Source of the DNA: Planctomycetia bacterium
Lineage (GTDB): Bacteria > Planctomycetota > Planctomycetia > Pirellulales > UBA1268
Direction: 5' to 3'
DNA length: 64,000 nt
NCBI GenBank assembly: GCA_014192425.1
Contig: BJHK01000017.1
Coordinates: forward strand, 1-64,000
Shown: piece by piece, positions 1 to 64,000 of the stretch
Position numbering within the stretch: the stretch's first letter is position 1
Layout: each line of letters begins with the position of its first letter
Position numbers and translations under genes: made by a program
The notes under the pieces: generated by a model
Database searches by the model: none
The model's input: the letters and a program-made list of their open reading frames with translations, nothing else
What the model was told of the DNA's origin: nothing

Positions 1-2
1 TG

Positions 3-167
3 CTCAACCAAGACACCAAGCAGGCTATGCGGCGGCAAAGGCCTCGCGATCAATCGCAGATGATCGCCAACACCCGCTCACATCTGCGACGCCGCCAGAA
101 GCAGCCGGGGGTCGTTCGCAACTTCTTGGAAGAAGAACACGTTCAATACGCGGCGGCTGCCGGGTAG
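3..167 (+). CDS. Possible C-terminal end of a truncated gene
   Basis: An open frame runs from the window edge and stops at TAG 165-167, giving about 54 residues rich in Arg, Gln and Ala and ending in EEEHVQYAAAAG. There is no upstream context to identify it. The local base composition is less GC-rich than the rest of the window, so this may be the tail of a gene of different origin. It may also be a chance open frame, since no motif was recognised. Confidence 0.25.
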   Translation, partial: LNQDTKQAMRRQRPRDQSQMIANTRSHLRRRQKQPGVVRNFLEEEHVQYAAAAG

Positions 168-500
168 GAAACGTCAACTATTGGATGCTCCCCGTAGTAA
201 TGAACTGAATCCGTAAGACTTCCGCATTCTTTTGGTTCCACGCAGGAAGCCCAAGCTCTTGTGCGTGCCGAGAATAGAGTGCGGAGAGGGAACAGGCGGG
301 GCAGGCTGCAACGGGCAGGGCAAACACGGGCGGGACCGCACGACATCACACGCCTGCTCGGCGTGCCGTCGTGTCAGCGCGGGGAGGACTAGCCGAGGGG
401 AGGGGGCAGCGCCAAGGGGCCGGCAGCGGGGCAGGGACGCGCTGCGGGGTTTCCGTTCGTGCTCCGACCGTGCGCGGGCGGCACGGTCAGAACGGACTCC
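168..500. other. Intergenic region without a recognisable gene
   Basis: This 333-bp stretch lies between the possible gene tail and the minus-strand hypothetical gene that ends at 501. Short frames exist on both strands but none has a convincing start, composition or family resemblance. The first 90 bases are AT-richer than the surroundings. No tRNA or clear hairpin was seen. Confidence 0.4.
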
Positions 501-1007
501 TCACGCCGCCTCGCCCCAGGCGCGGCGCACTTCCGCCAGCCCCTCGACGCACAGGTCGTACTCGTGGCTCAGCCGCTCGAAGAGCGCCCGCTCCGCCGCG
601 GCCTCCTCCGGTTCCAGCGTGCTCGCCAGCCAGTAGGCCCGCTTGCCGGCCTCGCGGTAGACCGTCACCTGGTCCGCTCCGGCAGGGTGCGGAAACCGTT
701 GCAAGGCCTCGGGATAGACGCCGCTCCAGAAGAGCGTGTAGTCACCGATCTGCCGGTATTCCTCCACGGCCTCGTCGGCCGCCGCATGCCGGCGAACCGT
801 CAGCAGCACCTCCGCGATCGCGGTCGCCTCCTCCCGGCCCACGCCCGGCAGCGCCGCAACACGGTCGTGCCGGAGAAAGCGGACGAGCAGCAACGCGACG
901 TAGTCCACGAGCGCGGGATCGACCACCCCGAGCCGCGTGCAAAACGCGTATTCCGTCAGGCCGCGGAAGAATCGATCGACGTCGGCGGGGTCGCGTGGGG
1001 AGAACAT
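501..1007 (-). CDS. Conserved hypothetical protein (168 aa)
   Basis: The 168-residue product is acidic and mostly helical-looking, with no signal peptide or membrane segment. The ATG at 1007 has a GAGG seven bases upstream, which supports the start. Residues such as FSPRDPADVDRFF and YTLFWSGVYPEAL look like a conserved globular domain, but I cannot assign a family. It is transcribed in the same direction as trpBA, with about 105 bp between its start and the end of trpA, so it could be read through from that operon. Its function is unknown. Confidence 0.7.
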   Translation of the reverse strand: MFSPRDPADVDRFFRGLTEYAFCTRLGVVDPALVDYVALLLVRFLRHDRVAALPGVGREEATAIAEVLLTVRRHAAADEAVEEYRQIGDYTLFWSGVYPEALQRFPHPAGADQVTVYREAGKRAYWLASTLEPEEAAAERALFERLSHEYDLCVEGLAEVRRAWGEAA

Positions 1008-1112
1008 GGCACAGCCTCGCTGGGGGCACGCCTCCTGTTGATACGAACCTTTATAGGCTTCGGTTCCGGCTCCCGGCCATCTGAAATTTTCCGTTGCCTG
1101 ACCGGCTGCGGA

Positions 1113-1949
1113 TCAGGAGCGGACGGCGGCCACGAGGCCGGCGACGAACCCCTCGACCTCCCCCTGCAGGGCGGACGTCGGCCGGTCGGCGGCGGCATCG
1201 AGCAGGCGGACGAGGGCCGACCCCACGATCACGCCGTCGGCCACCTCGGCCACCTGCCGGGCCTGCTCGGGCCCCGAGATCCCGAAGCCGACCATGATCG
1301 GCACGTCGGTCTTCGTCCGCAGCCACTGCACCCGCTCGATCAGACCGGGGGGCAGGTCGGTGCGGGCCCCTGTCACGCCCGCCACCGACACACAATACAA
1401 AAAACCGGTCGAGCGGGCGGCGATCTGCGCAGCCCGCTCGGGCGGCGTGGTCGGCGTCACGAGTCGCACGAGCGCCAGCCCGGCGGCACGGCAGGCCTGG
1501 TCGAGATCATCCGATTCCTCGAGCGGCAGGTCGGGCACGACGAAGCCGGCCAGGCCGGCGGCCACCGCATCGGCCACGAACCGGCCGATGCCGCGCCGGT
1601 AGATCACGGCATAACTCCCCATCGCCACTAGCGGCATCGACACCCTGGCCGCCGCCTGCTTCGCCGCGCCGAACACGCCGTCGAGCGTGATCCCGGCATT
1701 CAGGGCCCGGGTGTAGGAAGACTGGATCACCGGCCCATCGGCGATCGGATCGCTGTAGGGAACACCCAGTTCGCAGAGCGAACCCCCGGCCCGGTCGATC
1801 GCCTCGATCACCGCCACCGTGGTGGCGACGTCGGGATCACCGACCGTGACGAAGGGCGCGACGGCCTTGCGGCCTGCGGCACGGTTGGCGGCGAAGATGG
1901 CGGCGAGGCGGGCGACGCCGCTCTCCGCGGCGACCGATGGGGCGTGCAT
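1113..1949 (-). CDS. trpA: Tryptophan synthase alpha subunit
   Basis: TrpA cleaves indole-3-glycerol phosphate to indole and glyceraldehyde-3-phosphate in the last step of tryptophan synthesis, and passes indole to TrpB through a tunnel. The 278-residue length is normal for the TIM-barrel family. The catalytic acids are visible in CELGVPYSDPIADGP (Glu60 and Asp71). The phosphate-binding end is represented by GFGISGPEQA and the following GVIVGSALV. The ATG at 1949 is preceded by AGGAG eight bases upstream. It starts three bases after the trpB stop, so the two are co-transcribed and probably translationally coupled. Confidence 0.96.
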   Translation of the reverse strand: MHAPSVAAESGVARLAAIFAANRAAGRKAVAPFVTVGDPDVATTVAVIEAIDRAGGSLCELGVPYSDPIADGPVIQSSYTRALNAGITLDGVFGAAKQAAARVSMPLVAMGSYAVIYRRGIGRFVADAVAAGLAGFVVPDLPLEESDDLDQACRAAGLALVRLVTPTTPPERAAQIAARSTGFLYCVSVAGVTGARTDLPPGLIERVQWLRTKTDVPIMVGFGISGPEQARQVAEVADGVIVGSALVRLLDAAADRPTSALQGEVEGFVAGLVAAVRS

Positions 1950-1952
1950 GCG

Positions 1953-3188
<1,236 letters not shown>

Positions 3189-3253
3189 CCTGGGGCCGCA
3201 CGGCGAACGAAGCCCGCGAGCTCCGGCACCGGCCGGTTTCCGCGGACGCTCAG

Positions 3254-3259
3254 ATTGTA
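3254..3259 (-). promoter_or_regulatory. Candidate -10 box for trpBA
   Basis: Read on the minus strand this is TACAAT inside the ten bases GGCTACAATC, 66 bases upstream of the trpB start. The same ten bases precede proS. No good -35 match is visible 16-18 bases upstream, so this is only a plausible extended or weak sigma-70-type promoter. Confidence 0.3.
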
Positions 3260-3328
3260 GCCGCTGGCGGCGGTGCTACCATCGCGACGGCTTCTCGTGT
3301 CGCGGTCCCGGGAGCGAACCCAGCGCCG

Positions 3329-4240
3329 ATGCCCGAACTCCCCGAAGTCGAGACGATGCGGCGCGGGATCGGCTTCCTGGCCGGCCGGCGGATCGCCGCG
3401 GCCGAGTTTCCCCGCGGCCCCGTGCGGCCGATCCTCGTCGAGCCGCGGCCCGCCACCGTCGTTCGACAGATCGTCGGCCGGACCGTCGGCGGCGTCGAGC
3501 GCCGCGGCAAGCGGATCCTCATCGGCATCGCCGCGGCGGCCGGCCGGCCCCGGCAGTGGCTCGTCATCGAACCGCGGATGACCGGCCGGTTCGCGACCAC
3601 GACGCCACCGACCGCCGGCCATGTGCGGCTGGTGCTCCGCCTGGCGGTGCATGCCGACCTGCCTGCCGCGGTCGTTTGCTTCTGGGACCTGCGCGGCCTG
3701 GGAACGATCCGGCTCGTCGATGACCGGGGTCTGGAGAGGCTCTGCGGTCCGGACCGGCTCGGTCCCGACGGCCTGACGGTGACCGCGGCCGACCTCGTCA
3801 CCGGGCTGGGCGACTCGCGCCGCGCGGTCAAGGTCGCGCTCCTCGACCAGCGGTCCGTGGCCGGCATCGGCAACATCTACGCCGCGGAGATCCTCCATCG
3901 CGCCGGCATCGACCCGCGCAGCACGTGCCGGCGGCTCGGCGCGGAGGCCTGGGAACGACTCGCCCGGGAGACCCGCCGCGTCCTCGCCGCAGCGGTGCGG
4001 TGCGAGGGATCGTCGATCGGCGACGAGACGTACAAGACGGCCGACGACCGGCCAGGCCGGTTCCAGCGCCGGCATCGCGTCTACGGCCGGGCCGGGATGC
4101 CGTGCGTCGGCTGCGGCACGTCCGTCGTGCGGATCGTCCAGGCGCAGCGATCGACGTTCTTCTGCCCACAGTGCCAACGCCGCCCCGGCGCACGTCCCGC
4201 GCGGCGGTCAAAGTTGCCCCGCGCCGGCCGCATGGCGTAG
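3329..4240 (+). CDS. mutM: Formamidopyrimidine-DNA glycosylase (Fpg/MutM)
   Basis: MutM excises oxidised purines such as 8-oxoguanine and nicks the DNA by beta/delta elimination. The start at 3329 was chosen because the mature N-terminus must be Pro: MPELPEVETMRRG supplies the catalytic Pro2 and Glu3. Lys61 in RRGKRILIG matches the conserved DNA-contacting lysine. The H2TH segment is NIYAAEILHRAGI, and the C-terminal zinc finger has two CxxC pairs (CVGC and CPQC). The 303-residue length is slightly long for the family because of a basic tail after the zinc finger. An open frame continues upstream of 3329 but adds only non-homologous sequence. Confidence 0.95.
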   Translation: MPELPEVETMRRGIGFLAGRRIAAAEFPRGPVRPILVEPRPATVVRQIVGRTVGGVERRGKRILIGIAAAAGRPRQWLVIEPRMTGRFATTTPPTAGHVRLVLRLAVHADLPAAVVCFWDLRGLGTIRLVDDRGLERLCGPDRLGPDGLTVTAADLVTGLGDSRRAVKVALLDQRSVAGIGNIYAAEILHRAGIDPRSTCRRLGAEAWERLARETRRVLAAAVRCEGSSIGDETYKTADDRPGRFQRRHRVYGRAGMPCVGCGTSVVRIVQAQRSTFFCPQCQRRPGARPARRSKLPRAGRMA

Positions 4241-4287
4241 CCTGAACATCCCGGCTCCGTTCAGGGGCGATCACGAAAGGATGACCG

Positions 4288-5328
4288 ATGAGCACATTCC
4301 CCGCACACGAGCGGTCCGCCAATCTGACCCGGCGCCGACTGATCGGCTCGACGGCGGCAGCCGCCGGCGGCCTGGCACTGGGCGCGGTCGGTCCGCACGG
4401 CAGCGCCGAGACACCCCCGGCAGCAGGCCGTCCCTCGGCCGAGACGCTCGCCGCCCGGCTGCACGCGTCGCTCGCGCCCGGGCAACGGGAGAAGATCTGC
4501 TTTCCGTGGGACTACCGGCATCCGAAATACGGCCTGCTCCGCACCCGGATCGGCAACAACTGGAACGCGACCGAGCCGGAGGTGGCCAGCGACTTCTTCA
4601 CGAAGGACCAGCAGCGGCTCGTCCGCGAGATCTTCGAGCAGCTCATCGAGCCCGACTGGCACGCCCGCTTCGACAAGCAGCTCGAGGACGACGCCGGCGG
4701 CTTCGGCCAGAGCCAGTCGATCGCCCTGATCGGCGCGCCGGGCAACGGGGGCAAGTTCCAGTTCCTGCTCACCGGGCGGCACATGACGCTGCGCTGCGAC
4801 GGCGACGCGGCCGAGCACGTCGCCTTCGGCGGCCCGATCTTCTATGGCCACGACGCCGGCAGCTTCAACGAGGGGCCGAAGCACGAGGGGAACGTCTTCT
4901 GGCCGCAGGCGGTCGCCGCCAACCGCGTGTACGCGATGCTCGACGGAAAGCAGCAGGCCAAGGCGCTGGTGGACGCGCTGCCTGCCGAGAACGCGGTCGC
5001 GTTCCGCGGCGCCGACGGCCTGCCGCCCGGCATTCCGCTGGCCGACCTCGCGCCCGACCAGCGGGCCGAGGTCGAGAAGGTGCTCTCCATCCTCCTCGAA
5101 CCCTTCCGGACCCGCGATCGCGACGAGGTCCGGGGCTGCCTCGCCAAGCAGGGAGGGCTCGACCGCTGCCGGCTCGCTTTCTACAAGCAGGGAGACATCG
5201 GCAACGACCAGGTCTGGGACTGCTGGCGGCTGGAAGGTCCGGCGTTCGTCTGGTACTTCCGCGGCGCGCCGCACGTCCACGTCTGGGTGAACGTCGCCGA
5301 CACACCCGAGATCGCGACCAATGCCTGA
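4288..5328 (+). CDS. Tat-exported DUF3500-family protein
   Basis: The N-terminus carries a twin-arginine signal (NLTRRRLIGSTAAAAGGLAL) followed by AxA-type cleavage candidates near residue 37, so the 346-residue protein is probably exported folded. The mature part resembles the DUF3500 family, with segments GGPIFYGHDAG, HEGNVFWPQA and APHVHVWVNV; the biochemical role of that family is not established. His-rich motifs hint at metal binding, which is an inference. The stop codon overlaps the start of thiO by eight bases, indicating translational coupling. Confidence 0.7.
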   Translation: MSTFPAHERSANLTRRRLIGSTAAAAGGLALGAVGPHGSAETPPAAGRPSAETLAARLHASLAPGQREKICFPWDYRHPKYGLLRTRIGNNWNATEPEVASDFFTKDQQRLVREIFEQLIEPDWHARFDKQLEDDAGGFGQSQSIALIGAPGNGGKFQFLLTGRHMTLRCDGDAAEHVAFGGPIFYGHDAGSFNEGPKHEGNVFWPQAVAANRVYAMLDGKQQAKALVDALPAENAVAFRGADGLPPGIPLADLAPDQRAEVEKVLSILLEPFRTRDRDEVRGCLAKQGGLDRCRLAFYKQGDIGNDQVWDCWRLEGPAFVWYFRGAPHVHVWVNVADTPEIATNA

Positions 5329-6535
5329 CGGCTCCGGCCGCTCCGTCGACTGCTGCATCGTCGGCGGCGGCATCATCGCCCTGTCGATCGCGCGGGAACT
5401 TGCCGGCCGCGGCCTGCGTGTCAGGGTCCTGGCCCGGGGACCAGCCCGCGAGACAGCCTCCTGGGCGGCGGTCGGCATCTTTCCCCCCGCGCCGCGTTAC
5501 CCCGGCTGTCCGCCCAACGCCGCGCTCACCGCCTGGAGCGACGACCTGCACCGCACCTGGGCCGCCGACCTGCTCGCCGAGACCGGTATCGACAACGGCC
5601 TGCGCCGCTGCGGCGGCCTGCACCTGGCGGCGACCGAGGCGGACCGCGACCGGCTCCGGGGTGTGGCGGCCGAATGGCGGGCCAAGCGTACGCGGTGCGA
5701 ACTGCTCGGCCCCGACGACGTCGCCGCCTGCGAGCCGGCGCTCAGGCATGCCGTCGAGCGGGCCGCGATCGCGGGGGGATTGCTTCTCCCGGACGAGCAG
5801 CGGATTCGTCCGCCGCGACACCTCCAGGCCCTGGAGCGATCGTGCCTTGGTCGCGGCGTGACGATCACCCGCGGCGCGTCGGCCCGCGAGTTCGTGCGCC
5901 GTGGCGGGCGGGTCGAGGCGGTGATCGCCGACGTGGATGGGCATGCGGAGCGGGTGGACGCGGGGGCGTTCGTGCTCGCCGCCGGGGCCTGGACCGGCGG
6001 GCTGGCCGCCGGCCTCGGTGCAGCCGTGGAGACGCGGCCGATCCGCGGCCAGATCGTGCTTCTCGAATTGCCGCGGCAGGTGCTGACGCGGATCGTGAAC
6101 AGCGGACTCGACTACCTCGTGCCGCGCGAGGATGGCCACCTGCTCGTCGGCTCGACGATCGAGGATGCGGGCTTCGAGCCGGTGACGACGCCCGACGCCA
6201 TCGCCCGCCTGCGCCACCTGGCCCGCGACCTGCTGGGCCCGATCGCCGACCGGCCGCCGGCGGCCGTCTGGGCCGGACTACGGCCCGGCTCCGCCGACGG
6301 CACGCCGTTCATCGGCAGGCTTCCCGGACTCGACAACACGGTCATCGCCACGGGGCATTTCCGGGCGGGCCTGCACCAGTCGCCGGCCACCGCCATGATG
6401 GTCGCCGACATCCTCACCGACCGCCCCTGTCAGCTCGATCCCGCCCCGTTCGCCCCCGACCGCGGGCCGACGGCGCCGACCGCCGACTCGGTGGCGACCT
6501 ACCTAGCCCGCGCCGCAGCGGCGACGGGCGCCTGA
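5321..6535 (+). CDS. thiO: Glycine oxidase ThiO-like FAD-dependent amine oxidase
   Basis: This 404-residue flavoprotein has the N-terminal dinucleotide-binding motif CCIVGGGIIALSIARELAGRG and the DAO-family C-terminal block VWAGLRPGSADGTPFIGRLP. These features fit ThiO/glycine oxidase, which oxidises glycine to iminoacetate for the thiazole half of thiamine, or a related D-amino-acid or sarcosine oxidase. A hydrophobic ETRPIRGQIVLLE segment typical of ThiO is present. No thi genes are adjacent, so the thiamine role rests on family resemblance alone. The start overlaps the end of the DUF3500 gene by eight bases. Confidence 0.82.
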   Translation: MPDGSGRSVDCCIVGGGIIALSIARELAGRGLRVRVLARGPARETASWAAVGIFPPAPRYPGCPPNAALTAWSDDLHRTWAADLLAETGIDNGLRRCGGLHLAATEADRDRLRGVAAEWRAKRTRCELLGPDDVAACEPALRHAVERAAIAGGLLLPDEQRIRPPRHLQALERSCLGRGVTITRGASAREFVRRGGRVEAVIADVDGHAERVDAGAFVLAAGAWTGGLAAGLGAAVETRPIRGQIVLLELPRQVLTRIVNSGLDYLVPREDGHLLVGSTIEDAGFEPVTTPDAIARLRHLARDLLGPIADRPPAAVWAGLRPGSADGTPFIGRLPGLDNTVIATGHFRAGLHQSPATAMMVADILTDRPCQLDPAPFAPDRGPTAPTADSVATYLARAAAATGA

Positions 6536-6552
6536 CGCGGCCGGTCCTGCGA

Positions 6553-7209
6553 TCAGGCCGCCTGGAGAAGGAGGCGGCGATGAATCTGCTCGACGTCGGC
6601 GACCGAGAGGCTGCCGTCGGACCTGCTGTCGGCCACGACCGCGGCGAGTTCACCGAGTTTCAGTGCCGCCCGGGGGATGCCCGCCGCGATCTCGTGGATC
6701 GTCCGGGCGACGTCGGCGAACTCTGGCCCGTCGGCGACCCGCGGCAGCAGCGGCTCGAGCAGGCGGCTGGTCTCCGCTGCCGAGAAGGGATGGAGCGTGG
6801 CCCGCAGCGTCACCATTCGCTCCACCGCGCGGTCCCGCGAGACGAGCGTCAAGAGCCGCCCCTCGCCGCCAAACACGACCGCCGCGCCGGGCCGCCGTCT
6901 GCCGGCGGCGGCGAGCAGCTGGCCGAGGGCCGGGGCATCGACGTCGTGCGCGTCGTCGGCGACGACGACGTCGGGCAGAGCGTCGACGTCGTCCGCGCGG
7001 GCCAGCCAGTCGGCGAGCCGCATGCAGGCGCACGACCGCCCGCCCCGAATCTGGCCGGCCGCGAGGCAGGCGAGGACCCTCGTCTTGCCGGTGCCGGGCG
7101 GGCCGCAGAGGACCGCGAGGCTCCCTGGAGATGCGACGCCACAGGCAAGCTTGGCCAGCGCTGCCCGCTGGCCATCGATAAGCGTCGACGCGTCGGTGTC
7201 GTTCTTCAT
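6553..7209 (-). CDS. Small AAA-type ATPase (ExeA/GspA-like)
   Basis: This 218-residue P-loop ATPase has Walker A GPPGTGKT at residues 36-43 and a Walker B-like VVVADDAHD around residue 83. It continues with a region resembling the lid of ExeA, TniB or PEP-CTERM-locus ATPases (LHPFSAAETSRLLEPLLPRV). No transmembrane segment is visible. Its start overlaps the end of the upstream ATPase gene by four bases (ATGA), so the two are translationally coupled. The pairing of a CpsD/ParA-like ATPase with an ExeA-like ATPase recalls exopolysaccharide loci, but no polysaccharide gene is nearby. Its exact role is unknown. Confidence 0.75.
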   Translation of the reverse strand: MKNDTDASTLIDGQRAALAKLACGVASPGSLAVLCGPPGTGKTRVLACLAAGQIRGGRSCACMRLADWLARADDVDALPDVVVADDAHDVDAPALGQLLAAAGRRRPGAAVVFGGEGRLLTLVSRDRAVERMVTLRATLHPFSAAETSRLLEPLLPRVADGPEFADVARTIHEIAAGIPRAALKLGELAAVVADSRSDGSLSVADVEQIHRRLLLQAA

Positions 7210-7847
7210 GCCGTTGCCATGGGTTCGGATGCCGGTGCGAACGACACGACCTCGCCCAGCACCTCGATGCCGAGTGATTCGAGGACCACCTCACGGGCCG
7301 GAGCCGGTTGTCGGTCGGCGCGGCGCACGAGGATCGCCGCCTCGCAGCCGAGGCTCGCCACGATGAGACGCTGCCGCCGGATCGGCCCCGGAGGAAACCA
7401 GATGCCCGCGTCGACGATGACGATCCGCTTGTCGTGGGTCGGCTCGACCGAGCCGCCGATCTGCTCAGGTCCGATCTCGACGACGTCGCGCCCGCGGGCG
7501 CGGAGGACGTGGACGAGTCCGGCCACGAGCGTGCTGCGTCCCTCGCCCCGCTCGGCACCGGTGACGGCGATCACACGCCGGCCCCGGCTCCGCGCTCCCT
7601 CCACGGTCTCAGCCAGCCGGTTCCACTGCGGCCGCGCGGCCGCGAGCAACTGCTCGAGAACCGATCCCCTCATCACGCTGGCGGGCGTTGGCTCGGGAAT
7701 CGACGACGCGACGCACGCCGGCACGGGCTGACCGTGAGCCGCCACCAGCGGTTCGGGCCTTGAATCCGACGCATGAACGGCGGAGGGTGGCCCCGCGTCC
7801 TGCCCCCAGCGGCCCAGGAAGGCGGCGTCGATCGCGTCGATGCTCAT
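7206..7847 (-). CDS. CpsD/ParA-like P-loop ATPase with variant Walker A
   Basis: The 213-residue protein has about 60 residues of disordered N-terminus. It then shows a fold like the cytoplasmic domain of bacterial tyrosine kinases (CpsD/CapB) or ParA-type ATPases. The P-loop is GAERGEGRST (residues 97-106), where the usual GEGKST lysine is replaced by Arg104. The Walker A'-like strand is RIVIVDAGIW. A Tyr-rich C-terminal cluster, the autophosphorylation tail of true BY-kinases, is absent, so kinase activity is doubtful. It overlaps its neighbours on both sides by four bases. Confidence 0.68.
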   Translation of the reverse strand: MSIDAIDAAFLGRWGQDAGPPSAVHASDSRPEPLVAAHGQPVPACVASSIPEPTPASVMRGSVLEQLLAAARPQWNRLAETVEGARSRGRRVIAVTGAERGEGRSTLVAGLVHVLRARGRDVVEIGPEQIGGSVEPTHDKRIVIVDAGIWFPPGPIRRQRLIVASLGCEAAILVRRADRQPAPAREVVLESLGIEVLGEVVSFAPASEPMATA

Positions 7848-8158
7848 CGCGGCGTCGTTCCGGAGGGGGCGGTGAACGGGGGCGGCTCCGAGGCCAGGCG
7901 CGGGGCCGGATGTCGGCGGCCGAGGCCCGGCCGCTCACCGATCGCGACGAACGTCCAGACGACGGCGGCCACGATGGCGAGCGTCACGACCGACCACGTG
8001 GGAAACATCGACTTCTTGTGACGGCGATTCTGCGAACGCTTCGGCGGAACGCACGCGACCCGCTCCGGCGTCGGCCCCGATCGGGCACACGTCCCGGCAG
8101 CCGGCGACGGCACGGCACGATCCGGCGACACGTCTGGAAATTCAGCGATCACGCGCAT
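7844..8158 (-). CDS. Small single-pass membrane protein
   Basis: This short gene (104 residues from ATG 8158) ends in an ATGA overlap with the CpsD/ParA-like gene, which is the main evidence that it is real. The product has a basic stretch (PKRSQNRRHKKS, residues 40-50) followed by one hydrophobic segment, MFPTWSVVTLAIVAAVVWTF (51-70), and a Pro-rich tail. By position it could be the membrane partner of the two ATPases, a reduced analogue of a polysaccharide co-polymerase; that is inference. Translation might instead begin at the internal Met51. Confidence 0.55.
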   Translation of the reverse strand: MRVIAEFPDVSPDRAVPSPAAGTCARSGPTPERVACVPPKRSQNRRHKKSMFPTWSVVTLAIVAAVVWTFVAIGERPGLGRRHPAPRLASEPPPFTAPSGTTPR

Positions 8159-8449
8159 GCCCCGCCCCCCCGCAGGCAGTGCATCGTCCCGCCCCGGCCA
8201 CGGGCTTGAGTGCCCGCGTTGCCGGTGGAAAGGGGGCGCGAAAGCCCGCAACCCCCGAACGGGAAGCCGCACAGTATGCCCCGCTTTCCCCGCCCGCCTA
8301 TGATGCTGCCGGGGTGAGCGTGACGATATCCGGACGGCGTTCGCACGACCGGGCGTCATGAGAACCATCCAGCCGGGCCGGCAGCGCCGGCTTTCGGCAC
8401 CTGCCCGCTGCCGTTGATTCTTCTGGAAGGAAAACCCGTCCGACCCGCC
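8159..8449. other. Divergent intergenic region upstream of metH
   Basis: This region of about 290 bp separates the minus-strand ATPase cassette from metH. It contains a GC-rich hairpin (CGGGC, six-base loop, GCCCG near 8205-8220) and a TATGAT box at 8299-8304 that could serve as a metH -10. I looked for the GCCACTG and GGTGNAA core of a cobalamin riboswitch and for SAM or SAH riboswitch cores and did not find them. Confidence 0.4.
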
Positions 8450-12145
<3,696 letters not shown>

Positions 12146-12214
12146 CGCGGCCGGCCGGCCGAAGTGGATCGCCGGAGCCCGGCGGGGGTTCCGGCTGGAA
12201 GTGAGGCTGGCGGC

Positions 12215-13198
12215 ATGGCAGGGGAGCGGACGACGGACGGCGCGGAAAAACCGCGGCCGCGGACGCGGCGGGTGATCGTCGATCCCGGCGGCGGCGGGGC
12301 CGATCCGGCCGCTACGGCGATCCTCGTGGAGCGGTTCCTGGCCTACGTGCGGCACGAGCGCGGCCTGGCGACGAACACGCAGGCGGCGTATCGGCGCGAC
12401 CTCCGCGACTTCACCGGCTGGCTCAAGGGCAGGGCACCGGGCAGCCTGTCGGTTCGCGACCTCGGCGACTACTTCGCGTTCCTCTCCGGCCGCGGCCTGG
12501 CCCGGGCGAGCGTGGCCCGGCAGGCGGCCACGCTGCGCACGTTCTTCGCGTTCCTGCAGCTCGAGGGGATCGTGGCGGAGAGCCCGGCCGACCTGATCAG
12601 CGCCGCCAAGCGTGATGACGCGATCCCCGGCTCGCTCGCGCCGGAGCAGGTCGACCGGCTGCTCGACGCGCCCGAGCGACACGCCCCGCGCGGCTTGCGC
12701 GACCGGGCGCTCTTGGAACTGCTCTACGCCACCGGCTGCCGGGCCTCGGAGGTGTCGTCGCTCCGGCTCGTCGACGTCCATCTCGAGGAACGGTTTTGCA
12801 CCTGCCGGGGCAAGGGCGGAAAGGAGCGGGTCGTGCCGCTCGGCGGGCGGGCGATCGCGGCGATCCGCGCCTGGCTCGCCGGCCCGCGGCCTGAGTTCGC
12901 GGCCCGGGCTGGGGCCGCGCCGCCGTGGGCGATCCTCTCGGCCCGCGGCAACCGGCTGTCGCGGATGCGGATCTGGGAAATCGTCCGCGAGCAGGCCGAC
13001 CGGGCCGGCATCCCCCCCGACATTGGCCCGCACACGCTCCGCCACAGCTTCGCGACCCACCTCGTGGCCGGCGGCGTCGACCTGCGGCACGTGCAGGAGA
13101 TGCTCGGCCACGCGAGCATCGCCACGACCCAGCGCTACACCCACGTCGACGCCGACCGACTGAAGAGCGTGCACGCCAAGTTCCACCCGCGCCGCTGA
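12215..13198 (+). CDS. xerD: Tyrosine recombinase XerC/XerD
   Basis: This 327-residue tyrosine recombinase has the SAM-like N-terminal core-binding domain (ERFLAYVRHERGLATNTQAAYRRDL) and the complete catalytic set. These residues are the Arg in ATGCRASEV, the Lys in GKGGKERVVP, HxxR in HTLRHSFATH, the His in LGHASIATTQ and the nucleophile Tyr in RYTHVD. Xer recombinases resolve chromosome dimers at dif; XerC and XerD cannot be told apart safely here. ATG 12215 is chosen for its upstream GGAAGTGAGG. The N-terminus is about 30 residues longer than in E. coli XerD. Confidence 0.9.
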   Translation: MAGERTTDGAEKPRPRTRRVIVDPGGGGADPAATAILVERFLAYVRHERGLATNTQAAYRRDLRDFTGWLKGRAPGSLSVRDLGDYFAFLSGRGLARASVARQAATLRTFFAFLQLEGIVAESPADLISAAKRDDAIPGSLAPEQVDRLLDAPERHAPRGLRDRALLELLYATGCRASEVSSLRLVDVHLEERFCTCRGKGGKERVVPLGGRAIAAIRAWLAGPRPEFAARAGAAPPWAILSARGNRLSRMRIWEIVREQADRAGIPPDIGPHTLRHSFATHLVAGGVDLRHVQEMLGHASIATTQRYTHVDADRLKSVHAKFHPRR

Positions 13199-13215
13199 CA
13201 ACGCCGTGGATCGCG

Positions 13216-13243
13216 CCTGCGAGGCCCTCCTGGCCCGCGCAGG
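13216..13243 (+). terminator. Hairpin downstream of xerD
   Basis: CCTGCG and CGCAGG form an outer stem around an inner GGCC/GGCC stem, starting 18 bases after the xerD stop. There is no T-run after it, so it would be a non-canonical terminator or simply part of the intergenic hairpin families. Confidence 0.3.
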
Positions 13244-13350
13244 CTTACGCTCGGCGGGGCGAAGCCAAGGTTCGCCGCGCCGCCCGGCATCCTGCCGGGC
13301 GAGGGAATCGCTGCGCACACCGGGGAGCCGGTCGGAGGCACGTGCAGGAG

Positions 13351-13488
13351 CTCGGGGCTGCCCGTGCCCCGGGAGCCGGCGTGTGCCGACAAGCGCAGAC
13401 AGGATGTCGAAGCGCAGTCGGCATCGAGTGAGCGGATGCCAGGAGGGCATCCGCGAACGTCCGGCGACGGGGCATGGGCAGCCCCGAG
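13351..13488 (+). repeat. MITE-like element with 21-bp terminal inverted repeats, copy 1
   Basis: The ends CTCGGGGCTGCCCGTGCCCCG and CGGGGCATGGGCAGCCCCGAG are inverted repeats with a single mismatch, enclosing about 96 bp. An internal hairpin GGATGCC/GGCATCC lies at 13434-13452. The whole element is clearly related, in inverted orientation, to 55113-55245. No transposase is encoded, so it would be non-autonomous. Confidence 0.65.
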
Positions 13489-13520
13489 CGAGTTGGGCGA
13501 GCACCGCCACAGGCCCGCCG

Positions 13521-14006
13521 TCAGCGGCCGGGCTTCTTCGGCGGCGTGAACTTGATCTTTTTCACCAGGTCGATCACCTGGCCGTCCCCTTGGGGAACAC
13601 CCGAGACGTAGCTGATCGCCTTGATGACGTTGCCATACTTCAGCCCGTAGTCGCAGTCGAGCTCGACCTCGGTGTTGTCGGCGCCGCCGGGCCCCTGGTT
13701 CACCCCCACGACGCCGATGACCTTCTGCCGCAGTTGCTCGAAGTCGGCGACCGGGCCGCCGTTGAGGGTGATTCCCGTCAACTCCCCGGCCGCGTCGGCC
13801 TTCATCTGCACCCGCATCACCGTCGGCGGGGCGGCGTCGATGTCGACCTTGCCGGCACCGAGCGGCATCTTGATGTCGAAATCCCCCTCCACGATCACGC
13901 TCTTGAGCGTGAGCATGAAGAACGTGATCAGCTGGAACACGACGTCGATCATCGGCGTCATGTCGATGGCGATCTTGTCGGCCAGCTGGGACTCACGCTT
14001 CGCCAT
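13521..14006 (-). CDS. exbD: ExbD/TolR-family biopolymer transport protein, second copy
   Basis: ExbD proteins pair with ExbB as a proton-driven stator complex in the inner membrane. This 161-residue copy has the single N-terminal membrane segment with the essential proton-carrying Asp in DMTPMIDVVFQLITFFM, and a periplasmic domain of about 120 residues. It starts 33 bp after its paralogue at 14040-14507 and is the last gene of the long minus-strand operon. Having two ExbDs of different sequence suggests a mixed stator or adaptation to the planctomycete envelope (inference). Confidence 0.9.
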   Translation of the reverse strand: MAKRESQLADKIAIDMTPMIDVVFQLITFFMLTLKSVIVEGDFDIKMPLGAGKVDIDAAPPTVMRVQMKADAAGELTGITLNGGPVADFEQLRQKVIGVVGVNQGPGGADNTEVELDCDYGLKYGNVIKAISYVSGVPQGDGQVIDLVKKIKFTPPKKPGR

Positions 14007-14039
14007 GGCACTCCTCCACGGGCCCTCACCGGGCCCGGC

Positions 14040-14507
14040 TCACCGCTTGCCGCTCTCGTCGTACTCCGCGCGGAGCACGAATTTCGTGAACGTCTTCTCC
14101 TGGCAGATCTTGATCAGATCCTGGACCTCGCCGGTCGGCACCCGCGTGTCGCCGCGGATGATCACCGTGGCATCGCCCGGATCCCGCCCCGCCTCCCGGA
14201 GCACGCGGGCCTCCTGGTCGAGAAACGCCCCCATCCCGGACACCGGGATCTTCTCCCCGTTGTAGATGACCTTCGTCCGCTCGCCATCCTGGCTGTCAGG
14301 CCAGAGCTGCAGCGTGATCGGATCCTCCGAGGCCGCCTCGGCCGGCTTCGCCAGTTGGCTGGCCGGCAGCTGGACACGGTCGTCCTGGACGGCGGTGGAG
14401 AAGTTGAGCGTGAAGATGAAGAACGTGATCAGCTGAAACGTCACGTCGATCATCGGCGTCATGTCGATGTCGGTGTTCGACGGCCCTCCGTTGCTCCTGC
14501 GCGCCAT
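14040..14507 (-). CDS. exbD: ExbD/TolR-family biopolymer transport protein, first copy
   Basis: This 155-residue ExbD has the proton-pathway Asp in DMTPMIDVTFQLITFF followed by a periplasmic domain. The C-terminal part (TVIIRGDTRVPTGEVQDLIKICQ) matches the usual ExbD beta-alpha motif for partner binding. It lies 35 bp after exbB and 33 bp before the second exbD, consistent with co-transcription. No tonB or outer-membrane receptor is in the operon; large TPR proteins take that position instead. Confidence 0.9.
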   Translation of the reverse strand: MARRSNGGPSNTDIDMTPMIDVTFQLITFFIFTLNFSTAVQDDRVQLPASQLAKPAEAASEDPITLQLWPDSQDGERTKVIYNGEKIPVSGMGAFLDQEARVLREAGRDPGDATVIIRGDTRVPTGEVQDLIKICQEKTFTKFVLRAEYDESGKR

Positions 14508-14542
14508 GCGACTGCCTCTCTCTCAGGAAACCCGAATGGCGG

Positions 14543-15358
14543 TCACTTCTTGCCGATGCTCTGGAACCGGGCCATGAGCCGGGAACTCTCCCCGGCCACG
14601 TCGTCGTTGAACCGCTGCAGCCAGTTCTTGAAGAGCGCGAAGCAGGCAATGGCGGGGATCGCGAGCCAGAGCCCGATGAGCGTCGTCACGAGGGCCTGCG
14701 AGATGCCGACGGCGAGTTCGCTCGGCTTGGGGGCGGTGTCCGAGGTGGCGATCTTCATGAACGCCGCCACCATCCCGTCCACCGTGCCGAGGAGGCCGAA
14801 CATCGGCGCCAGGGCGCCGATGAGCGACACATAGCTGATCTTGTGCTCGAGTTTCATCGCCTGGTCGCCGGCCGCGGCGTCCATCGCCTCGACGGCGGCG
14901 GGATAGCCCGACTGCAGCTTCCCCATGCCGGCCGCGAGCACGTGGCCCATATAAGAATCGTCGTTCTTCGCCAGGTCGAATGCCTGCTGATATTCCTTGT
15001 TGTCGAGGTTGGCCTCGAACTGCTGCACGAGCGCTGGGGGGATGAGCACCTGCTTCCGAAACTGCAGGAAGCACATCACGAGCATCGCCACCAGCGAGAA
15101 GGAAAGAAGGAGGAAAATGATGATGTACTTGATGCCGAGCGCCTCGGCGAGGAACACGAGGTAACTTTTTTCCTTGGCCGTCGACTTCCCGTCGCCCTCA
15201 CTCTCGCTCTCGTCCTGGGCGACGGCGACGGCCGGTGCGACCGCGAGCGGGGCGACCGTGGCCGCGGCCCAGGGAGCGGCCAGGCAGGCCGCCAATGCCA
15301 ACCGGCCGAGCCACGAACGGCCCAGCCACCGCCCACCGTCCCGCACTGCCAACTCCAT
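14543..15358 (-). CDS. exbB: ExbB/TolQ/MotA-family proton channel protein
   Basis: ExbB/TolQ forms the pentameric proton channel around ExbD. The sequence shows an N-terminal hydrophobic segment that looks like a cleavable signal peptide ending in AVAQDE, then a membrane helix KYIIIFLLLSFSLVAMLVM. The conserved MotA_ExbB block GLLGTVDGMVAAF and SQALVTTLIGLWLAIPAIACF follows. ATG 15358 is preferred over the ATG two codons upstream because the GAGGAG Shine-Dalgarno sits six bases from 15358 but directly abuts the other. The product is 271 residues. It follows the TPR gene by 111 bp in the same operon. Confidence 0.92.
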   Translation of the reverse strand: MELAVRDGGRWLGRSWLGRLALAACLAAPWAAATVAPLAVAPAVAVAQDESESEGDGKSTAKEKSYLVFLAEALGIKYIIIFLLLSFSLVAMLVMCFLQFRKQVLIPPALVQQFEANLDNKEYQQAFDLAKNDDSYMGHVLAAGMGKLQSGYPAAVEAMDAAAGDQAMKLEHKISYVSLIGALAPMFGLLGTVDGMVAAFMKIATSDTAPKPSELAVGISQALVTTLIGLWLAIPAIACFALFKNWLQRFNDDVAGESSRLMARFQSIGKK

Positions 15359-15469
15359 GTGCATCTCCTCGAAGAAAACTTGTTGTATCGAAGAAAACCT
15401 GCCGTGAATCCCTGCCCTCGCGGCCGCCAACGGCTGGCGGCCGGTTCCGCATCGTTCCGCGCGCCCTTG

Positions 15470-16570
15470 TCAGGGGGTGGCCGCGCCCCCCTTGAGTTTC
15501 CTGAGCCACGGGCTGTTCGGATAGGTCGATTCCAGCTGCTCCTGCGCCTCCCGGGCACGCTCGGCGAAATTGCCCCGCTTCCAAAGCTCCACGAGGTTGA
15601 ACAGCGCCTCCTCGCGATTCTGCGGGTTCGAGTTGTACACCAGATCGACCGTCAGGTACGAGATCAGGGCGTCCTGATCCTTCCCCGCCGCCCTGAAGGC
15701 CTCGCCGAGGACGTTGTAACCGCGGCCCAGCAGATCCCCCTCCTCGGGGTCTGAGCTGCGCAGAATCCCCTGCACCATGTCGATCGCCTCCTTGGCTTTC
15801 GACTGCCGTGCCATGCAGCGGGCGATGCCCAGCTCCGCCTCCCGCTTCTGGCGGGCGCTGGCATCATCCTTGGCATCGGTCTCGATCCTCGTGGCGGCCG
15901 TGTACTCCGCCATCGCCTCGGCAAACTTGCCCTGTTCGAAGAGCAGACCGCCGCGGGCGGCCTTGCCGCGGACCTGGAACGCCGGGGGCGCCTTGTCGAA
16001 GGGGACGTAGGCCTTGGCCGCCTCGTCGAACTTTCCGCCCCGGGAGAGGATCCGGCCGCTCAGTTCGTGCATGAAGAACGCATGGTGGCTGCTCGCGCCG
16101 AGCTTTGCGATGTAGTCGCGTACGGCCTTTTCGGCCGTGCCGAGCTGGGCGCCCCCCGCCTGCAGCCCCTTGAGCCCCTCGGTAGCCGCCTTGACAAAGG
16201 TGAATTCGTCGCGGATGAGTTGGTCGGCACCCTCGAGTTCCTCGGGCGTGATCTTCTTGAGGTCCTCTTCCGCCTGGGGGGCATTTCCATTGAGCACTCC
16301 ACGCCGGGCCGCCTTCATGGATGGCGGCTCGGCATCGAACTCGACATTGGCAATCCGTTCGATGGGAAACCTCTTGTCGCCGAGTTCCACATTCAGCGGC
16401 GATACGGCGCTGATTCCACCAGCCAACGCCTTTGCGCCGTCGTTGAAGACCACCGTGCCCGGAACCTGGGCCGCGGCAGTTGCCGCCATCAGGGCATGCA
16501 CGAGGCACGCCGCAGCGACCGCTCCGGCGCGGACGCCCTGCCGAACCCGCCTGTCGTCGCTCGCCTTCAT
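15470..16570 (-). CDS. Secreted tetratricopeptide-repeat protein
   Basis: The 366-residue protein begins at ATG 16570 with a signal peptide ending near ATAAAQ. It then has a short beta-rich part (VVFNDGAKALAGGISAVSPLNVELGDKR) and at least four TPR-like helical pairs, such as SGRILSRGGKFDEAAKAY, GGLLFEQGKFAEAMAEY and YNVLGEAFRAAGKDQDALISY. This makes a periplasmic scaffold likely. It sits between a giant TPR-type protein and ExbB-ExbD, so it probably couples the proton-driven stator to a periplasmic or cell-surface target (inference). The longer upstream frame lacks coding character. Confidence 0.82.
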   Translation of the reverse strand: MKASDDRRVRQGVRAGAVAAACLVHALMAATAAAQVPGTVVFNDGAKALAGGISAVSPLNVELGDKRFPIERIANVEFDAEPPSMKAARRGVLNGNAPQAEEDLKKITPEELEGADQLIRDEFTFVKAATEGLKGLQAGGAQLGTAEKAVRDYIAKLGASSHHAFFMHELSGRILSRGGKFDEAAKAYVPFDKAPPAFQVRGKAARGGLLFEQGKFAEAMAEYTAATRIETDAKDDASARQKREAELGIARCMARQSKAKEAIDMVQGILRSSDPEEGDLLGRGYNVLGEAFRAAGKDQDALISYLTVDLVYNSNPQNREEALFNLVELWKRGNFAERAREAQEQLESTYPNSPWLRKLKGGAATP

Positions 16571-16632
16571 GCCTGCCAACCTGCCTTTCGGTCCTGCGTC
16601 ACCCACGATGCACCTCGCTCCACCGTCCCACG

Positions 16633-19600
16633 TCACCTCGTCGCCGTCGCGCGGGCCTCCTGGTCGTCCACGTCCTTGAAGCCGCCGGGATTGGCCACGC
16701 CCTGAAGCTTCTGAATCTCGCGGAGCAGGGCGTCGAACCGCTTGCGCGACGCATCGCCGCCGAGCGCGGGATAGAGCTTCCGCGTCTTGATGATGACGTC
16801 GGCCGCGTCCGCCAGCAGCTTGTCCTTCTTGGCCTGCTCCTTCCCATCCAACTGCGACCGGGCCACCATGCAGCGGGATGTCCGCAGCCGCGCGTCGTAG
16901 AACACCTCGTCGGCCCGGCCCCCGGTGCCCACCTGCCTGGCGACCTTTCCCGCCAGGTTGCCCCAGCCCCAGATGCCCGCGGCCTTGCGGCCGACGACCG
17001 CCTCGCCGAGCAGCCTGTCGGCGGAGGCCAGCTTTTCCTTGTCGCCGCCGGCGTCAGCCACGGCCTTCCGACCGGTCGCCTCCAAGAGTTCGGCGGCTTC
17101 GATCTGCGCGTCGAGCAGATTTTGCCGCTTGGCGTCGGAGAAGATCCAGTCGATGTGCGTCTGGGCCTCGTCGAACCGCTCTCGCTCGCGGAGCACGCCC
17201 GCGATCTTGAACCGGATCTGGGGCTCGTACTCGGCGACCTCCGCGCCCCCCTTCTTGAGCAGGTTGTCGAAGACGGCAGCGGCCCGGTCGAGGTACGCCT
17301 TGGCCTTGTCCTTGGCGACGATCGCACCCAGGCCCTTGCCGGAGCCGAGTGTCAGGTAGGTCGACGCCACCCAGAACTGCGAGCTGATCTTCTCGTCCCG
17401 CTCGGCGACCTTGTCGAGAAACTGCTCGAAGCCGATGAGGATCCGCGCCGCCTTCTCGCGCGCTTCGGCCGTGACGGCCTTGCCCCCCGCCAGCGCATCG
17501 AGCTGCCCTTGGAGTTCGAGCCCCATCCGCCGGTACAGATCCGTGAGTTTGCCCGGTTCGCCCGCCACCTTCTCGAGCAGCGCCATGCACTGCTGCGCTT
17601 TCTCGGTTTCCTGGGCGAGGATGAAGGACCGCAGCGACACGACGAGCGCGGCTTCGGCGAGCCGCCCCTCGCTGAACTCGGGCTTGCCGGCGGAAACCAC
17701 CGTCCACGGCCCGAACCGGGGATGCTCGAGGAGCGCCTGGGCCGCCTTGATGTCACCGTCGTCGATGAAGATGTTGGCTCGTGACAGCGCCGCGTTCACC
17801 AATCCGGGCGTAACCGCCCCGTCCTCGCCGGCCGCGGCTAGCCCGTCGTCGAGCGACTTCGACGCCTTCGACTTCCAGGCTCCGATCCTTTCGGCCCCGG
17901 GCCGGTCTGACTCGTCGAGCTGCCGCTTGAGCTGCACCTCGCGCCACAGCGCCACGCCGGCACGCTGGAGCACGTCCGCCCGCCCCGCGGAATCGGCCGG
18001 CACGCCGTCGATCAGGGCCACGATCTTGTCCGGATCACCGCTCTCCGAGGCCGCCTGCACGAGCACGCCTACGGCATCGGCGGCCACCGCTTCGTTCGGA
18101 TAGGCCTGGAGGGCGTAGCGAGCGAAGGCCTCGCGCCGCCGGCTGGCAGATTCCTTCCACTCGCCGTTCCCCTGCCGCGACAGCTGGTCGAGCGAGGCCA
18201 GCACGATTCGCGCGGACTGGGGGGAGCCGGCCGCCCGCGGATACTTCTCGGCGATGAAGCCGGCGAGCGCCACCGCGTCGTGAAACCGCCGGGCGTCATA
18301 GAGCAGGCTGGCCATGATCGAGCGGGCCCGGTTCACGTCGCCGATCTCGACGCCGCGGGACCGGTCGATCGCCTGGCCGAGCAACTGCAGCGCCTTGTCT
18401 CGCGACGCGGCTGCGGCGGCCGCCACGGCAGCCGCCGCAGCCGCGTCGCCGGCGGCGGTCAGCGAGCTCGCCTCCTCCTTCTTGGCCCGCATCAGCGCCA
18501 GTTCGCCGTTGGCGTCGGCGAGCAGCGTGGCGAACGTCGCCTCCTCCTCCTGACCCACCGGCAGGTCCTTGCCGAGCTTGGCGGCCAGTTCCCTCGCTTC
18601 CTTGGAGAACTCCTTCCCCACGCGGGCCACCTCCATCGCCAATTTCTTGGCATCCCGCTGCAGTCCCGGCTTGTTCTTGTCGCCCCCGGGCAGGCCGTCG
18701 GCCCGGGCGTCGAGCAGGGCCGCCGTCCAGTATTTGGCAGCCAGCCAGTCGGCATCCAGCTTGAGGGGCGCCTTGATCGGGGCGAGGGCGAACTTGGCGA
18801 TCGCGTCGACCTGCTTGTCCTCGAGCGCCGGCAATTTCTTCTCCTTGTCGCCGACCCGCACGGGAAGGGCGAACCCGAGGGCCTGAGCCTTGAGCCGCAG
18901 CACCAGCGGCTTCTGATCCTGGATCGCGAAGATCGAGTCGAGGGCCTCGATGGCCTCGGCCCCCTTGCCCAGCAGGGCGCAGTTCCGCCCCCGGTAGAGC
19001 TCCGCGAAGACACCGGCCGCCTTGCTCCGATACTGCTCGGCGATCTCTTTGTGCCGCGCCGCCGAATCCTCGAGCGCTTTTTTCCAGTCATCGGAGCCAC
19101 GCTCGAACGCCTTCGCCTTCTCGAATAGCACCTCGCCGACCATCAGCCGGGTCTGGAGCAGCTTTTGCCGCAGTTGCTCCTGCTGGACCTCGAGTTGCTC
19201 CAACTGCCGATCCACCGCGCTTGGCCGGCGTCGCTTCGGGGGTCTCGGCTTGGGAGCGACCCGCGGCGGATTGACACCCGGCTTGGGTTTCGCCGCCGCC
19301 GGCGGCGGCTTGTCCTTTCCGGCATCGTCGGGAGGAGCGCTGCCCTTGGTCTCGGCGATCCGCTGATCGACCTCGCGGAGCGTCTGCTTGATCGCATCCT
19401 CGGCGTTGGTGATCTCGGTGATCTCCTCCCCGGACTTGAACTTCGTCTCCAGGCAGGCGACGGCCCGATCGAAGAGGACGACGGCCTCCGGATGGAGTTT
19501 CTTCGGGTCCTGGTCGGGCCGCTTGGCGAGTTCGACCTTGGCGCGGCCGCGCTGGATGAGCAGGTTGCCCTTCTGCCAGTAGGCGTCGATGGCCTGGCGG

Positions 19601-20082
19601 TTCGTCGGCGAGTCGGCGAGGAACTTGTCGATTTCCCGGTCTGCCTCGTCATAGATCGCCTGCCGCTTCTTGGCGTCCATCTCGTTCCGCGACGAGGCGA
19701 CGAGGGCCGTCGCCCGCCGGAACGGCACCTCCTTCTTGAGGTCGGGAGACGCCTCCGGATCGGCCGCCACCCGCTCGAGGATCCAAAGCACGACGTCGGG
19801 CATCTGCCGGGCAGGATCGTCCGGATCGCTGAGCCGCTCGAGCAGTCGGCGGGTGCCGACGCCGGAGGCCAAATCGTCGTCGCCGTCCTGGGCGCGAACG
19901 GCCGGCATCGCGAGCAGCCAGCAGAGCATCGCGACGAGCGCCATGCCGAGGCCACGGGGCGAATGGAGATGTCGGGCCGTGTGGACGGATACAGTCATGG
20001 CGAGGGCGGCAAGGAACGACGGCGGCAGGAGCCGCGTCGCCGGCGGATGCGAACCGGAAGGCGAGCGAAAGCCCAGTTCCAT
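16633..20082 (-). CDS. Very large secreted TPR/helical-repeat protein (about 1149 aa)
   Basis: This is an exported, Ala- and Lys-rich, largely alpha-helical protein of about 1149 residues. ATG 20082 has GGGAG seven bases upstream, and the long N-terminal leader ends in a hydrophobic core with cleavage site AVRA-QDGD. An internal ATG at 19998 would give a more ordinary signal peptide. A Pro/Lys-rich linker lies near residues 260-300 (KPPPAAAKPKPGVNPPRVAPKPRPPKR broken across the motif), followed by a probable coiled coil (QLEQLEVQQEQLRQKLLQ). Many degenerate helical repeats follow, and no enzymatic motif was recognised. It is flanked by the vWA gene (52 bp) and the smaller TPR gene (62 bp), all in one direction. 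Confidence 0.78.
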   Translation of the reverse strand: MELGFRSPSGSHPPATRLLPPSFLAALAMTVSVHTARHLHSPRGLGMALVAMLCWLLAMPAVRAQDGDDDLASGVGTRRLLERLSDPDDPARQMPDVVLWILERVAADPEASPDLKKEVPFRRATALVASSRNEMDAKKRQAIYDEADREIDKFLADSPTNRQAIDAYWQKGNLLIQRGRAKVELAKRPDQDPKKLHPEAVVLFDRAVACLETKFKSGEEITEITNAEDAIKQTLREVDQRIAETKGSAPPDDAGKDKPPPAAAKPKPGVNPPRVAPKPRPPKRRRPSAVDRQLEQLEVQQEQLRQKLLQTRLMVGEVLFEKAKAFERGSDDWKKALEDSAARHKEIAEQYRSKAAGVFAELYRGRNCALLGKGAEAIEALDSIFAIQDQKPLVLRLKAQALGFALPVRVGDKEKKLPALEDKQVDAIAKFALAPIKAPLKLDADWLAAKYWTAALLDARADGLPGGDKNKPGLQRDAKKLAMEVARVGKEFSKEARELAAKLGKDLPVGQEEEATFATLLADANGELALMRAKKEEASSLTAAGDAAAAAAVAAAAAASRDKALQLLGQAIDRSRGVEIGDVNRARSIMASLLYDARRFHDAVALAGFIAEKYPRAAGSPQSARIVLASLDQLSRQGNGEWKESASRRREAFARYALQAYPNEAVAADAVGVLVQAASESGDPDKIVALIDGVPADSAGRADVLQRAGVALWREVQLKRQLDESDRPGAERIGAWKSKASKSLDDGLAAAGEDGAVTPGLVNAALSRANIFIDDGDIKAAQALLEHPRFGPWTVVSAGKPEFSEGRLAEAALVVSLRSFILAQETEKAQQCMALLEKVAGEPGKLTDLYRRMGLELQGQLDALAGGKAVTAEAREKAARILIGFEQFLDKVAERDEKISSQFWVASTYLTLGSGKGLGAIVAKDKAKAYLDRAAAVFDNLLKKGGAEVAEYEPQIRFKIAGVLRERERFDEAQTHIDWIFSDAKRQNLLDAQIEAAELLEATGRKAVADAGGDKEKLASADRLLGEAVVGRKAAGIWGWGNLAGKVARQVGTGGRADEVFYDARLRTSRCMVARSQLDGKEQAKKDKLLADAADVIIKTRKLYPALGGDASRKRFDALLREIQKLQGVANPGGFKDVDDQEARATATR

Positions 20083-20134
20083 TGTGCGGCTCCCGACCTC
20101 TTCCGTCAAACGGCCTCGACCGTTTCCGCGGCGA

Positions 20135-22198
20135 TCAGCTGCCCGATTCCTTCTCCGGCCGGGTCGGCTTGACGACACCCAGCCGCTCCAGCGCATCGAT
20201 CAGCACGTCGCCCCACGTCGTCACGTTCCCGCGCCGACGCCAGGCCTTGACCAAATCGGCCAACGCCGGCCCGCCGACACGCGGCCCGAGGTGCACCGAC
20301 TCGGCGGCAAATTCCCCCAGCCCGACGGCCAGCAGCAGTTCACAACCCCGCGGGGACGGCAGCCAGGTCTGCTGGCCGGGCGGAGCCGCGTCGCCGTCAC
20401 CGGCCGTCTCGATGGCGGTGCGATCGAGACTCACGGTCAGCGAGCGATTCCCGGTCTCGGCGGCCGGGTGCCAGTGCAGCGTCGCCTCGGCTACGGCCCC
20501 CCGGGGGGGCGCCGCCGGTCGGCCGACGACCTCGTAGACCACGCGGACGGTCTGTCCCGCGACCAGGTCGATCGGATCGGCTCCCCCCGAAGCCAGCGAT
20601 TCGACCGCCGTCTGCCGATAGCCGACGAGCCTGTAGGCGTGGACGAACCGCGGATCGAACGCCACCGAGAGCCGGCAGCCGGTCGCCGTCAGCGCCGACC
20701 GGCCGAAGACCCGTTCGACGATCGCCCGGCCCACGGCGGCAGCCGTCGGTTCGACATCCGATGCATCGGTGCCGGCGGCCTGTCCGGGATGGGACGCCAG
20801 CCTGACCACGACCGCGTCGCCGACCTCCGCCGCCTTCACCTGCTCCGCGTCCGCCGCGGCGTCCGTGACGAGCACGACGGGGCCCGAGCCGCCGCCGGTC
20901 GCGAGCAGGTGCCGCGCGAACTGCACCGCCGCCACGATTCCGTCCGCCGTGGCCGGCCTCTCGCGCTCGAGTTCCGCGACGGCCGCCGCCAGCGCCGCGG
21001 CGTCGAGTTGCCGCCCCGCCAGCCGCGACCGTTCGCCGCCGACGACGATCGTCAGCCGATCGGCGGACCGCATCTCGGCCGCCACCATGCGCAGGCCCCG
21101 ACAGGTCGCGGCCCAGGCGGCCGGCGCTGCCGAGCGGTCGAGCACGATCGCCGCATCGACCGTTGTCGCCCGACCAGTGAGCCGCGGGGCCGTGATCTCG
21201 ATCTCCACCAGCGCCGCGGCCATCGGCCGCAGCGATCGGACGCCGTGCATCGTCAGCCGCGGCCCCTGCTCGCCATCGGACCGGCTCTCGAACCGTTCCG
21301 GCACCGCGGCCAGGACGTCCTCCACCCTGAGCCGGGCCGCCTCCGACCGGCGCACCCGGCGCTGCGGCGACCAGCGGATCGCGTCGAACGAGGCCGTCCG
21401 CCACGAGAGCGGCGGCGCATCGACCGCCGGCCCGGCCGCCGGATAGACGAACGGCGGTTCGCCGTGCTTGAGCTCGAAGACCATGTCGTAGCCGGGGGCA
21501 CGCGGCACCATCCGGCGCGGACCGGCGCCGGACTGCGGCACCACATCCATCGGCACCACGCCCCGGCCGAACGCCGGTCCCACGACCGGGGAACCGACGA
21601 CCTCGGGCGTGAAAACAAGCCCATCGTCCAGATCTTCCCGTGGAACCGGGAACGCGTTGCTCACGACTTCCGGCGGGTCCGTGCCGCGCTCCTCCATTGC
21701 GGAAACATGCAGGGGATCCAGCGGGGAATCCTCGACCCGCGACACGGCTGTCTCGCTGCCGGCATCGCCGGGGAGCCATTCGATGCGACCACCGCGCTCG
21801 GGTAATGAGCCGGGATCCGCCGGGGCCATGGCGATGTCGATCGGCCGCCTGGGAACGATGCTCGAACCGGTGCCGGTGAGGATCAAGACCGCGAGCGTCG
21901 AGGCGAGCAGGCCGGCACTCAGCCCCACCAGCCAGATGCGATCAGGCGTCCGACCGGCGGCGGCCGCGGGCACCGGACCTGCGGCCGGGCAACGTTCGAG
22001 ATTGACCGACCGGAAATGCCGGCCACGGTCCCGGCCCGTCAGCACCCGCTCCCCCAGTCCGTCCGGAACCGGAACGCCGCGCAGCAGCCGGTCGATGGCG
22101 GTGTCGTCGAACAACGCCTCCAGCGACATCCGCTCCTGCAGGCCGGCAGGAAGCGGCAGGTCTCCGAGCCGGCAGTCGAGTGGTTCGTGATCAGCCAC
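20135..22198 (-). CDS. YfbK-like von Willebrand factor A protein, possible anti-sigma
   Basis: The 687-residue protein has about 85 cytoplasmic residues, one membrane helix (88-109) and a long outer part. A YfbK-type N-terminal region leads into a vWA domain (DAAIVLDRSAAPAAW to VVLVTDAAAD). The DUF3520-like end YRLVGYRQTAVES ... VAGQTVRVVYEVV matches E. coli YfbK closely. The metal-site motif DxSxS is degenerate (DRSAA), so ordinary MIDAS metal binding is doubtful. Its start overlaps the ECF sigma gene by eight bases. That coupling, together with the cytoplasmic N-terminus and single helix, suggests it could hold the sigma factor at the membrane (inference). Confidence 0.82.
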   Translation of the reverse strand: MADHEPLDCRLGDLPLPAGLQERMSLEALFDDTAIDRLLRGVPVPDGLGERVLTGRDRGRHFRSVNLERCPAAGPVPAAAAGRTPDRIWLVGLSAGLLASTLAVLILTGTGSSIVPRRPIDIAMAPADPGSLPERGGRIEWLPGDAGSETAVSRVEDSPLDPLHVSAMEERGTDPPEVVSNAFPVPREDLDDGLVFTPEVVGSPVVGPAFGRGVVPMDVVPQSGAGPRRMVPRAPGYDMVFELKHGEPPFVYPAAGPAVDAPPLSWRTASFDAIRWSPQRRVRRSEAARLRVEDVLAAVPERFESRSDGEQGPRLTMHGVRSLRPMAAALVEIEITAPRLTGRATTVDAAIVLDRSAAPAAWAATCRGLRMVAAEMRSADRLTIVVGGERSRLAGRQLDAAALAAAVAELERERPATADGIVAAVQFARHLLATGGGSGPVVLVTDAAADAEQVKAAEVGDAVVVRLASHPGQAAGTDASDVEPTAAAVGRAIVERVFGRSALTATGCRLSVAFDPRFVHAYRLVGYRQTAVESLASGGADPIDLVAGQTVRVVYEVVGRPAAPPRGAVAEATLHWHPAAETGNRSLTVSLDRTAIETAGDGDAAPPGQQTWLPSPRGCELLLAVGLGEFAAESVHLGPRVGGPALADLVKAWRRRGNVTTWGDVLIDALERLGVVKPTRPEKESGS

Positions 22199-22790
22199 GG
22201 CTGGCTTCTCCTCCGCGGTCGGCCCGCGGGCTGGAGGTCGCGTGGCGGCTGCCGGAGTCAGCGGCGGCCACAGCCACCGTGCCGTTCGGGCCGGCGGCCA
22301 GCAGCGTCTCGCGCAGCCGGCGGCGGCCGCGACTCACCCGGGACAGGACCGTGCCCAGGGGCACGCCCTGGATGTCCGCCGCCTCCTGGTGCGTCAGTTC
22401 ACCGACGACCACGAGCAGCAGCGACTCCCGGATCTCGTCGGGCAGCAGGGCCAGTCCGCGCTGCATCGCATTCGATAATTCGCCCGCGAACGGGTCGGAA
22501 CCGGCCCGCTCCAGGCCGGCCGGATCGACATCGAGGACCTGGTGACGCGGCTCGCGGCTGCGCCAGTGATCGGCCGCGCGGCGGCGCAGGATCGCCAGCA
22601 GCCAGGCCCGCTCGCTGCGGGCGGAATCGTAGAGTTGGCGGCTCGTCCAGGCGGAGCGAAACGTGTCCTGCACGACGTCCTCCGCGTCGTGCGGACTGCC
22701 GACGAGGCGGTAGGCGACCTTGTACAACACGGCGACGTGCTCCCGCACCCAGGAATCGAACCGCTCGGCATCGGTGGACGAAGGGGGCAT
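22191..22790 (-). CDS. ECF-family RNA polymerase sigma factor
   Basis: This 199-residue sigma-70 family protein has region 2 (LYKVAYRLVGSPHDAEDVVQDTFRSAW) and region 4 ([32 protein letters not shown]) with a recognisable helix-turn-helix. ATG 22790 is chosen; upstream codons in the same frame add only low-complexity sequence. About 25 residues of Gly/Arg/Ser-rich tail follow region 4. It heads a seven-gene minus-strand unit running to 13521 and overlaps the vWA gene, so it probably controls its own operon in response to an envelope signal (inference). Confidence 0.9.
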   Translation of the reverse strand: MPPSSTDAERFDSWVREHVAVLYKVAYRLVGSPHDAEDVVQDTFRSAWTSRQLYDSARSERAWLLAILRRRAADHWRSREPRHQVLDVDPAGLERAGSDPFAGELSNAMQRGLALLPDEIRESLLLVVVGELTHQEAADIQGVPLGTVLSRVSRGRRRLRETLLAAGPNGTVAVAAADSGSRHATSSPRADRGGEASRG

Positions 22791-22939
22791 GACGGTGGTT
22801 CGGCTGCCCGCGACGGGTCGGTGGCCGCACCGGCCGCCTGGCACCCTCGGGAGGATTCGGATCTCATCCTCCGGATTATTTCACAGCCGCGGGATTCCCG
22901 CATCCCGACGCGACCGGCGCCCGCGACCGGGGTGCAGCG

Positions 22940-24610
22940 TCAAGCCCGCGCCGCCTGCCGCCGGGCCGAAACCACACCCCCTTTTGGAGGGGACAGCCAG
23001 ACGGGAAGTTCGCCGGCCGCGGGCAGCGTCACGACCCGCGCGGACCGGATGCCGGGGCAGCCGAGCACCGCCTGAACGGCCTCCGCCGAGGGCTCGTGGT
23101 CGAGGTTGAGGACGCCGATCGCGTCCCCGCCCGGCGAAGAGCGGCCGACCGTCATCTGGCCGATGTTGACCCCCAGCCGGCCGAAGGCCGTGCCGACGTG
23201 GCCGATGATGCCCGGCACGTCGCGATGGGTGAACACCAGCAGCACGCCGTCGAGATACGCCTCCAGCCGGTGCCCCTCGAGTTGCACGAGCCGGGGCATC
23301 GACCGGCCGAAGAGCGTCCCCGCGGCCCGGTGGACGCGGTCGCCGGAAACGAGGTCGACCGCGACGACCGAGCTGAACGCGCCCGGATCCGTCCGGCTCT
23401 GCTCGACGAGCTCGATGCCGCGCTCGCGGAGCAGCATCTCGGCGTTGACGATGTTGACGTCCTCGATCGACGACTCGAGCAGGCCGGCCGCGAAAGCCGC
23501 GGTGATGAGCCGCGTGTTGCGGGCGGCGATCTCCCCCCGGTAGGCGATCGAGCAGGACCGCGGCGGCCCGTCGTCGAGCTGGGCGAGCAACTGCCCCAGC
23601 CGCCAGGCGAGGTCGAGGAAGCCGCGGACGCCCTCGAGGACGGCGGGGTCGATGGCACTGGAGTTGACCGCGTGGCGGACGGTGCCCGTGGTCAGAAAAT
23701 CGACCAACAGCCCCACACCCTCGACGGCCACCTGCGACTGCGCCTCCTCGGTGCTCGCCCCGAGGTGCGGCGTCACGAGCACGCCCGGCATGCCGAACAG
23801 CGGACTCTCCGTGCACGGCTCCTTCTCGAAGACGTCGAGGGCGACGCCGCCGATGACGCCGCTCTCCAGCCCCTCGATGAGCGCCTGCTCGTCGTAGATG
23901 CCACCGCGGGCGCAGTTCACCAGGCGCACGCCGCGCTTGAGGATCGTCAGCTCATCGCGGCCGACGAGGTGCCGGGTCTCGGGCGTGAGCGGGGTATGGA
24001 CGGTGAGGTAGTCGACGTGCGGGAGCATGCCCCGGACGCTGTCGTGCATCTCGATGCCGAGCTCGGCGGCACGGTCGGGGGACAGGAACGGATCGTAGCC
24101 CACGAGGTTCATGTCGAAGGCCCGGGCCCGGGCCGCGACGGCCTGGCCGATCCGCCCCAGGCCGACGATGCCAAGCGTCTTGCCGGCGAGTTGCACGCCC
24201 ATGAACTTGTTGCGGTCCCAGTTGTGGCCGCGCAGGCTGGCATCGGCGGCGGCGATGTTGCGGGACAGGCCGAGGATCAGCGCGAAGGCGTGCTCGGCCG
24301 TGCTCAGCGTGTTGCCCGCCGGCGTATTCATGACGACGATGCCCTGGCGGGTCGCCGCCTCCTTGTCGATGTTGTCGGTGCCGACGCCGGCGCGAACGAC
24401 GGCCCGGAGGCGGTGGTTGCCGGCCAGCGCTGCGGCGTTGATCTTCACGCCGCTGCGGCAGATCGCGCCGTCGTGCCGGGCCAGCGCCTCGCGCAGCGCA
24501 TCTCCTGCCAGACCGGTGGCTACCTCGTACGTGATCCCGGCGGAGGCGGCGGCATCGAGCAGGGCGATGCCGTCTGGGCTCAGGGTGTCGAGCACGATGA
24601 TCGAGGGCAT
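22940..24610 (-). CDS. serA: D-3-phosphoglycerate dehydrogenase
   Basis: SerA oxidises 3-phosphoglycerate to 3-phosphohydroxypyruvate using NAD, the first step of serine synthesis. The NAD-binding motif GLGRIGQAVA, the catalytic-loop Arg in NCARGGIYDE and the catalytic His in LVTPHLGASTEEA are present. The 556-residue length corresponds to the long type, with an intervening (ASB) domain and a C-terminal ACT domain (RDVPGIIGHVGTAFGRLGVNIGQM), the usual site of serine feedback. Translation starts at ATG 24610 (MPSIIVLDTL), though the open frame runs on upstream through serC. It follows serC by 41 bp. Confidence 0.97.
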   Translation of the reverse strand: MPSIIVLDTLSPDGIALLDAAASAGITYEVATGLAGDALREALARHDGAICRSGVKINAAALAGNHRLRAVVRAGVGTDNIDKEAATRQGIVVMNTPAGNTLSTAEHAFALILGLSRNIAAADASLRGHNWDRNKFMGVQLAGKTLGIVGLGRIGQAVAARARAFDMNLVGYDPFLSPDRAAELGIEMHDSVRGMLPHVDYLTVHTPLTPETRHLVGRDELTILKRGVRLVNCARGGIYDEQALIEGLESGVIGGVALDVFEKEPCTESPLFGMPGVLVTPHLGASTEEAQSQVAVEGVGLLVDFLTTGTVRHAVNSSAIDPAVLEGVRGFLDLAWRLGQLLAQLDDGPPRSCSIAYRGEIAARNTRLITAAFAAGLLESSIEDVNIVNAEMLLRERGIELVEQSRTDPGAFSSVVAVDLVSGDRVHRAAGTLFGRSMPRLVQLEGHRLEAYLDGVLLVFTHRDVPGIIGHVGTAFGRLGVNIGQMTVGRSSPGGDAIGVLNLDHEPSAEAVQAVLGCPGIRSARVVTLPAAGELPVWLSPPKGGVVSARRQAARA

Positions 24611-24651
24611 GGCGTTCGTTCCGCGTTTCCAGGTGGCGCGATGCAGCGGCG

Positions 24652-25758
24652 TCAGAGCCGCGGCGACCGCTGGAAGTCGAGCATGTAGTCGCGCAGGGCC
24701 TCCACGCCCGCGACGGGCATGGCATTGTAGATGCTGGCACGGATGCCCCCCACGGAGCGGTGCCCCTTGAGGTCGACCAGACCTTGTGCGGCCGCCCCCT
24801 TGACGAATGCCGTCTCGTGCCGCTCGTCGGGCAGGCGGAAGGTGACGTTCATGTCGGAGCGGCAGTCGGGGCGGGCATGCCCGGCGTAGAAGCCCCCCGA
24901 GGCGTCGAGGACGTCGTACAGGAGCCGCGCCTTGGCGGCGTTGTGCCGGTGCATGCCGGCCAGCCCCCCCATCGCGTCGCGGATCCAGCGGCAGACGAGG
25001 CCGAGGATGTAGATCGCGAACACCGGCGGCGTGTTCGGCCGTGATCCGGCCTGCACGAACGTCCGATAGTCGAGCATCGAAGGCAGGTCGTCCCGCGAGC
25101 GGTCGAGCAGGTCCTTGCGGATGATGACCGCGGTCACGCCGGCAATGCCGGCGTTCTTCTGGGCGCAGGCGTAGATCAGCCCGTGGCGGCCGACGTCGAT
25201 CGGCCGGGAGAGGAAGTCGCTGGAGCAGTCGCAGACCAGCGGCGCGTCGCCGACGTCGGGATCGTGCTTCCACTGCACCCCCTGGATCGTCTCGTTGCTC
25301 GTGACGTGGACGTATGCCGGGCGGGACGAGAGGCGGATCTCGGCGGCCGTTGGCAGCCGGTCGTACTTCGTCGCCGCTCCGTCCCAGGCGACGTGCACCT
25401 TCCCCTCGCGCCGGGCTTCCTTGACGGCCGTCGCGCCCCACGTGCCGGTGAGGATGTAGTCGGCCGCCCCGTCCTGGCCGCGCAGCAGGTTCATCGGCAC
25501 CATCGAGAACTGCAGGCTGGCGCCCCCTTGGAGGAGGATCAGCTCGTGGTCAGGACCGACGGCGAGCAGGTCGCGCAGACCCTGCAGGGTGTCCTCGAGG
25601 ATGCGGTCGAAGGGGGGACTGCGGTGACTGATCTCCAGCACCGAGGCGCCCGCGCCCGGCAGCGACACGAGTTCATCCCGTGCCTGCTCAAGCACGGGCA
25701 GCGGCAGCACGGCCGGGCCGGGGGAAAAATTGAAGACGCGATCCACCGGCATCGCCAT
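24652..25758 (-). CDS. serC: Phosphoserine aminotransferase
   Basis: SerC converts 3-phosphohydroxypyruvate and glutamate to phosphoserine and 2-oxoglutarate with PLP. The N-terminus FNFSPGPAVLPLPVLEQA and the phosphate-binding LLQGGASLQF are diagnostic, and the PLP lysine lies in YACAQKNAGIAG. The C-terminal signature GHRSVGGIRASIYNA is intact. ATG 25758 has a GGAG seven bases upstream, giving 368 residues. It is the first gene of serCA and has a good sigma-70-type promoter about 70 bases upstream. Confidence 0.97.
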   Translation of the reverse strand: MAMPVDRVFNFSPGPAVLPLPVLEQARDELVSLPGAGASVLEISHRSPPFDRILEDTLQGLRDLLAVGPDHELILLQGGASLQFSMVPMNLLRGQDGAADYILTGTWGATAVKEARREGKVHVAWDGAATKYDRLPTAAEIRLSSRPAYVHVTSNETIQGVQWKHDPDVGDAPLVCDCSSDFLSRPIDVGRHGLIYACAQKNAGIAGVTAVIIRKDLLDRSRDDLPSMLDYRTFVQAGSRPNTPPVFAIYILGLVCRWIRDAMGGLAGMHRHNAAKARLLYDVLDASGGFYAGHARPDCRSDMNVTFRLPDERHETAFVKGAAAQGLVDLKGHRSVGGIRASIYNAMPVAGVEALRDYMLDFQRSPRL

Positions 25759-25825
25759 GCTGCGCTCCGTCACGTGACCAGTCTGCTCCAGTCCGGACCG
25801 TGGCCGTCCCCGGACCGAGGGGCGC

Positions 25826-25854
25826 AGAATAGAAGGCCCGCAGACCACGGTCAA
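25826..25854 (-). promoter_or_regulatory. Sigma-70-type promoter of serC-serA
   Basis: On the minus strand TTGACC (25854-25849) and TATTCT (25831-25826) are separated by 17 bases. The predicted transcription start lies about 60 bases before the serC ATG. Five of six -35 positions match the consensus, which makes this one of the clearest promoters in the window. Confidence 0.55.
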
Positions 25855-25868
25855 CGGGCCGCGATTCC

Positions 25869-25967
25869 GGGCGAGCCGGGCTCGGGCGAGCCGGGCTCGG
25901 GCGGCCGGGCTCGGGCGGCCGGGCTCGGGCGGCCGGGCTCGGGCGGCCGCGGCGGCGGCCGGCCGGC
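25869..25967. repeat. GC-rich 14-15 bp tandem repeat
   Basis: Two units of GGGCGAGCCGGGCTC are followed by three units of GGGCGGCCGGGCTC and a degenerate GGCCGG/GCGG tail. It lies between the serC promoter and the stop codon of the small gene at 25972. The array is almost pure G and C and would be prone to slippage. Confidence 0.85.
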
Positions 25968-25971
25968 CGGA

Positions 25972-26238
25972 TCACCCGCAGACGGCGACCGGCTTCTCGT
26001 AGCCGAGTGACCGGAGCACGCCGAGCAGTTCGCTGCAGGTGGGGAAGAGCCGGCCGCTGGACCGCTTGTAGCGATCGATCGCCTGCATGAACTCCATCTC
26101 GTCGGCGGCATAGTCGCGCTCGCAGGTGGTCGGGTCGATGCAGCGCGGGCGGCGGCTCCGGGCCGATGCCGCTCCGGCGATGCGGGCGCGGGAAACCCGG
26201 CGGGAGGCACGGGGCTCGGGAAGCGAACGGACTGCCAT
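25972..26238 (-). CDS. Small conserved planctomycete-type protein
   Basis: The 88-residue product starts at ATG 26238. It has a basic Arg/Ala-rich N-terminal third, then a well-ordered C-terminal half of the form [19 protein letters not shown] ... [20 protein letters not shown]. Three Cys are retained in that half. From memory, similar short proteins with this C-terminal block recur in planctomycete genomes without a known role. The basic tail and compact helical domain would suit nucleic-acid or protein binding, but this is unproven. Confidence 0.65.
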
Positions 26239-26440
26239 GGGATCGGACTCCTCGGGGACACCTGCGGCCGGACACACCTCTTCGCCGGCCGCATCGAAGC
26301 ATGCACCCTGACGATCGTGCCGGGTGCCGGGATGGGGCAAAAAAACGGGATGGCGGAGAGTCTTCCGGCCGGCGAAACCCTGCGGCCGGCACGATCAGAA
26401 CGACCCTCACGACCGCGCCGCGGCCGCAACCGCCCCCGGC

Positions 26441-27085
26441 TCAGCGCTTCTCGAAGAACTTGCGCAAAGCCTCGGCCGCGGCGTCGCGCGACGAGTCGGA
26501 TGACTTGCGCGGATCGCTGGGCAGGCCGGCGGGCCGGGCGTTGGCTGCCCGCAGTGCCTCGATCGCCGCCGTCGATGTCGCGGAACTCCGCCCCACAATC
26601 GTGTCTCCGGCAAGCGGTTCCGTCTGCACGGTGCCGACGCCGGTGATCAAGGAGGAATCATCGGCCGCCTGCCCGGCCGCGGCGGCCTGCGCGACTGGCA
26701 CGGGCTGCGTGGTGTCGAACATGCCGGCCGGTTTCTCGTCGGCCATCAGCCAGCGCGACACGTCGTCATGCGTTCCGCCCCGCGCCGCTGGGTCAACGCA
26801 GGACACCTTCAATTCCAGAGCCCCGACACGGATCATGTCGCCGTCGGCCACCCGGGTTTTCTCGGCAATCCGCACGCCATTGACGTACGTTCCATTGCGG
26901 CTGCCGAGATCCTCGACCCAGACCTCCGCCGGCCCCACGTGCACGGCACAGTGCCGGCGACTGACCTCGTCGCTCAACGGCCGTACGTCGCAGTCATCGG
27001 CACGGCCGATGAGCAGCTTGTTTCGCTTGATCGAAATGGTTCGGCCGGCGCTCTTGCCGGAGGAGACGATCAGTCTGGTGACCAT
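26441..27085 (-). CDS. FHA-domain protein
   Basis: The 214-residue protein starts at ATG 27085. A forkhead-associated domain occupies about residues 1-95, with the expected motifs LLIGRADDCD (phosphothreonine-contact Arg), VSRRHCAVH and LGSRNGTYVNG. FHA domains read phosphothreonine, so it is probably a cytoplasmic adaptor for Ser/Thr kinase signalling. The second half is low-complexity and ends in a predicted helix, AAAEALRKFFEKR. No kinase gene is nearby. A TATGAT box 79 bases upstream may be its promoter. Confidence 0.88.
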   Translation of the reverse strand: MVTRLIVSSGKSAGRTISIKRNKLLIGRADDCDVRPLSDEVSRRHCAVHVGPAEVWVEDLGSRNGTYVNGVRIAEKTRVADGDMIRVGALELKVSCVDPAARGGTHDDVSRWLMADEKPAGMFDTTQPVPVAQAAAAGQAADDSSLITGVGTVQTEPLAGDTIVGRSSATSTAAIEALRAANARPAGLPSDPRKSSDSSRDAAAEALRKFFEKR

Positions 27086-27163
27086 GCACGCACGCGCTGC
27101 GGGAGGGGGGGGCGGGTGGTCGGGGCGGGGGCTCACAAAACTATCACACTACCAATCTTGGGA

Positions 27164-27169
27164 ATCATA
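27164..27169 (-). promoter_or_regulatory. Candidate -10 box for the FHA gene
   Basis: TATGAT on the minus strand, 79 bases upstream of the FHA start, lies in an unusually AT-rich patch (27140-27180) for this window. No convincing -35 was found at the right distance. Confidence 0.3.
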
Positions 27170-27228
27170 GCAAAGGTCCTTGCGGAAAGTCGCCTCGCGG
27201 CGGCCGGCCCGCCCGGGCGAGCGGACGG

Positions 27229-28047
27229 TCAACGTCGCCCCATCCATGCCTCATCGGCGAAACGGGCGGCTTCAATCGACAACTCCGCCCGCCGACCGGG
27301 CAGAAAACCGTCGTCCAGCCAGACCGGCCGAAGCCCGGCATTCTGGGCAAGCCGCTCGATCCACGCCTCTGCCAGTTCCCGCGGATCGCCCGGCCCCGCG
27401 GCGGAGATGTCCCACAATCCCGCATGCCTGGCCTGCGGGCCGACGCCGCTGTTCGCCCGTAACAGCAGGCTGCCGTGCTGGAGCACGCAGCCGGCGAGCC
27501 GCCGCTGAGCGCTGCCGAGCAGCTTCGGTTCCGCTTCCCCCGGCAGGCCGTCCGACCGGGCCACGACGACGTCGCCGACCGCCCGCCGATCGAAGCAGAA
27601 GAACTGCGCCCCATCCGGGCCGCGCGCCGGCCCGGGCTCGTGCCGCCGCGCCGCCAGCCCGCGATGCATGAGCTCCGCCACGAGCGCGACATGGAAGGCG
27701 TCGTAGAACGCCTGGGCATGCCCCCCCCACGGGTGTCCCTTGGGCACGGCGGCGGCGTATGTCAGGTCGCTGCCGTGGACGATGGCCCCGCCGCCGCTGG
27801 GGCGACGCACCAGGGGAGTGCCCGCGATCGCCGCGACCCGCCGCGCCTCGGCCAGCCGCTGAAACGCCCCCAGCGACACGCTCACCGGCGTCCAGCCGTA
27901 GAACCGCACGACAGGTCCGCCGTGACGCAACGACTCCGCGGCCAGTGCCTCGTCCGCCGCCATGTTGAGGCAGGCATCTGCCGGCTCGTCCCACCAGACG
28001 AGCAGGGGAGGGTGCGACGCGTTGCCGGGGCCGTGCGGACCGGTCAC
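27229..28047 (-). CDS. lplA: Lipoate-protein ligase A family protein
   Basis: This enzyme attaches lipoyl or octanoyl groups to carrier domains such as GcvH, encoded just upstream. The family motifs are present: RRPSGGGAIVHGSDLTYA and the catalytic lysine in EPKLLGSAQRRLAG. The start is uncertain. GTG 28047 gives about 272 residues and leads into LLVWWDEPADACLNMAADEAL, the usual family N-terminus. The frame stays open further upstream, where it overlaps gcvH out of frame. The gcvT-gcvH-lplA order suggests it lipoylates the H protein. LipM-type octanoyltransferase activity is an alternative. Confidence 0.85.
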   Translation of the reverse strand: MTGPHGPGNASHPPLLVWWDEPADACLNMAADEALAAESLRHGGPVVRFYGWTPVSVSLGAFQRLAEARRVAAIAGTPLVRRPSGGGAIVHGSDLTYAAAVPKGHPWGGHAQAFYDAFHVALVAELMHRGLAARRHEPGPARGPDGAQFFCFDRRAVGDVVVARSDGLPGEAEPKLLGSAQRRLAGCVLQHGSLLLRANSGVGPQARHAGLWDISAAGPGDPRELAEAWIERLAQNAGLRPVWLDDGFLPGRRAELSIEAARFADEAWMGRR

Positions 28048-28096
28048 AGGGGGCGGGGACCGCGAGACCGCGGCCCGCAGGCGGGAACGCTCACCA

Positions 28097-28486
28097 TCAG
28101 TGCTGGCCCCCCCCGGCGACGAGCGAATCGTAGGCGGCGCGATCGAGCAGGCCGGCCATCTCCGCCGGATCGTCGGGACGAATACGGGCGATCCAGCCTG
28201 CGCCGTAGGGATCGCTGCCCAGCGTGTCGAGCGCATCGGGGAGGGCCGCATTGACCTCGACGACCTCGCCGGAGACCGGGGCGTAGAGATCGCTGACCGC
28301 CTTGACGCTCTCGATCTCGCCGAACGATTCCCCGGCCTTCACCCGCCGGCCGATCGCCGGGAGTTGCATGAACACCAGATCGGTGAGGGCCTCGACCGCA
28401 TGGGCGGAAATGCCGACCGTCGCCAGGCCGTCCGCCTCGGGCCGGATCCATTCGTGGGTCTTCGCGAATCTCATCTCGCCTGCCAT
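28097..28486 (-). CDS. gcvH: Glycine cleavage system H protein
   Basis: GcvH shuttles the aminomethyl group on a lipoyl lysine between the P, T and L proteins. The 129-residue protein has the family N-terminus MRFAKTHEWI, and the lipoylation lysine lies in GEIESVKAVSDLYAPVSGEV. GGAGG sits four bases before ATG 28486. It is 101 bp downstream of gcvT and about 50 bp upstream of the lipoate ligase on the same strand. gcvP is not in the window. Confidence 0.97.
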   Translation of the reverse strand: MAGEMRFAKTHEWIRPEADGLATVGISAHAVEALTDLVFMQLPAIGRRVKAGESFGEIESVKAVSDLYAPVSGEVVEVNAALPDALDTLGSDPYGAGWIARIRPDDPAEMAGLLDRAAYDSLVAGGGQH

Positions 28487-28587
28487 GGGTCCTCCGCTGT
28501 CGCTCGTGGGGGTGTCGGCAATTCGTGGTCCGGCACGCAGCCGGTGTCCGCAGGATAGCCGATGCGGCCGATGCGGTGGATCCTGGG

Positions 28588-29739
28588 TCAGCCGCGCGGC
28601 CGCGAGTAGAAGGGAAGGGGGACGACGCGTGCCGGCTGGACCGCGTCGCGGATGACGACGTCGAGGGACGTGCCGGCGGCCGCCGCCTCCCGCTCGACGA
28701 GGGCCATCGACGCCGCCGTTCCGAGCGTGGGGCAGAAGCTTCCGCTCGTGACGCGGCCGATCTCGACGCCGCCCCGCAGGACCGCGCTCCCGTCGCGGGC
28801 CGGCCGCTTCACCGCGCAGACGAGCCCGACCCGGACGCGGGCCGGGGGGGTGGCCCGGAGGCGGCGGAACCGGGCCGCACCGGGAAAGTCGCGCGGGCTG
28901 CCGTCGGGATGCGTCAGCTGCACCGCCAGGTCGAGACCGATCGCGAACGGGTCGCTGTCGGGGAGCAGTTCGTGGCCATAGAGGGGCATGCCCGCCTCCA
29001 GCCGGAGCGTGTCGCGAGCGCCGAGACCGCAGGCCCGCAGCCCATGCGGCAGACCGGCGGCGTGAATCGCCTCCCAGACGCGGACAGCGGCAGCCGCATC
29101 GACCACGATCTCGACACCATCCTCACCCGTGTAGCCGGTGCGGCCGATCGCGGCGCGGGCGCCGGCCACGGTGGCGGTCGTGGCGGTGTAGTTCCGCAGG
29201 CTGCGGATCCGGGCCCCGTCGTCTGCGGCACACAGCCCGCAGACGATGTCGATCGCCAGCGGCCCCTGCACGGCGATCATCGCGGTCTCGAACGTGCGAT
29301 CGACAAGGTCCACGCCCGCGGCCGGCAGGCGCTCACGCAGCCAGGCGACCACCCGTTCGCGGTTGCTCGCGTTGACGACGAGCGACAGCCGGGGAGTGCC
29401 ATCGGCCGCGTCCGCCTCGCGGAGGACGAGGGCGTCGTCGAGGATCGCGGCCGGCTCGTCGTCGCAGGTCACGAGCGTGTAGCGGACGCGGCCCGCGTCC
29501 ATGTCGGCCACGCGGCGCGTGAGCAGGGATTCGAGCCACGCGCGGGCCGCCGGGCCGGTCACCGCCAGCCGCCCCATGTGCGAAACGTCGAACATCCCCG
29601 CGGCGGTCCGGGCAGCGACGTGCTCCTCGACGATCGAGGCGTACTGCACCGGCATGCGCCAGCCGGCGAAGTCGACCATCCGGCCGCCGTGGGACTCGTG
29701 CCAGCCGGCGAGCGGCGTCTGGAGGAGCGATTGCATCAT
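28588..29739 (-). CDS. gcvT: Aminomethyltransferase (glycine cleavage T protein)
   Basis: GcvT transfers the methylene group from the H protein to tetrahydrofolate and releases ammonia. The 383-residue sequence has the typical start ([26 protein letters not shown]), the folate-site block FDVSHMGRL and [15 protein letters not shown]. Two ATGs in a row (29739 and 29736) make the exact start ambiguous by one codon. It begins downstream of a strong palindrome (29785-29830) and is followed by gcvH. Confidence 0.97.
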
Positions 29740-29784
29740 CGAGGGGCATCCTGAGGGGAACGAGCGGGCATTCTATTGAGCCAG

Positions 29785-29830
29785 AATCGGGGACGGGAGC
29801 GAATTCGGAAATTCGCTCCCGTCCCCGATT
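29785..29830. repeat. Perfect 21-bp inverted repeat, REP-like palindrome
   Basis: The 21-base arms read AATCGGGGACGGGAGCGAATT and its exact complement, separated by CGGA. The palindrome sits in the 96-bp gap between the RNase R stop (29836) and the gcvT start. It has no T-run, so it is not a classical terminator. Related GGGGAC...GTCCCC palindromes occur as dispersed REP-type elements in other bacteria. Confidence 0.9.
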
Positions 29831-29835
29831 GTCCC

Positions 29836-31902
29836 TCAGCGCCGCTTGCGGCCTGCGCCGGGCCGTGGCCGCTTGACCAGGCGCCGTCCAGGACCGGCCC
29901 CGCGCCGCCCCCCCGGCACCACGAGCCGGAAGTCGAGCTCCCGCCTGTCGAGATCGACGCGGGCGACGGCCACCCGCACCCTGTCGCCGAGCCGGAAGGT
30001 CGAACCGGGCCGGCGGCCGGAGAGCGTGTGCGCGGTACGATCGTGGCGATAGAAGTCGTCTGGCAGGGCCTCCAGCGGCACGAGCCCTTCGGCCGGGATG
30101 CCGAGCCCCTGGACGAACAGGCCGAAGGCCTCCACGCCCGTGACCACGGCGTCCATCTCCGTGCCGATCCTGCCGGAAAGGAAGTGAAGCAGCTTGAGCT
30201 TCACGAGCTCCCGCTCCGCCGCCTCCGCCCGGCGCTCGAGGTCGGAGCAGTCGGCGCCGAGCTGCACGAGACCGTCCTGCGGCGGCCTGCGGCCGGCGGC
30301 GACAGCCGCGAGCGCGCGATGCACGGCGAGGTCGGGGTAGCGCCGGATCGGCGAGGTGAAGTGGCAGTAGCAGTCGCTCGCCAGGGCGTAGTGGCCGTCC
30401 TCCTGCGGCCCATACACGGCCCGCGACAGGCTGCGCAGCACGGCGTAGTGCACGGCGTGCTCCTCCGGCAGGCCGCGGGCCGCGTCGAGGAGCCGCTGCA
30501 GCTCGAACCGGCTCTCCAGCGACTCGACGTCGAAGCCGAGTTCGCGAACGAACTCCGTGAGCTGGCGGAGCTTGCGCGGGTCGGGCTGTGGGTGGATGCG
30601 GCGCAGGAAGCCGGCCCCCGCCGCGGCGAGCCGGGCGGCGACCGCCTCGTTGGCGGCGAGCATGAACTCCTCGATGATCCGGTGGCTCTCGGTGTTCTCG
30701 ACCACGTGTGCCCCCGCCACGCGGCCGTCGCGGTCGAGGTCGATCTTCACCTCCGGCATGTGGAGCTCGAGCGACCCGCGGGCGACGCGGCGCGACCGGA
30801 GCAGGCGGGCCAGATCGCGCATCCGGCCGAGCAGGGCCCGCACCGCGGGCGTCATCACCACGGCGGTCGTGGCCGGATCGGCGAGGAACACGTCCACCTC
30901 CTCGTAGGTGAAGCGGCGGGCGCTGCGGATGGCGGCCGGCTCGACCTCGGCGTGGACGGGCACGCCCTCGGGCGTGAACTCGATCCAGCAGGTCCGCACG
31001 TAGCGGACCTTGTCCGGCTGCAGGCTGGCGAGGTTGTTGGAGACGATCTCGGGGATCATCGGAATCACCCGGTCGGGCAGGTAGACGCTCGTGCCGCGCT
31101 GCCGCGCCTCCTGGTCGAGCGGCGAACCCTCGCGAACGAAGTGTGAGACGTCGGCGATGTGGACGCCGAGCAGCCAGTGGCCGCGGTCGATCCGCTCCAG
31201 CGAGATGGCGTCGTCGAAGTCGCGGGCATCGACCGGGTCGATGGTCACGACCGTCTGCCCGGTCAGGTCGCGTCGATCCGCCGCCACCGTCTCGTCGAAC
31301 CGCTCCGCCTGCCGCCGGGCATCGTCGAGCGCGGCCTCGGGAAACGCCCCGGGCAGGCCGAACTCGTGGATCACCGTCTGCGTGTCGACGCCGACGTCGC
31401 CGGCCCGGCCGAGGACCTCGACGATCACCCCCTCGCCGTCGCGCAGGTGGCCGGGAAAGCGGACGAGTTCGACCACCACCTTGTCGTCGGCCCGCACGCC
31501 TCGGGCGCCGGGATCGCCCACGGCCACCGGCCGGGCGAAGCCTGTGCCGTCGATCTGCACCCAGCCGCTTCCGGCGGCCTCGAAGTAGGAGCCGACGAAC
31601 CGGGTGGTGCGGCGCTTCACGATCTCAACGATCTCGCCGGCGGGCCCCGGCCGCCGGATATCGCGGGACTTCGTGAGCCGGACGCGGACGGTGTCACCCG
31701 TGGCCGCGTCTGCCGTCGCCGGCGCGGGCACGCGGATGTCCTGGGTGGCGTCGACCGCCCCGGCGGGCCGCACGAACCCGTGGCCGGCGGCGGCCCGCTT
31801 GAAGACGCCGACGACGTCGTCGGCGCGGGCTGCCGCCCGCGGGCGGGGGGTGGCGGGCGGCCGGCGGCCGCCGGCCGGCGCGGAATGTTTCTTCTTCGGC
31901 AT
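29836..31902 (-). CDS. rnr: Ribonuclease R / RNase II family exoribonuclease
   Basis: RNase R degrades structured RNA 3' to 5'. The 688-residue protein starts at ATG 31902 (GAGG five bases upstream) with a basic tail, then OB/cold-shock-like RNA-binding segments (VVGVFKRAAAGHGFV). The RNB catalytic domain has the metal-binding aspartates in DPVDARDFDDAISL and the motif YCHFTSPIRRYPDLAVHR. A C-terminal S1 domain (VTGVEAFGLFVQGLGIPAEGLV) precedes an Arg/Lys-rich end. It is slightly shorter than E. coli RNase R. The neighbouring YhaM-like exonuclease on the same strand suggests an RNA-turnover pair. Confidence 0.94.
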   Translation of the reverse strand: MPKKKHSAPAGGRRPPATPRPRAAARADDVVGVFKRAAAGHGFVRPAGAVDATQDIRVPAPATADAATGDTVRVRLTKSRDIRRPGPAGEIVEIVKRRTTRFVGSYFEAAGSGWVQIDGTGFARPVAVGDPGARGVRADDKVVVELVRFPGHLRDGEGVIVEVLGRAGDVGVDTQTVIHEFGLPGAFPEAALDDARRQAERFDETVAADRRDLTGQTVVTIDPVDARDFDDAISLERIDRGHWLLGVHIADVSHFVREGSPLDQEARQRGTSVYLPDRVIPMIPEIVSNNLASLQPDKVRYVRTCWIEFTPEGVPVHAEVEPAAIRSARRFTYEEVDVFLADPATTAVVMTPAVRALLGRMRDLARLLRSRRVARGSLELHMPEVKIDLDRDGRVAGAHVVENTESHRIIEEFMLAANEAVAARLAAAGAGFLRRIHPQPDPRKLRQLTEFVRELGFDVESLESRFELQRLLDAARGLPEEHAVHYAVLRSLSRAVYGPQEDGHYALASDCYCHFTSPIRRYPDLAVHRALAAVAAGRRPPQDGLVQLGADCSDLERRAEAAERELVKLKLLHFLSGRIGTEMDAVVTGVEAFGLFVQGLGIPAEGLVPLEALPDDFYRHDRTAHTLSGRRPGSTFRLGDRVRVAVARVDLDRRELDFRLVVPGGRRGAGPGRRLVKRPRPGAGRKRR

Positions 31903-31952
31903 CGAACCTCGCGCTTTCCGCCCCATTCGCAGGACGCCTTCGTGCCCGCGGC

Positions 31953-32918
31953 TCAGCCCCGGCCGCGGAAGAACTTCCGTCCCTGGCTCTGCTGGTATTG
32001 CGTCCAGCCCCCGTCCACGCTGGCCTCGGTCTGCATCAGGTGAATCGTGCTGGCGAGCTTGGCATCGAGGTGGTCGAGGTGGTGCAGGGCGAGAGCCTCG
32101 AGCGTCATCGGCACCTTCGGGGCGCCGAACTCGAGCTGGCCGTGGTGGCTGGCGATCATGTGCTTGACGCGGACAGCCGTCTCGGCGGGAAAGGCCGTGC
32201 CCGTCCGCTCCTCGATGGCCGCGATCTTCTCCGCCACGATCTCCAGGCCGAGGAGGACGTGGCCGAGGAGCTGGCCGGCGTCGGTGTAGGAGAAGCCGCG
32301 CTCGCTCTCCAGTTCGACCGTCTTGCCGATGTCGTGGACGAGCACACCGACGAGCAGCAGGTCGCGGTCGAGGGCCGGATAGAGCGGGGCGACGCGGTCG
32401 GCGAGCCGCAGCAGGCTGACGACGTGGAGGAGGAGCCCGCCGGCGTGGGCATGGTGGTGCTTGACTCCCGCCGGCGACCGCCGGAAGGCCTGCATCAGCG
32501 GCTCGTCGCCGAGCAGCTCGGCCACCAGGGCCGCCAGCGCGGGCGCTTGGACGGTGCCGAGGATCGACCGCAAGTCGACGTCGAGGCGGGCCAGTTCGGC
32601 CGCCGACACGACAGCGAACTCGGTCTCGTCGATCGTCCGCGGGTCGACCCTTTCGATGCAGGTGACGATGAGCTGCAGCGCCCCGGAATAGAGCTGCGTG
32701 TTCCCCTCGACGCGGACGTAGTCGCCGTCCTCGAAGGCGTTGAAGTCGTCGTCGGAGGCGTTCCAGAGCCGGCCGGTGATCGAGCCGCTCTTGTCGGCCA
32801 GCTCGACCTGCAGATAGAGATGGCCGTTGCGGTTCGGCCGCAGCTGCTTGTGGGTGGCGAGGAACACCTGGTCGACGGCCGCCTGCGCGGGGAGTTCGGA
32901 GATCAGGCGCCTCGGCAT
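31953..32918 (-). CDS. YhaM-like 3'-5' exoribonuclease (OB-fold plus HD domain)
   Basis: The 321-residue protein pairs an N-terminal OB-type nucleic-acid-binding domain (NGHLYLQVELADKSGSITGRLWNAS) with a C-terminal HD domain. The metal residues appear in HHHAHAGGLLLHVVSLL, LVHDIGKTVE and MIASHHGQLEFG. This is the architecture of Bacillus YhaM/CBF1-type exoribonuclease. ATG 32918 is the only sensible start, although the frame stays open far upstream through proS. It ends 50 bp before rnr, so the two are probably co-transcribed. Confidence 0.88.
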   Translation of the reverse strand: MPRRLISELPAQAAVDQVFLATHKQLRPNRNGHLYLQVELADKSGSITGRLWNASDDDFNAFEDGDYVRVEGNTQLYSGALQLIVTCIERVDPRTIDETEFAVVSAAELARLDVDLRSILGTVQAPALAALVAELLGDEPLMQAFRRSPAGVKHHHAHAGGLLLHVVSLLRLADRVAPLYPALDRDLLLVGVLVHDIGKTVELESERGFSYTDAGQLLGHVLLGLEIVAEKIAAIEERTGTAFPAETAVRVKHMIASHHGQLEFGAPKVPMTLEALALHHLDHLDAKLASTIHLMQTEASVDGGWTQYQQSQGRKFFRGRG

Positions 32919-32963
32919 GGCGGACAGGATACGCCCTCCTCCACCCTCCCCACAACCGACGGC

Positions 32964-32969
32964 TACAAT
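32964..32969 (+). promoter_or_regulatory. Candidate -10 box for proS
   Basis: TACAAT within GGCTACAATC lies 37 bases before the proS start. The same ten bases appear upstream of trpB. A -35 match at the right spacing is not evident. Confidence 0.35.
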
Positions 32970-33005
32970 CCGGGCCACGTTCCCCCCGCCCCGATGGAGA
33001 CCGTC

Positions 33006-34511
33006 ATGCCCGAGACCGCCATCCAGCCGACCCGCGCCCAGGACTACCCGGAGTGGTACCAGCAGGTCGTCCGCGCCGCCGAGCTCGCCGAGCAGTCTCC
33101 GGTCCGAGGCTGCATGGTGATCAAGCCGCACGGCTACGCCATCTGGGAGCGGATGCAGGGGATCCTCGACGGGATGTTCAAGGCCACCGGCCACCAGAAC
33201 GCCTACTTTCCCCTGTTCATTCCCCTCTCCTACCTGGAGCAGGAGGCGAAGCACGTCGAGGGCTTCGCCAAGGAGTGCGCCGTCGTCACCCACCATCGCC
33301 TGGAACTTGGCCCCGACGGCCGGCTGATCCCCACGGGCAAGCTGGAGGAGCCGCTCGTCGTCCGTCCGACGAGCGAGACGATCATCGGCGCCACCTACGC
33401 GAAGTGGGTGCAGTCGTGGCGCGACCTGCCGATCCTCGTCAACCAGTGGGCCAACGTCGTCCGCTGGGAGATGCGGCCCCGGGTCTTCCTGCGGACGACG
33501 GAGTTCCTCTGGCAGGAGGGGCACACCGCGCACGCCACCAGTGCGGAGGCGGTCGAGGAGACGCTGCGCATGCTCGACGTCTACGCGACGTTCGCCGAGC
33601 GCGACCTCGCCATGCCGGTGATCAAGGGTCCGAAGCCGGCTGGCGAGCGGTTTCCGGGGGCCGTCGACACGTTCTCGATCGAGGCGATGATGCAGGACGG
33701 CAAGGCGCTGCAGGCCGGCACGTCGCACTTCCTCGGCCAGAACTTCGCCCGCGCCCAGGGGATCAAGTTCGCCGACAAGAGCGGGGTCGAGGAGTTCTGC
33801 TGGACGACGTCGTGGGGCGTTTCGACGCGGCTCATCGGCGCCGTGATCATGACCCACTCCGACGACGACGGCCTCGTGCTGCCGCCCCGGATCGCGCCGC
33901 AGCATGTCGTCCTCCTGCCAATCCACCGCAGCGACGAGGAGCGCGCGGCCGTCCTCGCGGCCTGTGAAAAACTCCAGGCGGAACTGGCCGCCGTCCGTTT
34001 CGCCGGCGAGCCGGTGCGGGCGAAGATCGACGCCCGCGACCTGCGCGGCGGCGACAAGGTCTGGCAGCACGTCAAGCAGGGGGTGCCGCTGCGGGTCGAG
34101 ATCGGGCCGCGCGACCTGGCGGCCGGCACGGCGAGCCTGACCCGCCGCGACCGGGGACCGAAGGAGCGGACGGCCGTGCCGCTGGCCGAGTTCGCCGCCC
34201 GGGCGCCGGCGATCCTCGAGGAGATCCAGCACGGACTCTTCGCCCGGGCGCAGGCGTTTCGCGACGAGCGGTCGGTCACACTGGGGACGAGCGGCGCGGT
34301 GCTCGAGTATTTCGGGGCGGGGGAGGGGGGCACGGCAAAAACCGGGTTCGCCCGGGTCCACGTCGCGGACGATGCCGCGGTGACGGCCGCGCTCGACCCG
34401 CTCAAGGTGACGGTCCGGTGCGTTCCCATGGAGGGTCCCGATGAATCCGGCACCTGCGTGTTCACGGGGCGGCCCGTGGCGCGACCGAGCATCCTCGCCC
34501 GGGCCTACTGA
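33006..34511 (+). CDS. proS: Prolyl-tRNA synthetase, type 3 (ProS3)
   Basis: This enzyme charges tRNA-Pro. The 501-residue protein has class II motifs (RPTSETIIGATYAKWV, WEMRPRVFLRTTEFLWQEGHTAH, SWGVSTRLIGAVIMTHSDDDG). It lacks the editing insertion of E. coli-type ProS and ends in the C-terminal domain typical of the archaeal/eukaryote-like form, with terminal ILARAY. ATG 33006 has GGAG six bases upstream; an ATG four codons earlier is possible. The type 3 form in a bacterium is common in some phyla and fits a planctomycete. Confidence 0.95.
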   Translation: MPETAIQPTRAQDYPEWYQQVVRAAELAEQSPVRGCMVIKPHGYAIWERMQGILDGMFKATGHQNAYFPLFIPLSYLEQEAKHVEGFAKECAVVTHHRLELGPDGRLIPTGKLEEPLVVRPTSETIIGATYAKWVQSWRDLPILVNQWANVVRWEMRPRVFLRTTEFLWQEGHTAHATSAEAVEETLRMLDVYATFAERDLAMPVIKGPKPAGERFPGAVDTFSIEAMMQDGKALQAGTSHFLGQNFARAQGIKFADKSGVEEFCWTTSWGVSTRLIGAVIMTHSDDDGLVLPPRIAPQHVVLLPIHRSDEERAAVLAACEKLQAELAAVRFAGEPVRAKIDARDLRGGDKVWQHVKQGVPLRVEIGPRDLAAGTASLTRRDRGPKERTAVPLAEFAARAPAILEEIQHGLFARAQAFRDERSVTLGTSGAVLEYFGAGEGGTAKTGFARVHVADDAAVTAALDPLKVTVRCVPMEGPDESGTCVFTGRPVARPSILARAY

Positions 34512-34734
34512 TCAATCGGCTCCGGAGTGGGCAAACTGCGGGGCGTGGGCGACAGCCGCGGCGGACGGCTGGACGGAAGTGACCGCTCGCCCGGGTGCAG
34601 GAAACCGCTGAAAACCCCCGGCCGGCCCGGGGAGCGAAACGCCCCGCCGTCCGGCGGTGTAGAACGTGGGTCGAGTGTCGGTCACGGTCCACCGGACCGC
34701 CGACGGCCGGCCCATCCCCCTCGCGGAGTTGCCC

Positions 34735-35820
34735 GTGTCACCTTCACATTTCCACCGCACTGCTCGCGGCTTCTGCGCCGCCCTGGCGATCGGGTTCTGC
34801 ATCCCGGGCTTCGCGCCGGCCGCACCGCTTGACCTCGCCCTCGTGCCGGGAGACGCCCGCTGGCTGATGCACGTCGACATGGAGGCCGCCCGCGGCTCCG
34901 TAGTCCTGCAGAAGTCGTGGGACAAGGCGAAGACCATGCATCCGCACCTCGAGCAGATGTCCGCGATGGCCGCCGGCATGATCGGCACCGACCCGCGGAA
35001 GGACCTGCGCGACGTCACGTTCTTCGGCACCGACCTCGACAAGACGCAGGGGGTGATGGTGCTCCGCGGCCGGATGAACCGGGCGCTGCTCGAGAAGATG
35101 GTCGAGAAGGCGGCCGATCACAAGACGATGGAGCACCGCGGGCATGTCATGCATGCCTGGACGCAGAAACGCCACATGGGATGCAGCCCGGCCGGCCCCG
35201 CGGCCGGAGCATTCTTCAAGGACGATTGTCTCGTTCTCGCCCGATCCGAGGCGGCGGTGAAGGGGGCTCTCGACACGCTCGACGGCATCACGGCGGCCGC
35301 CGGCGAAAAATCCCCGCTCGCGGGCCGGGTGCGGCCCGGCTCGATTATGGTGGCCCGCGCAGCGGCCATCGATCCCAAGACCCGCTGCCCGGTGCTCAAA
35401 TCGGCCGACGGCTTCCGGGTCGCCATCGGCGAACTCGATGGAAAATCCTTCTATCGTGCCAAGCTCGACATGAAGTCGGCCGCGGCGGCGGGGGACGCCC
35501 GAGGCGTGGTGGCCGGGATGGAGTCTTTGGTGCGGCTCCGCTGGGGAGACGACGCCGCCGTCATGCGGCTGGTTTCGGGAGTGGAGACGGCGGTCGAGGG
35601 GGACACCTGCATGATCTCGTGGGACGCGCCGGCGACCGAGGTCTGGGATGTCGTGGACAAGGCGGCCACCGAGTGGATGAAGAAGCGGGCCGAACGGATG
35701 AAGTGGCACAAACGGCAAGGCCATCGCGCCGACAAGGAAGGCGAGGGAAAGTGCCCGCTGGAGCGCATGGCGCCCGACGCCGGCAAGGGTTCCGCTCCCC
35801 TCCGCGACGACGAATTTTGA
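34735..35820 (+). CDS. Secreted hypothetical protein (361 aa)
   Basis: GTG 34735 is preceded by GGAG six bases upstream. It gives a signal peptide (HRTARGFCAALAIGFCIPGFAPA) and a mature part of about 330 residues. Earlier in-frame codons give no signal peptide. The mature region has alternating hydrophobic strands and helices (DLALVPGDARWLMHVDMEAARGS, DVTFFGTDLDKTQGVMVLRGR). This resembles planctomycete exported proteins that sit beside ECF sigma genes, but no named family was recognised. It lies 30 bp upstream of an ECF sigma gene and may share its operon. Confidence 0.75.
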   Translation: MSPSHFHRTARGFCAALAIGFCIPGFAPAAPLDLALVPGDARWLMHVDMEAARGSVVLQKSWDKAKTMHPHLEQMSAMAAGMIGTDPRKDLRDVTFFGTDLDKTQGVMVLRGRMNRALLEKMVEKAADHKTMEHRGHVMHAWTQKRHMGCSPAGPAAGAFFKDDCLVLARSEAAVKGALDTLDGITAAAGEKSPLAGRVRPGSIMVARAAAIDPKTRCPVLKSADGFRVAIGELDGKSFYRAKLDMKSAAAAGDARGVVAGMESLVRLRWGDDAAVMRLVSGVETAVEGDTCMISWDAPATEVWDVVDKAATEWMKKRAERMKWHKRQGHRADKEGEGKCPLERMAPDAGKGSAPLRDDEF

Positions 35821-35850
35821 TCGCCAGCGCCGGCCCCACATGGTGACGAC

Positions 35851-36525
35851 ATGGCCCGGGACGACGACTGCCTGCCGGAGGAGGCCGCGAACGACGCTGC
35901 CTTGGCGGTTCTGGCCGCTCGGGGCTGCACCGGCAGTTTCGCGGTCCTGACCGCCCGGCACCACGTGGCGATCGTCCACTACGCGCGGCGCGTGCTCGCC
36001 CGGCGCGGTGGTCCGCGAGCCGGGTGCGATGCGGAGGACGTCGCCCAGGAGACGTTCCTCAGGGCGTGGCGCGAGCTGGGACGCTACGACCCGCGGTACA
36101 CGTTTTCGACATGGCTGTTCACGATCGGCAGGCGGGCGTGCATCAACCATCTGCGCGGCGAGCGCCGGCATGCCGACCGGCTCAGCCGCGCGGCCCGGGA
36201 TCGGGAGACGGATCACGCTGCATCGGTCAGCGGCGACGAGACGGCCGGGGGGGCGGCGAATTCGCTCTGGGAACTCGCGGCCCGCACCCTGTCGGAGCGG
36301 CAGTTCACGGCGCTCTGGCTGCGATACGTGGAGGAGATGCCGGCGGCCGGGATCGCCCGCGTGCTGGCGAGCACGACCGTCGGCGCCCGGCTCACCCTGA
36401 TGCGGGCGCGGCGTCGACTGGAGACCGAAATGCGGTCCGCCGCGGTCGGCTCTGCCGACCGAACGGCCGCCGTGACGCCCGTTCCCATCCCCTTGCTGCG
36501 TCCCCTGCCACCACCGGCTTCCTGA
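35851..36525 (+). CDS. ECF-family RNA polymerase sigma factor
   Basis: The 224-residue sigma-70 family protein has a clear region 2 (CDAEDVAQETFLRAWRELGRYDPRYTF and WLFTIGRRACINHLR). Region 4 (LSERQFTALWLRYVEEMPAAGIARVL) has an atypical second helix, GARLTLMRARRRLE. A Pro-rich tail of about 25 residues follows. Nine bases separate it from a small membrane protein that is a likely anti-sigma partner. The target regulon is unknown. Confidence 0.88.
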   Translation: MARDDDCLPEEAANDAALAVLAARGCTGSFAVLTARHHVAIVHYARRVLARRGGPRAGCDAEDVAQETFLRAWRELGRYDPRYTFSTWLFTIGRRACINHLRGERRHADRLSRAARDRETDHAASVSGDETAGGAANSLWELAARTLSERQFTALWLRYVEEMPAAGIARVLASTTVGARLTLMRARRRLETEMRSAAVGSADRTAAVTPVPIPLLRPLPPPAS

Positions 36526-36534
36526 GAGGCTCCC

Positions 36535-36972
36535 ATGCACGACCACCTGGCGCAACGACTCCATCGCGAGGCCCATGCATCGCGGCCCGCTCCATCTCCG
36601 GCACTGCTGCATCACGTCCGCGACGCGATCGCGGCGGAACCGGCCGGGCAGGCGGACGCGCCGCGTCCGCGGCTGCCGTGGAGCGGTTGGCCGCTGCTCC
36701 CAGCGTGCGCCGTCGCCGTCCTCGCGATCGTCACGATCGTCGTCACCCGATCACCTTCCGCGCCGACTGCCGGCCGGGACACGGCGCCCGACGCGGGCGT
36801 GGCCTCCGTGCCGGCCGCGGTCGCCCCGCCGCTCGAGGAACTCGTCGCCGATCTGCGGACGGAGTTGCAAGACATGGCGGCCGCCCTGATCGGTTTCCCC
36901 GAGTGGAACGAGGCCATCGATCTCGACGCCTCGCTCGCATTCATGACGGAGCCGTCGGCCGAACGGCCCTGA
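36535..36972 (+). CDS. Probable membrane-anchored anti-sigma factor
   Basis: The 145-residue protein has about 50 cytoplasmic residues with a His-containing helical segment (LHREAHASRPAPSPALLHHVRDAIAAEP). One membrane helix follows (WPLLPACAVAVLAIVTIVV), then about 70 periplasmic residues. This layout, directly after an ECF sigma gene, is typical of anti-sigma factors. A zinc HxxxCxxC motif is absent, so it is not a classical ZAS type. The assignment is based mainly on context. Confidence 0.68.
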   Translation: MHDHLAQRLHREAHASRPAPSPALLHHVRDAIAAEPAGQADAPRPRLPWSGWPLLPACAVAVLAIVTIVVTRSPSAPTAGRDTAPDAGVASVPAAVAPPLEELVADLRTELQDMAAALIGFPEWNEAIDLDASLAFMTEPSAERP

Positions 36973-37047
36973 CCGGCCGGGCCATGCCCGCTTCATGGCC
37001 GCGGGGGCGGTCGTGAAGCGACCGGCGGGCAATCCCGGCCCATGGGG

Positions 37048-37053
37048 TAGAAT
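37048..37053 (+). promoter_or_regulatory. Candidate -10 box upstream of the DUF1573 gene
   Basis: TAGAAT lies 64 bases before the ATG at 37117, in the 144-bp gap after the anti-sigma gene. No strong -35 is visible 16-18 bases upstream. Confidence 0.28.
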
Positions 37054-37116
37054 GACGCCATTGGGACCGGGCGCTGCCGCGCCCCCGGCAGCCGTCACCG
37101 TCCGAGCGTCGTTGCG

Positions 37117-38295
37117 ATGCCCGTTCGTCCGCCAAACCCGTGGGGAGTCGCCTCGTTCGCCCTCGTGATCGGGGCGGGTGTCGGCGCGGCGACCGCCGTC
37201 ATGCAGGCGCCCGCGTGGCGCGTGGGCGATTTCCTGCCGGACGTGGTGGGCGACGACGCCCCGCGGGCGGAAACCTCCGCAACCGTGCACCGCTTCGGCA
37301 GCATCGCGATCGGCGGCACGGGCAGCCACGAGTTCACGATCCGGAACACCGGCCGGCGCCCCCTGCGGCTGACGAAGGGGGCCACCAGTTGCACGTGCAC
37401 GCTCAGCGACTTCAGCGGCGGCGGTGATCAGGGGCACGGGGCGGAGCACATCGTCGCCCCCGGGGAATCCGCCCGGGTGACGGTGCAGTGGAAGGGACGT
37501 GGCAGCGGCGGCCCGTTTCGGCAGCAGGCCGTGATCTTCAGCGACGATCCGCGCCGCCCCGAGATCACGCTCGTGGTCGAGGGCATGCTCGTGCCGCGCT
37601 GGAGCGTCGTGCCGGCCGGCCTCGCGCTCCCCGCGCTGACGACGGCCCGCCGGGACGAGTCGCTGGTGAAAATCCTCACGTACGGCAGCGCCGCCCCGTC
37701 GCTCGCGTCGCTGACCGTCGACGGCCCGGATGCGGACCGGTTGTTCTCCCTGACCGCGACGCCCCTGGCTGCGGCCGACGTGGCCGCGGAGGCCGGGGCG
37801 ACCGGCGGGCTTCTGGTCCGGGTCGGCCTCGGGCCCGGCCTCCCCCTCGGGCCGCTGCGCCGCACGATCACGGCCGTCGTCCGGCTCCCGGAGGAGGTGC
37901 TCATCGACATCCCCGTCGAGGGCGTGGTGTCGGGTGATCTTGCATTCGGCGGGCCGAACTGGGATTCCTCCCGGCAGACGCTGGTGCTCGGCACGGTTTC
38001 CGGTCGGAGCGGCCTGCGCACGCAGCTCTTCCTGACGGCCCGCGGGCCGGCGCGGGAGCGGGTGCGGCCGGTCGTCCGCTCCGTCGTGCCGCCGTCGCTC
38101 CGGGTCGAGGTGGGTGGCGGCGCGGCGATCGGCTCGGCACCCGTCGTGCGCATCCCGATCACGATCGAAGTGCCGGCCGGAACGCCGGTCGCGGACCATC
38201 TGGCCGACGACCGGCTCGGCAGCATCGTGCTCGACACCGGACATCCCGACACCCCGACGCTGACCATCCCCGTGAGCCTGGCCATCCAGCCCTGA
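37117..38295 (+). CDS. DUF1573-family exported protein
   Basis: The 392-residue protein has one N-terminal hydrophobic segment (WGVASFALVIGAGVGAATAV). An Ig-like DUF1573 domain follows, with the signature HRFGSIAIGGTGSHEFTIRNTGRRPLRLTKGATSCTCT, and then further beta-sandwich repeats. DUF1573 proteins are abundant in Planctomycetes and Bacteroidetes and are exported, but their function is not established. Its stop is two bases before the start of the multihaem gene, so the two are coupled. Confidence 0.85.
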   Translation: MPVRPPNPWGVASFALVIGAGVGAATAVMQAPAWRVGDFLPDVVGDDAPRAETSATVHRFGSIAIGGTGSHEFTIRNTGRRPLRLTKGATSCTCTLSDFSGGGDQGHGAEHIVAPGESARVTVQWKGRGSGGPFRQQAVIFSDDPRRPEITLVVEGMLVPRWSVVPAGLALPALTTARRDESLVKILTYGSAAPSLASLTVDGPDADRLFSLTATPLAAADVAAEAGATGGLLVRVGLGPGLPLGPLRRTITAVVRLPEEVLIDIPVEGVVSGDLAFGGPNWDSSRQTLVLGTVSGRSGLRTQLFLTARGPARERVRPVVRSVVPPSLRVEVGGGAAIGSAPVVRIPITIEVPAGTPVADHLADDRLGSIVLDTGHPDTPTLTIPVSLAIQP

Positions 38296-38297
38296 CC

Positions 38298-39827
38298 ATG
38301 AACACGATCACACGCCGCGACTCCCGTCGCACCGCGATCCTCCTCGCCATCCTCATCGCCTGCAGCGGACCGCGGCCGCCACATGCGGCCGATGCCGTTC
38401 CCGACCGGGGCCCGGGAACGGACGCCGCCGTCGTGGAGAAGTTTCGCGAGCGGAACGGCGCGGTGTTCGCCGACTGGCCCAGGCCGCGGGCGGTCGTCGT
38501 CGTGACCGGAGAACTCGACGGCTACATCGAGCCCTGCGGCTGTACCGGCAAGGAGAACCAGAAGGGGGGCCTGAGCCGGCGGCAGAATTTTCTCCGCGCG
38601 ATCGAGGCGGCCGGCTGGCCGGTGATGGCGGTCGATCTCGGCGGCCAGGTCCGGCGCTTCGGCCGGCAGACGGAGGCGAAGTTCCAGTCGATCGCCGACG
38701 GCCTGCGCGCGATGCAGTATGCCGCCGTGGGCCTCGGCCCCGGCGACCTCCGGCTGCCGACCGAGGAGGTCGTGGCCGCGGTCGCGGCCATCGGTGATCA
38801 GCCGACGCCGTTCCTGTCGGCCAACGTCGGTCTGTTCGGATTCGACGCGGGCATCACGCCCCGGTTTCGTGTCGTCCCGGTCGGCGACCTGACGATCGGC
38901 GTCACGAGCGTGCTCGGTGACAAGGAAGCGGCCCAGATCCGCAACGACACCGTGGCCACGAAGCCCGCCGGCGCGGCGCTCACGGAGGTGGCCGGCCTGC
39001 TCGCCAAGGCGGGCTGCAACCAGCGCATCCTGCTCTCGGCGGCACGGCCGGAGGAGACCCGCGCCATCGCAGCCGAACAGCCGGGCTTCGACATCGTGGT
39101 GACGGCGGGTGGAGCGGACGAGCCGCCGCTTGTGCCGCCGCTGCTGCCGGGGGGCGGCCGCCTCATCGAGGTCGGCCACAAGGGGATGTTCGCCGTGGTC
39201 ATCGGGTTCTTCGCCGACGCCCAGGTGCCGGTGCGGGTGCAGCGGGTGCCGCTCGACGCCCGGTGGGGGGAATCGGCGGAGATGATCAGGCTGCTGGGGT
39301 CCTACCAGAACAAGCTGGAGACGCTGGGCTTGAAGGGGCTGGGCATCGTGCCGCTCCGGCATCCGACCGGTCGCCGCTTCGCCGGCAGTGCCGCCTGCGC
39401 GGAGTGCCACCAGGAGGCCTACGACGTCTGGAAGGACACGCCGCATGCAACGGCGTTGACGACGCTGGAAGAGCAGGTGCCGCGGCGTGATGGCGACCCC
39501 GAGTGTCTGTCGTGCCACGTGGTCGGCTGGGCGGCACAGCGGTTCGAGCCCTTCGAGGGGGGCTTCGCGGGCATGAAGGCGACGCCGCACCTCGCCCACC
39601 AGGGGTGCGAGAACTGCCACGGCCCGGCGGCGGCGCACACGGCGGTGGAACGCGGCGACGTGAAGACGACGGAAGCGGAGCGGAACCGGCTCCGGCAGGA
39701 CCTGGTGCTGACCCTGGCGACGCCCGAGGGGAAGCAGAAGGCGGTGAACAACTGCCTGGAGTGTCACGATCTGGACAACAGTCCGAAGTTCGACTTCGAC
39801 GAGTACTGGCCGGATGTGAAGCACTGA
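38298..39827 (+). CDS. Metallophosphatase-like protein fused to a four-haem cytochrome domain
   Basis: The 509-residue exported protein starts with a signal peptide ending near PPHAADA. About 330 residues resemble the 5'-nucleotidase/UshA-type metallophosphatase fold (VTGELDGYIEPCGCTGKENQKGG and later DIVVTAGGAD). The last 150 residues carry four CxxCH haem sites (CAECH, CLSCH, CENCH, CLECH) in a cytochrome c554-like arrangement. Several canonical phosphatase metal ligands are not evident, so the first domain may be non-catalytic or have another activity. It probably acts in periplasmic electron transfer. It is coupled to the DUF1573 gene and is followed by a hairpin. Confidence 0.82.
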   Translation: MNTITRRDSRRTAILLAILIACSGPRPPHAADAVPDRGPGTDAAVVEKFRERNGAVFADWPRPRAVVVVTGELDGYIEPCGCTGKENQKGGLSRRQNFLRAIEAAGWPVMAVDLGGQVRRFGRQTEAKFQSIADGLRAMQYAAVGLGPGDLRLPTEEVVAAVAAIGDQPTPFLSANVGLFGFDAGITPRFRVVPVGDLTIGVTSVLGDKEAAQIRNDTVATKPAGAALTEVAGLLAKAGCNQRILLSAARPEETRAIAAEQPGFDIVVTAGGADEPPLVPPLLPGGGRLIEVGHKGMFAVVIGFFADAQVPVRVQRVPLDARWGESAEMIRLLGSYQNKLETLGLKGLGIVPLRHPTGRRFAGSAACAECHQEAYDVWKDTPHATALTTLEEQVPRRDGDPECLSCHVVGWAAQRFEPFEGGFAGMKATPHLAHQGCENCHGPAAAHTAVERGDVKTTEAERNRLRQDLVLTLATPEGKQKAVNNCLECHDLDNSPKFDFDEYWPDVKH

Positions 39828-39835
39828 CTTAAGCG

Positions 39836-39864
39836 CTCGCCGGGCCATCCATGGCCCCGGCGAG
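39836..39864 (+). terminator. Strong hairpin after the multihaem gene
   Basis: CTCGCCGGGCCAT pairs with ATGGCCCCGGCGAG with a single bulged G and a two-base loop, starting nine bases after the stop codon. No T-tract follows. It is the best terminator-like structure for this gene. Confidence 0.45.
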
Positions 39865-39867
39865 CTT

Positions 39868-39905
39868 GCTCGGCGATGGCACAGCCAAGGTGTGCCATGC
39901 CGAGC
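39868..39905. repeat. Long hairpin at the head of the repeat array
   Basis: GCTCGGCGATGGCACA pairs with TGTGCCATGCCGAGC over 15 base pairs with one bulged G, around a seven-base loop. The right arm overlaps the first base pairs of the 157-bp tandem repeat. Confidence 0.7.
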
Positions 39906-40241
39906 CGCCCGGCCTCCGAGCCGGGCGTTGCCGCTAGAGGGCGAGGGTACCGCCCAACTGGTCGCCTGGAGGGCGGCCTTCCAAGCGCGGGCGGAGGCCC
40001 GCAAGAGGTGTCGCCGGCCACGACGGCGGCGACACCGCGAAAGTTCTCGTGCCATGCCGAGCCGCCCGGCCTCCGAGCCGGGCGTTGCCGCTAGAGGGCG
40101 AGGGTACCGCCCAACTGGTCGCCTGGAGGGCGGCCTTCCAAGCGCGGGCGGAGGCCCGCAAGAGGTGTCGCCGGCCACGACGGCGGCGACACCGCGAAAG
40201 TTCTCGTGCCATGCCGAGCCGCCCGGCCTCCGAGCCGGGCG
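39897..40241. repeat. 157-bp perfect tandem repeat, 2.2 copies
   Basis: Copies run 39897-40053 and 40054-40210 and are identical in the printed sequence. A third starts at 40211 and is identical for 31 bases, then diverges. Each unit contains three hairpins: CCCGGC/GCCGGG, GCGGGC/GCCCGC and a 10-bp stem GGTGTCGCCG/CGGCGACACC. Open frames cross the array but look like chance translation of high-GC DNA. Confidence 0.95.
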
Positions 40242-40768
40242 TGGTTGCCGTGCGCGTGCACGCGGCGCGGCCTTCGGCCGCTGCGTGCGGCGAAGCGCCC
40301 AACTGGCCGCCTGGAGGGCGGCCTTACGAGGCAGACGGAGGCACCTTACCGACGGTCTGCGTGAACATACCGCGGAGGCCCGCAGCGGGTGTCGCCGGCC
40401 CGGGGGCGGCAAAAGTCTCGTCGCTGGGGCGAGGATACGCCCCACGCTCCTTAAGCTTTCGCCGACCCCCGTGCCTCGTCCCACGGAGAATCCACGGTAC
40501 ACCTCGCGAACGTTGCAGCCCAACACCAACCCGGTGCCTGAAAGGCGGCCCACCAAGAGCGAGCGGAGGAAACGAGCCGGTCGGAGGCACGCGCAGGAGT
40601 CCGGGGTGCTTTGCCTGCACCACAAGACGAACCATCACGCACGAGAACGCAACGGCAAAGTCCCCCGGCGACGAGCATGTCTCCGACCGGCGGGCCCGTG
40701 CGCAGGACGGACGGATCTGACCACGCCGTGACGCCTCACGACCGTGTCTCTCGGCGCGCCGGCCGCGG
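40242..40768. other. Repeat-derived intergenic DNA upstream of the yebC stop
   Basis: This stretch of about 530 bp has no convincing gene. It holds the diverged remainder of the third repeat copy, an inserted palindromic segment (GCGGCCTTCGGCCGC), the structured element at 40391-40526 shared with 62296-62434, and a segment at 40571-40606 that matches 13326-13360. It separates two convergent gene blocks. Confidence 0.6.
40391..40526 (+). repeat. Dispersed structured element, copy 1
   Basis: It shares ordered blocks with 62296-62434: GTCGCCGG, GGGGGCGG, AAAGTCTCG, GCGAGGATACGCC, CGACCCCCG and a terminal CCAACAC. CGGGGG and CCCCCG can form an outer stem, and GGGGCG/CGCCCC an inner hairpin. It is non-coding. 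Confidence 0.65.
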
Positions 40769-41518
40769 TCAGCCCAGTTGGGCCAGCGCCTCGTCCGGGA
40801 TGTTGAAGTTCGCGGCCACGCTCTGCACGTCGTCATGGTCGTCGAGCCGCTCCATCAGGTCGAGCACCTTGCGGGCCGTGTCGGCGTCCTCGACGTCCAC
40901 CGAATTCGTCGGGATCCGCACGATCTCGTTGGAGTCGACCGCAATGCCGGCCTGCTGCAAGACGTCGAGGACCGCGGCCATCGAGGCCGGCTCGCAGACC
41001 ACCTCCCAGCGGTCGCCGGACAACTTCACGTCGTCGGCCCCCGCCTCGACCGCGATCTCCATCAGCCGGTCCTCCGCACACGCCGCCTGCGGCACGCGGA
41101 CGACCCCCTTGCGCTGAAACAGATAGGCCACGCAGCCCGTGCCCCCGAGCTTGCCGCCACAGATCTCGAAGATCTTGCGAATCTCCGGCGCGGTGCGGTT
41201 CTTGTTGTCGGTGAGAATCTCGCAGAGCACGGCCACGCCGCCGGCGCCGTAGCCCTCGTAGAGCGACTCCTCGAGGTCGCCCCCCTTGAGTTCGCCGGTG
41301 CCGGTCTTGATCGCCCGCTGGATGTTGTCCTTGGGCATGCTCACCGCCTTGGCGGCATCAATCGCATACCGCAGGCGCAGGTTCGCGTCCGGGTCCGCCC
41401 CGCCATGCTTGGCCGCCACGATGATCGCCTTGGCAAGCTTGCTCCACAGCTTGCCGCGCTTGGCGTCGATCAGCGACTTCTTGCGGGCGATGTTGGCCCA
41501 GTGGGAATGTCCGGCCAC
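40769..41518 (-). CDS. yebC: YebC/PmpR-family protein
   Basis: YebC-family proteins have been described as transcriptional regulators and, more recently, as translation factors relieving stalls at proline-rich stretches. The 249-residue protein has the classic N-terminus AGHSHWANIARKKSLIDAKRGKLWSKL and the glycine-rich YEGYGAGGVAVLCEILTDN. GTG 41518 is the start, with GAGGAG immediately upstream; the extra upstream frame is not conserved. It is the last gene of the nusA-infB-rbfA block, 22 bp after the endonuclease-fold protein. Confidence 0.95.
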   Translation of the reverse strand: MAGHSHWANIARKKSLIDAKRGKLWSKLAKAIIVAAKHGGADPDANLRLRYAIDAAKAVSMPKDNIQRAIKTGTGELKGGDLEESLYEGYGAGGVAVLCEILTDNKNRTAPEIRKIFEICGGKLGGTGCVAYLFQRKGVVRVPQAACAEDRLMEIAVEAGADDVKLSGDRWEVVCEPASMAAVLDVLQQAGIAVDSNEIVRIPTNSVDVEDADTARKVLDLMERLDDHDDVQSVAANFNIPDEALAQLG

Positions 41519-41540
41519 GTGCTCCTCCTCGTTGTCCCGC

Positions 41541-42821
41541 TCAGCGCGGCTTGCGCTTGGCCAGGTGCGCCGCATGCTGTCCGCCGGCGGCCGCCTTCGG
41601 CTCCGGCTTGGACGTCGGCGGCTTGGCTGTCGGCTGCTTGGCCGCAGGCTTCGCCGGGGGCTGTGCGGCGGCCGGCGCGGCCGGCGGCTTGATCGTGATC
41701 GGCTTGCCCACGTTCGGCTTCACCACGAAGGGCTTCGGACCGGCCTTGCCACTCTTGCCGTCCGCCGGCCGCTTCGGCCCGGAGCCGGCCGGCGGCAACG
41801 GCGTCTTGCCCACCGGTCGTGCCGCCGCCTGCGGTCCGGCCGGCCGGTGCTCCTCGGCGGCAGCGCGGGCGGCATCCGCGGCCTTCTGCCCCTCGCGACC
41901 GGTCGCCGGCGGGGGCGGCACCGGCTCGGGCATCGGCAGCCCGCGCTTCGGCAGTCGGTCCTTTGCCGCCGGGTTCACCCCCTGCAGCACCCGCTTCACC
42001 GTGGCCCCGTGCAGGTTCGCAAGGCACTCGAGGCCGAACTGGTGCAGCAGCGAGGCGAATTCACCGGCCGCCTTCTTGGGCACCACCCGCTCCAGGCCGA
42101 CGACCTTGCCCGAGTCGTACTCCTGCTGCGTGATGATCCCGGCGAGAAACAGAGCGGTCAGCGCCCCCTTGTCGAGCGGGATCATGTGCCCGCCGAGCCC
42201 TGTCGCGACGACGTACTGGATCGCGAACGGCGGCACGCCGTGAAGGCCCTCGAGCGTCTTGACGCCATGCGCCAGCGAGTGCTTGCGGGCATGCTCGAGG
42301 GAGAAGCTGTAGGTCGACTCGAACACGGCCTGGAGGGCGCGCCGCAGCGACAGCGCGGCTCGGGCGGGATCGGGAAGATCGTGGAGAACCTCGGCCAGTT
42401 CCGCCACGGTCGTGACACGGATCTCGTTGAGGTCGAACGCACGCTCGAGCAGTCTCGCGAACGCCTTCTCGGCCACCTCCGGCCGGGCGTTCTCCAGGCA
42501 GCACGCGAACAGGACCTGCTCGAGCAGCGGCCGTGACGTGTTCGGCACGATCGGCTTGTAGACCGCCCGCAGCGCCTTCTGCAGTTTGGGGAGAAGCACC
42601 GACCGGGCCGGCTGCTTGACGGCGGGAGGTTTCACGGCGGCGGGCTGCTTGGCTGGCGTGGGCTGCTTGGCAGTGGCTGCCTGTTTCGCGGGCGCCACCT
42701 GCTTCGCGGGGGCGGGCCTGGCCCCCGCCTTCGCAGCTCCGACTGCCGGCTTCCCCTTGGTGGGCCGGGCCGCGTGGCCGGGCTTGCGGGACGGCTGCTG
42801 ATTTCGCTTCGGTGCTTTCAT
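41541..42821 (-). CDS. Endonuclease III-fold (HhH) protein with basic Ala/Lys/Pro tails
   Basis: The 426-residue protein has a central helical domain (about 90-285) flanked by low-complexity Lys/Ala/Pro tails like histone H1. Segment 190-217 (LEGLHGVPPFAIQYVV ... IPLDKGA) aligns with the helix-hairpin-helix and catalytic Asp of endonuclease III. The Asp is kept (Asp217), but the catalytic Lys position is Phe199 and no iron-sulphur Cys cluster is present. It probably binds DNA or RNA, with little chance of lyase activity (inference). Its ATG overlaps the rbfA stop by four bases, so it is translated with the translation-factor operon. Confidence 0.72.
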   Translation of the reverse strand: MKAPKRNQQPSRKPGHAARPTKGKPAVGAAKAGARPAPAKQVAPAKQAATAKQPTPAKQPAAVKPPAVKQPARSVLLPKLQKALRAVYKPIVPNTSRPLLEQVLFACCLENARPEVAEKAFARLLERAFDLNEIRVTTVAELAEVLHDLPDPARAALSLRRALQAVFESTYSFSLEHARKHSLAHGVKTLEGLHGVPPFAIQYVVATGLGGHMIPLDKGALTALFLAGIITQQEYDSGKVVGLERVVPKKAAGEFASLLHQFGLECLANLHGATVKRVLQGVNPAAKDRLPKRGLPMPEPVPPPPATGREGQKAADAARAAAEEHRPAGPQAAARPVGKTPLPPAGSGPKRPADGKSGKAGPKPFVVKPNVGKPITIKPPAAPAAAQPPAKPAAKQPTAKPPTSKPEPKAAAGGQHAAHLAKRKPR

Positions 42822-43243
42822 GGTTCGGTTCCTGCTGCTTCCTGCCGTTCTTCATCGTGTGCCGCCGTCGCGGGATCTGCCGCTGGCGACACCTCCGTCG
42901 GGTGCGGCAGCACCTCCCCGAGGACACGGGCGATCTCCAGCGCGTGCTTGACACCCCGGTCGAGCTCGAACCGCAGCCGCGGCGTATAGCGGGTCTCGAT
43001 CCGCTCCGCGATCCGCGACTGGAGAAAGCCGGCGGAGTTGGCGAGGCCGCGCAGGGCGAGTTGCTGTTTCGCCGGACTGCCCATGATCGAGACATGGATC
43101 GTCGCGGCCCGCATGTCCGGGTCCATCTCCACGCCGGTCACGGTCACGTCCCGGACGCGGGGATCGCGCACCTCGGTGAGGATGGCCATGCCGACCACCT
43201 CCCGCACCGCCTCGGCCGCCTTGAGAAGTCGTCGCGTGCTCAC
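42818..43243 (-). CDS. rbfA: Ribosome-binding factor A
   Basis: RbfA assists late maturation of the 30S subunit. The 141-residue protein contains the KH-like core (LLKAAEAVREVVGMAILTEVRDPRV and IHVSIMGSPAKQQLALRGL) and the PRLRFELDRGVKHALEI C-terminal signature. GTG 43243 overlaps the infB stop as GTGA, which fixes the start and implies coupling; the longer frame upstream is unlikely. A 20-residue acidic tail follows. It in turn overlaps the next gene by four bases. Confidence 0.92.
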   Translation of the reverse strand: MSTRRLLKAAEAVREVVGMAILTEVRDPRVRDVTVTGVEMDPDMRAATIHVSIMGSPAKQQLALRGLANSAGFLQSRIAERIETRYTPRLRFELDRGVKHALEIARVLGEVLPHPTEVSPAADPATAAHDEERQEAAGTEP

Positions 43244-45870
43244 GAGAGCGTCCGTGCGACTTCCTCGATCCGGTAGCACTCGAGGATGTCGCCCTCCTTG
43301 ACGTCGTTGAAGCCGGCCAGTTTGATGCCGCACTCGAGACCGTCACGAACCTCGCGGGCGTCGTCCTTCTCGCGCTTCAGCGATTCGATGCCGTACTCGC
43401 CGATCACACGGCTGTCGCGAATCACCCGCATCCGGCCGTTCCGCGCGATCACGCCGGCGATCACGCGGCAGCCGGCGATCACACCGAGGCGGCTGATCGA
43501 GAAGGTCCGCTGCACGATCGCCCGGCCGAGATCGGTCTCGCGCTTCTCGGGCGCGAGCATGCCCTCGAGGGCTTTCCGCAGGTCGTCGGTCACCTGGTAG
43601 ATGATGTCGTATCGCCGGACCTGCACGCCCCGATCCTCCGCCGCCGACCGGGCACGCTCGTCCGGCACGACGTTGAAGCCGATGATCACCGCGTCCGAGG
43701 CGTCGGCGAGGGCGACGTCCGCCTCGGTGATGCCCCCCACGGTCGCCTGGAGGACACGGACCTTGACCTCGGGATGATCGAGCTTCTGCAGTTCCTTGAG
43801 GATCGCCTCGATCGATCCGCGCTGGTCAGCGCGGAGGATGAGGTTGAGCGTGGGGGCCTTCTGGGCACCGAGCCGGTCGGCCAGGTTTTCCAGCGTCACG
43901 TGCACCGGGGCATGGCCCAGGCTCATCTGGCGCCGGATGCCGCTGCGCTGCACCGCCACCTCGCGGGCCTTGGCGATGTCGCCCACCACCTGAAACCGGT
44001 CGCCGGCGCCCGGGGCGACGTCGAGACCGGTGGCGAACACCGGGGTGCCGGGGGCCGCGCTCGTCAGTTTCCGCCTCGTCAGCGTGTCGAACAGCGACTT
44101 GACATGGCCGCTTGCCTCGCCGCAGACGAGGGCATCGCCGACCCGCAGCGTCCCCTTCTGCACCAGCAGGCAGGCGACCACCCCGCGGCCCTCGTGGATC
44201 GAGGCGTCGAGGCAGACGCCGGCGGCGCTCCGCTCCGGGTTCGCCCGTAGGTCGTGCAGTTCAGCGATCGTGAGCAGCGTGTCGAGCAGTTGGTCGACGC
44301 CCGCGCCGGTCACGGCGCTCGTCTTCACGACTTCCGTCTCGCCGCCCCATTCGGTGGGCAGCAGCTCATTCGCCGCCAACTGCTGGTAGACGCGTTGCAC
44401 GTCCGCACCGGGCAGGTCGATCTTGTTGATGCAGGCCACGATCGGCACGCCCGCAGCCCGGGCGTGGCTGATCGCCTCCTCGGTCTGCGGCATGATCCCG
44501 TCGTCGGCGGCGACCACGATCACCGCACAGTCGGTCACGTTGGCGCCGCGGGCCCGCATCTGCGTGAACGCCTCGTGCCCCGGCGTGTCGACGAACGTCA
44601 CCGACCTGTCGTTGTGCTTGACGGAATAGGCGCGGATGTGCTGCGTGATCCCGCCGCTCTCACGGGCGGCGACGTCGATGCCGAGGATCCTGTCGAGGAG
44701 TGATGTCTTGCCATGGTCGACGTGCCCGAGGAAGGTCACGACCGGCGGCCGCGGCTGCCGCAGGACGGGATCCTCGTCGACCGCATCAAAGCCGGCGAGC
44801 AGTTCCTTCTCCAGGTCCTCGACCGTCTTGATGTCGAGCTGCACCCCCATCTCGGCGGCGAGCAGCTCGACGGTGTCGCGATCGAGAAGGGTCGCCATGC
44901 TGGGCATCGATTCCATCCCGAACGTCAGCAGCTTCTTCAGCACCTCGCTCGCCGCCAGGCCGATCGCCTCGGAGAACGCCCGCACCGTGCAGGGAACCTG
45001 GATCGCGGCGTTCGCCTTGCGGGGGGCAGCCGTCGAAACGGCCGCTCCGCGCCGCGGCCGGCCGCCGCGCCGGCGGCGCATCGAATTCTCGTCGTCGCCG
45101 CCGCGGCCGTCGGACAGCCGCTTGCGGTTGAGCTGCCGCTGCTCCCGACCCCCGAGCAGGTCGTCCGAAGGACCGCCGGACTTCGAGGGCGTCCGCCGCG
45201 GCCGCACGCCGGGCTCGAGTGGCGGCGGCATCGGGGCCGGCCCGGTGCCCCCTCCGCGCAACAGCCCGCCCGGCCGCGGCCGCGAGCCGTCGGCCTGCCG
45301 CTGCTGCTCGTGCTTCCGCATGTGATCGGCGAGGGGCTTGGCGCCGCCGGCCTTCGCGCTGCGAATCGCATCGAGCGGCAGCTTCACGTCAGGCTTCTGG
45401 GCCACCGGCTCCTGGGACTGCCGCGTCACCGGCGGCCGGTTGGCGGCCGGCATCGGCGCCAGCTTGAAGGCCGGCCGCGGGGCGGGCTTGGCGCCATCCC
45501 CCATGCGGCCGGAAAGGGGCCGAGGCCGGGGCTGATCCCCGGCGGCCTTTGCAGGAGGGGCGATTTCCGGCGGCCGACCCTTGTTAATGCCGGCGGGGGC
45601 AATGTAATCCTCGCGCTTGAGCGCTCCGGTCGCCGGGGGCGTCGGGGCACCGGCTACCGGGGCCGGTCGCTGCGGTCCCGGCACGGGCGCCGGTCGCTCC
45701 GCCACCCGCTGCCGGCCGGCGATGAACTCCCTGAGCTTGGCAACCTCCTCGTCGGTCAGGCTCGCCAGCGCGGATCCCTTGTCCTGGATGCCGGCGCGCG
45801 TGCAGATCTCGACCAGCTCCTTGCTGTCAAACTTGAGTTCCTTCGCCAGCGTGTAAATCCGAACAGCCAC
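43240..45870 (-). CDS. infB: Translation initiation factor IF-2
   Basis: IF-2 is the GTPase that delivers fMet-tRNA to the 30S subunit. The 876-residue protein has the IF2_N module ([23 protein letters not shown]), about 200 residues of Pro/Arg-rich linker and a second IF2_N-like helix ([20 protein letters not shown]). The GTPase domain has G1 [13 protein letters not shown]3 DTPGHEAF and G4 CINKIDLP. Domains II-IV end in IECYR-type sequence near ILECYRIEE. It lies 129 bp after nusA and overlaps rbfA, the standard nusA-infB-rbfA order. Confidence 0.97.
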
Positions 45871-45999
45871 TCAGTCCTCGCTCCACCGGTTCAGTCCGGC
45901 TTGGTGCCCAGCGTTCTCCACTCTCCGACCGCGAACCGTCATCCCACACCGTCCGACCGCGTCTCGCTTCAAACCCCTCCGCCATCGCTGTGCCGCTCA

Positions 46000-47301
46000 T
46001 CACGTGCCGTCGGCGGCCGCATCCGCACCCTCCACGGCATGATCGGCGGGCGGTTCCGCCCCGCCGCTCGCGGCCACCGCGTCGGCGACTTCGGCGTCGG
46101 CCGTCACCTTCGACTGCTCCCGCTGCTTGCGCCGCTCGTCGGCCGCCGCCACCTCGGCCACGGCGGCCCGCTGCTCGGCCTCGGCGACGATCGCATCCAC
46201 CGCCTCCTCCGACAGGCCACCGATCTCCATCAGGTCGGCGGGCTCGATCACCGACAGGTCGTCGTAGGACAGGAAGCCCTCTCCCACGAGCCGCTCGGCG
46301 ACGGACTCGTCGAGGCCTTCGATCGAGGAATAGCCGGCGATCGCCCGCTCGATCTGCTGGTCGAGCTCCTCGCGGGTCATGATCTCGATGTCCCAGCCGC
46401 AGAGCTTGCTGGCAAGCCGCACGTTTTGGCCGCGCCGGCCGATCGCCAACGACAGCTGGTCCTCGCGGACGAGGACGATGCCCCGACCGAGCATCTGGCA
46501 GAGGATGACCTCGTCCACCTCCGCCGGCTGCAGCGCGTTGGGCACCAGCACCTGCAGGTCGTCGCTCCAGCGGACGATGTCGATCCGCTCGCCGCCGAGT
46601 TCCTCGACGATGTTCTTGATGCGGTTGCCGCGCACGCCCACGCAGGCACCGACGCAGTCGATGCGGCTGTCGGAACTGATCACAGCGACCTTGCTGCGAT
46701 AGCCGGGCTCGCGGGCGATGGCCCGGATTTCGATCACGCCGTCGGCGATCTCGGGAATCTCCTGCTCGAAGAGCCGCTGCACGAGCTGCGGCCGGATCCG
46801 CGACAGGATGATCTTCACCCGGGTACCAACCTTGCGAACCTCGAAGATCGTGGCCCGGACCCGCTCGTTGGCGTGATACGACTCGCCCGGGATCTGCTCG
46901 CTCCGCGGCAGGATCGCCTCGGTGCTGCCGAGCGTGACGGTGGCTGCAGCCCCCTCGAACCGGCCCACCACACCCGACACCATCTGCCCGATCTGCTCCT
47001 CGAACTCGTCGTGGATGGCATCCCGCTCCGCCTCGCGGATCTTCTGGATGATCACCTGCTTGGCGGTTTGCGCCCCGATCCGCCCTGCCAGTTCGGCGGT
47101 GTCGAGAGTCTGACCGTCGCGGGTGCCGGAGACGTGGCCGTCGGCACGGTCGATCGTGAGCGCGATGGAGGACTCCTCGCCATACTGCCTGGCGAGGGCC
47201 GTGATGAGGGCGGCCTCGATCGCCTGGAACACGACTTCCTTGTCGATGTTCTTGTCGCGATGAATGGCGTCGACGATGCGGAGAATTTCTTCAGGCTTCA
47301 T
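46000..47301 (-). CDS. nusA: Transcription termination/antitermination factor NusA
   Basis: NusA binds RNA polymerase and modulates pausing, termination and antitermination. The 433-residue protein has the N-terminal domain ([28 protein letters not shown]), an S1 domain ([27 protein letters not shown]) and two KH domains ([27 protein letters not shown] and [22 protein letters not shown]). It also has one C-terminal helical repeat and an acidic Ala-rich tail. rimP, usually just upstream, is missing here. A good promoter lies 142-170 bases upstream. Confidence 0.97.
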
Positions 47302-47442
47302 AGGCTGCTCGGAGGCGGCGCAGGCGGACCGCCGGCACAGCCGACGCCCTTACACCGTTTGGACGCCGAAACACCCCGCTTCGCAGGTGTTTGGAACCAT
47401 CTCCGCAGCCCAGCAGCCAGTCACGCCCGTCGCTTCGGGCAA

Positions 47443-47471
47443 AGAGTAGGGCGACGGTCGGGCATTGTCAA
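47443..47471 (-). promoter_or_regulatory. Sigma-70-type promoter of the nusA operon
   Basis: A perfect TTGACA (47471-47466, minus strand) and TACTCT (47448-47443) are 17 bases apart, leaving a leader of about 135 bases before nusA. The -10 matches only three of six positions, but the exact -35 and spacing make this a credible promoter. Confidence 0.5.
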
Positions 47472-47520
47472 GGAGCAGCGGCTTTGCCGGGTTCCTGCCG
47501 CTTCGACGGCGGTCGTCCGC

Positions 47521-48843
47521 TCAGGAATCGTGCCAGCGGCGAAACGCTAGGGCGCCGGCCTGTCCCTGGGGCGTCACGGCGACTGACACGAACAGATTGC
47601 CGGCCGGGTCCCCCCGGCGGGCCGCGCGAACCGGGCACTCGGGATCGGCCTCCTCGTAGTTGAGGAGCGGAAACAGCTCGCCGCGCTGCATGGCCAGCAG
47701 GCTGGCGACGCACTCGACGAGCCCGCTGCCCCCGCCGAGGTTGCCGAAATTCGCCTTCGCCGCGACCGTCGGCACGCGGCCGACGGCATCCCCGAGCACG
47801 TCGCCGAGGGCCGCCGCCTCGGCCCGGTCGCCGAGCACCGTGCTCGCGCCGTGAGCATGGACGTGCCCCACATCCTCGGCGCCCGCGTCGGCCGACTCGA
47901 GGGCCCGGCCGACGGCCTGCGCCGTCACGCGGCGCCGCAGGCCGACACCCGCCTTGTCCGTCCCGCACCGCGCCGCATGACCGACGACCTCGCCGTAGAT
48001 CCGCGCCCCGCGGGCGCGGGCGTGCGACAGTTCCTCGAGCACGAGGACCGCCGCCCCCTCGCCGAGAACCATGCCCTGACGCCCCTTGTCGAAGGGGCGA
48101 CTCCAGCGGGCGGGGTCTCCCGTGCCGAGCGCCACCTGCTCGCTCTGCAGGGCGTGCACCGTCTTCATGGGATGAACGCGGGTGCCGGTGGCGCCGGCGA
48201 GCATGGCATCTGCCGCACCGCGTCGGATTGTGACCAGGGCCTCGCCCACGGCGAGGTGGCCGCTGGCCTCGCGAAGCGTCAGCGAGTTGCTCGGCCCGCG
48301 CAGATCGTTGTAGATCGCGATGTGGCTGGCGGGCATGTTTGGCAGGTACTTGAGGAGCCAGAGGGGGGTGATCCGCGACATGCCATCGGTCGCCCAGCGG
48401 TCGAAGGTGAACGTTCCGTCGGCAGCCCGGCAGTGGACGACGCTGGCGGTGAAATCCTCAGGCACGGTGAGCATGTAGTCGGAGCCGAACACGCAGCCGA
48501 TCCGCTCTGGGGCATGGTGCCCGGCAACGCCCCCCGCGTCGTGGAGGGCGCGCTGGGCGGCCGCGACCGCCATCTGGCTCTCACGGCACATCACCTTGAG
48601 CCCCTTGCGGATCGCCTTCTTGCGCTCCCCCTCCAGCGGCCCGAAGTTGTCGATGTCGCCCGTGAACGCCCGGGCCTCCGCCGCATGCCGGAGCGGGATG
48701 CCGGCCGGGGGAAACAGGCTGATATCCCCCATCCCGCTGCGCCCCTCGAGGAGGCCCGACCAGAGATCGTCCAGCGTCAGCCCGAGCGGCGTGACGACGC
48801 CCATGCCGGTGACCACGACCCGTCGCGTTGCGGAGCCGCTCAT
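47521..48843 (-). CDS. Ketosynthase-like protein without catalytic Cys (KS-beta/CLF-like)
   Basis: This 440-residue protein has the thiolase fold of FabF (N-terminus RRVVVTGMGVVTPLG, later GQGMVLGEGAAVLVLEELSHA). Aligned to the adjacent FabF, the active-site Cys is replaced by Glu192 (TLREASG in place of TACASAA). The first His is kept (His331 in HAHGAST), but the second is Asn368 (NFGNLGG instead of QLGHTLG). It therefore should not condense by the normal Cys-His-His route. It may act as a non-catalytic partner, like a chain-length factor, or as a malonyl-ACP decarboxylase. ATG 48843 is used. It lies 112 bp after fabF. Confidence 0.8.
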   Translation of the reverse strand: MSGSATRRVVVTGMGVVTPLGLTLDDLWSGLLEGRSGMGDISLFPPAGIPLRHAAEARAFTGDIDNFGPLEGERKKAIRKGLKVMCRESQMAVAAAQRALHDAGGVAGHHAPERIGCVFGSDYMLTVPEDFTASVVHCRAADGTFTFDRWATDGMSRITPLWLLKYLPNMPASHIAIYNDLRGPSNSLTLREASGHLAVGEALVTIRRGAADAMLAGATGTRVHPMKTVHALQSEQVALGTGDPARWSRPFDKGRQGMVLGEGAAVLVLEELSHARARGARIYGEVVGHAARCGTDKAGVGLRRRVTAQAVGRALESADAGAEDVGHVHAHGASTVLGDRAEAAALGDVLGDAVGRVPTVAAKANFGNLGGGSGLVECVASLLAMQRGELFPLLNYEEADPECPVRAARRGDPAGNLFVSVAVTPQGQAGALAFRRWHDS

Positions 48844-48955
48844 GCCAGTTGCCCTCGTCGATGCCTGTGTGACCGCTCCGCAGCTCTCGACATGCCAGCC
48901 CGCCCCGCGTTGCCGTCGCACGCGCCGCGGCGCGGGGTCGCGACCCCGGCCGCCG

Positions 48956-50209
48956 TCAGTCGAGCCGCGACAGTACGAGCGATGCGTTGTGACCGCCGAA
49001 CCCGAAGCTGTTGCTCATCGCGACATCGACCCGGGCCTGCCGGGCCTGATTGGGCGTGTAGTCGAGATCGCAGTCGGGGTCGGGCGTGTCGAGGTTGATG
49101 GTCGGGGTGATGACGCCGTGATGGATCGTGAGGGCGCAGACGACGAGTTCGATGCCGCCACTGGCGCCGAGCGTGTGGCCGAGCTGGCTCTTGGTGCTGG
49201 AGATCGCCAGCCGCCGGGCGTGGTCGCCGAACACCCGCTTGACGGCGGCGGTCTCCGCCTTGTCGCCGAGCGGCGTGCTCGTGCCGTGGGCGTTGATGTA
49301 GTGCACCGCCTCCGGAGCGAGCCCCGCGTCCCGTAGCGCCATCGCCATCGCATGGCCGGCCCCACGCCCCTCCTCGTCGGGCTGCGTGATGTGGCCGGCG
49401 TCGCCGCTGGCCCCGTAGCCGCGCAGCTCCGCGTAGATCCGCGCTCCCCGGGCCCGGGCGTGTTCCAACTCCTCGATCACGACGACGCCCGCCCCCTCCG
49501 CGAGCACGAACCCGTCCCGCTCGACATCGAACGGCCGGCTCGCCCGCTGCGGGGCGTCGGACCGGAACGACAGGGCGCGCATGTTCTGGAACCCGGCCAG
49601 GCCGATCGGCGTGAGCGCTGCCTCGCTGCCGCCGCTGACCATCACGTCGGCATCGCCATACTCGATCGCCCGCAGCGCCGAGCCGAGCGAGTTGGCCGCG
49701 CTGGCGCAGGCGGTGGCAACCGCGAAGTTCGGCCCCTTGATGCCGTACAGGCTCGAGACGTGGCCGCTGGCGGAGTTGACCATCAGCTTGGGAATCGTGA
49801 ACGGGGAGACCTTGTCGATCCCCTTGTGGAGGAGCCGCTCCTCCTGAACCTCGAACTCCCACAGGCCGCCGATGCCGGAGCCGATGACCACGCCGCAGCG
49901 GTAGGGATCGGTCCGCGAGAAGTCGATCCCCGCGTCGCCAACCGCATCCTTGGCGGCGGCGATGGCGAACTGCGTGAACCGATCAAGCCGCTTGAGCTCC
50001 TTCGGGCCCGCGATGTCCTCCTTCTCGGCCTCCCAGTGCACCTGGCCGCCGAACTGGACGCGGTATCCGGAGACGTCGAACAGGCTGATCGGGCCGACGC
50101 CGCTGGCGCCGCTGACGAGCCGTTCCCAGACGAGCCCGAGCGGCCGCCCGAGCGGCGTCACTACGCCGAGCCCCGTCACGACGGCCCGCCTCTTAGTCCG
50201 TTGGCTCAC
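48956..50209 (-). CDS. fabF: Beta-ketoacyl-ACP synthase II
   Basis: FabF elongates acyl-ACP chains in fatty-acid synthesis. The 417-residue protein has the full Cys-His-His triad: Cys in VATACASAANS, His in NAHGTSTPLGDKAE and His in SQLGHTLGASGG. It follows acpP by seven bases, the common acpP-fabF arrangement. Length and N-terminus (RRAVVTGLGVVTPLG) are standard. Confidence 0.97.
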   Translation of the reverse strand: MSQRTKRRAVVTGLGVVTPLGRPLGLVWERLVSGASGVGPISLFDVSGYRVQFGGQVHWEAEKEDIAGPKELKRLDRFTQFAIAAAKDAVGDAGIDFSRTDPYRCGVVIGSGIGGLWEFEVQEERLLHKGIDKVSPFTIPKLMVNSASGHVSSLYGIKGPNFAVATACASAANSLGSALRAIEYGDADVMVSGGSEAALTPIGLAGFQNMRALSFRSDAPQRASRPFDVERDGFVLAEGAGVVVIEELEHARARGARIYAELRGYGASGDAGHITQPDEEGRGAGHAMAMALRDAGLAPEAVHYINAHGTSTPLGDKAETAAVKRVFGDHARRLAISSTKSQLGHTLGASGGIELVVCALTIHHGVITPTINLDTPDPDCDLDYTPNQARQARVDVAMSNSFGFGGHNASLVLSRLD

Positions 50210-50216
50210 GATCGCA

Positions 50217-50453
50217 TCAACCCTGATGCTTCTCGATGAACTCGACCGCCTGACCGACGGTCTGGATCTTCTCGGCGGCGTCGTCCGGGATGTTGATCTC
50301 GAACTCCTCCTCGAGTTCCATGACGAGCTCGACGGTGTCGAGCGAGTCGGCCCCCAAGTCGTTGATGAACGACGTCGCAGGCGTGATCTGGTCCTTGCTC
50401 ACACCGAGCTGGGTCGACACGATCTCGATCACTCGCTCTTGGACTGATGCCAC
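50217..50453 (-). CDS. acpP: Acyl carrier protein
   Basis: ACP carries growing acyl chains on 4'-phosphopantetheine. The 78-residue product starts at GTG 50453, which has AGGAGG eight bases upstream; the longer open frame upstream has no ACP homology. The attachment serine is in [14 protein letters not shown] and the acidic helix [17 protein letters not shown] follows. It lies between fabG and fabF. Confidence 0.97.
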
Positions 50454-50742
50454 CGTATGAACCTCCTGAAACCCGAATCCGAAGCCTGCTGAAACCGGAC
50501 GCCTTCGCAGCTGCATGCCGGCCGTCGGCCGCGGCCGACGTCACCGGGTCACCGTCGTGCACCCGCGGTCAACACGGGTGGAGGGAGACGTCCATGAAGG
50601 CGTTCCGTGCCCGAGTTCACGGCGAAGATATACCCGTTCCCGGTCGCCGCTGTCCAGCCCGGGAAAAACCGGGCGCCGTGGGGCCCCCGGGCAGCCTCGT
50701 CCGGCCCGGCAGCCCGGCCGCGCAGCCGGCCGCGGAGCACGA
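50454..50742. other. Gap between fabG and acpP
   Basis: This 289-bp stretch has no convincing gene. It contains a perfect 16-bp palindrome GTCGGCCGCGGCCGAC (about 50523-50538) and a GC-rich inverted-repeat region just after the fabG stop. The length is unusual for this operon and leaves room for a separate acpP promoter, though no clear one was seen. Confidence 0.35.
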
Positions 50743-51528
50743 TCAGCCGATCAGGCCGCCATCCACGACCAGCGTCTGGGCGGTGATGTAGCCGGACGAC
50801 GGGGCGGCCAGGAACAGCACCGCCTCGGCGATCTCCCATGCCTCGCCGAGCCGCTTCGCCGGCACCCGCTTCTTGACCTCGTCGAGCAGTGCCGGGCCGA
50901 GGGCGGCCGTCATGTCGCTGGCGATGAAACCCGGCGCGACGGCGTTGACCGTGATCTTGCGGCCGGCGAGTTCCTTGGCCACGGTCCGGGTCAGGCCCAC
51001 CAGGCCGGCCTTGGAGGCGGAATAGTTCGCCTGCCCGGGGTTGCCGATCAGGCCGGACACGCTCGCCACGTTGACGATCCGGCCGTAACGCTGCTGCATC
51101 ATCGGCCGGCTGGCGGCCCGCATGAACAGGAACGGGGCCCGCAGGTTCGTGGTCAGCACGGTATCCCACTCCTCGTCGCTCATCCGCGGCAGGAGCGTGT
51201 CGCGGGTGACGCCGGCGTTGTTGACGAGGATGTCGAGCCGGCCGAGTTTCTCCACGACCGTTTCCACGACCCGCTGGATGTCGTCCCCCTGGGTCACGTC
51301 GCAGGGAAACACCTCGGCCCGGCCGCCGGCCGCCGCGATGCCCTCCGCCACGGTGGCGAGCTTGTCCGCCGACCGGGCCACGAGGGCCACAGCGGCACCC
51401 GCGGCGGCGAGCGTCTCGGCGATCGCCCGGCCGAGGCCCTGCGAGGCTCCGGTGACGATCGCGACCTGGCCGCCGAGATCGATCTTCACACGGCGCGATT
51501 CCGCCGCGATTCCCGCTTTCTCAGCCAT
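50743..51528 (-). CDS. fabG: 3-oxoacyl-ACP reductase
   Basis: FabG reduces beta-ketoacyl-ACP with NADPH. The 261-residue short-chain dehydrogenase has the cofactor motif VTGASQGLGRAIA, NNAG, and the Ser-Tyr-Lys set in NVASVSGLIGNPGQANYSASKAG. The C-terminal VDGGLIG is typical. About 14 extra residues precede the Rossmann start. It lies 48 bp after fabD. Confidence 0.96.
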   Translation of the reverse strand: MAEKAGIAAESRRVKIDLGGQVAIVTGASQGLGRAIAETLAAAGAAVALVARSADKLATVAEGIAAAGGRAEVFPCDVTQGDDIQRVVETVVEKLGRLDILVNNAGVTRDTLLPRMSDEEWDTVLTTNLRAPFLFMRAASRPMMQQRYGRIVNVASVSGLIGNPGQANYSASKAGLVGLTRTVAKELAGRKITVNAVAPGFIASDMTAALGPALLDEVKKRVPAKRLGEAWEIAEAVLFLAAPSSGYITAQTLVVDGGLIG

Positions 51529-51576
51529 GGTTTTGCCCTCTGCGTGTCAGTGTCTCACCATCATTCGTACAGCGAC

Positions 51577-52482
51577 TCAGTCGAACACCCCGTGGCAGGC
51601 GACGCCGCGGTCGATCCGCTTCATCAGCCCGCGCAGCACGCGGCCCGGGCCGACCTCCCAGATCGTCCGCACGCCCGTGGAGAGGATGGATGCCATGGAG
51701 GCATTCCACTCGACAACGCCCACGACCTGGCGGGCGAGGAGCCGGCGAATGTCCGCGGGGTCGTCGTGGGGCCGGGCATCGACGTTGCTCACCACCGGGA
51801 TCCGCGGCGGCCGGACGGGTGTCTCCGCCAAGGCCGCCGTGAGCCGCTCCACCGCGGGCTGCATCAGCCGGGTGTGGAAGGCTCCGGCCACGTCGAGCGG
51901 CACGCACTTGAGCGCACCGGCCGCGGCGGCCGCCTCCTCCAGCCGCCGGCAGGCCGCGGCCGTGCCGGACACGACGATGTTACCCGGGCAGAGGACGTTG
52001 GCCACCTCGAGGACGTCCGCCGCGCGGCAGGTGTCGCAGAGATCGACGAGCTTCTCCCGTTCCACGCCGAGCACGGCGAGCATCGCGCCCGGGCTCGCGT
52101 CGGCACAGTCCTGCATCGCCCGGCCGCGGAGATCGACGAGACGCACGGCGTCGTCAAACTCGATCGCCCCGGAGAAGACGAGCGCCGTGTACTCGCCGAG
52201 CGACAGGCCGGCCGTGACGCCCGCCACGGTGAGCGGATTTCCTTCCCGCTCCCGCAGCACCTCCAGGGCCGCCAGGCTGGTGACGAGGATCGCCGGCTGA
52301 CTGATCGCCGTGGCCCCGAGTTTCTCGTGCGGCCCCTCGCGACAGATTTTGAGCAGGTCGTAGCCGAGAACTTCCGCGGCCCGTTCGAAGACCCGACGGG
52401 CGGCGAGGCTTTCGTCAACCCACGGCCCCGCCATGCCGACGGACTGGGCGCCCTGTCCGGGAAAAACGATCGCCGTTGCCAC
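51577..52482 (-). CDS. fabD: Malonyl-CoA:ACP transacylase
   Basis: FabD loads malonyl groups onto ACP. The 301-residue protein begins with IVFPGQGAQSVGM and has the nucleophile serine in GLSLGEYTAL and the catalytic His in AGAFHTRLM. It starts six bases after the rpmF stop, so the two are co-transcribed. plsX and fabH, often found between rpmF and fabD, are absent here. Confidence 0.96.
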   Translation of the reverse strand: MATAIVFPGQGAQSVGMAGPWVDESLAARRVFERAAEVLGYDLLKICREGPHEKLGATAISQPAILVTSLAALEVLREREGNPLTVAGVTAGLSLGEYTALVFSGAIEFDDAVRLVDLRGRAMQDCADASPGAMLAVLGVEREKLVDLCDTCRAADVLEVANVLCPGNIVVSGTAAACRRLEEAAAAAGALKCVPLDVAGAFHTRLMQPAVERLTAALAETPVRPPRIPVVSNVDARPHDDPADIRRLLARQVVGVVEWNASMASILSTGVRTIWEVGPGRVLRGLMKRIDRGVACHGVFD

Positions 52483-52488
52483 GGGCGA

Positions 52489-52668
52489 TCAGTCCTCGGC
52501 CTTGACGACGGCCCGGCCCATGTAGTGCCCGCAGGTGCCGCAGATCCGGTGCGTCGGCACGGCCTTGCCGCAGTTCGAGCAGAACGTCAACTGGCGAGGG
52601 GTAAGGAAGTCGTGGGCCCGCCGGGAACGGGTCTTTTGGTTCGATTGACGTCGCTTGGGAACGGCCAT
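52489..52668 (-). CDS. rpmF: 50S ribosomal protein L32
   Basis: The 59-residue protein starts at ATG 52668 with MAVPKRRQSNQKTRSRRAH, the family N-terminus. Two CxxC pairs (CSNC and CGTC) form the zinc-binding ribbon. It heads the rpmF-fab operon, a conserved arrangement that links ribosome and membrane-lipid synthesis. It is only six bases upstream of fabD. Confidence 0.96.
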   Translation of the reverse strand: MAVPKRRQSNQKTRSRRAHDFLTPRQLTFCSNCGKAVPTHRICGTCGHYMGRAVVKAED

Positions 52669-52701
52669 AAAGCACCTGAATCAGTTCGCAGGGAAGGCCG
52701 T

Positions 52702-52731
52702 AGCGTAGCCAGAAGACGGGTCGGCGGTCAA
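52702..52731 (-). promoter_or_regulatory. Promoter candidate for rpmF-fab
   Basis: TTGACC (52731-52726) and TACGCT (52707-52702) on the minus strand are separated by 18 bases, about 34 bases before the rpmF ATG and after the ruvB stop. The -10 is a weak match. Confidence 0.42.
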
Positions 52732-52782
52732 TCCGCAGCCGTCCGTGCGGCCGAACAGGGCCGGGCCCGACGGCTCCCACGG

Positions 52783-53817
52783 TCAAAACAGACGCGGCTG
52801 GCCCCCCGACCGGGGCAGGGCACCGATGTGATCCTCCCCCTTGGGCGTGATTTTCCGGCCCCGCGGCGTGCGCACGACGAGTTCGCAGCGGAGCAGGAAC
52901 GGCTCGACGTCGTCCTCCAGCGTGTCGGGAGCGGTGCTCATCGTGTGGGCGATGGCTTCGATCCCCACCGGCCCGCCGGCGAACACCCGCTGGATCGTCT
53001 CCAGGTAGCGGCGATCGAAGCCGTCGAGGCCGAGCTCGTCGATCCCCTGCATGTCGAGCGCGGCGCGGGCGATCTCGACGTCCAGCTGGTCGTCGGCCCG
53101 GCTGGTGGAGAAGTCGCGGATCCAGCGCAGCCGATTGTTGGCCAGCCGCGGCGTGCCGCGGCTGCGCCGGGCGATCTCGTCGGCGGAGGCGTCGTCCATC
53201 GGCATCGTGAGCTTGGTGGCCGAGCGGCGGACGATGTCGGCGAGTTCCGCGGCCGAGTAGTAGTCGAGGTGCTCGCGAATCACGAACCGGTCGCGAAGCG
53301 GCGCGGAGATCAGGCCCGCCCGGGTCGTCGCCCCGACGAGGGTGAACGGCCGCAGCGGCATGTTGATCGTCCGCGCGGCCACGCCGTCGCCGAGGGTGAT
53401 GTCGATCCGGAAATCCTCCATCGCCGGATAGAGGAACTCCTCGACGGCGATCGGCAGCCGGTGGATCTCGTCGATGAACAGCACCGAGCCCTCGGAGCAG
53501 TTGGTGAGATACGGCAGCAGGTCCTTGGGGGCGGAGAGGGCGGCGCCGCTGGCGATCTGCAGGGTCGTGCCCAGCTCGTTGGGGATGCAGGTGGCGAACG
53601 TCGTCTTGCCGAGGCCGGGGGGGCCGTCGAGGAGGATGTGGCCGAGCGGCTCGCCGCGTTTGCGGGCGGCGTCGATGGCGATCGAGAGCCGCTCGTGGAC
53701 GGCCCGCTGGCCGATCATCTCCGCCATCCGCTGCGGCCGCAGGGCGCGGTCCTCGGGCGCCGGCTCGCTGCTCGCCTGCACGCTCGGTTCGCGAAAACTC
53801 TCCATACGCGAGAGCAT
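52783..53817 (-). CDS. ruvB: Holliday junction branch-migration helicase RuvB
   Basis: RuvB is the AAA+ motor that drives branch migration with RuvA. The 344-residue protein has Walker A DGPPGLGKTT, Walker B SVLFIDEIHRL and the winged-helix C-terminal block RTPRGRKITPKGEDHIG. Translation may start at 53817 or at the next ATG, 53805; neither has a strong ribosome-binding site. It follows ruvA by 23 bp. Confidence 0.97.
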   Translation of the reverse strand: MLSRMESFREPSVQASSEPAPEDRALRPQRMAEMIGQRAVHERLSIAIDAARKRGEPLGHILLDGPPGLGKTTFATCIPNELGTTLQIASGAALSAPKDLLPYLTNCSEGSVLFIDEIHRLPIAVEEFLYPAMEDFRIDITLGDGVAARTINMPLRPFTLVGATTRAGLISAPLRDRFVIREHLDYYSAAELADIVRRSATKLTMPMDDASADEIARRSRGTPRLANNRLRWIRDFSTSRADDQLDVEIARAALDMQGIDELGLDGFDRRYLETIQRVFAGGPVGIEAIAHTMSTAPDTLEDDVEPFLLRCELVVRTPRGRKITPKGEDHIGALPRSGGQPRLF

Positions 53818-53840
53818 AGCGGAGCCGGTGCCGGGCGCCG

Positions 53841-54476
53841 TCAGCGCAGCGGCTTTTGCATCTGGCGATAGATGATTTCGAGGGCCGCCTGGACGTCGGC
53901 GGGCTTCTTCTTTTCCTGCCGCAGGGCATCGACGAGCCGGCGGGCGTCGGCGTCGGAATGGCCGAGGGAACGGAGGACGTCGAACGTCTCGGAGAGGACA
54001 TCGGCGGCGACCGCCTCACCGGGGGCCTCGCGGGCGACGAGGAGGGCGAATTTCGGCATCCGACGCCGAAGCTTGGCGATCATCCGCTCGGCGGTGGCGG
54101 CGCCGATGCCGGGGAGGGTGGCGAGCGTCTTGGCGTCCTGGCCGTCGATCGCGGCGGCGATCTCGCCGACGGGGCGGATGATGGCCCGCAGCGCCTTCCG
54201 CACGCCGACGCCGTCAACCTCGCAGATCAGCTCGAAGAACTCGCGTTCCACCTCCGAGAGAAAGCCGACGAGCCGGGGGACGAGGTTGCCGCGGCCGGGG
54301 CTCCCCTCCAGGTATTCGATGGTGTGGAGGACGATCGGCTGCCCGATCCGCTGCTGGAGCCCGCGCCGAACGAGGTCGGTGACGAGGACCTCGTGGACGA
54401 CGGGGCCGAGGGCGATCTCGACGCCATTCGAGGTGGGGTCGACGCGCTCGAGCGTGCCCGAGATTTTGGTGATCAT
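53841..54476 (-). CDS. ruvA: Holliday junction DNA helicase subunit RuvA
   Basis: RuvA binds four-way junctions and loads RuvB. The 211-residue protein starts at ATG 54476 (MITKISGTLERV). It has the OB domain, the HhH motif TLPGIGAATAERMIAKLR and the C-terminal RuvB-binding domain (VLRSLGHSDADARRLV). The longer frame upstream overlaps ruvC and is not coding. It lies 25 bp after ruvC. Confidence 0.95.
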   Translation of the reverse strand: MITKISGTLERVDPTSNGVEIALGPVVHEVLVTDLVRRGLQQRIGQPIVLHTIEYLEGSPGRGNLVPRLVGFLSEVEREFFELICEVDGVGVRKALRAIIRPVGEIAAAIDGQDAKTLATLPGIGAATAERMIAKLRRRMPKFALLVAREAPGEAVAADVLSETFDVLRSLGHSDADARRLVDALRQEKKKPADVQAALEIIYRQMQKPLR

Positions 54477-54501
54477 GGTGGTGGAGCCAGGCCTGCGGAT
54501 G

Positions 54502-55044
54502 TCATGCCCGGCCGCTCTGCACGCGGACGATTGCCGTGCCGAAGAGCAGGGGACGGATGCGGAGGTGGTAGTCGGCGAGGGCCACGGCGAGGGCATCGGC
54601 GGCATCGGCCGGCTCCGGGCGGGCGGCGAGGCCGAGCTCGCGCTGGACCGCGGCCTGGATCTGCTCCTTGCCGGCATGACCGGAGCCAGCGAGCGCGCTC
54701 TTGACGCGATTCGGCAGGTAGTGGTGCACGGCCAGGCCGGCCTGGGCGGCCGCCAGGCAGATCACGCCGCGGGCATGGCCGAGGAGGATCGCTGTCTTGG
54801 GAAACCGGGCGTGGGCGAAGACCTGCTCGATCGCCAACGCCGTCGGCTTGAACTCCTCGAGCACCTCGCGGATGCCGGAGTGGATCGTGAGCAGCCGGTC
54901 CTCGATCGCCTCGCCGCGGGACCGGACGGTGCCCGCTTCGACGAGCCGGACCCGGGCCCCGTGGCATTCGACGACGCCGTAGCCGGTGACGTTCAGCCCC
55001 GGGTCGAAACCGACCACGCGTTGTGCGGCCGCGATCGCTGGCAT
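54502..55044 (-). CDS. ruvC: Holliday junction resolvase RuvC
   Basis: RuvC cleaves Holliday junctions. The 180-residue protein has the catalytic acids in VVGFDPGLNVTGYG, ALAIEQVFA and DAADALAVALADYH, in the correct order for the RNase H-like fold. It is the first gene of ruvC-ruvA-ruvB, all on the minus strand. Confidence 0.96.
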   Translation of the reverse strand: MPAIAAAQRVVGFDPGLNVTGYGVVECHGARVRLVEAGTVRSRGEAIEDRLLTIHSGIREVLEEFKPTALAIEQVFAHARFPKTAILLGHARGVICLAAAQAGLAVHHYLPNRVKSALAGSGHAGKEQIQAAVQRELGLAARPEPADAADALAVALADYHLRIRPLLFGTAIVRVQSGRA

Positions 55045-55112
55045 GAGGAGAGCCTAGCGGCCGCGCCGCCGATCCCCCAAGGGCAGTTCCGCTGGTTACT
55101 CGTCCACCGGAC

Positions 55113-55245
55113 GGGGTTGCCCGTGCCTCGTTCGCCGGACGTTCGCCTCGGCCCTCCAGGCCTCGGCTCTCTGCATGTCCGCTGCGCTTCGCCATCCTGG
55201 CTTCGCTTGCTCCCACAGCCCGGCTCACGGGGCACGGGCAGCCCC
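55113..55245 (-). repeat. MITE-like element with terminal inverted repeats, copy 2
   Basis: Read on the minus strand it matches 13354-13485 along its length, including GGGGCTGCCCGTGCCCC at one end, CAGGATGGCGAAGCGCAG in the middle and CGAACGTCCGGCGA near the other end. Its terminal repeats match in 16 of 18 positions. Confidence 0.65.
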
Positions 55246-55404
55246 GCCACCACTGCCAAGCCGCAGCCCCCAGTGGCAGCGCCCACCACCCCGCGGTCTG
55301 GAAGACCGCGGCCGCCCGTTCGGGCAACCCTCGGCGTTGCCCGCGACGGGCCAAGCGAAAACGGGCAGGATGCCCGTGTTTCGCGTGCAGATAGACGGCA
55401 CCGG

Positions 55405-55440
55405 AATACACCCGGAAGGGCTCGAACCTTCAACCTTCGG
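55405..55440 (-). repeat. Duplicated 3' end of tRNA-Arg (att-like direct repeat)
   Basis: These 36 bases are identical to 55548-55583, which form the 3' part of the tRNA-Arg gene (T-arm, variable loop and part of the anticodon stem). The copies are in the same orientation, 143 bp apart. This is the pattern left by tRNA-targeted integration. Confidence 0.75.
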
Positions 55441-55549
55441 GGCTCGATCACGCAAACCCTCGGCATCATGCCTCGGTTTGCTTGGCCGGCATCCGCCGGC
55501 TCTCGAAAGGCCGCCCTCACGGCGGCCAATACATGCCGAATACACCAAA

Positions 55550-55623
<74 letters not shown>

Positions 55624-55632
55624 GTGCAGGAA

Positions 55633-55661
55633 ACGATACCGCGCGAACGGCGCGGAACCAA
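55633..55661 (-). promoter_or_regulatory. Promoter of tRNA-Arg
   Basis: TTGGTT (55661-55656) and TATCGT (55638-55633) on the minus strand are 17 bases apart, ending ten bases before the tRNA 5' end. The spacer contains a CCGCGC/GCGCGG inverted repeat. Confidence 0.48.
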
Positions 55662-55680
55662 GATTGCCCCGAAAAACCCC

Positions 55681-58305
55681 TTACGCACGAGGCACGAGAA
55701 ACCCCTCCTTGTCGACCTCGAAGCGGTCGGCGAGCAGGACGGCGCCGGGAACGCCGCCCCCCGTCGGCCGCGGCAGCGTGGCGCCCACCACGAGCGAACG
55801 CGCTTCTTCAGCGGACTCGTGGCTGCCACCGACGGGTTCCAGGCCGAGCCGGCCGCGGTCGGCCGCCCGCGGCCAGACGACCACGCCGTTGACGACGCGG
55901 CCCACCGTCTCCGGCTTGGAAATCGTCTCGTGATCCCAGCCGATCCGCTTGGCCGGCGTGTTCATCGCCACGAGCCCCGCGGCCTCCGCCGGCGCGTAGG
56001 CCACCACCGGCTCGACGCCGAAGGCGGCCGCGAAGGCCGCGATCGCCTCCCGGGCACGAGCGAGTTCGCCGGCCGCGCCGATCGGGACGACGACGACCTC
56101 CAGCACGGGCAGGGCAGGGGGTGACGCGAGCGTTGCCACGGCAGCCACCTGCTCGACCCGGGCGAGCCAGATCGTGGCCCGTGCCCGGGCGAGCGCGGCG
56201 AGCAGCTCGGCCGGCGGCGTGGCCGCGTCGATCGTCGTCGCCTGGATGCGGAGCAGCCGCCCGGCCTGGAGCCCGAGCGATTCGTGGAGCGGGTCGCCGG
56301 GGGCGAGCGCGGCGACAAGCCGATCGTCGCGCCGCACGAGACAGCAGCCGTCGAAGGCCTCGGCCGTGGCCGCGTGCGGCTCGAGCCGGGCGGCGACGGC
56401 CCCGGCCGCCACCTCCTGGAGCGCGCGCCGGGCCTGGTCGGGATGCGTGCCGGGCGGCAGGACGGGGCCGAAGGTGAGCGTCACGGCCCGACGCCAGAGC
56501 CGCGGCCACTTCGTGAAGTAGCGGCCCTCGGAGAACGACAGGCCGCTCCCCCACAGGCCGTCGATCGACACCGGCTGGATCGGCGACGAGACCTTCTCCA
56601 GAAGCCACTCCAGCCCGCGTTTGAAGCCGAGCAGTTGCCCCGTGCGGGAGATGCCCGCCTCGCAGAAGATGCCGATCGCATCACCTTCCGTGATGCCCGA
56701 CTGGATCGACTTGAGCGCCGTCCCGATCGACTTGGGACGCGGATCGAAGAGGATGAACCGCCACTGGTCGGCGAGCATGCGCAGGAAGCGGCCCCGGATG
56801 TTGGGGCCGTAGACGACCATCCGCACCGGTCGCGGGCTGGCCATCGGGAGCAGGAACCCGTCGAGCCAGGAGAGGTGGTTGGCGACCATCACGACCGGGC
56901 CGTCGACCGGAATCCGCTCCAGGCCGCGGACGCGAAACCGCCAGATGCCGTGGACGATCGTGGCGACGAACATGCGCAGCGTGGCCCGCGGGGCGCACCA
57001 CGCGGCCACGAGCATGGCCAGCAGCGAGAGAAGAGCGAAGATCACGAAGATCGCCCGCGCGGAGAACAGCGGCGCCTTCTCCGGGCCGAACGGTGCCCGT
57101 AGGCCGCCGTACGCCAGCGACGCGAGGAACATGCCGCTGAACAGCAGCAGGTTCGTGGCCGCGAGGACGCCGCCGAGCCGGTCGGCGGGACTTTTTTCCT
57201 GCAGGAAAGTTTCCAGCGGCACGTCGAACATGCCGGCTCCGAAGCCGAGCACGACGAGCCAGAAGATCGGCCCCCAGGGGATGCCCGCATCAACGGCGAG
57301 GAACGGTCCGCCGGTCAGGGCGAGGGCCAGGAACGCCACCGTCATGATCGCCGCGCCGAGGGGCACGAAGCCGAGATCGACCCGCGGGTCGGCGGCGGCA
57401 GGCCGGGCCGCGATCCGTCCGGTGACCAGGCTGCCGGCACCGATGCCGGCGAGGAGCGCGATCAGGAGCGGGACGATCCGCCCCTGCGAGGTGGCGCCCG
57501 CCTCGGTGCCGAACTGATCGACATTGGCATGGGCCACGGCGCCGATCGCCCAGAAGAAGACGATGCCCGCGGCGGCGGCGGCGAGCTCGCGGCGGCGCAG
57601 AAGCGCTCCGACATCAGTCCAGATGCGGGCCAGGGCGTTCCAGGCAGGGGGCGCCTGCGGATCGGCGGCCGCCAGCCGCGGCAGCCAGGCCGTCGCGACG
57701 AGTCCGGCGACGGCTGCGGACCCGAGCACGACGGCCGTCGGCCAGATGCGGACTGACGCCGACACGGCCGTCTCGAGCGGCGTCACGTCGGCGGCCCAGT
57801 TGCCGGCGACGGTGCCCGCGAGGATCGCCAGCAGCGAGACGAGGGCGAACAGGCCGTTCGCCGCGGAGAGTCGCGCTGCCGGGACGATCTCGGGGAGCGC
57901 GCCGACGAGCGCCGGCGTCATCAGGGCCGCCAGGGTTCCGATCGCCATCACCGCGCCCAGGAGCAGCCACAGCCCGAGCGGCAGCCCGAGCCACTCCATG
58001 TCCCAACCGGCCGCGAACCCGACGACCGCCGCCGCGGCCGCCGCGACCAGCACCTCGGCCAGCTTGCACCAGCGGATGACCGACGTCTTCACATGGCGGT
58101 CGGCCAACGCACCGGCCAGCCAGGAAAAAAGCACGTATGGCAGCGACAGCCCCACGAGGCCGACGGTCATCACCAACGACATGTCCGCCACATCGACCAG
58201 CCGTTTGCCGAGGCCGATCGCCAGCCACTTGAGAGCGTGGTCGTTGAAGAGCGTGAGGCCACGCACGACCAGCAGCGGCCTGAAGCCGGGAGACGGACGG
58301 TCCAA
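55681..58305 (-). CDS. MFS transporter fused to a PlsC-type acyltransferase
   Basis: This protein of about 874 residues joins an N-terminal major-facilitator domain of about 12 helices (to about residue 450) to an acyltransferase domain. The HX4D motif is in VANHLSWLDGF, and the usual PEGTRS-type motif is changed to FCEAGISRTG. The order matches LplT-Aas fusions, which import lysophospholipids and re-acylate them at the inner membrane. The last 230 residues lack recognisable AMP-ligase motifs. The start is uncertain: TTG 58305 has AAAGG eight bases upstream, and TTG 58425 is the longest alternative. It stands alone on the minus strand between tRNA-Arg and the carotenoid region. Confidence 0.83.
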   Translation of the reverse strand: MDRPSPGFRPLLVVRGLTLFNDHALKWLAIGLGKRLVDVADMSLVMTVGLVGLSLPYVLFSWLAGALADRHVKTSVIRWCKLAEVLVAAAAAAVVGFAAGWDMEWLGLPLGLWLLLGAVMAIGTLAALMTPALVGALPEIVPAARLSAANGLFALVSLLAILAGTVAGNWAADVTPLETAVSASVRIWPTAVVLGSAAVAGLVATAWLPRLAAADPQAPPAWNALARIWTDVGALLRRRELAAAAAGIVFFWAIGAVAHANVDQFGTEAGATSQGRIVPLLIALLAGIGAGSLVTGRIAARPAAADPRVDLGFVPLGAAIMTVAFLALALTGGPFLAVDAGIPWGPIFWLVVLGFGAGMFDVPLETFLQEKSPADRLGGVLAATNLLLFSGMFLASLAYGGLRAPFGPEKAPLFSARAIFVIFALLSLLAMLVAAWCAPRATLRMFVATIVHGIWRFRVRGLERIPVDGPVVMVANHLSWLDGFLLPMASPRPVRMVVYGPNIRGRFLRMLADQWRFILFDPRPKSIGTALKSIQSGITEGDAIGIFCEAGISRTGQLLGFKRGLEWLLEKVSSPIQPVSIDGLWGSGLSFSEGRYFTKWPRLWRRAVTLTFGPVLPPGTHPDQARRALQEVAAGAVAARLEPHAATAEAFDGCCLVRRDDRLVAALAPGDPLHESLGLQAGRLLRIQATTIDAATPPAELLAALARARATIWLARVEQVAAVATLASPPALPVLEVVVVPIGAAGELARAREAIAAFAAAFGVEPVVAYAPAEAAGLVAMNTPAKRIGWDHETISKPETVGRVVNGVVVWPRAADRGRLGLEPVGGSHESAEEARSLVVGATLPRPTGGGVPGAVLLADRFEVDKEGFLVPRA

Positions 58306-58417
58306 GGTGTCGCCTTTCTCGGGGGCGATGGCCGGCGTAAGGAGGGCCGACCGTTCGGCTCCCTGCCCCCGCCGCTGGCCCAATTTCCCGGCGGGAATGT
58401 CAGACTGTGACGGCTGT

Positions 58418-58447
58418 TTGCACAACCCGTCAATCCGAACGTATTCT
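58418..58447 (+). promoter_or_regulatory. Promoter candidate for the Ala/Pro-rich secreted protein
   Basis: TTGCAC (58418-58423) and TATTCT (58442-58447) are 18 bases apart, about 90 bases before the ATG at 58538. The surrounding sequence is AT-richer than average. Confidence 0.42.
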
Positions 58448-58537
58448 CATTCTGGAGAGGGCGTCATGCGACCGGGAATGTCACGGGTCGTCGGCCCCCT
58501 CCCGCGAGTCCCGCGTGGGGACGCTGAAAGGTTTGCC

Positions 58538-59014
58538 ATGCGATCGCCGACCAGCCACTCCCTGCTTGCCACCGCCGCCATCGCCCTGCTGACCGCAGCC
58601 GGAGCCGGGACCGCTTCCGCCCAGGTCGTCTACTACCCTGCCTACCGCCCCGTCGTCGCTGCGCCGGTGCTGGCGGCACCTGTGATCGCGGCGCCTGTCT
58701 TCGCTCCGACCTACGTCTCGAACTACGTGCCGGCGGGCAACTACGCCGCCGTCACCGCCTTCTCGCCGCCACTGGTCACGGAGCCGGCGGCGATCGCCGT
58801 CCGCGCTGCGTACCCGCCCGCTTTTGCACCGCTGGCGGCGACGCCCGTCACCAGTTTCTACTCGCCGGCAGCGGTGGCGGCGCCGATCGTCGCCGCCCCA
58901 ACCGTCGTGCCGGTCACCACCTACTACGCCCCTGCTGCCGTCGCGGTCCCGATGCGCCAGGGCATCTTTGGCGGCTGGCGGCCCGTTCGCGGGGCGTACG
59001 CGATCCCGTACTGA
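58538..59014 (+). CDS. Secreted Ala/Pro/Val/Tyr-rich low-complexity protein
   Basis: The 158-residue protein starts at ATG 58538 with GAAAGG six bases upstream. It has a signal peptide ending in GTASA-QVVYY. The mature part is a string of short degenerate repeats of the form YYxPA and VxAAPVxA, with no Cys and few charged residues. It is probably a structural or surface-exposed cell-envelope protein. No family assignment is possible. The longer frame upstream overlaps the minus-strand MFS gene and is not coding. Confidence 0.65.
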   Translation: MRSPTSHSLLATAAIALLTAAGAGTASAQVVYYPAYRPVVAAPVLAAPVIAAPVFAPTYVSNYVPAGNYAAVTAFSPPLVTEPAAIAVRAAYPPAFAPLAATPVTSFYSPAAVAAPIVAAPTVVPVTTYYAPAAVAVPMRQGIFGGWRPVRGAYAIPY

Positions 59015-59046
59015 GCCGTTCTGAACCGGCAACGCCCGCGGGTTTC

Positions 59047-59074
59047 TTGACCGGTTTTCCGGCCACCCTATAGT
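59047..59074 (+). promoter_or_regulatory. Sigma-70-type promoter of the carotenoid cluster
   Basis: TTGACC (59047-59052) and TATAGT (59069-59074) are 16 bases apart. The predicted start lies about 55 bases before the first desaturase gene. Both boxes match the consensus in five of six positions. Confidence 0.58.
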
Positions 59075-59136
59075 ACGGGCGTTCGTGCCGGAGCCGTACC
59101 CCCGGCCGGCGACAGGCAGCCAGCCGAAGGCCGTGG

Positions 59137-60693
59137 ATGACGCGGACGGTCAACATCATCGGTGCCGGTCCCGGCGGCCTCGCCGCCGCGATGCTCCTCG
59201 CCCGGGCCGGTGTCCAGGTGCGAATCTTCGAGCGGCTCGGCGTTCCCGGCGGCCGCACGAGCACCATCTCCACTCCCGAGGGCTTCCGGTTCGATCTCGG
59301 GCCGACCTTCTTCCTCTACCCGAAGGTGCTGGAGGACATCTTCGGTGCCTGCGGCCGCGACCTGCGGCGTGAGGTCGAAATGGTCCGGCTCGACCCCCAG
59401 TACAGGCTCGTGTTCGGAGCCGGCGGAGAACTCCTCGCCACTCCCGACGTGGGCCGAATGGAGGCCGAGGTGGCGCGGCTTTCGCCGGCCGACCGCGGGT
59501 CTTTCACGCGATTCATGCAGGCGACCCGCGAGAAGTTCGCTCGCTTCGCCCCGTTCCTGGAGCAGCCGTTCGAGAGTTGGATGGATCTCGCCAGCCCCGA
59601 CCTGCTCAAACTGATGCCGATCCTCAAGCCGTGGCGCAGCCTCGACGCGGAACTCGGCACGTTCTTCTCCGACGAGCGGATCCGGCTGGCGTTCACGTTC
59701 CAGTCGAAGTACCTGGGGATGTCCCCGTTCCGCTGTCCGAGCCTGTTCTCGATCCTGTCGTTCCTGGAGTACGAGCACGGCGTCTACCATCCGATCGGCG
59801 GCTGCGGCGCCGTGAGCGCGGCGATGGCCCGGATCGCCGGCGAACTCGGGGCCGACATCCGCTACGGCGAGCCGGTCGAGGGCCTGGAGTTTGCCGGACG
59901 GCGGATCACCGCCGTCCGCAGTGGCTCCGGCCTGCATCCGGCCGATGCCACGATCGTCAACGCCGACTTCGCCCGGAGCATGACCAGGCTCGTGCCCGAC
60001 GGGCTTCGGCGGCGCTGGAACGACCGGCGGATCGCCTCGCGGCGTTTCTCCTGCTCGACCTTCATGCTCTACCTGGGCATTGAGGGGCGGTACGACGACG
60101 TCGCCCACCACAACATCTACCTGTCGGAAAACTACCGGGAGAACCTCGCCGACATCGAGCACCGGCACGTGCTCAGTCGCGACCCGTCGATGTACGTGCA
60201 AAACGCCTGCGTCACCGACTCGACGCTGGCGCCGCCCGGGATGAGCACGCTGTACCTGCTCATCCCCGTCACACACCGGCATCCCAACGTCGACTGGCGC
60301 CGGGAAGGTCCGCGGTACCGCGAGGTGGCCCTCGACCAGATGGAGCGGATCGGCATTCGGGGCGTCCGCGACCGGATCCGCTTCGAGAAGATGCTCACGC
60401 CCGACGACTGGCAGGACGAGTACGAGATCTACCGCGGGGCGACGTTCAACCTGTCCCACGACCTCGGCCAGATGCTCCACATGCGGCCCCACAATCGCTT
60501 CGAGGACGTGGAGCGGATGTATCTCGTCGGCGGCGGCACGCACCCGGGCAGCGGCCTGCCCGTGATCTACTCGTCGGCCCGGATCACGACCGACCTGCTG
60601 CTCGACGACCTGGGAATCAGCCGGCCGGTCGCCACGTCCGTGCGGCCGGCGACCGGCCGCGTGCGGGGCGAGGAGCCGGCCGCCGCGGTCTGA
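59137..60693 (+). CDS. CrtI/CrtN-family carotenoid desaturase or oxidase, first copy
   Basis: The 518-residue flavoprotein has the FAD-binding start VNIIGAGPGGLAAAMLLARAG, the family motif GGRTSTISTPEGFRFDLGPTFF and the C-terminal VGGGTHPGSGLPVIYSSARIT. These mark phytoene desaturase-like enzymes, including CrtI, CrtN and CrtP. With the second desaturase, acyltransferase and glycosyltransferase downstream, the set resembles the C30 (staphyloxanthin-like) pathway reported in Planctomycetes. Which step this copy performs (CrtN desaturation or CrtP oxidation) cannot be decided by eye. It is the first gene of the cluster, behind a good promoter. Confidence 0.88.
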   Translation: MTRTVNIIGAGPGGLAAAMLLARAGVQVRIFERLGVPGGRTSTISTPEGFRFDLGPTFFLYPKVLEDIFGACGRDLRREVEMVRLDPQYRLVFGAGGELLATPDVGRMEAEVARLSPADRGSFTRFMQATREKFARFAPFLEQPFESWMDLASPDLLKLMPILKPWRSLDAELGTFFSDERIRLAFTFQSKYLGMSPFRCPSLFSILSFLEYEHGVYHPIGGCGAVSAAMARIAGELGADIRYGEPVEGLEFAGRRITAVRSGSGLHPADATIVNADFARSMTRLVPDGLRRRWNDRRIASRRFSCSTFMLYLGIEGRYDDVAHHNIYLSENYRENLADIEHRHVLSRDPSMYVQNACVTDSTLAPPGMSTLYLLIPVTHRHPNVDWRREGPRYREVALDQMERIGIRGVRDRIRFEKMLTPDDWQDEYEIYRGATFNLSHDLGQMLHMRPHNRFEDVERMYLVGGGTHPGSGLPVIYSSARITTDLLLDDLGISRPVATSVRPATGRVRGEEPAAAV

Positions 60694-60734
60694 CCCGCGG
60701 CGCCAGGGACCGAACACCGGCCAAGGAAGCCACG

Positions 60735-62294
60735 ATGAAGCAAAACCGCGACGACAACAGGGTGGTGGTGATCGGCAGCGGCCTCGGCGGCCTGGCGGCC
60801 GCCTGCACGCTGGCCGCCCGCGGCTACGCCGTGACGCTGTGCGAGAAAAATCCCTGGGTCGGCGGCAAGGCGGCCGTGATCGATGAGCAGGGCTTCCGCT
60901 TCGACATGGGGCCGACGATCCTGACGATCCCCCGGGTGCTGAAGCGGATCTGGCAGGAGGCGGGCCGCGATCTCGCCTCCGCGCTCGACCTCGTGCCGCT
61001 CGACCCGCAGTGGCGGAGCTTCTTCGTCGACGGCACGACGCTCGACCTCCAGGCCAACGTCCGGGAGATGCAGGCCACGCTCGACGCCTTCGCCCCGGGC
61101 AGCGGCGCCGGCTATGCCCGATTCATGGACCTGTCCCATCGGCTCCATCGGCTCTCGGACGAGTTCTTCTTCTGGCGCAGCGTCGGCGGCATGCGCGACA
61201 TGATCAATGTCCGCCAGAGCCTGTCGGTCGGCTTCCTCAAGGAACTGATCGGGATGCGGCCGGGGCACAGCGTGGCCGGCACCGTCCGGTCGTTCGTGCC
61301 CGACGAGCGGGCCGCGCAGATGCTCGACCACTACACGCAGTACGTGGGCAGCTGCCCGGAGCAGTCCCCCGCCGTGCTCTGCGGGATCGCCCACATGCAG
61401 TCGAACGACGGCGTCTGGTATCCGCGCGGCGGCACCGGCGCGGTGCCGCGGGCCTTGGCCAACCTCGCCGTCGATCTGGGCGTCGAGATCCGCACCAAGA
61501 CCCCGATCCGGCGGATCATCATCGAGAACGGGCGGGCGCGGGGCGTGGAGACGGCCGGCGGCGAGACGATCCGGGCCGGGGCCGTGGTCAGCAACTCCGA
61601 CAGCGTGCGGACGCATCGCGAACTCCTCGAGGGGCCGACGCGGCAGCGGTTCCTCGGCCGGCGCCGCTACGAGCCGGCCTGCTCCGGCGTCGTCCTATAC
61701 CTCGGCCTCGACAGGCGGTACGAGCAGCTCATCCATCACAACTTCGTCTTCTCGCGCGACCCGCACGAGGAGTTCGAGGCGATCTACCGGCGCGGCGAGC
61801 CCGCCCCCGACCCGACCTGCTACGTCTGCGCCCCGGCCGTCACCGAGCCGGAGGTGGCGATCCCCGGTGGCGAGGCGTTGTACGTGCTCGTCCACACTCC
61901 GTACCTCCGGCCCCATCACGACTGGTCGAAGATGCTCCCCGGCTACCGCGACACGATCGTCCGCAAGCTCGTGGAGACGGCCGGCATGAAGGATCTGGAG
62001 CGGCACATCGTCTTCGAGCGCGCCCTGACGCCGCAGGACATCAACGACCGCTACCACGTCCTCGACGGGGCGATCTACGGCCTGGCGAGCCACGGCAAGT
62101 ATCTCGGTGCCTTCAAGCCCGCCAACCGCTCCCCGGACGTCGAGGGGCTATACATGGCCGGCGGCTCGGCCCACCCGGGGCCGGGGATGCCGATGGTGAT
62201 GATGTCGGGGTGGATCGCGGCCGACTGCGTCGATCAGGACCGGATCGTGTCCCGAACCGGCCCGGCTGCGCGGCCGGCGGCCGTGGCGGTGTGA
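60735..62294 (+). CDS. CrtI/CrtN-family carotenoid desaturase or oxidase, second copy
   Basis: The 519-residue paralogue of the preceding gene has VVVIGSGLGGLAAACTLAARGY, GGKAAVIDEQGFRFDMGPTILTIP and a C-terminal AGGSAHPGPGMPMVMMSGWIAAD. It retains the CrtI-family pattern WYPRGGTGAVPRAL near the middle. It starts 41 bp after the first copy and is surely co-transcribed. The two are diverged enough to act on successive steps of the same carotenoid chain. A repeated structured element lies right after its stop. Confidence 0.88.
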   Translation: MKQNRDDNRVVVIGSGLGGLAAACTLAARGYAVTLCEKNPWVGGKAAVIDEQGFRFDMGPTILTIPRVLKRIWQEAGRDLASALDLVPLDPQWRSFFVDGTTLDLQANVREMQATLDAFAPGSGAGYARFMDLSHRLHRLSDEFFFWRSVGGMRDMINVRQSLSVGFLKELIGMRPGHSVAGTVRSFVPDERAAQMLDHYTQYVGSCPEQSPAVLCGIAHMQSNDGVWYPRGGTGAVPRALANLAVDLGVEIRTKTPIRRIIIENGRARGVETAGGETIRAGAVVSNSDSVRTHRELLEGPTRQRFLGRRRYEPACSGVVLYLGLDRRYEQLIHHNFVFSRDPHEEFEAIYRRGEPAPDPTCYVCAPAVTEPEVAIPGGEALYVLVHTPYLRPHHDWSKMLPGYRDTIVRKLVETAGMKDLERHIVFERALTPQDINDRYHVLDGAIYGLASHGKYLGAFKPANRSPDVEGLYMAGGSAHPGPGMPMVMMSGWIAADCVDQDRIVSRTGPAARPAAVAV

Positions 62295-62295
62295 C

Positions 62296-62434
62296 GTCGC
62301 CGGTGAAAAGCCGCCGGGGGCGGTGAAAGTCTCGGCTTCGGAGGCGAGGATACGCCAACTCGCCTCGACTGCCCCCGACCCCCGGCTCGTCCGACGGTAG
62401 GTCGCGGCGGTCACGCGAAGCCTGGATGCCAACA
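62296..62434 (+). repeat. Dispersed structured element, copy 2
   Basis: This shares ordered blocks with 40391-40526, including the 13-mer GCGAGGATACGCC. Here CGGGGGC and GCCCCCG form a 7-bp outer stem around an AGGCGAG/CTCGCCT hairpin. It fills the gap between the second desaturase and the acyltransferase gene, within a likely operon. Confidence 0.65.
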
Positions 62435-62438
62435 CGCG

Positions 62439-63284
62439 ATGCACACCGTCGACCGCGATCAGGAACCGAAGAGGGAGGTGGAGGAACTGCCGCCGTTCGC
62501 GCACGGCATGCACCGCTGGTTCATGTGGTACGTGCGGCGTTACCTGCGCCGCCACTTCCATGCCCTGCGGCTGGCCCGCGGCCCGGCGGGCGCGGCCGAC
62601 CGGCCGACACTCGGCGCCGAGCCGGTCGTCTTCTACTCCAACCACCCCGGCTGGTGGGATCCGCTCGTGTTCCTGTTCCTCGGCCAGGCGCTCCATCCCG
62701 GCCGCATGGTCTACGGGCCGATCGACGCGGCGGCGCTGGGCAAGTACCGGTTCCTGGAACGGATCGGGTTCCTCGGCATCGATCCGCACTCCTGGCGCGG
62801 CTCGGCCCGGTTCCTGCGCATGGCCCGGGCCGCGGCCCGGCGCAGCGACGTCATCTTCTGGATCACGGCCCAGGGGCAGTTCAGCGACCCGCGTGTCCGC
62901 CCGCTCGCGCTCCGGCCCGGCGTCGGCCATGCCGTCGCGGCGATGGACCACGGACTGGTCGTGCCGCTGGCAGTGGAGTATCCATTCTGGAACGAGCGGT
63001 TCCCCGAGGCGCTCGCAGCGTTCGGACCCGTCATGCGGGTCGAGGACTTCCCGGGGCGGACGGCCGACGAGTGGACGACGGTGCTCGCACGGGAACTGGA
63101 GGCGACGCAGGACCGGCTCGCAGCGGCGGCGCTGGGCCGTGATCCGGCCGCGTTCACGCCCCTCCTGCGCGGCCGGGTCGGCGTCGGCCCGGCCTACGAC
63201 ATGATCCGCCGGCTCAAGGCCTGGGTCCGCGGCGAGCGGTTCGACGCCTCGCATGGCGGCGCGGCCGACGGAGCGCCGCGATGA
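62439..63284 (+). CDS. PlsC-type acyltransferase of the carotenoid cluster (CrtO-like)
   Basis: The 281-residue protein has the acyltransferase HX4D motif in YSNHPGWWDPLVF and a later ITAQGQFSDPRVRPLAL where the usual FPEG-type block lies. No membrane anchor is obvious. In staphyloxanthin-type pathways CrtO acylates the sugar of the glycosylated carotenoid. Position next to the desaturases and a GT2 gene supports that role here, but phospholipid acylation cannot be excluded. Its stop overlaps the next start as ATGA. Confidence 0.78.
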   Translation: MHTVDRDQEPKREVEELPPFAHGMHRWFMWYVRRYLRRHFHALRLARGPAGAADRPTLGAEPVVFYSNHPGWWDPLVFLFLGQALHPGRMVYGPIDAAALGKYRFLERIGFLGIDPHSWRGSARFLRMARAAARRSDVIFWITAQGQFSDPRVRPLALRPGVGHAVAAMDHGLVVPLAVEYPFWNERFPEALAAFGPVMRVEDFPGRTADEWTTVLARELEATQDRLAAAALGRDPAAFTPLLRGRVGVGPAYDMIRRLKAWVRGERFDASHGGAADGAPR

Positions 63285-64000
63285 GTCCGACGCTGATCGG
63301 CATCCTCGCGATCGCGGCCCTGGTGCTGGCGGCGCTGCCGGCGCTGCTGACGCTGGCAAACCTGCGGATCTTCGCGCCGCCACCGCCAGCGCCGGCGACG
63401 CGGCCGGCGGTGTCCGTGCTCGTGCCGGCCCGCAACGAGGAGGCCGCGATCGGCCGGCTCTGCCGCGACGTGCTGGCGAGCGCCGACGTCGATCTCGAGC
63501 TCGTGATTCTCGACGATGCGAGCACGGACGGCACGGCGGCGATCGTCCGCGACGTCGCCACGGGCGATCCGCGCGTCCGGCTCGTGGCCGGAGCGCCGCT
63601 GCCCGCCGGCTGGTGCGGCAAGCAGCATGCCTGCTGGCAGCTCGCCCGGGCCGCGCGGCACGACACCTGGGTGTTTCTGGACGTGGACGTCTCGCCCGCG
63701 CCCGACGCCGTGGCCCGGGCGCTGGCCTTTCTCGACGCCTCGGGAGCGGCACTCGTGAGCGGGTTTCCGCGCCAACGGACGAGCTGCCTGCTCGACTGGC
63801 TGCTCTTGCCGCTGATCCATTTCATCCTGCTGGGGTTCCTGCCGCTGGCCCGCGCCCGCCGCGACCCCGCGCCGGGGCTGGCGGCCGGCTGCGGGCAGTT
63901 CTTCGTCACACGCCGTGCCGACTACGAACGGGCGGGGGGGCACGCTGCGATCCGGGCCTCGCTCCACGACGGCGTCAAACTCCCGCGGGCCTATCGCCGC
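63281..64000 (+). CDS. GT2-family glycosyltransferase, cut by window end (CrtQ-like)
   Basis: The gene begins at ATG 63281, overlapping the acyltransferase stop by four bases, and is still open at the window edge after 240 codons. A membrane helix (LIGILAIAALVLAALPALLTLANL) precedes the GT2 core VSVLVPARNEEAAIGRL, VILDDASTDGTA and the DxD motif FLDVDVS. A further hydrophobic segment, LLDWLLLPLIHFILLGFLPL, follows. This layout fits CrtQ-type 4,4'-diaponeurosporenoate glycosyltransferases. The C-terminal QxxRW-type motif would lie beyond the window. Confidence 0.82.
   Translation, partial: MSPTLIGILAIAALVLAALPALLTLANLRIFAPPPPAPATRPAVSVLVPARNEEAAIGRLCRDVLASADVDLELVILDDASTDGTAAIVRDVATGDPRVRLVAGAPLPAGWCGKQHACWQLARAARHDTWVFLDVDVSPAPDAVARALAFLDASGAALVSGFPRQRTSCLLDWLLLPLIHFILLGFLPLARARRDPAPGLAAGCGQFFVTRRADYERAGGHAAIRASLHDGVKLPRAYRR

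Follow-up and report, generated by a model that had tools for sequence, protein, structure and literature searches.

The Cys-less ketosynthase homologue encoded beside fabF in this Planctomycetia bacterium, hereafter KS-Glu, is best understood as a non-catalytic subunit of the KS-beta type, similar to a chain-length factor, which would pair with a Cys-bearing ketosynthase. We assign this reading a probability of roughly 0.58. It is the best-supported one, and it rests on the missing nucleophile, the altered His positions, the lost gating loops, the tandem pairing and operon found across the phylum, and a predicted ketosynthase fold with some low-confidence segments. KS-Glu is an ancient, strongly conserved protein and not a curiosity of a single genome. 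Its residue pattern has been known since 2009; new here is a clade of Asp/Glu ketosynthases with a tandem architecture. Throughout, the window is the whole stretch of 64,000 nucleotides that was analysed, KS-Asp/Glu is the paralogue of KS-Glu encoded elsewhere in the genome, and KS2 is a second, Cys-bearing ketosynthase.

Residues, fold and conservation of KS-Glu

The sequence-only reading had placed a ketosynthase at 47521-48843 with Glu192 at the catalytic Cys position and Asn368 at the second catalytic His position, and alignment with FabF bears this out. The coding strand is the minus strand, the plus-strand frame being interrupted by stops, and residues are numbered from the ATG at position 48843 (Table 1). 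Both Pfam ketosynthase halves (PF00109, PF02801) are matched, and the score against the NCBIfam FabF model TIGR03150 is 263.1 bits, about half of the cut-off of 493.75. Instead of the Cys-His-His triad of FabF, KS-Glu carries E/H/N, and the alignment shows the loss of both gating loops of FabF, SFGFGG and the DAYHMT loop. Lys363, the residues of the strand preceding the Cys position and a basic RKxLK segment, where FabF also has basic residues, are retained; it is on the side of this segment that FabF meets ACP. The AlphaFold2 model of KS-Glu has a ketosynthase fold (mean pLDDT 89) and superimposes on FabF 1j3n with a Z score of 58.8 and an rmsd of 1.9 over 401 residues, and identity to solved FabFs is 27-36%. 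Thus, KS-Glu has its fold in common with FabF but lacks the Cys, the second His and the gate Phe. Model confidence is low at residues 128-130 and 160-169, which presumably fall at the dimer interface, where a partner would pack.

Table 1. Features of the KS-Glu locus (window positions; orthologue counts refer to 124 distinct Pirellulales sequences)
Feature	Position	Strand	Evidence
KS-Glu, Cys-less ketosynthase homologue, 440 aa	47521..48843	-	Pfam PF00109/PF02801; orthologues in all sampled class genomes; AlphaFold2 KS fold
Glu192 codon (GAG), catalytic Cys position (FabF Cys163)	48268..48270	-	Glu in 124/124 orthologues
His331 codon, first catalytic His position	47851..47853	-	His in 104/124 orthologues
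Lys363 codon, conserved active-site Lys	47755..47757	-	Lys in 123/124 orthologues
Asn368 codon, second catalytic His position	47740..47742	-	Asn in 119/124 orthologues
Pro425 codon, FabF gatekeeper Phe position (TPQGQA replaces SFGFGG)	47569..47571	-	Pro in 121/124 orthologues
Insertion of ~14 residues (131-144 of KS-Glu)	48412..48453	-	Alignment; common to KS2, not FabF/actinorhodin KS-beta
fabF, intact housekeeping ketosynthase II	48956..50209	-	TIGR03150 595 bits vs cut-off 493.75; full C/H/K/H/F set
Acyl carrier protein ORF	50217..50516	-	ORF translation; order kept in relatives
fabG	50743..51528	-	ORF; conserved order
fabD	51577..52482	-	ORF; conserved order
nusA, downstream neighbour of KS-Glu in many relatives	46000..47301	-	ORF; order in relatives

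Matches to the KS-Glu family were found in 60/60 relatives and in 118/118 sampled genomes of the class. Among the Pirellulales orthologues, Glu is invariant and Asn is kept in all but five, so that chance does not account for the variant, and a distinct subfamily, the case that the sequence-only reading had tied to conservation of both residues, is supported. The earlier statement that one His remains is correct for the window protein (His331) but not for the family, where the first His position is occupied by Gln, Phe, Arg or Tyr in 20 orthologues. Two findings had been named beforehand as speaking against a subfamily, namely relatives that keep Cys and relaxed selection. No orthologue has Cys, and dN/dS between close pairs of KS-Glu genes is 0.06-0.18, in the same range as FabF; KS-Glu is therefore under purifying selection, with no decay. 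A degenerate fabF duplicate on its way out, which the loss of Cys, His and gate Phe might otherwise bring to mind, is hardly credible: KS-Glu is not closest to FabF, belongs to an ancient clade, is missing from none of the class genomes sampled and is probably essential in one of them, and we reject a degenerate copy on the invariant Glu, the dN/dS near 0.1 and the conservation.

Several metagenome-assembled contigs titled Candidatus Kuenenia stuttgartiensis (L118, L119, L121, L122, L127, L128, L133) bear a Pirellulales KS-Glu of ~70-75% identity in a mostly Pirellulales gene order, and their labels look wrong.

In the window, KS-Glu follows fabD, fabG, the ACP gene and fabF and precedes nusA. 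The gap between fabF and KS-Glu (48843-48956) is only ~110 bases, whereas most relatives have a gene there that encodes a predicted secreted protein of ~400 residues (e.g., L007 2919-4098 and L036 7714-9400); the window genome has thus lost it, and a few other loci (L130, L134, L143) are also without it. The distance to fabF is no more than 6 kb in 13/27 genomes of the order, and in the sister group 16/28 have the two genes no more than 1 kb apart. Since about half of the genomes have this proximity and no fab gene stands beside KS-Asp/Glu in the loci read, KS-Glu is genuinely linked to primary fatty-acid synthesis, but not in every genome. The sequence-only reading had called a FabF partner of this sort unusual for a housekeeping fab operon; in the two orders, a KS-Glu gene near fabF is nothing unusual.

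Gene order and origin of the Cys-less clade

An Asp/Glu ketosynthase is encoded directly upstream of KS2 in 13/13 loci of the class (families f21 and f23-f26), and the same tandem, with either an Asp/Glu ketosynthase or its Cys-bearing sister as first gene, recurs in all deeper lineages that had sufficient flanking sequence; these counts exclude the order of the window and its sister group (f22), the order that contains Planctopirus. The operon elsewhere runs FabA-like dehydratase, FabG, ACP, dehydratase, Asp/Glu ketosynthase and KS2, with an alpha/beta hydrolase and a GH3 protein added in some lineages. At L217 2074-4834 and similar loci, the two-ketosynthase operon ends with the alpha/beta hydrolase and the GH3-family (acyl-adenylating) protein, which suggests an acyl amide or ester as its product. 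The KS2 locus of the window genome has dehydratases and ACP with no Cys-less partner alongside. In the wider clade, Asp or Glu occupies the Cys position in 25/28 members, and deep members have Asn, Ser or Gly there.

Three trees, rooted by FabF as outgroup, place the Cys-less proteins in one clade (support 100/98), KS2 as the next group and FabF outside. The sister of the Cys-less clade is formed by Cys-bearing first genes from lineage f39 (L195-L198), where both tandem genes retain Cys and the first groups with the Cys-less proteins; this pair is a living example of the state that preceded the loss of Cys. Three Streptomyces KS-alpha/KS-beta pairs were added as tree controls, and the resulting tree separates {FabF, Streptomyces KS-alpha, CLF} from {KS2, Cys-less clade} with a support of 100/99. 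A joint clade of the Cys-less proteins and CLFs is not rejected by the AU test (p 0.204). In a quick tree without these controls, actinorhodin KS-beta fell beside FabF at the end of a very long branch, and a first AU test was uninformative (p 0.88). The Cys-less clade and KS2 also have in common an insertion of 14-15 residues, absent in the alignment from FabF and actinorhodin KS-beta, which falls in the segment where actinorhodin KS-beta has its chain-length residues F109/T112/F116 (PMC4383371). Because actinorhodin KS-beta lacks this insertion, an origin separate from that of actinobacterial CLFs is favoured, and the KS-alpha/KS-beta-like architecture of Planctomycetota apparently evolved apart from the actinobacterial ones.

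It has been reported that Rhodopirellula baltica RB4527 (NP_866153) has Glu163, His298, Lys328, Asn333 and Pro392, and RB3714 has Asp163, His333 and Ser392 (Rattray et al. 2009, Table 2, PMC2649909). All five tabulated residues of RB4527 are found in KS-Glu, and RB3714 matches the Asp paralogue of the window genome; the residue pattern is therefore not new. In the passages concerned, that anammox lipid study argued for a non-elongation function and the recruitment of non-FASII units in the context of ladderanes. Gene order, the KS2 partner and essentiality, which those passages do not describe, are added here, as is the grouping of RB4527- and RB3714-type proteins in a single Planctomycetota clade of Asp/Glu ketosynthases. 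In the literature searched, we found no prior report of the phylum-wide pairing, of a likely separate origin or of a link to essentiality.

Possible functions of KS-Glu

Specialised polyketide pathways are known to include ketosynthase partners that have no catalytic activity. In a role of this kind, KS-Glu would be unable to load an acyl chain because Glu occupies the nucleophile position. We infer that it forms a heterodimer with a Cys-bearing ketosynthase, in which the acyl tunnel would be shaped at the dimer interface and would set the chains made. The ancestral partner would be the adjacent KS2. Duplication of the KS-beta gene in Pirellulales and their sister order gave rise to KS-Glu and KS-Asp/Glu, which left the KS2 operon; KS-Glu came to lie near fabF, so that FabF or KS2, or both of them, may be its partner here.

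As for the partner, the gene neighbourhood suggests FabF, ancestry and the common insertion suggest KS2, and KS-Asp/Glu could also fill this place. Pairing with either of the first two has a point against it, in that the window genome does not have KS-Glu beside KS2 and the common insertion is missing from FabF; about half of the genomes, moreover, lack KS-Glu near fabF. The earlier suggestion of a chain-length partner of FabF thus holds up as to a role of the KS-beta type, which the gene order across the phylum backs better than the window by itself could, and not as to FabF, whose partnership is unproven because the ancestral neighbour is KS2, with an insertion that FabF lacks. FabF as the sole ancestral partner is rejected, since elsewhere the tandem partner is KS2 with this insertion.

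Like actinorhodin KS-beta/CLF (1tqy_B), KS-Glu has a ketosynthase fold without Cys, altered His positions and the Lys, and in the wider clade the tandem with a Cys-bearing ketosynthase comes with ACP and KR. The usual KS-beta/CLF form, however, has Gln at the Cys position, as actinorhodin KS-beta does, and the Glu of KS-Glu counts against the KS-beta reading; the clade as a whole has Glu or Asp there, the beta gene precedes the alpha gene, and the 14-15 residue insertion and the grouping with KS2 set it apart from CLFs. The tandem with a Cys-bearing ketosynthase is, furthermore, a feature of the clade outside the two orders, whereas the neighbour in the window is the housekeeping fabF. The KS-alpha/KS-beta/ACP/FabG order of the Streptomyces controls resembles that of the ancestral planctomycete operon, and the parts of the ancestral locus (KS, KS-like partner, KR, DH and ACP) match those of highly reducing type II PKS such as the ishigamide (6kxd) and cispentacin (AmcF-AmcG) systems, in which a KS-CLF is combined with KR and DH (PMC10698177). 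Unlike these, the window locus has no such operon, and KS-Glu is also tied to primary metabolism.

The same observations bear on three functions other than that of a KS-beta-type subunit. A catalyst with new chemistry, in which the carboxylate and Lys363 would provide general acid/base catalysis on an ACP-bound chain, such as a cyclisation or dehydration (cf. the 'cyclization factor' AmcG), would account for the invariant Glu in Pirellulales, the predominance of Asp/Glu in the wider clade, the nearly invariant Lys and the persistence of two separate Cys-less paralogues, both probably essential. Deep members carry Asn, Ser or Gly, however, so that an acidic residue is not required in every part of the clade; we consider this function unlikely. 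The sequence-only reading had also offered a decarboxylation partner. A malonyl-ACP decarboxylase of the KS-Q type, with Glu for Gln, would make acetyl-ACP to prime synthesis, and the polar residue in place of Cys, the conserved Lys (123/124), the His331 position (His in 104/124) and the basic RKxLK segment would suit it. KS-Q proteins have Gln at the Cys position and both His, the latter described as indispensable for decarboxylation (PMC2649909), whereas KS-Glu has Glu, the second His is Asn in 119/124 orthologues, the first is lost in 20, and both gating loops are gone. A FabH above its family cut-off is also encoded in the window genome, so that priming already has an owner, and the idea that KS-Glu makes up for a missing FabH was discarded. 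A decarboxylase is accordingly disfavoured and appears quite unlikely; our search of the literature on Glu-type KS-beta proteins and malonyl-ACP decarboxylases returned nothing usable. A regulator or scaffold, whether homodimeric or free-standing, that would bind ACP but no ketosynthase partner would agree with the ketosynthase fold, the conserved strand before the Cys position and the basic segment on the ACP side, but would leave the phylum-wide tandem pairing with KS2 unexpected, and is very doubtful.

Extending the KS-beta reading, it is possible, and we suggest it only tentatively, that Planctomycetota, independently of actinobacterial polyketide synthases, evolved a KS-alpha/KS-beta pair in which an acidic residue replaces Cys, and that two orders recruited the KS-beta as a dedicated chain-length subunit of their essential primary fatty-acid machinery. 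If so, a whole bacterial group would control its acyl chains by a chain-length subunit that is phylum-wide, probably essential and encoded in or near primary fatty-acid operons, and the two orphan Rhodopirellula baltica genes noted in 2009 would be explained.

Ketosynthase paralogues and essentiality

The window genome encodes five ketosynthases of this type. Besides FabF and KS-Glu, these are KS-Asp/Glu on contig C6, whose Cys position holds Asp, KS2 on C4 and, on C2, a divergent enzyme that has the Cys. Planctopirus limnophila likewise encodes five stand-alone ketosynthases and no more. Two of these lack the Cys: one is of the KS-Glu type (E/H/K/N) and lies 849 bases downstream of fabF, the other is of a second type (E/H/K/H). 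The remaining three are FabF, KS2 and a divergent ketosynthase. The genome in our set (G134) is that of strain DSM 3776, as 3 kb of plasmid pPLIM01 are identical at the same coordinates. A transposon screen in this species describes a five-member group of ketosynthase paralogues, all essential, under a grouping rule that leaves out much longer proteins (PMC10632474). From the count, we infer that these are the same five, and KS-Glu and the second Cys-less paralogue are thus probably essential in P. limnophila. A chain-length subunit would provide a direct reason for the five essential ketosynthase genes.

The second Cys-less ketosynthase, with Asp (G000:C6:97364, L056), is present in every genome of the family examined. 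No consistent pathway was found around the Asp paralogue, its neighbours being a nuclease, a porin-like protein and, elsewhere in the order, a desaturase. Other families of the order have a divergently oriented fatty acid desaturase gene beside the Asp/Glu paralogue (L060 5163-6350; L063, L064, L068, L069), and one contig (G009:C37) has two facing copies of the Asp ketosynthase (L062 6488-7810 and 11358-12677).
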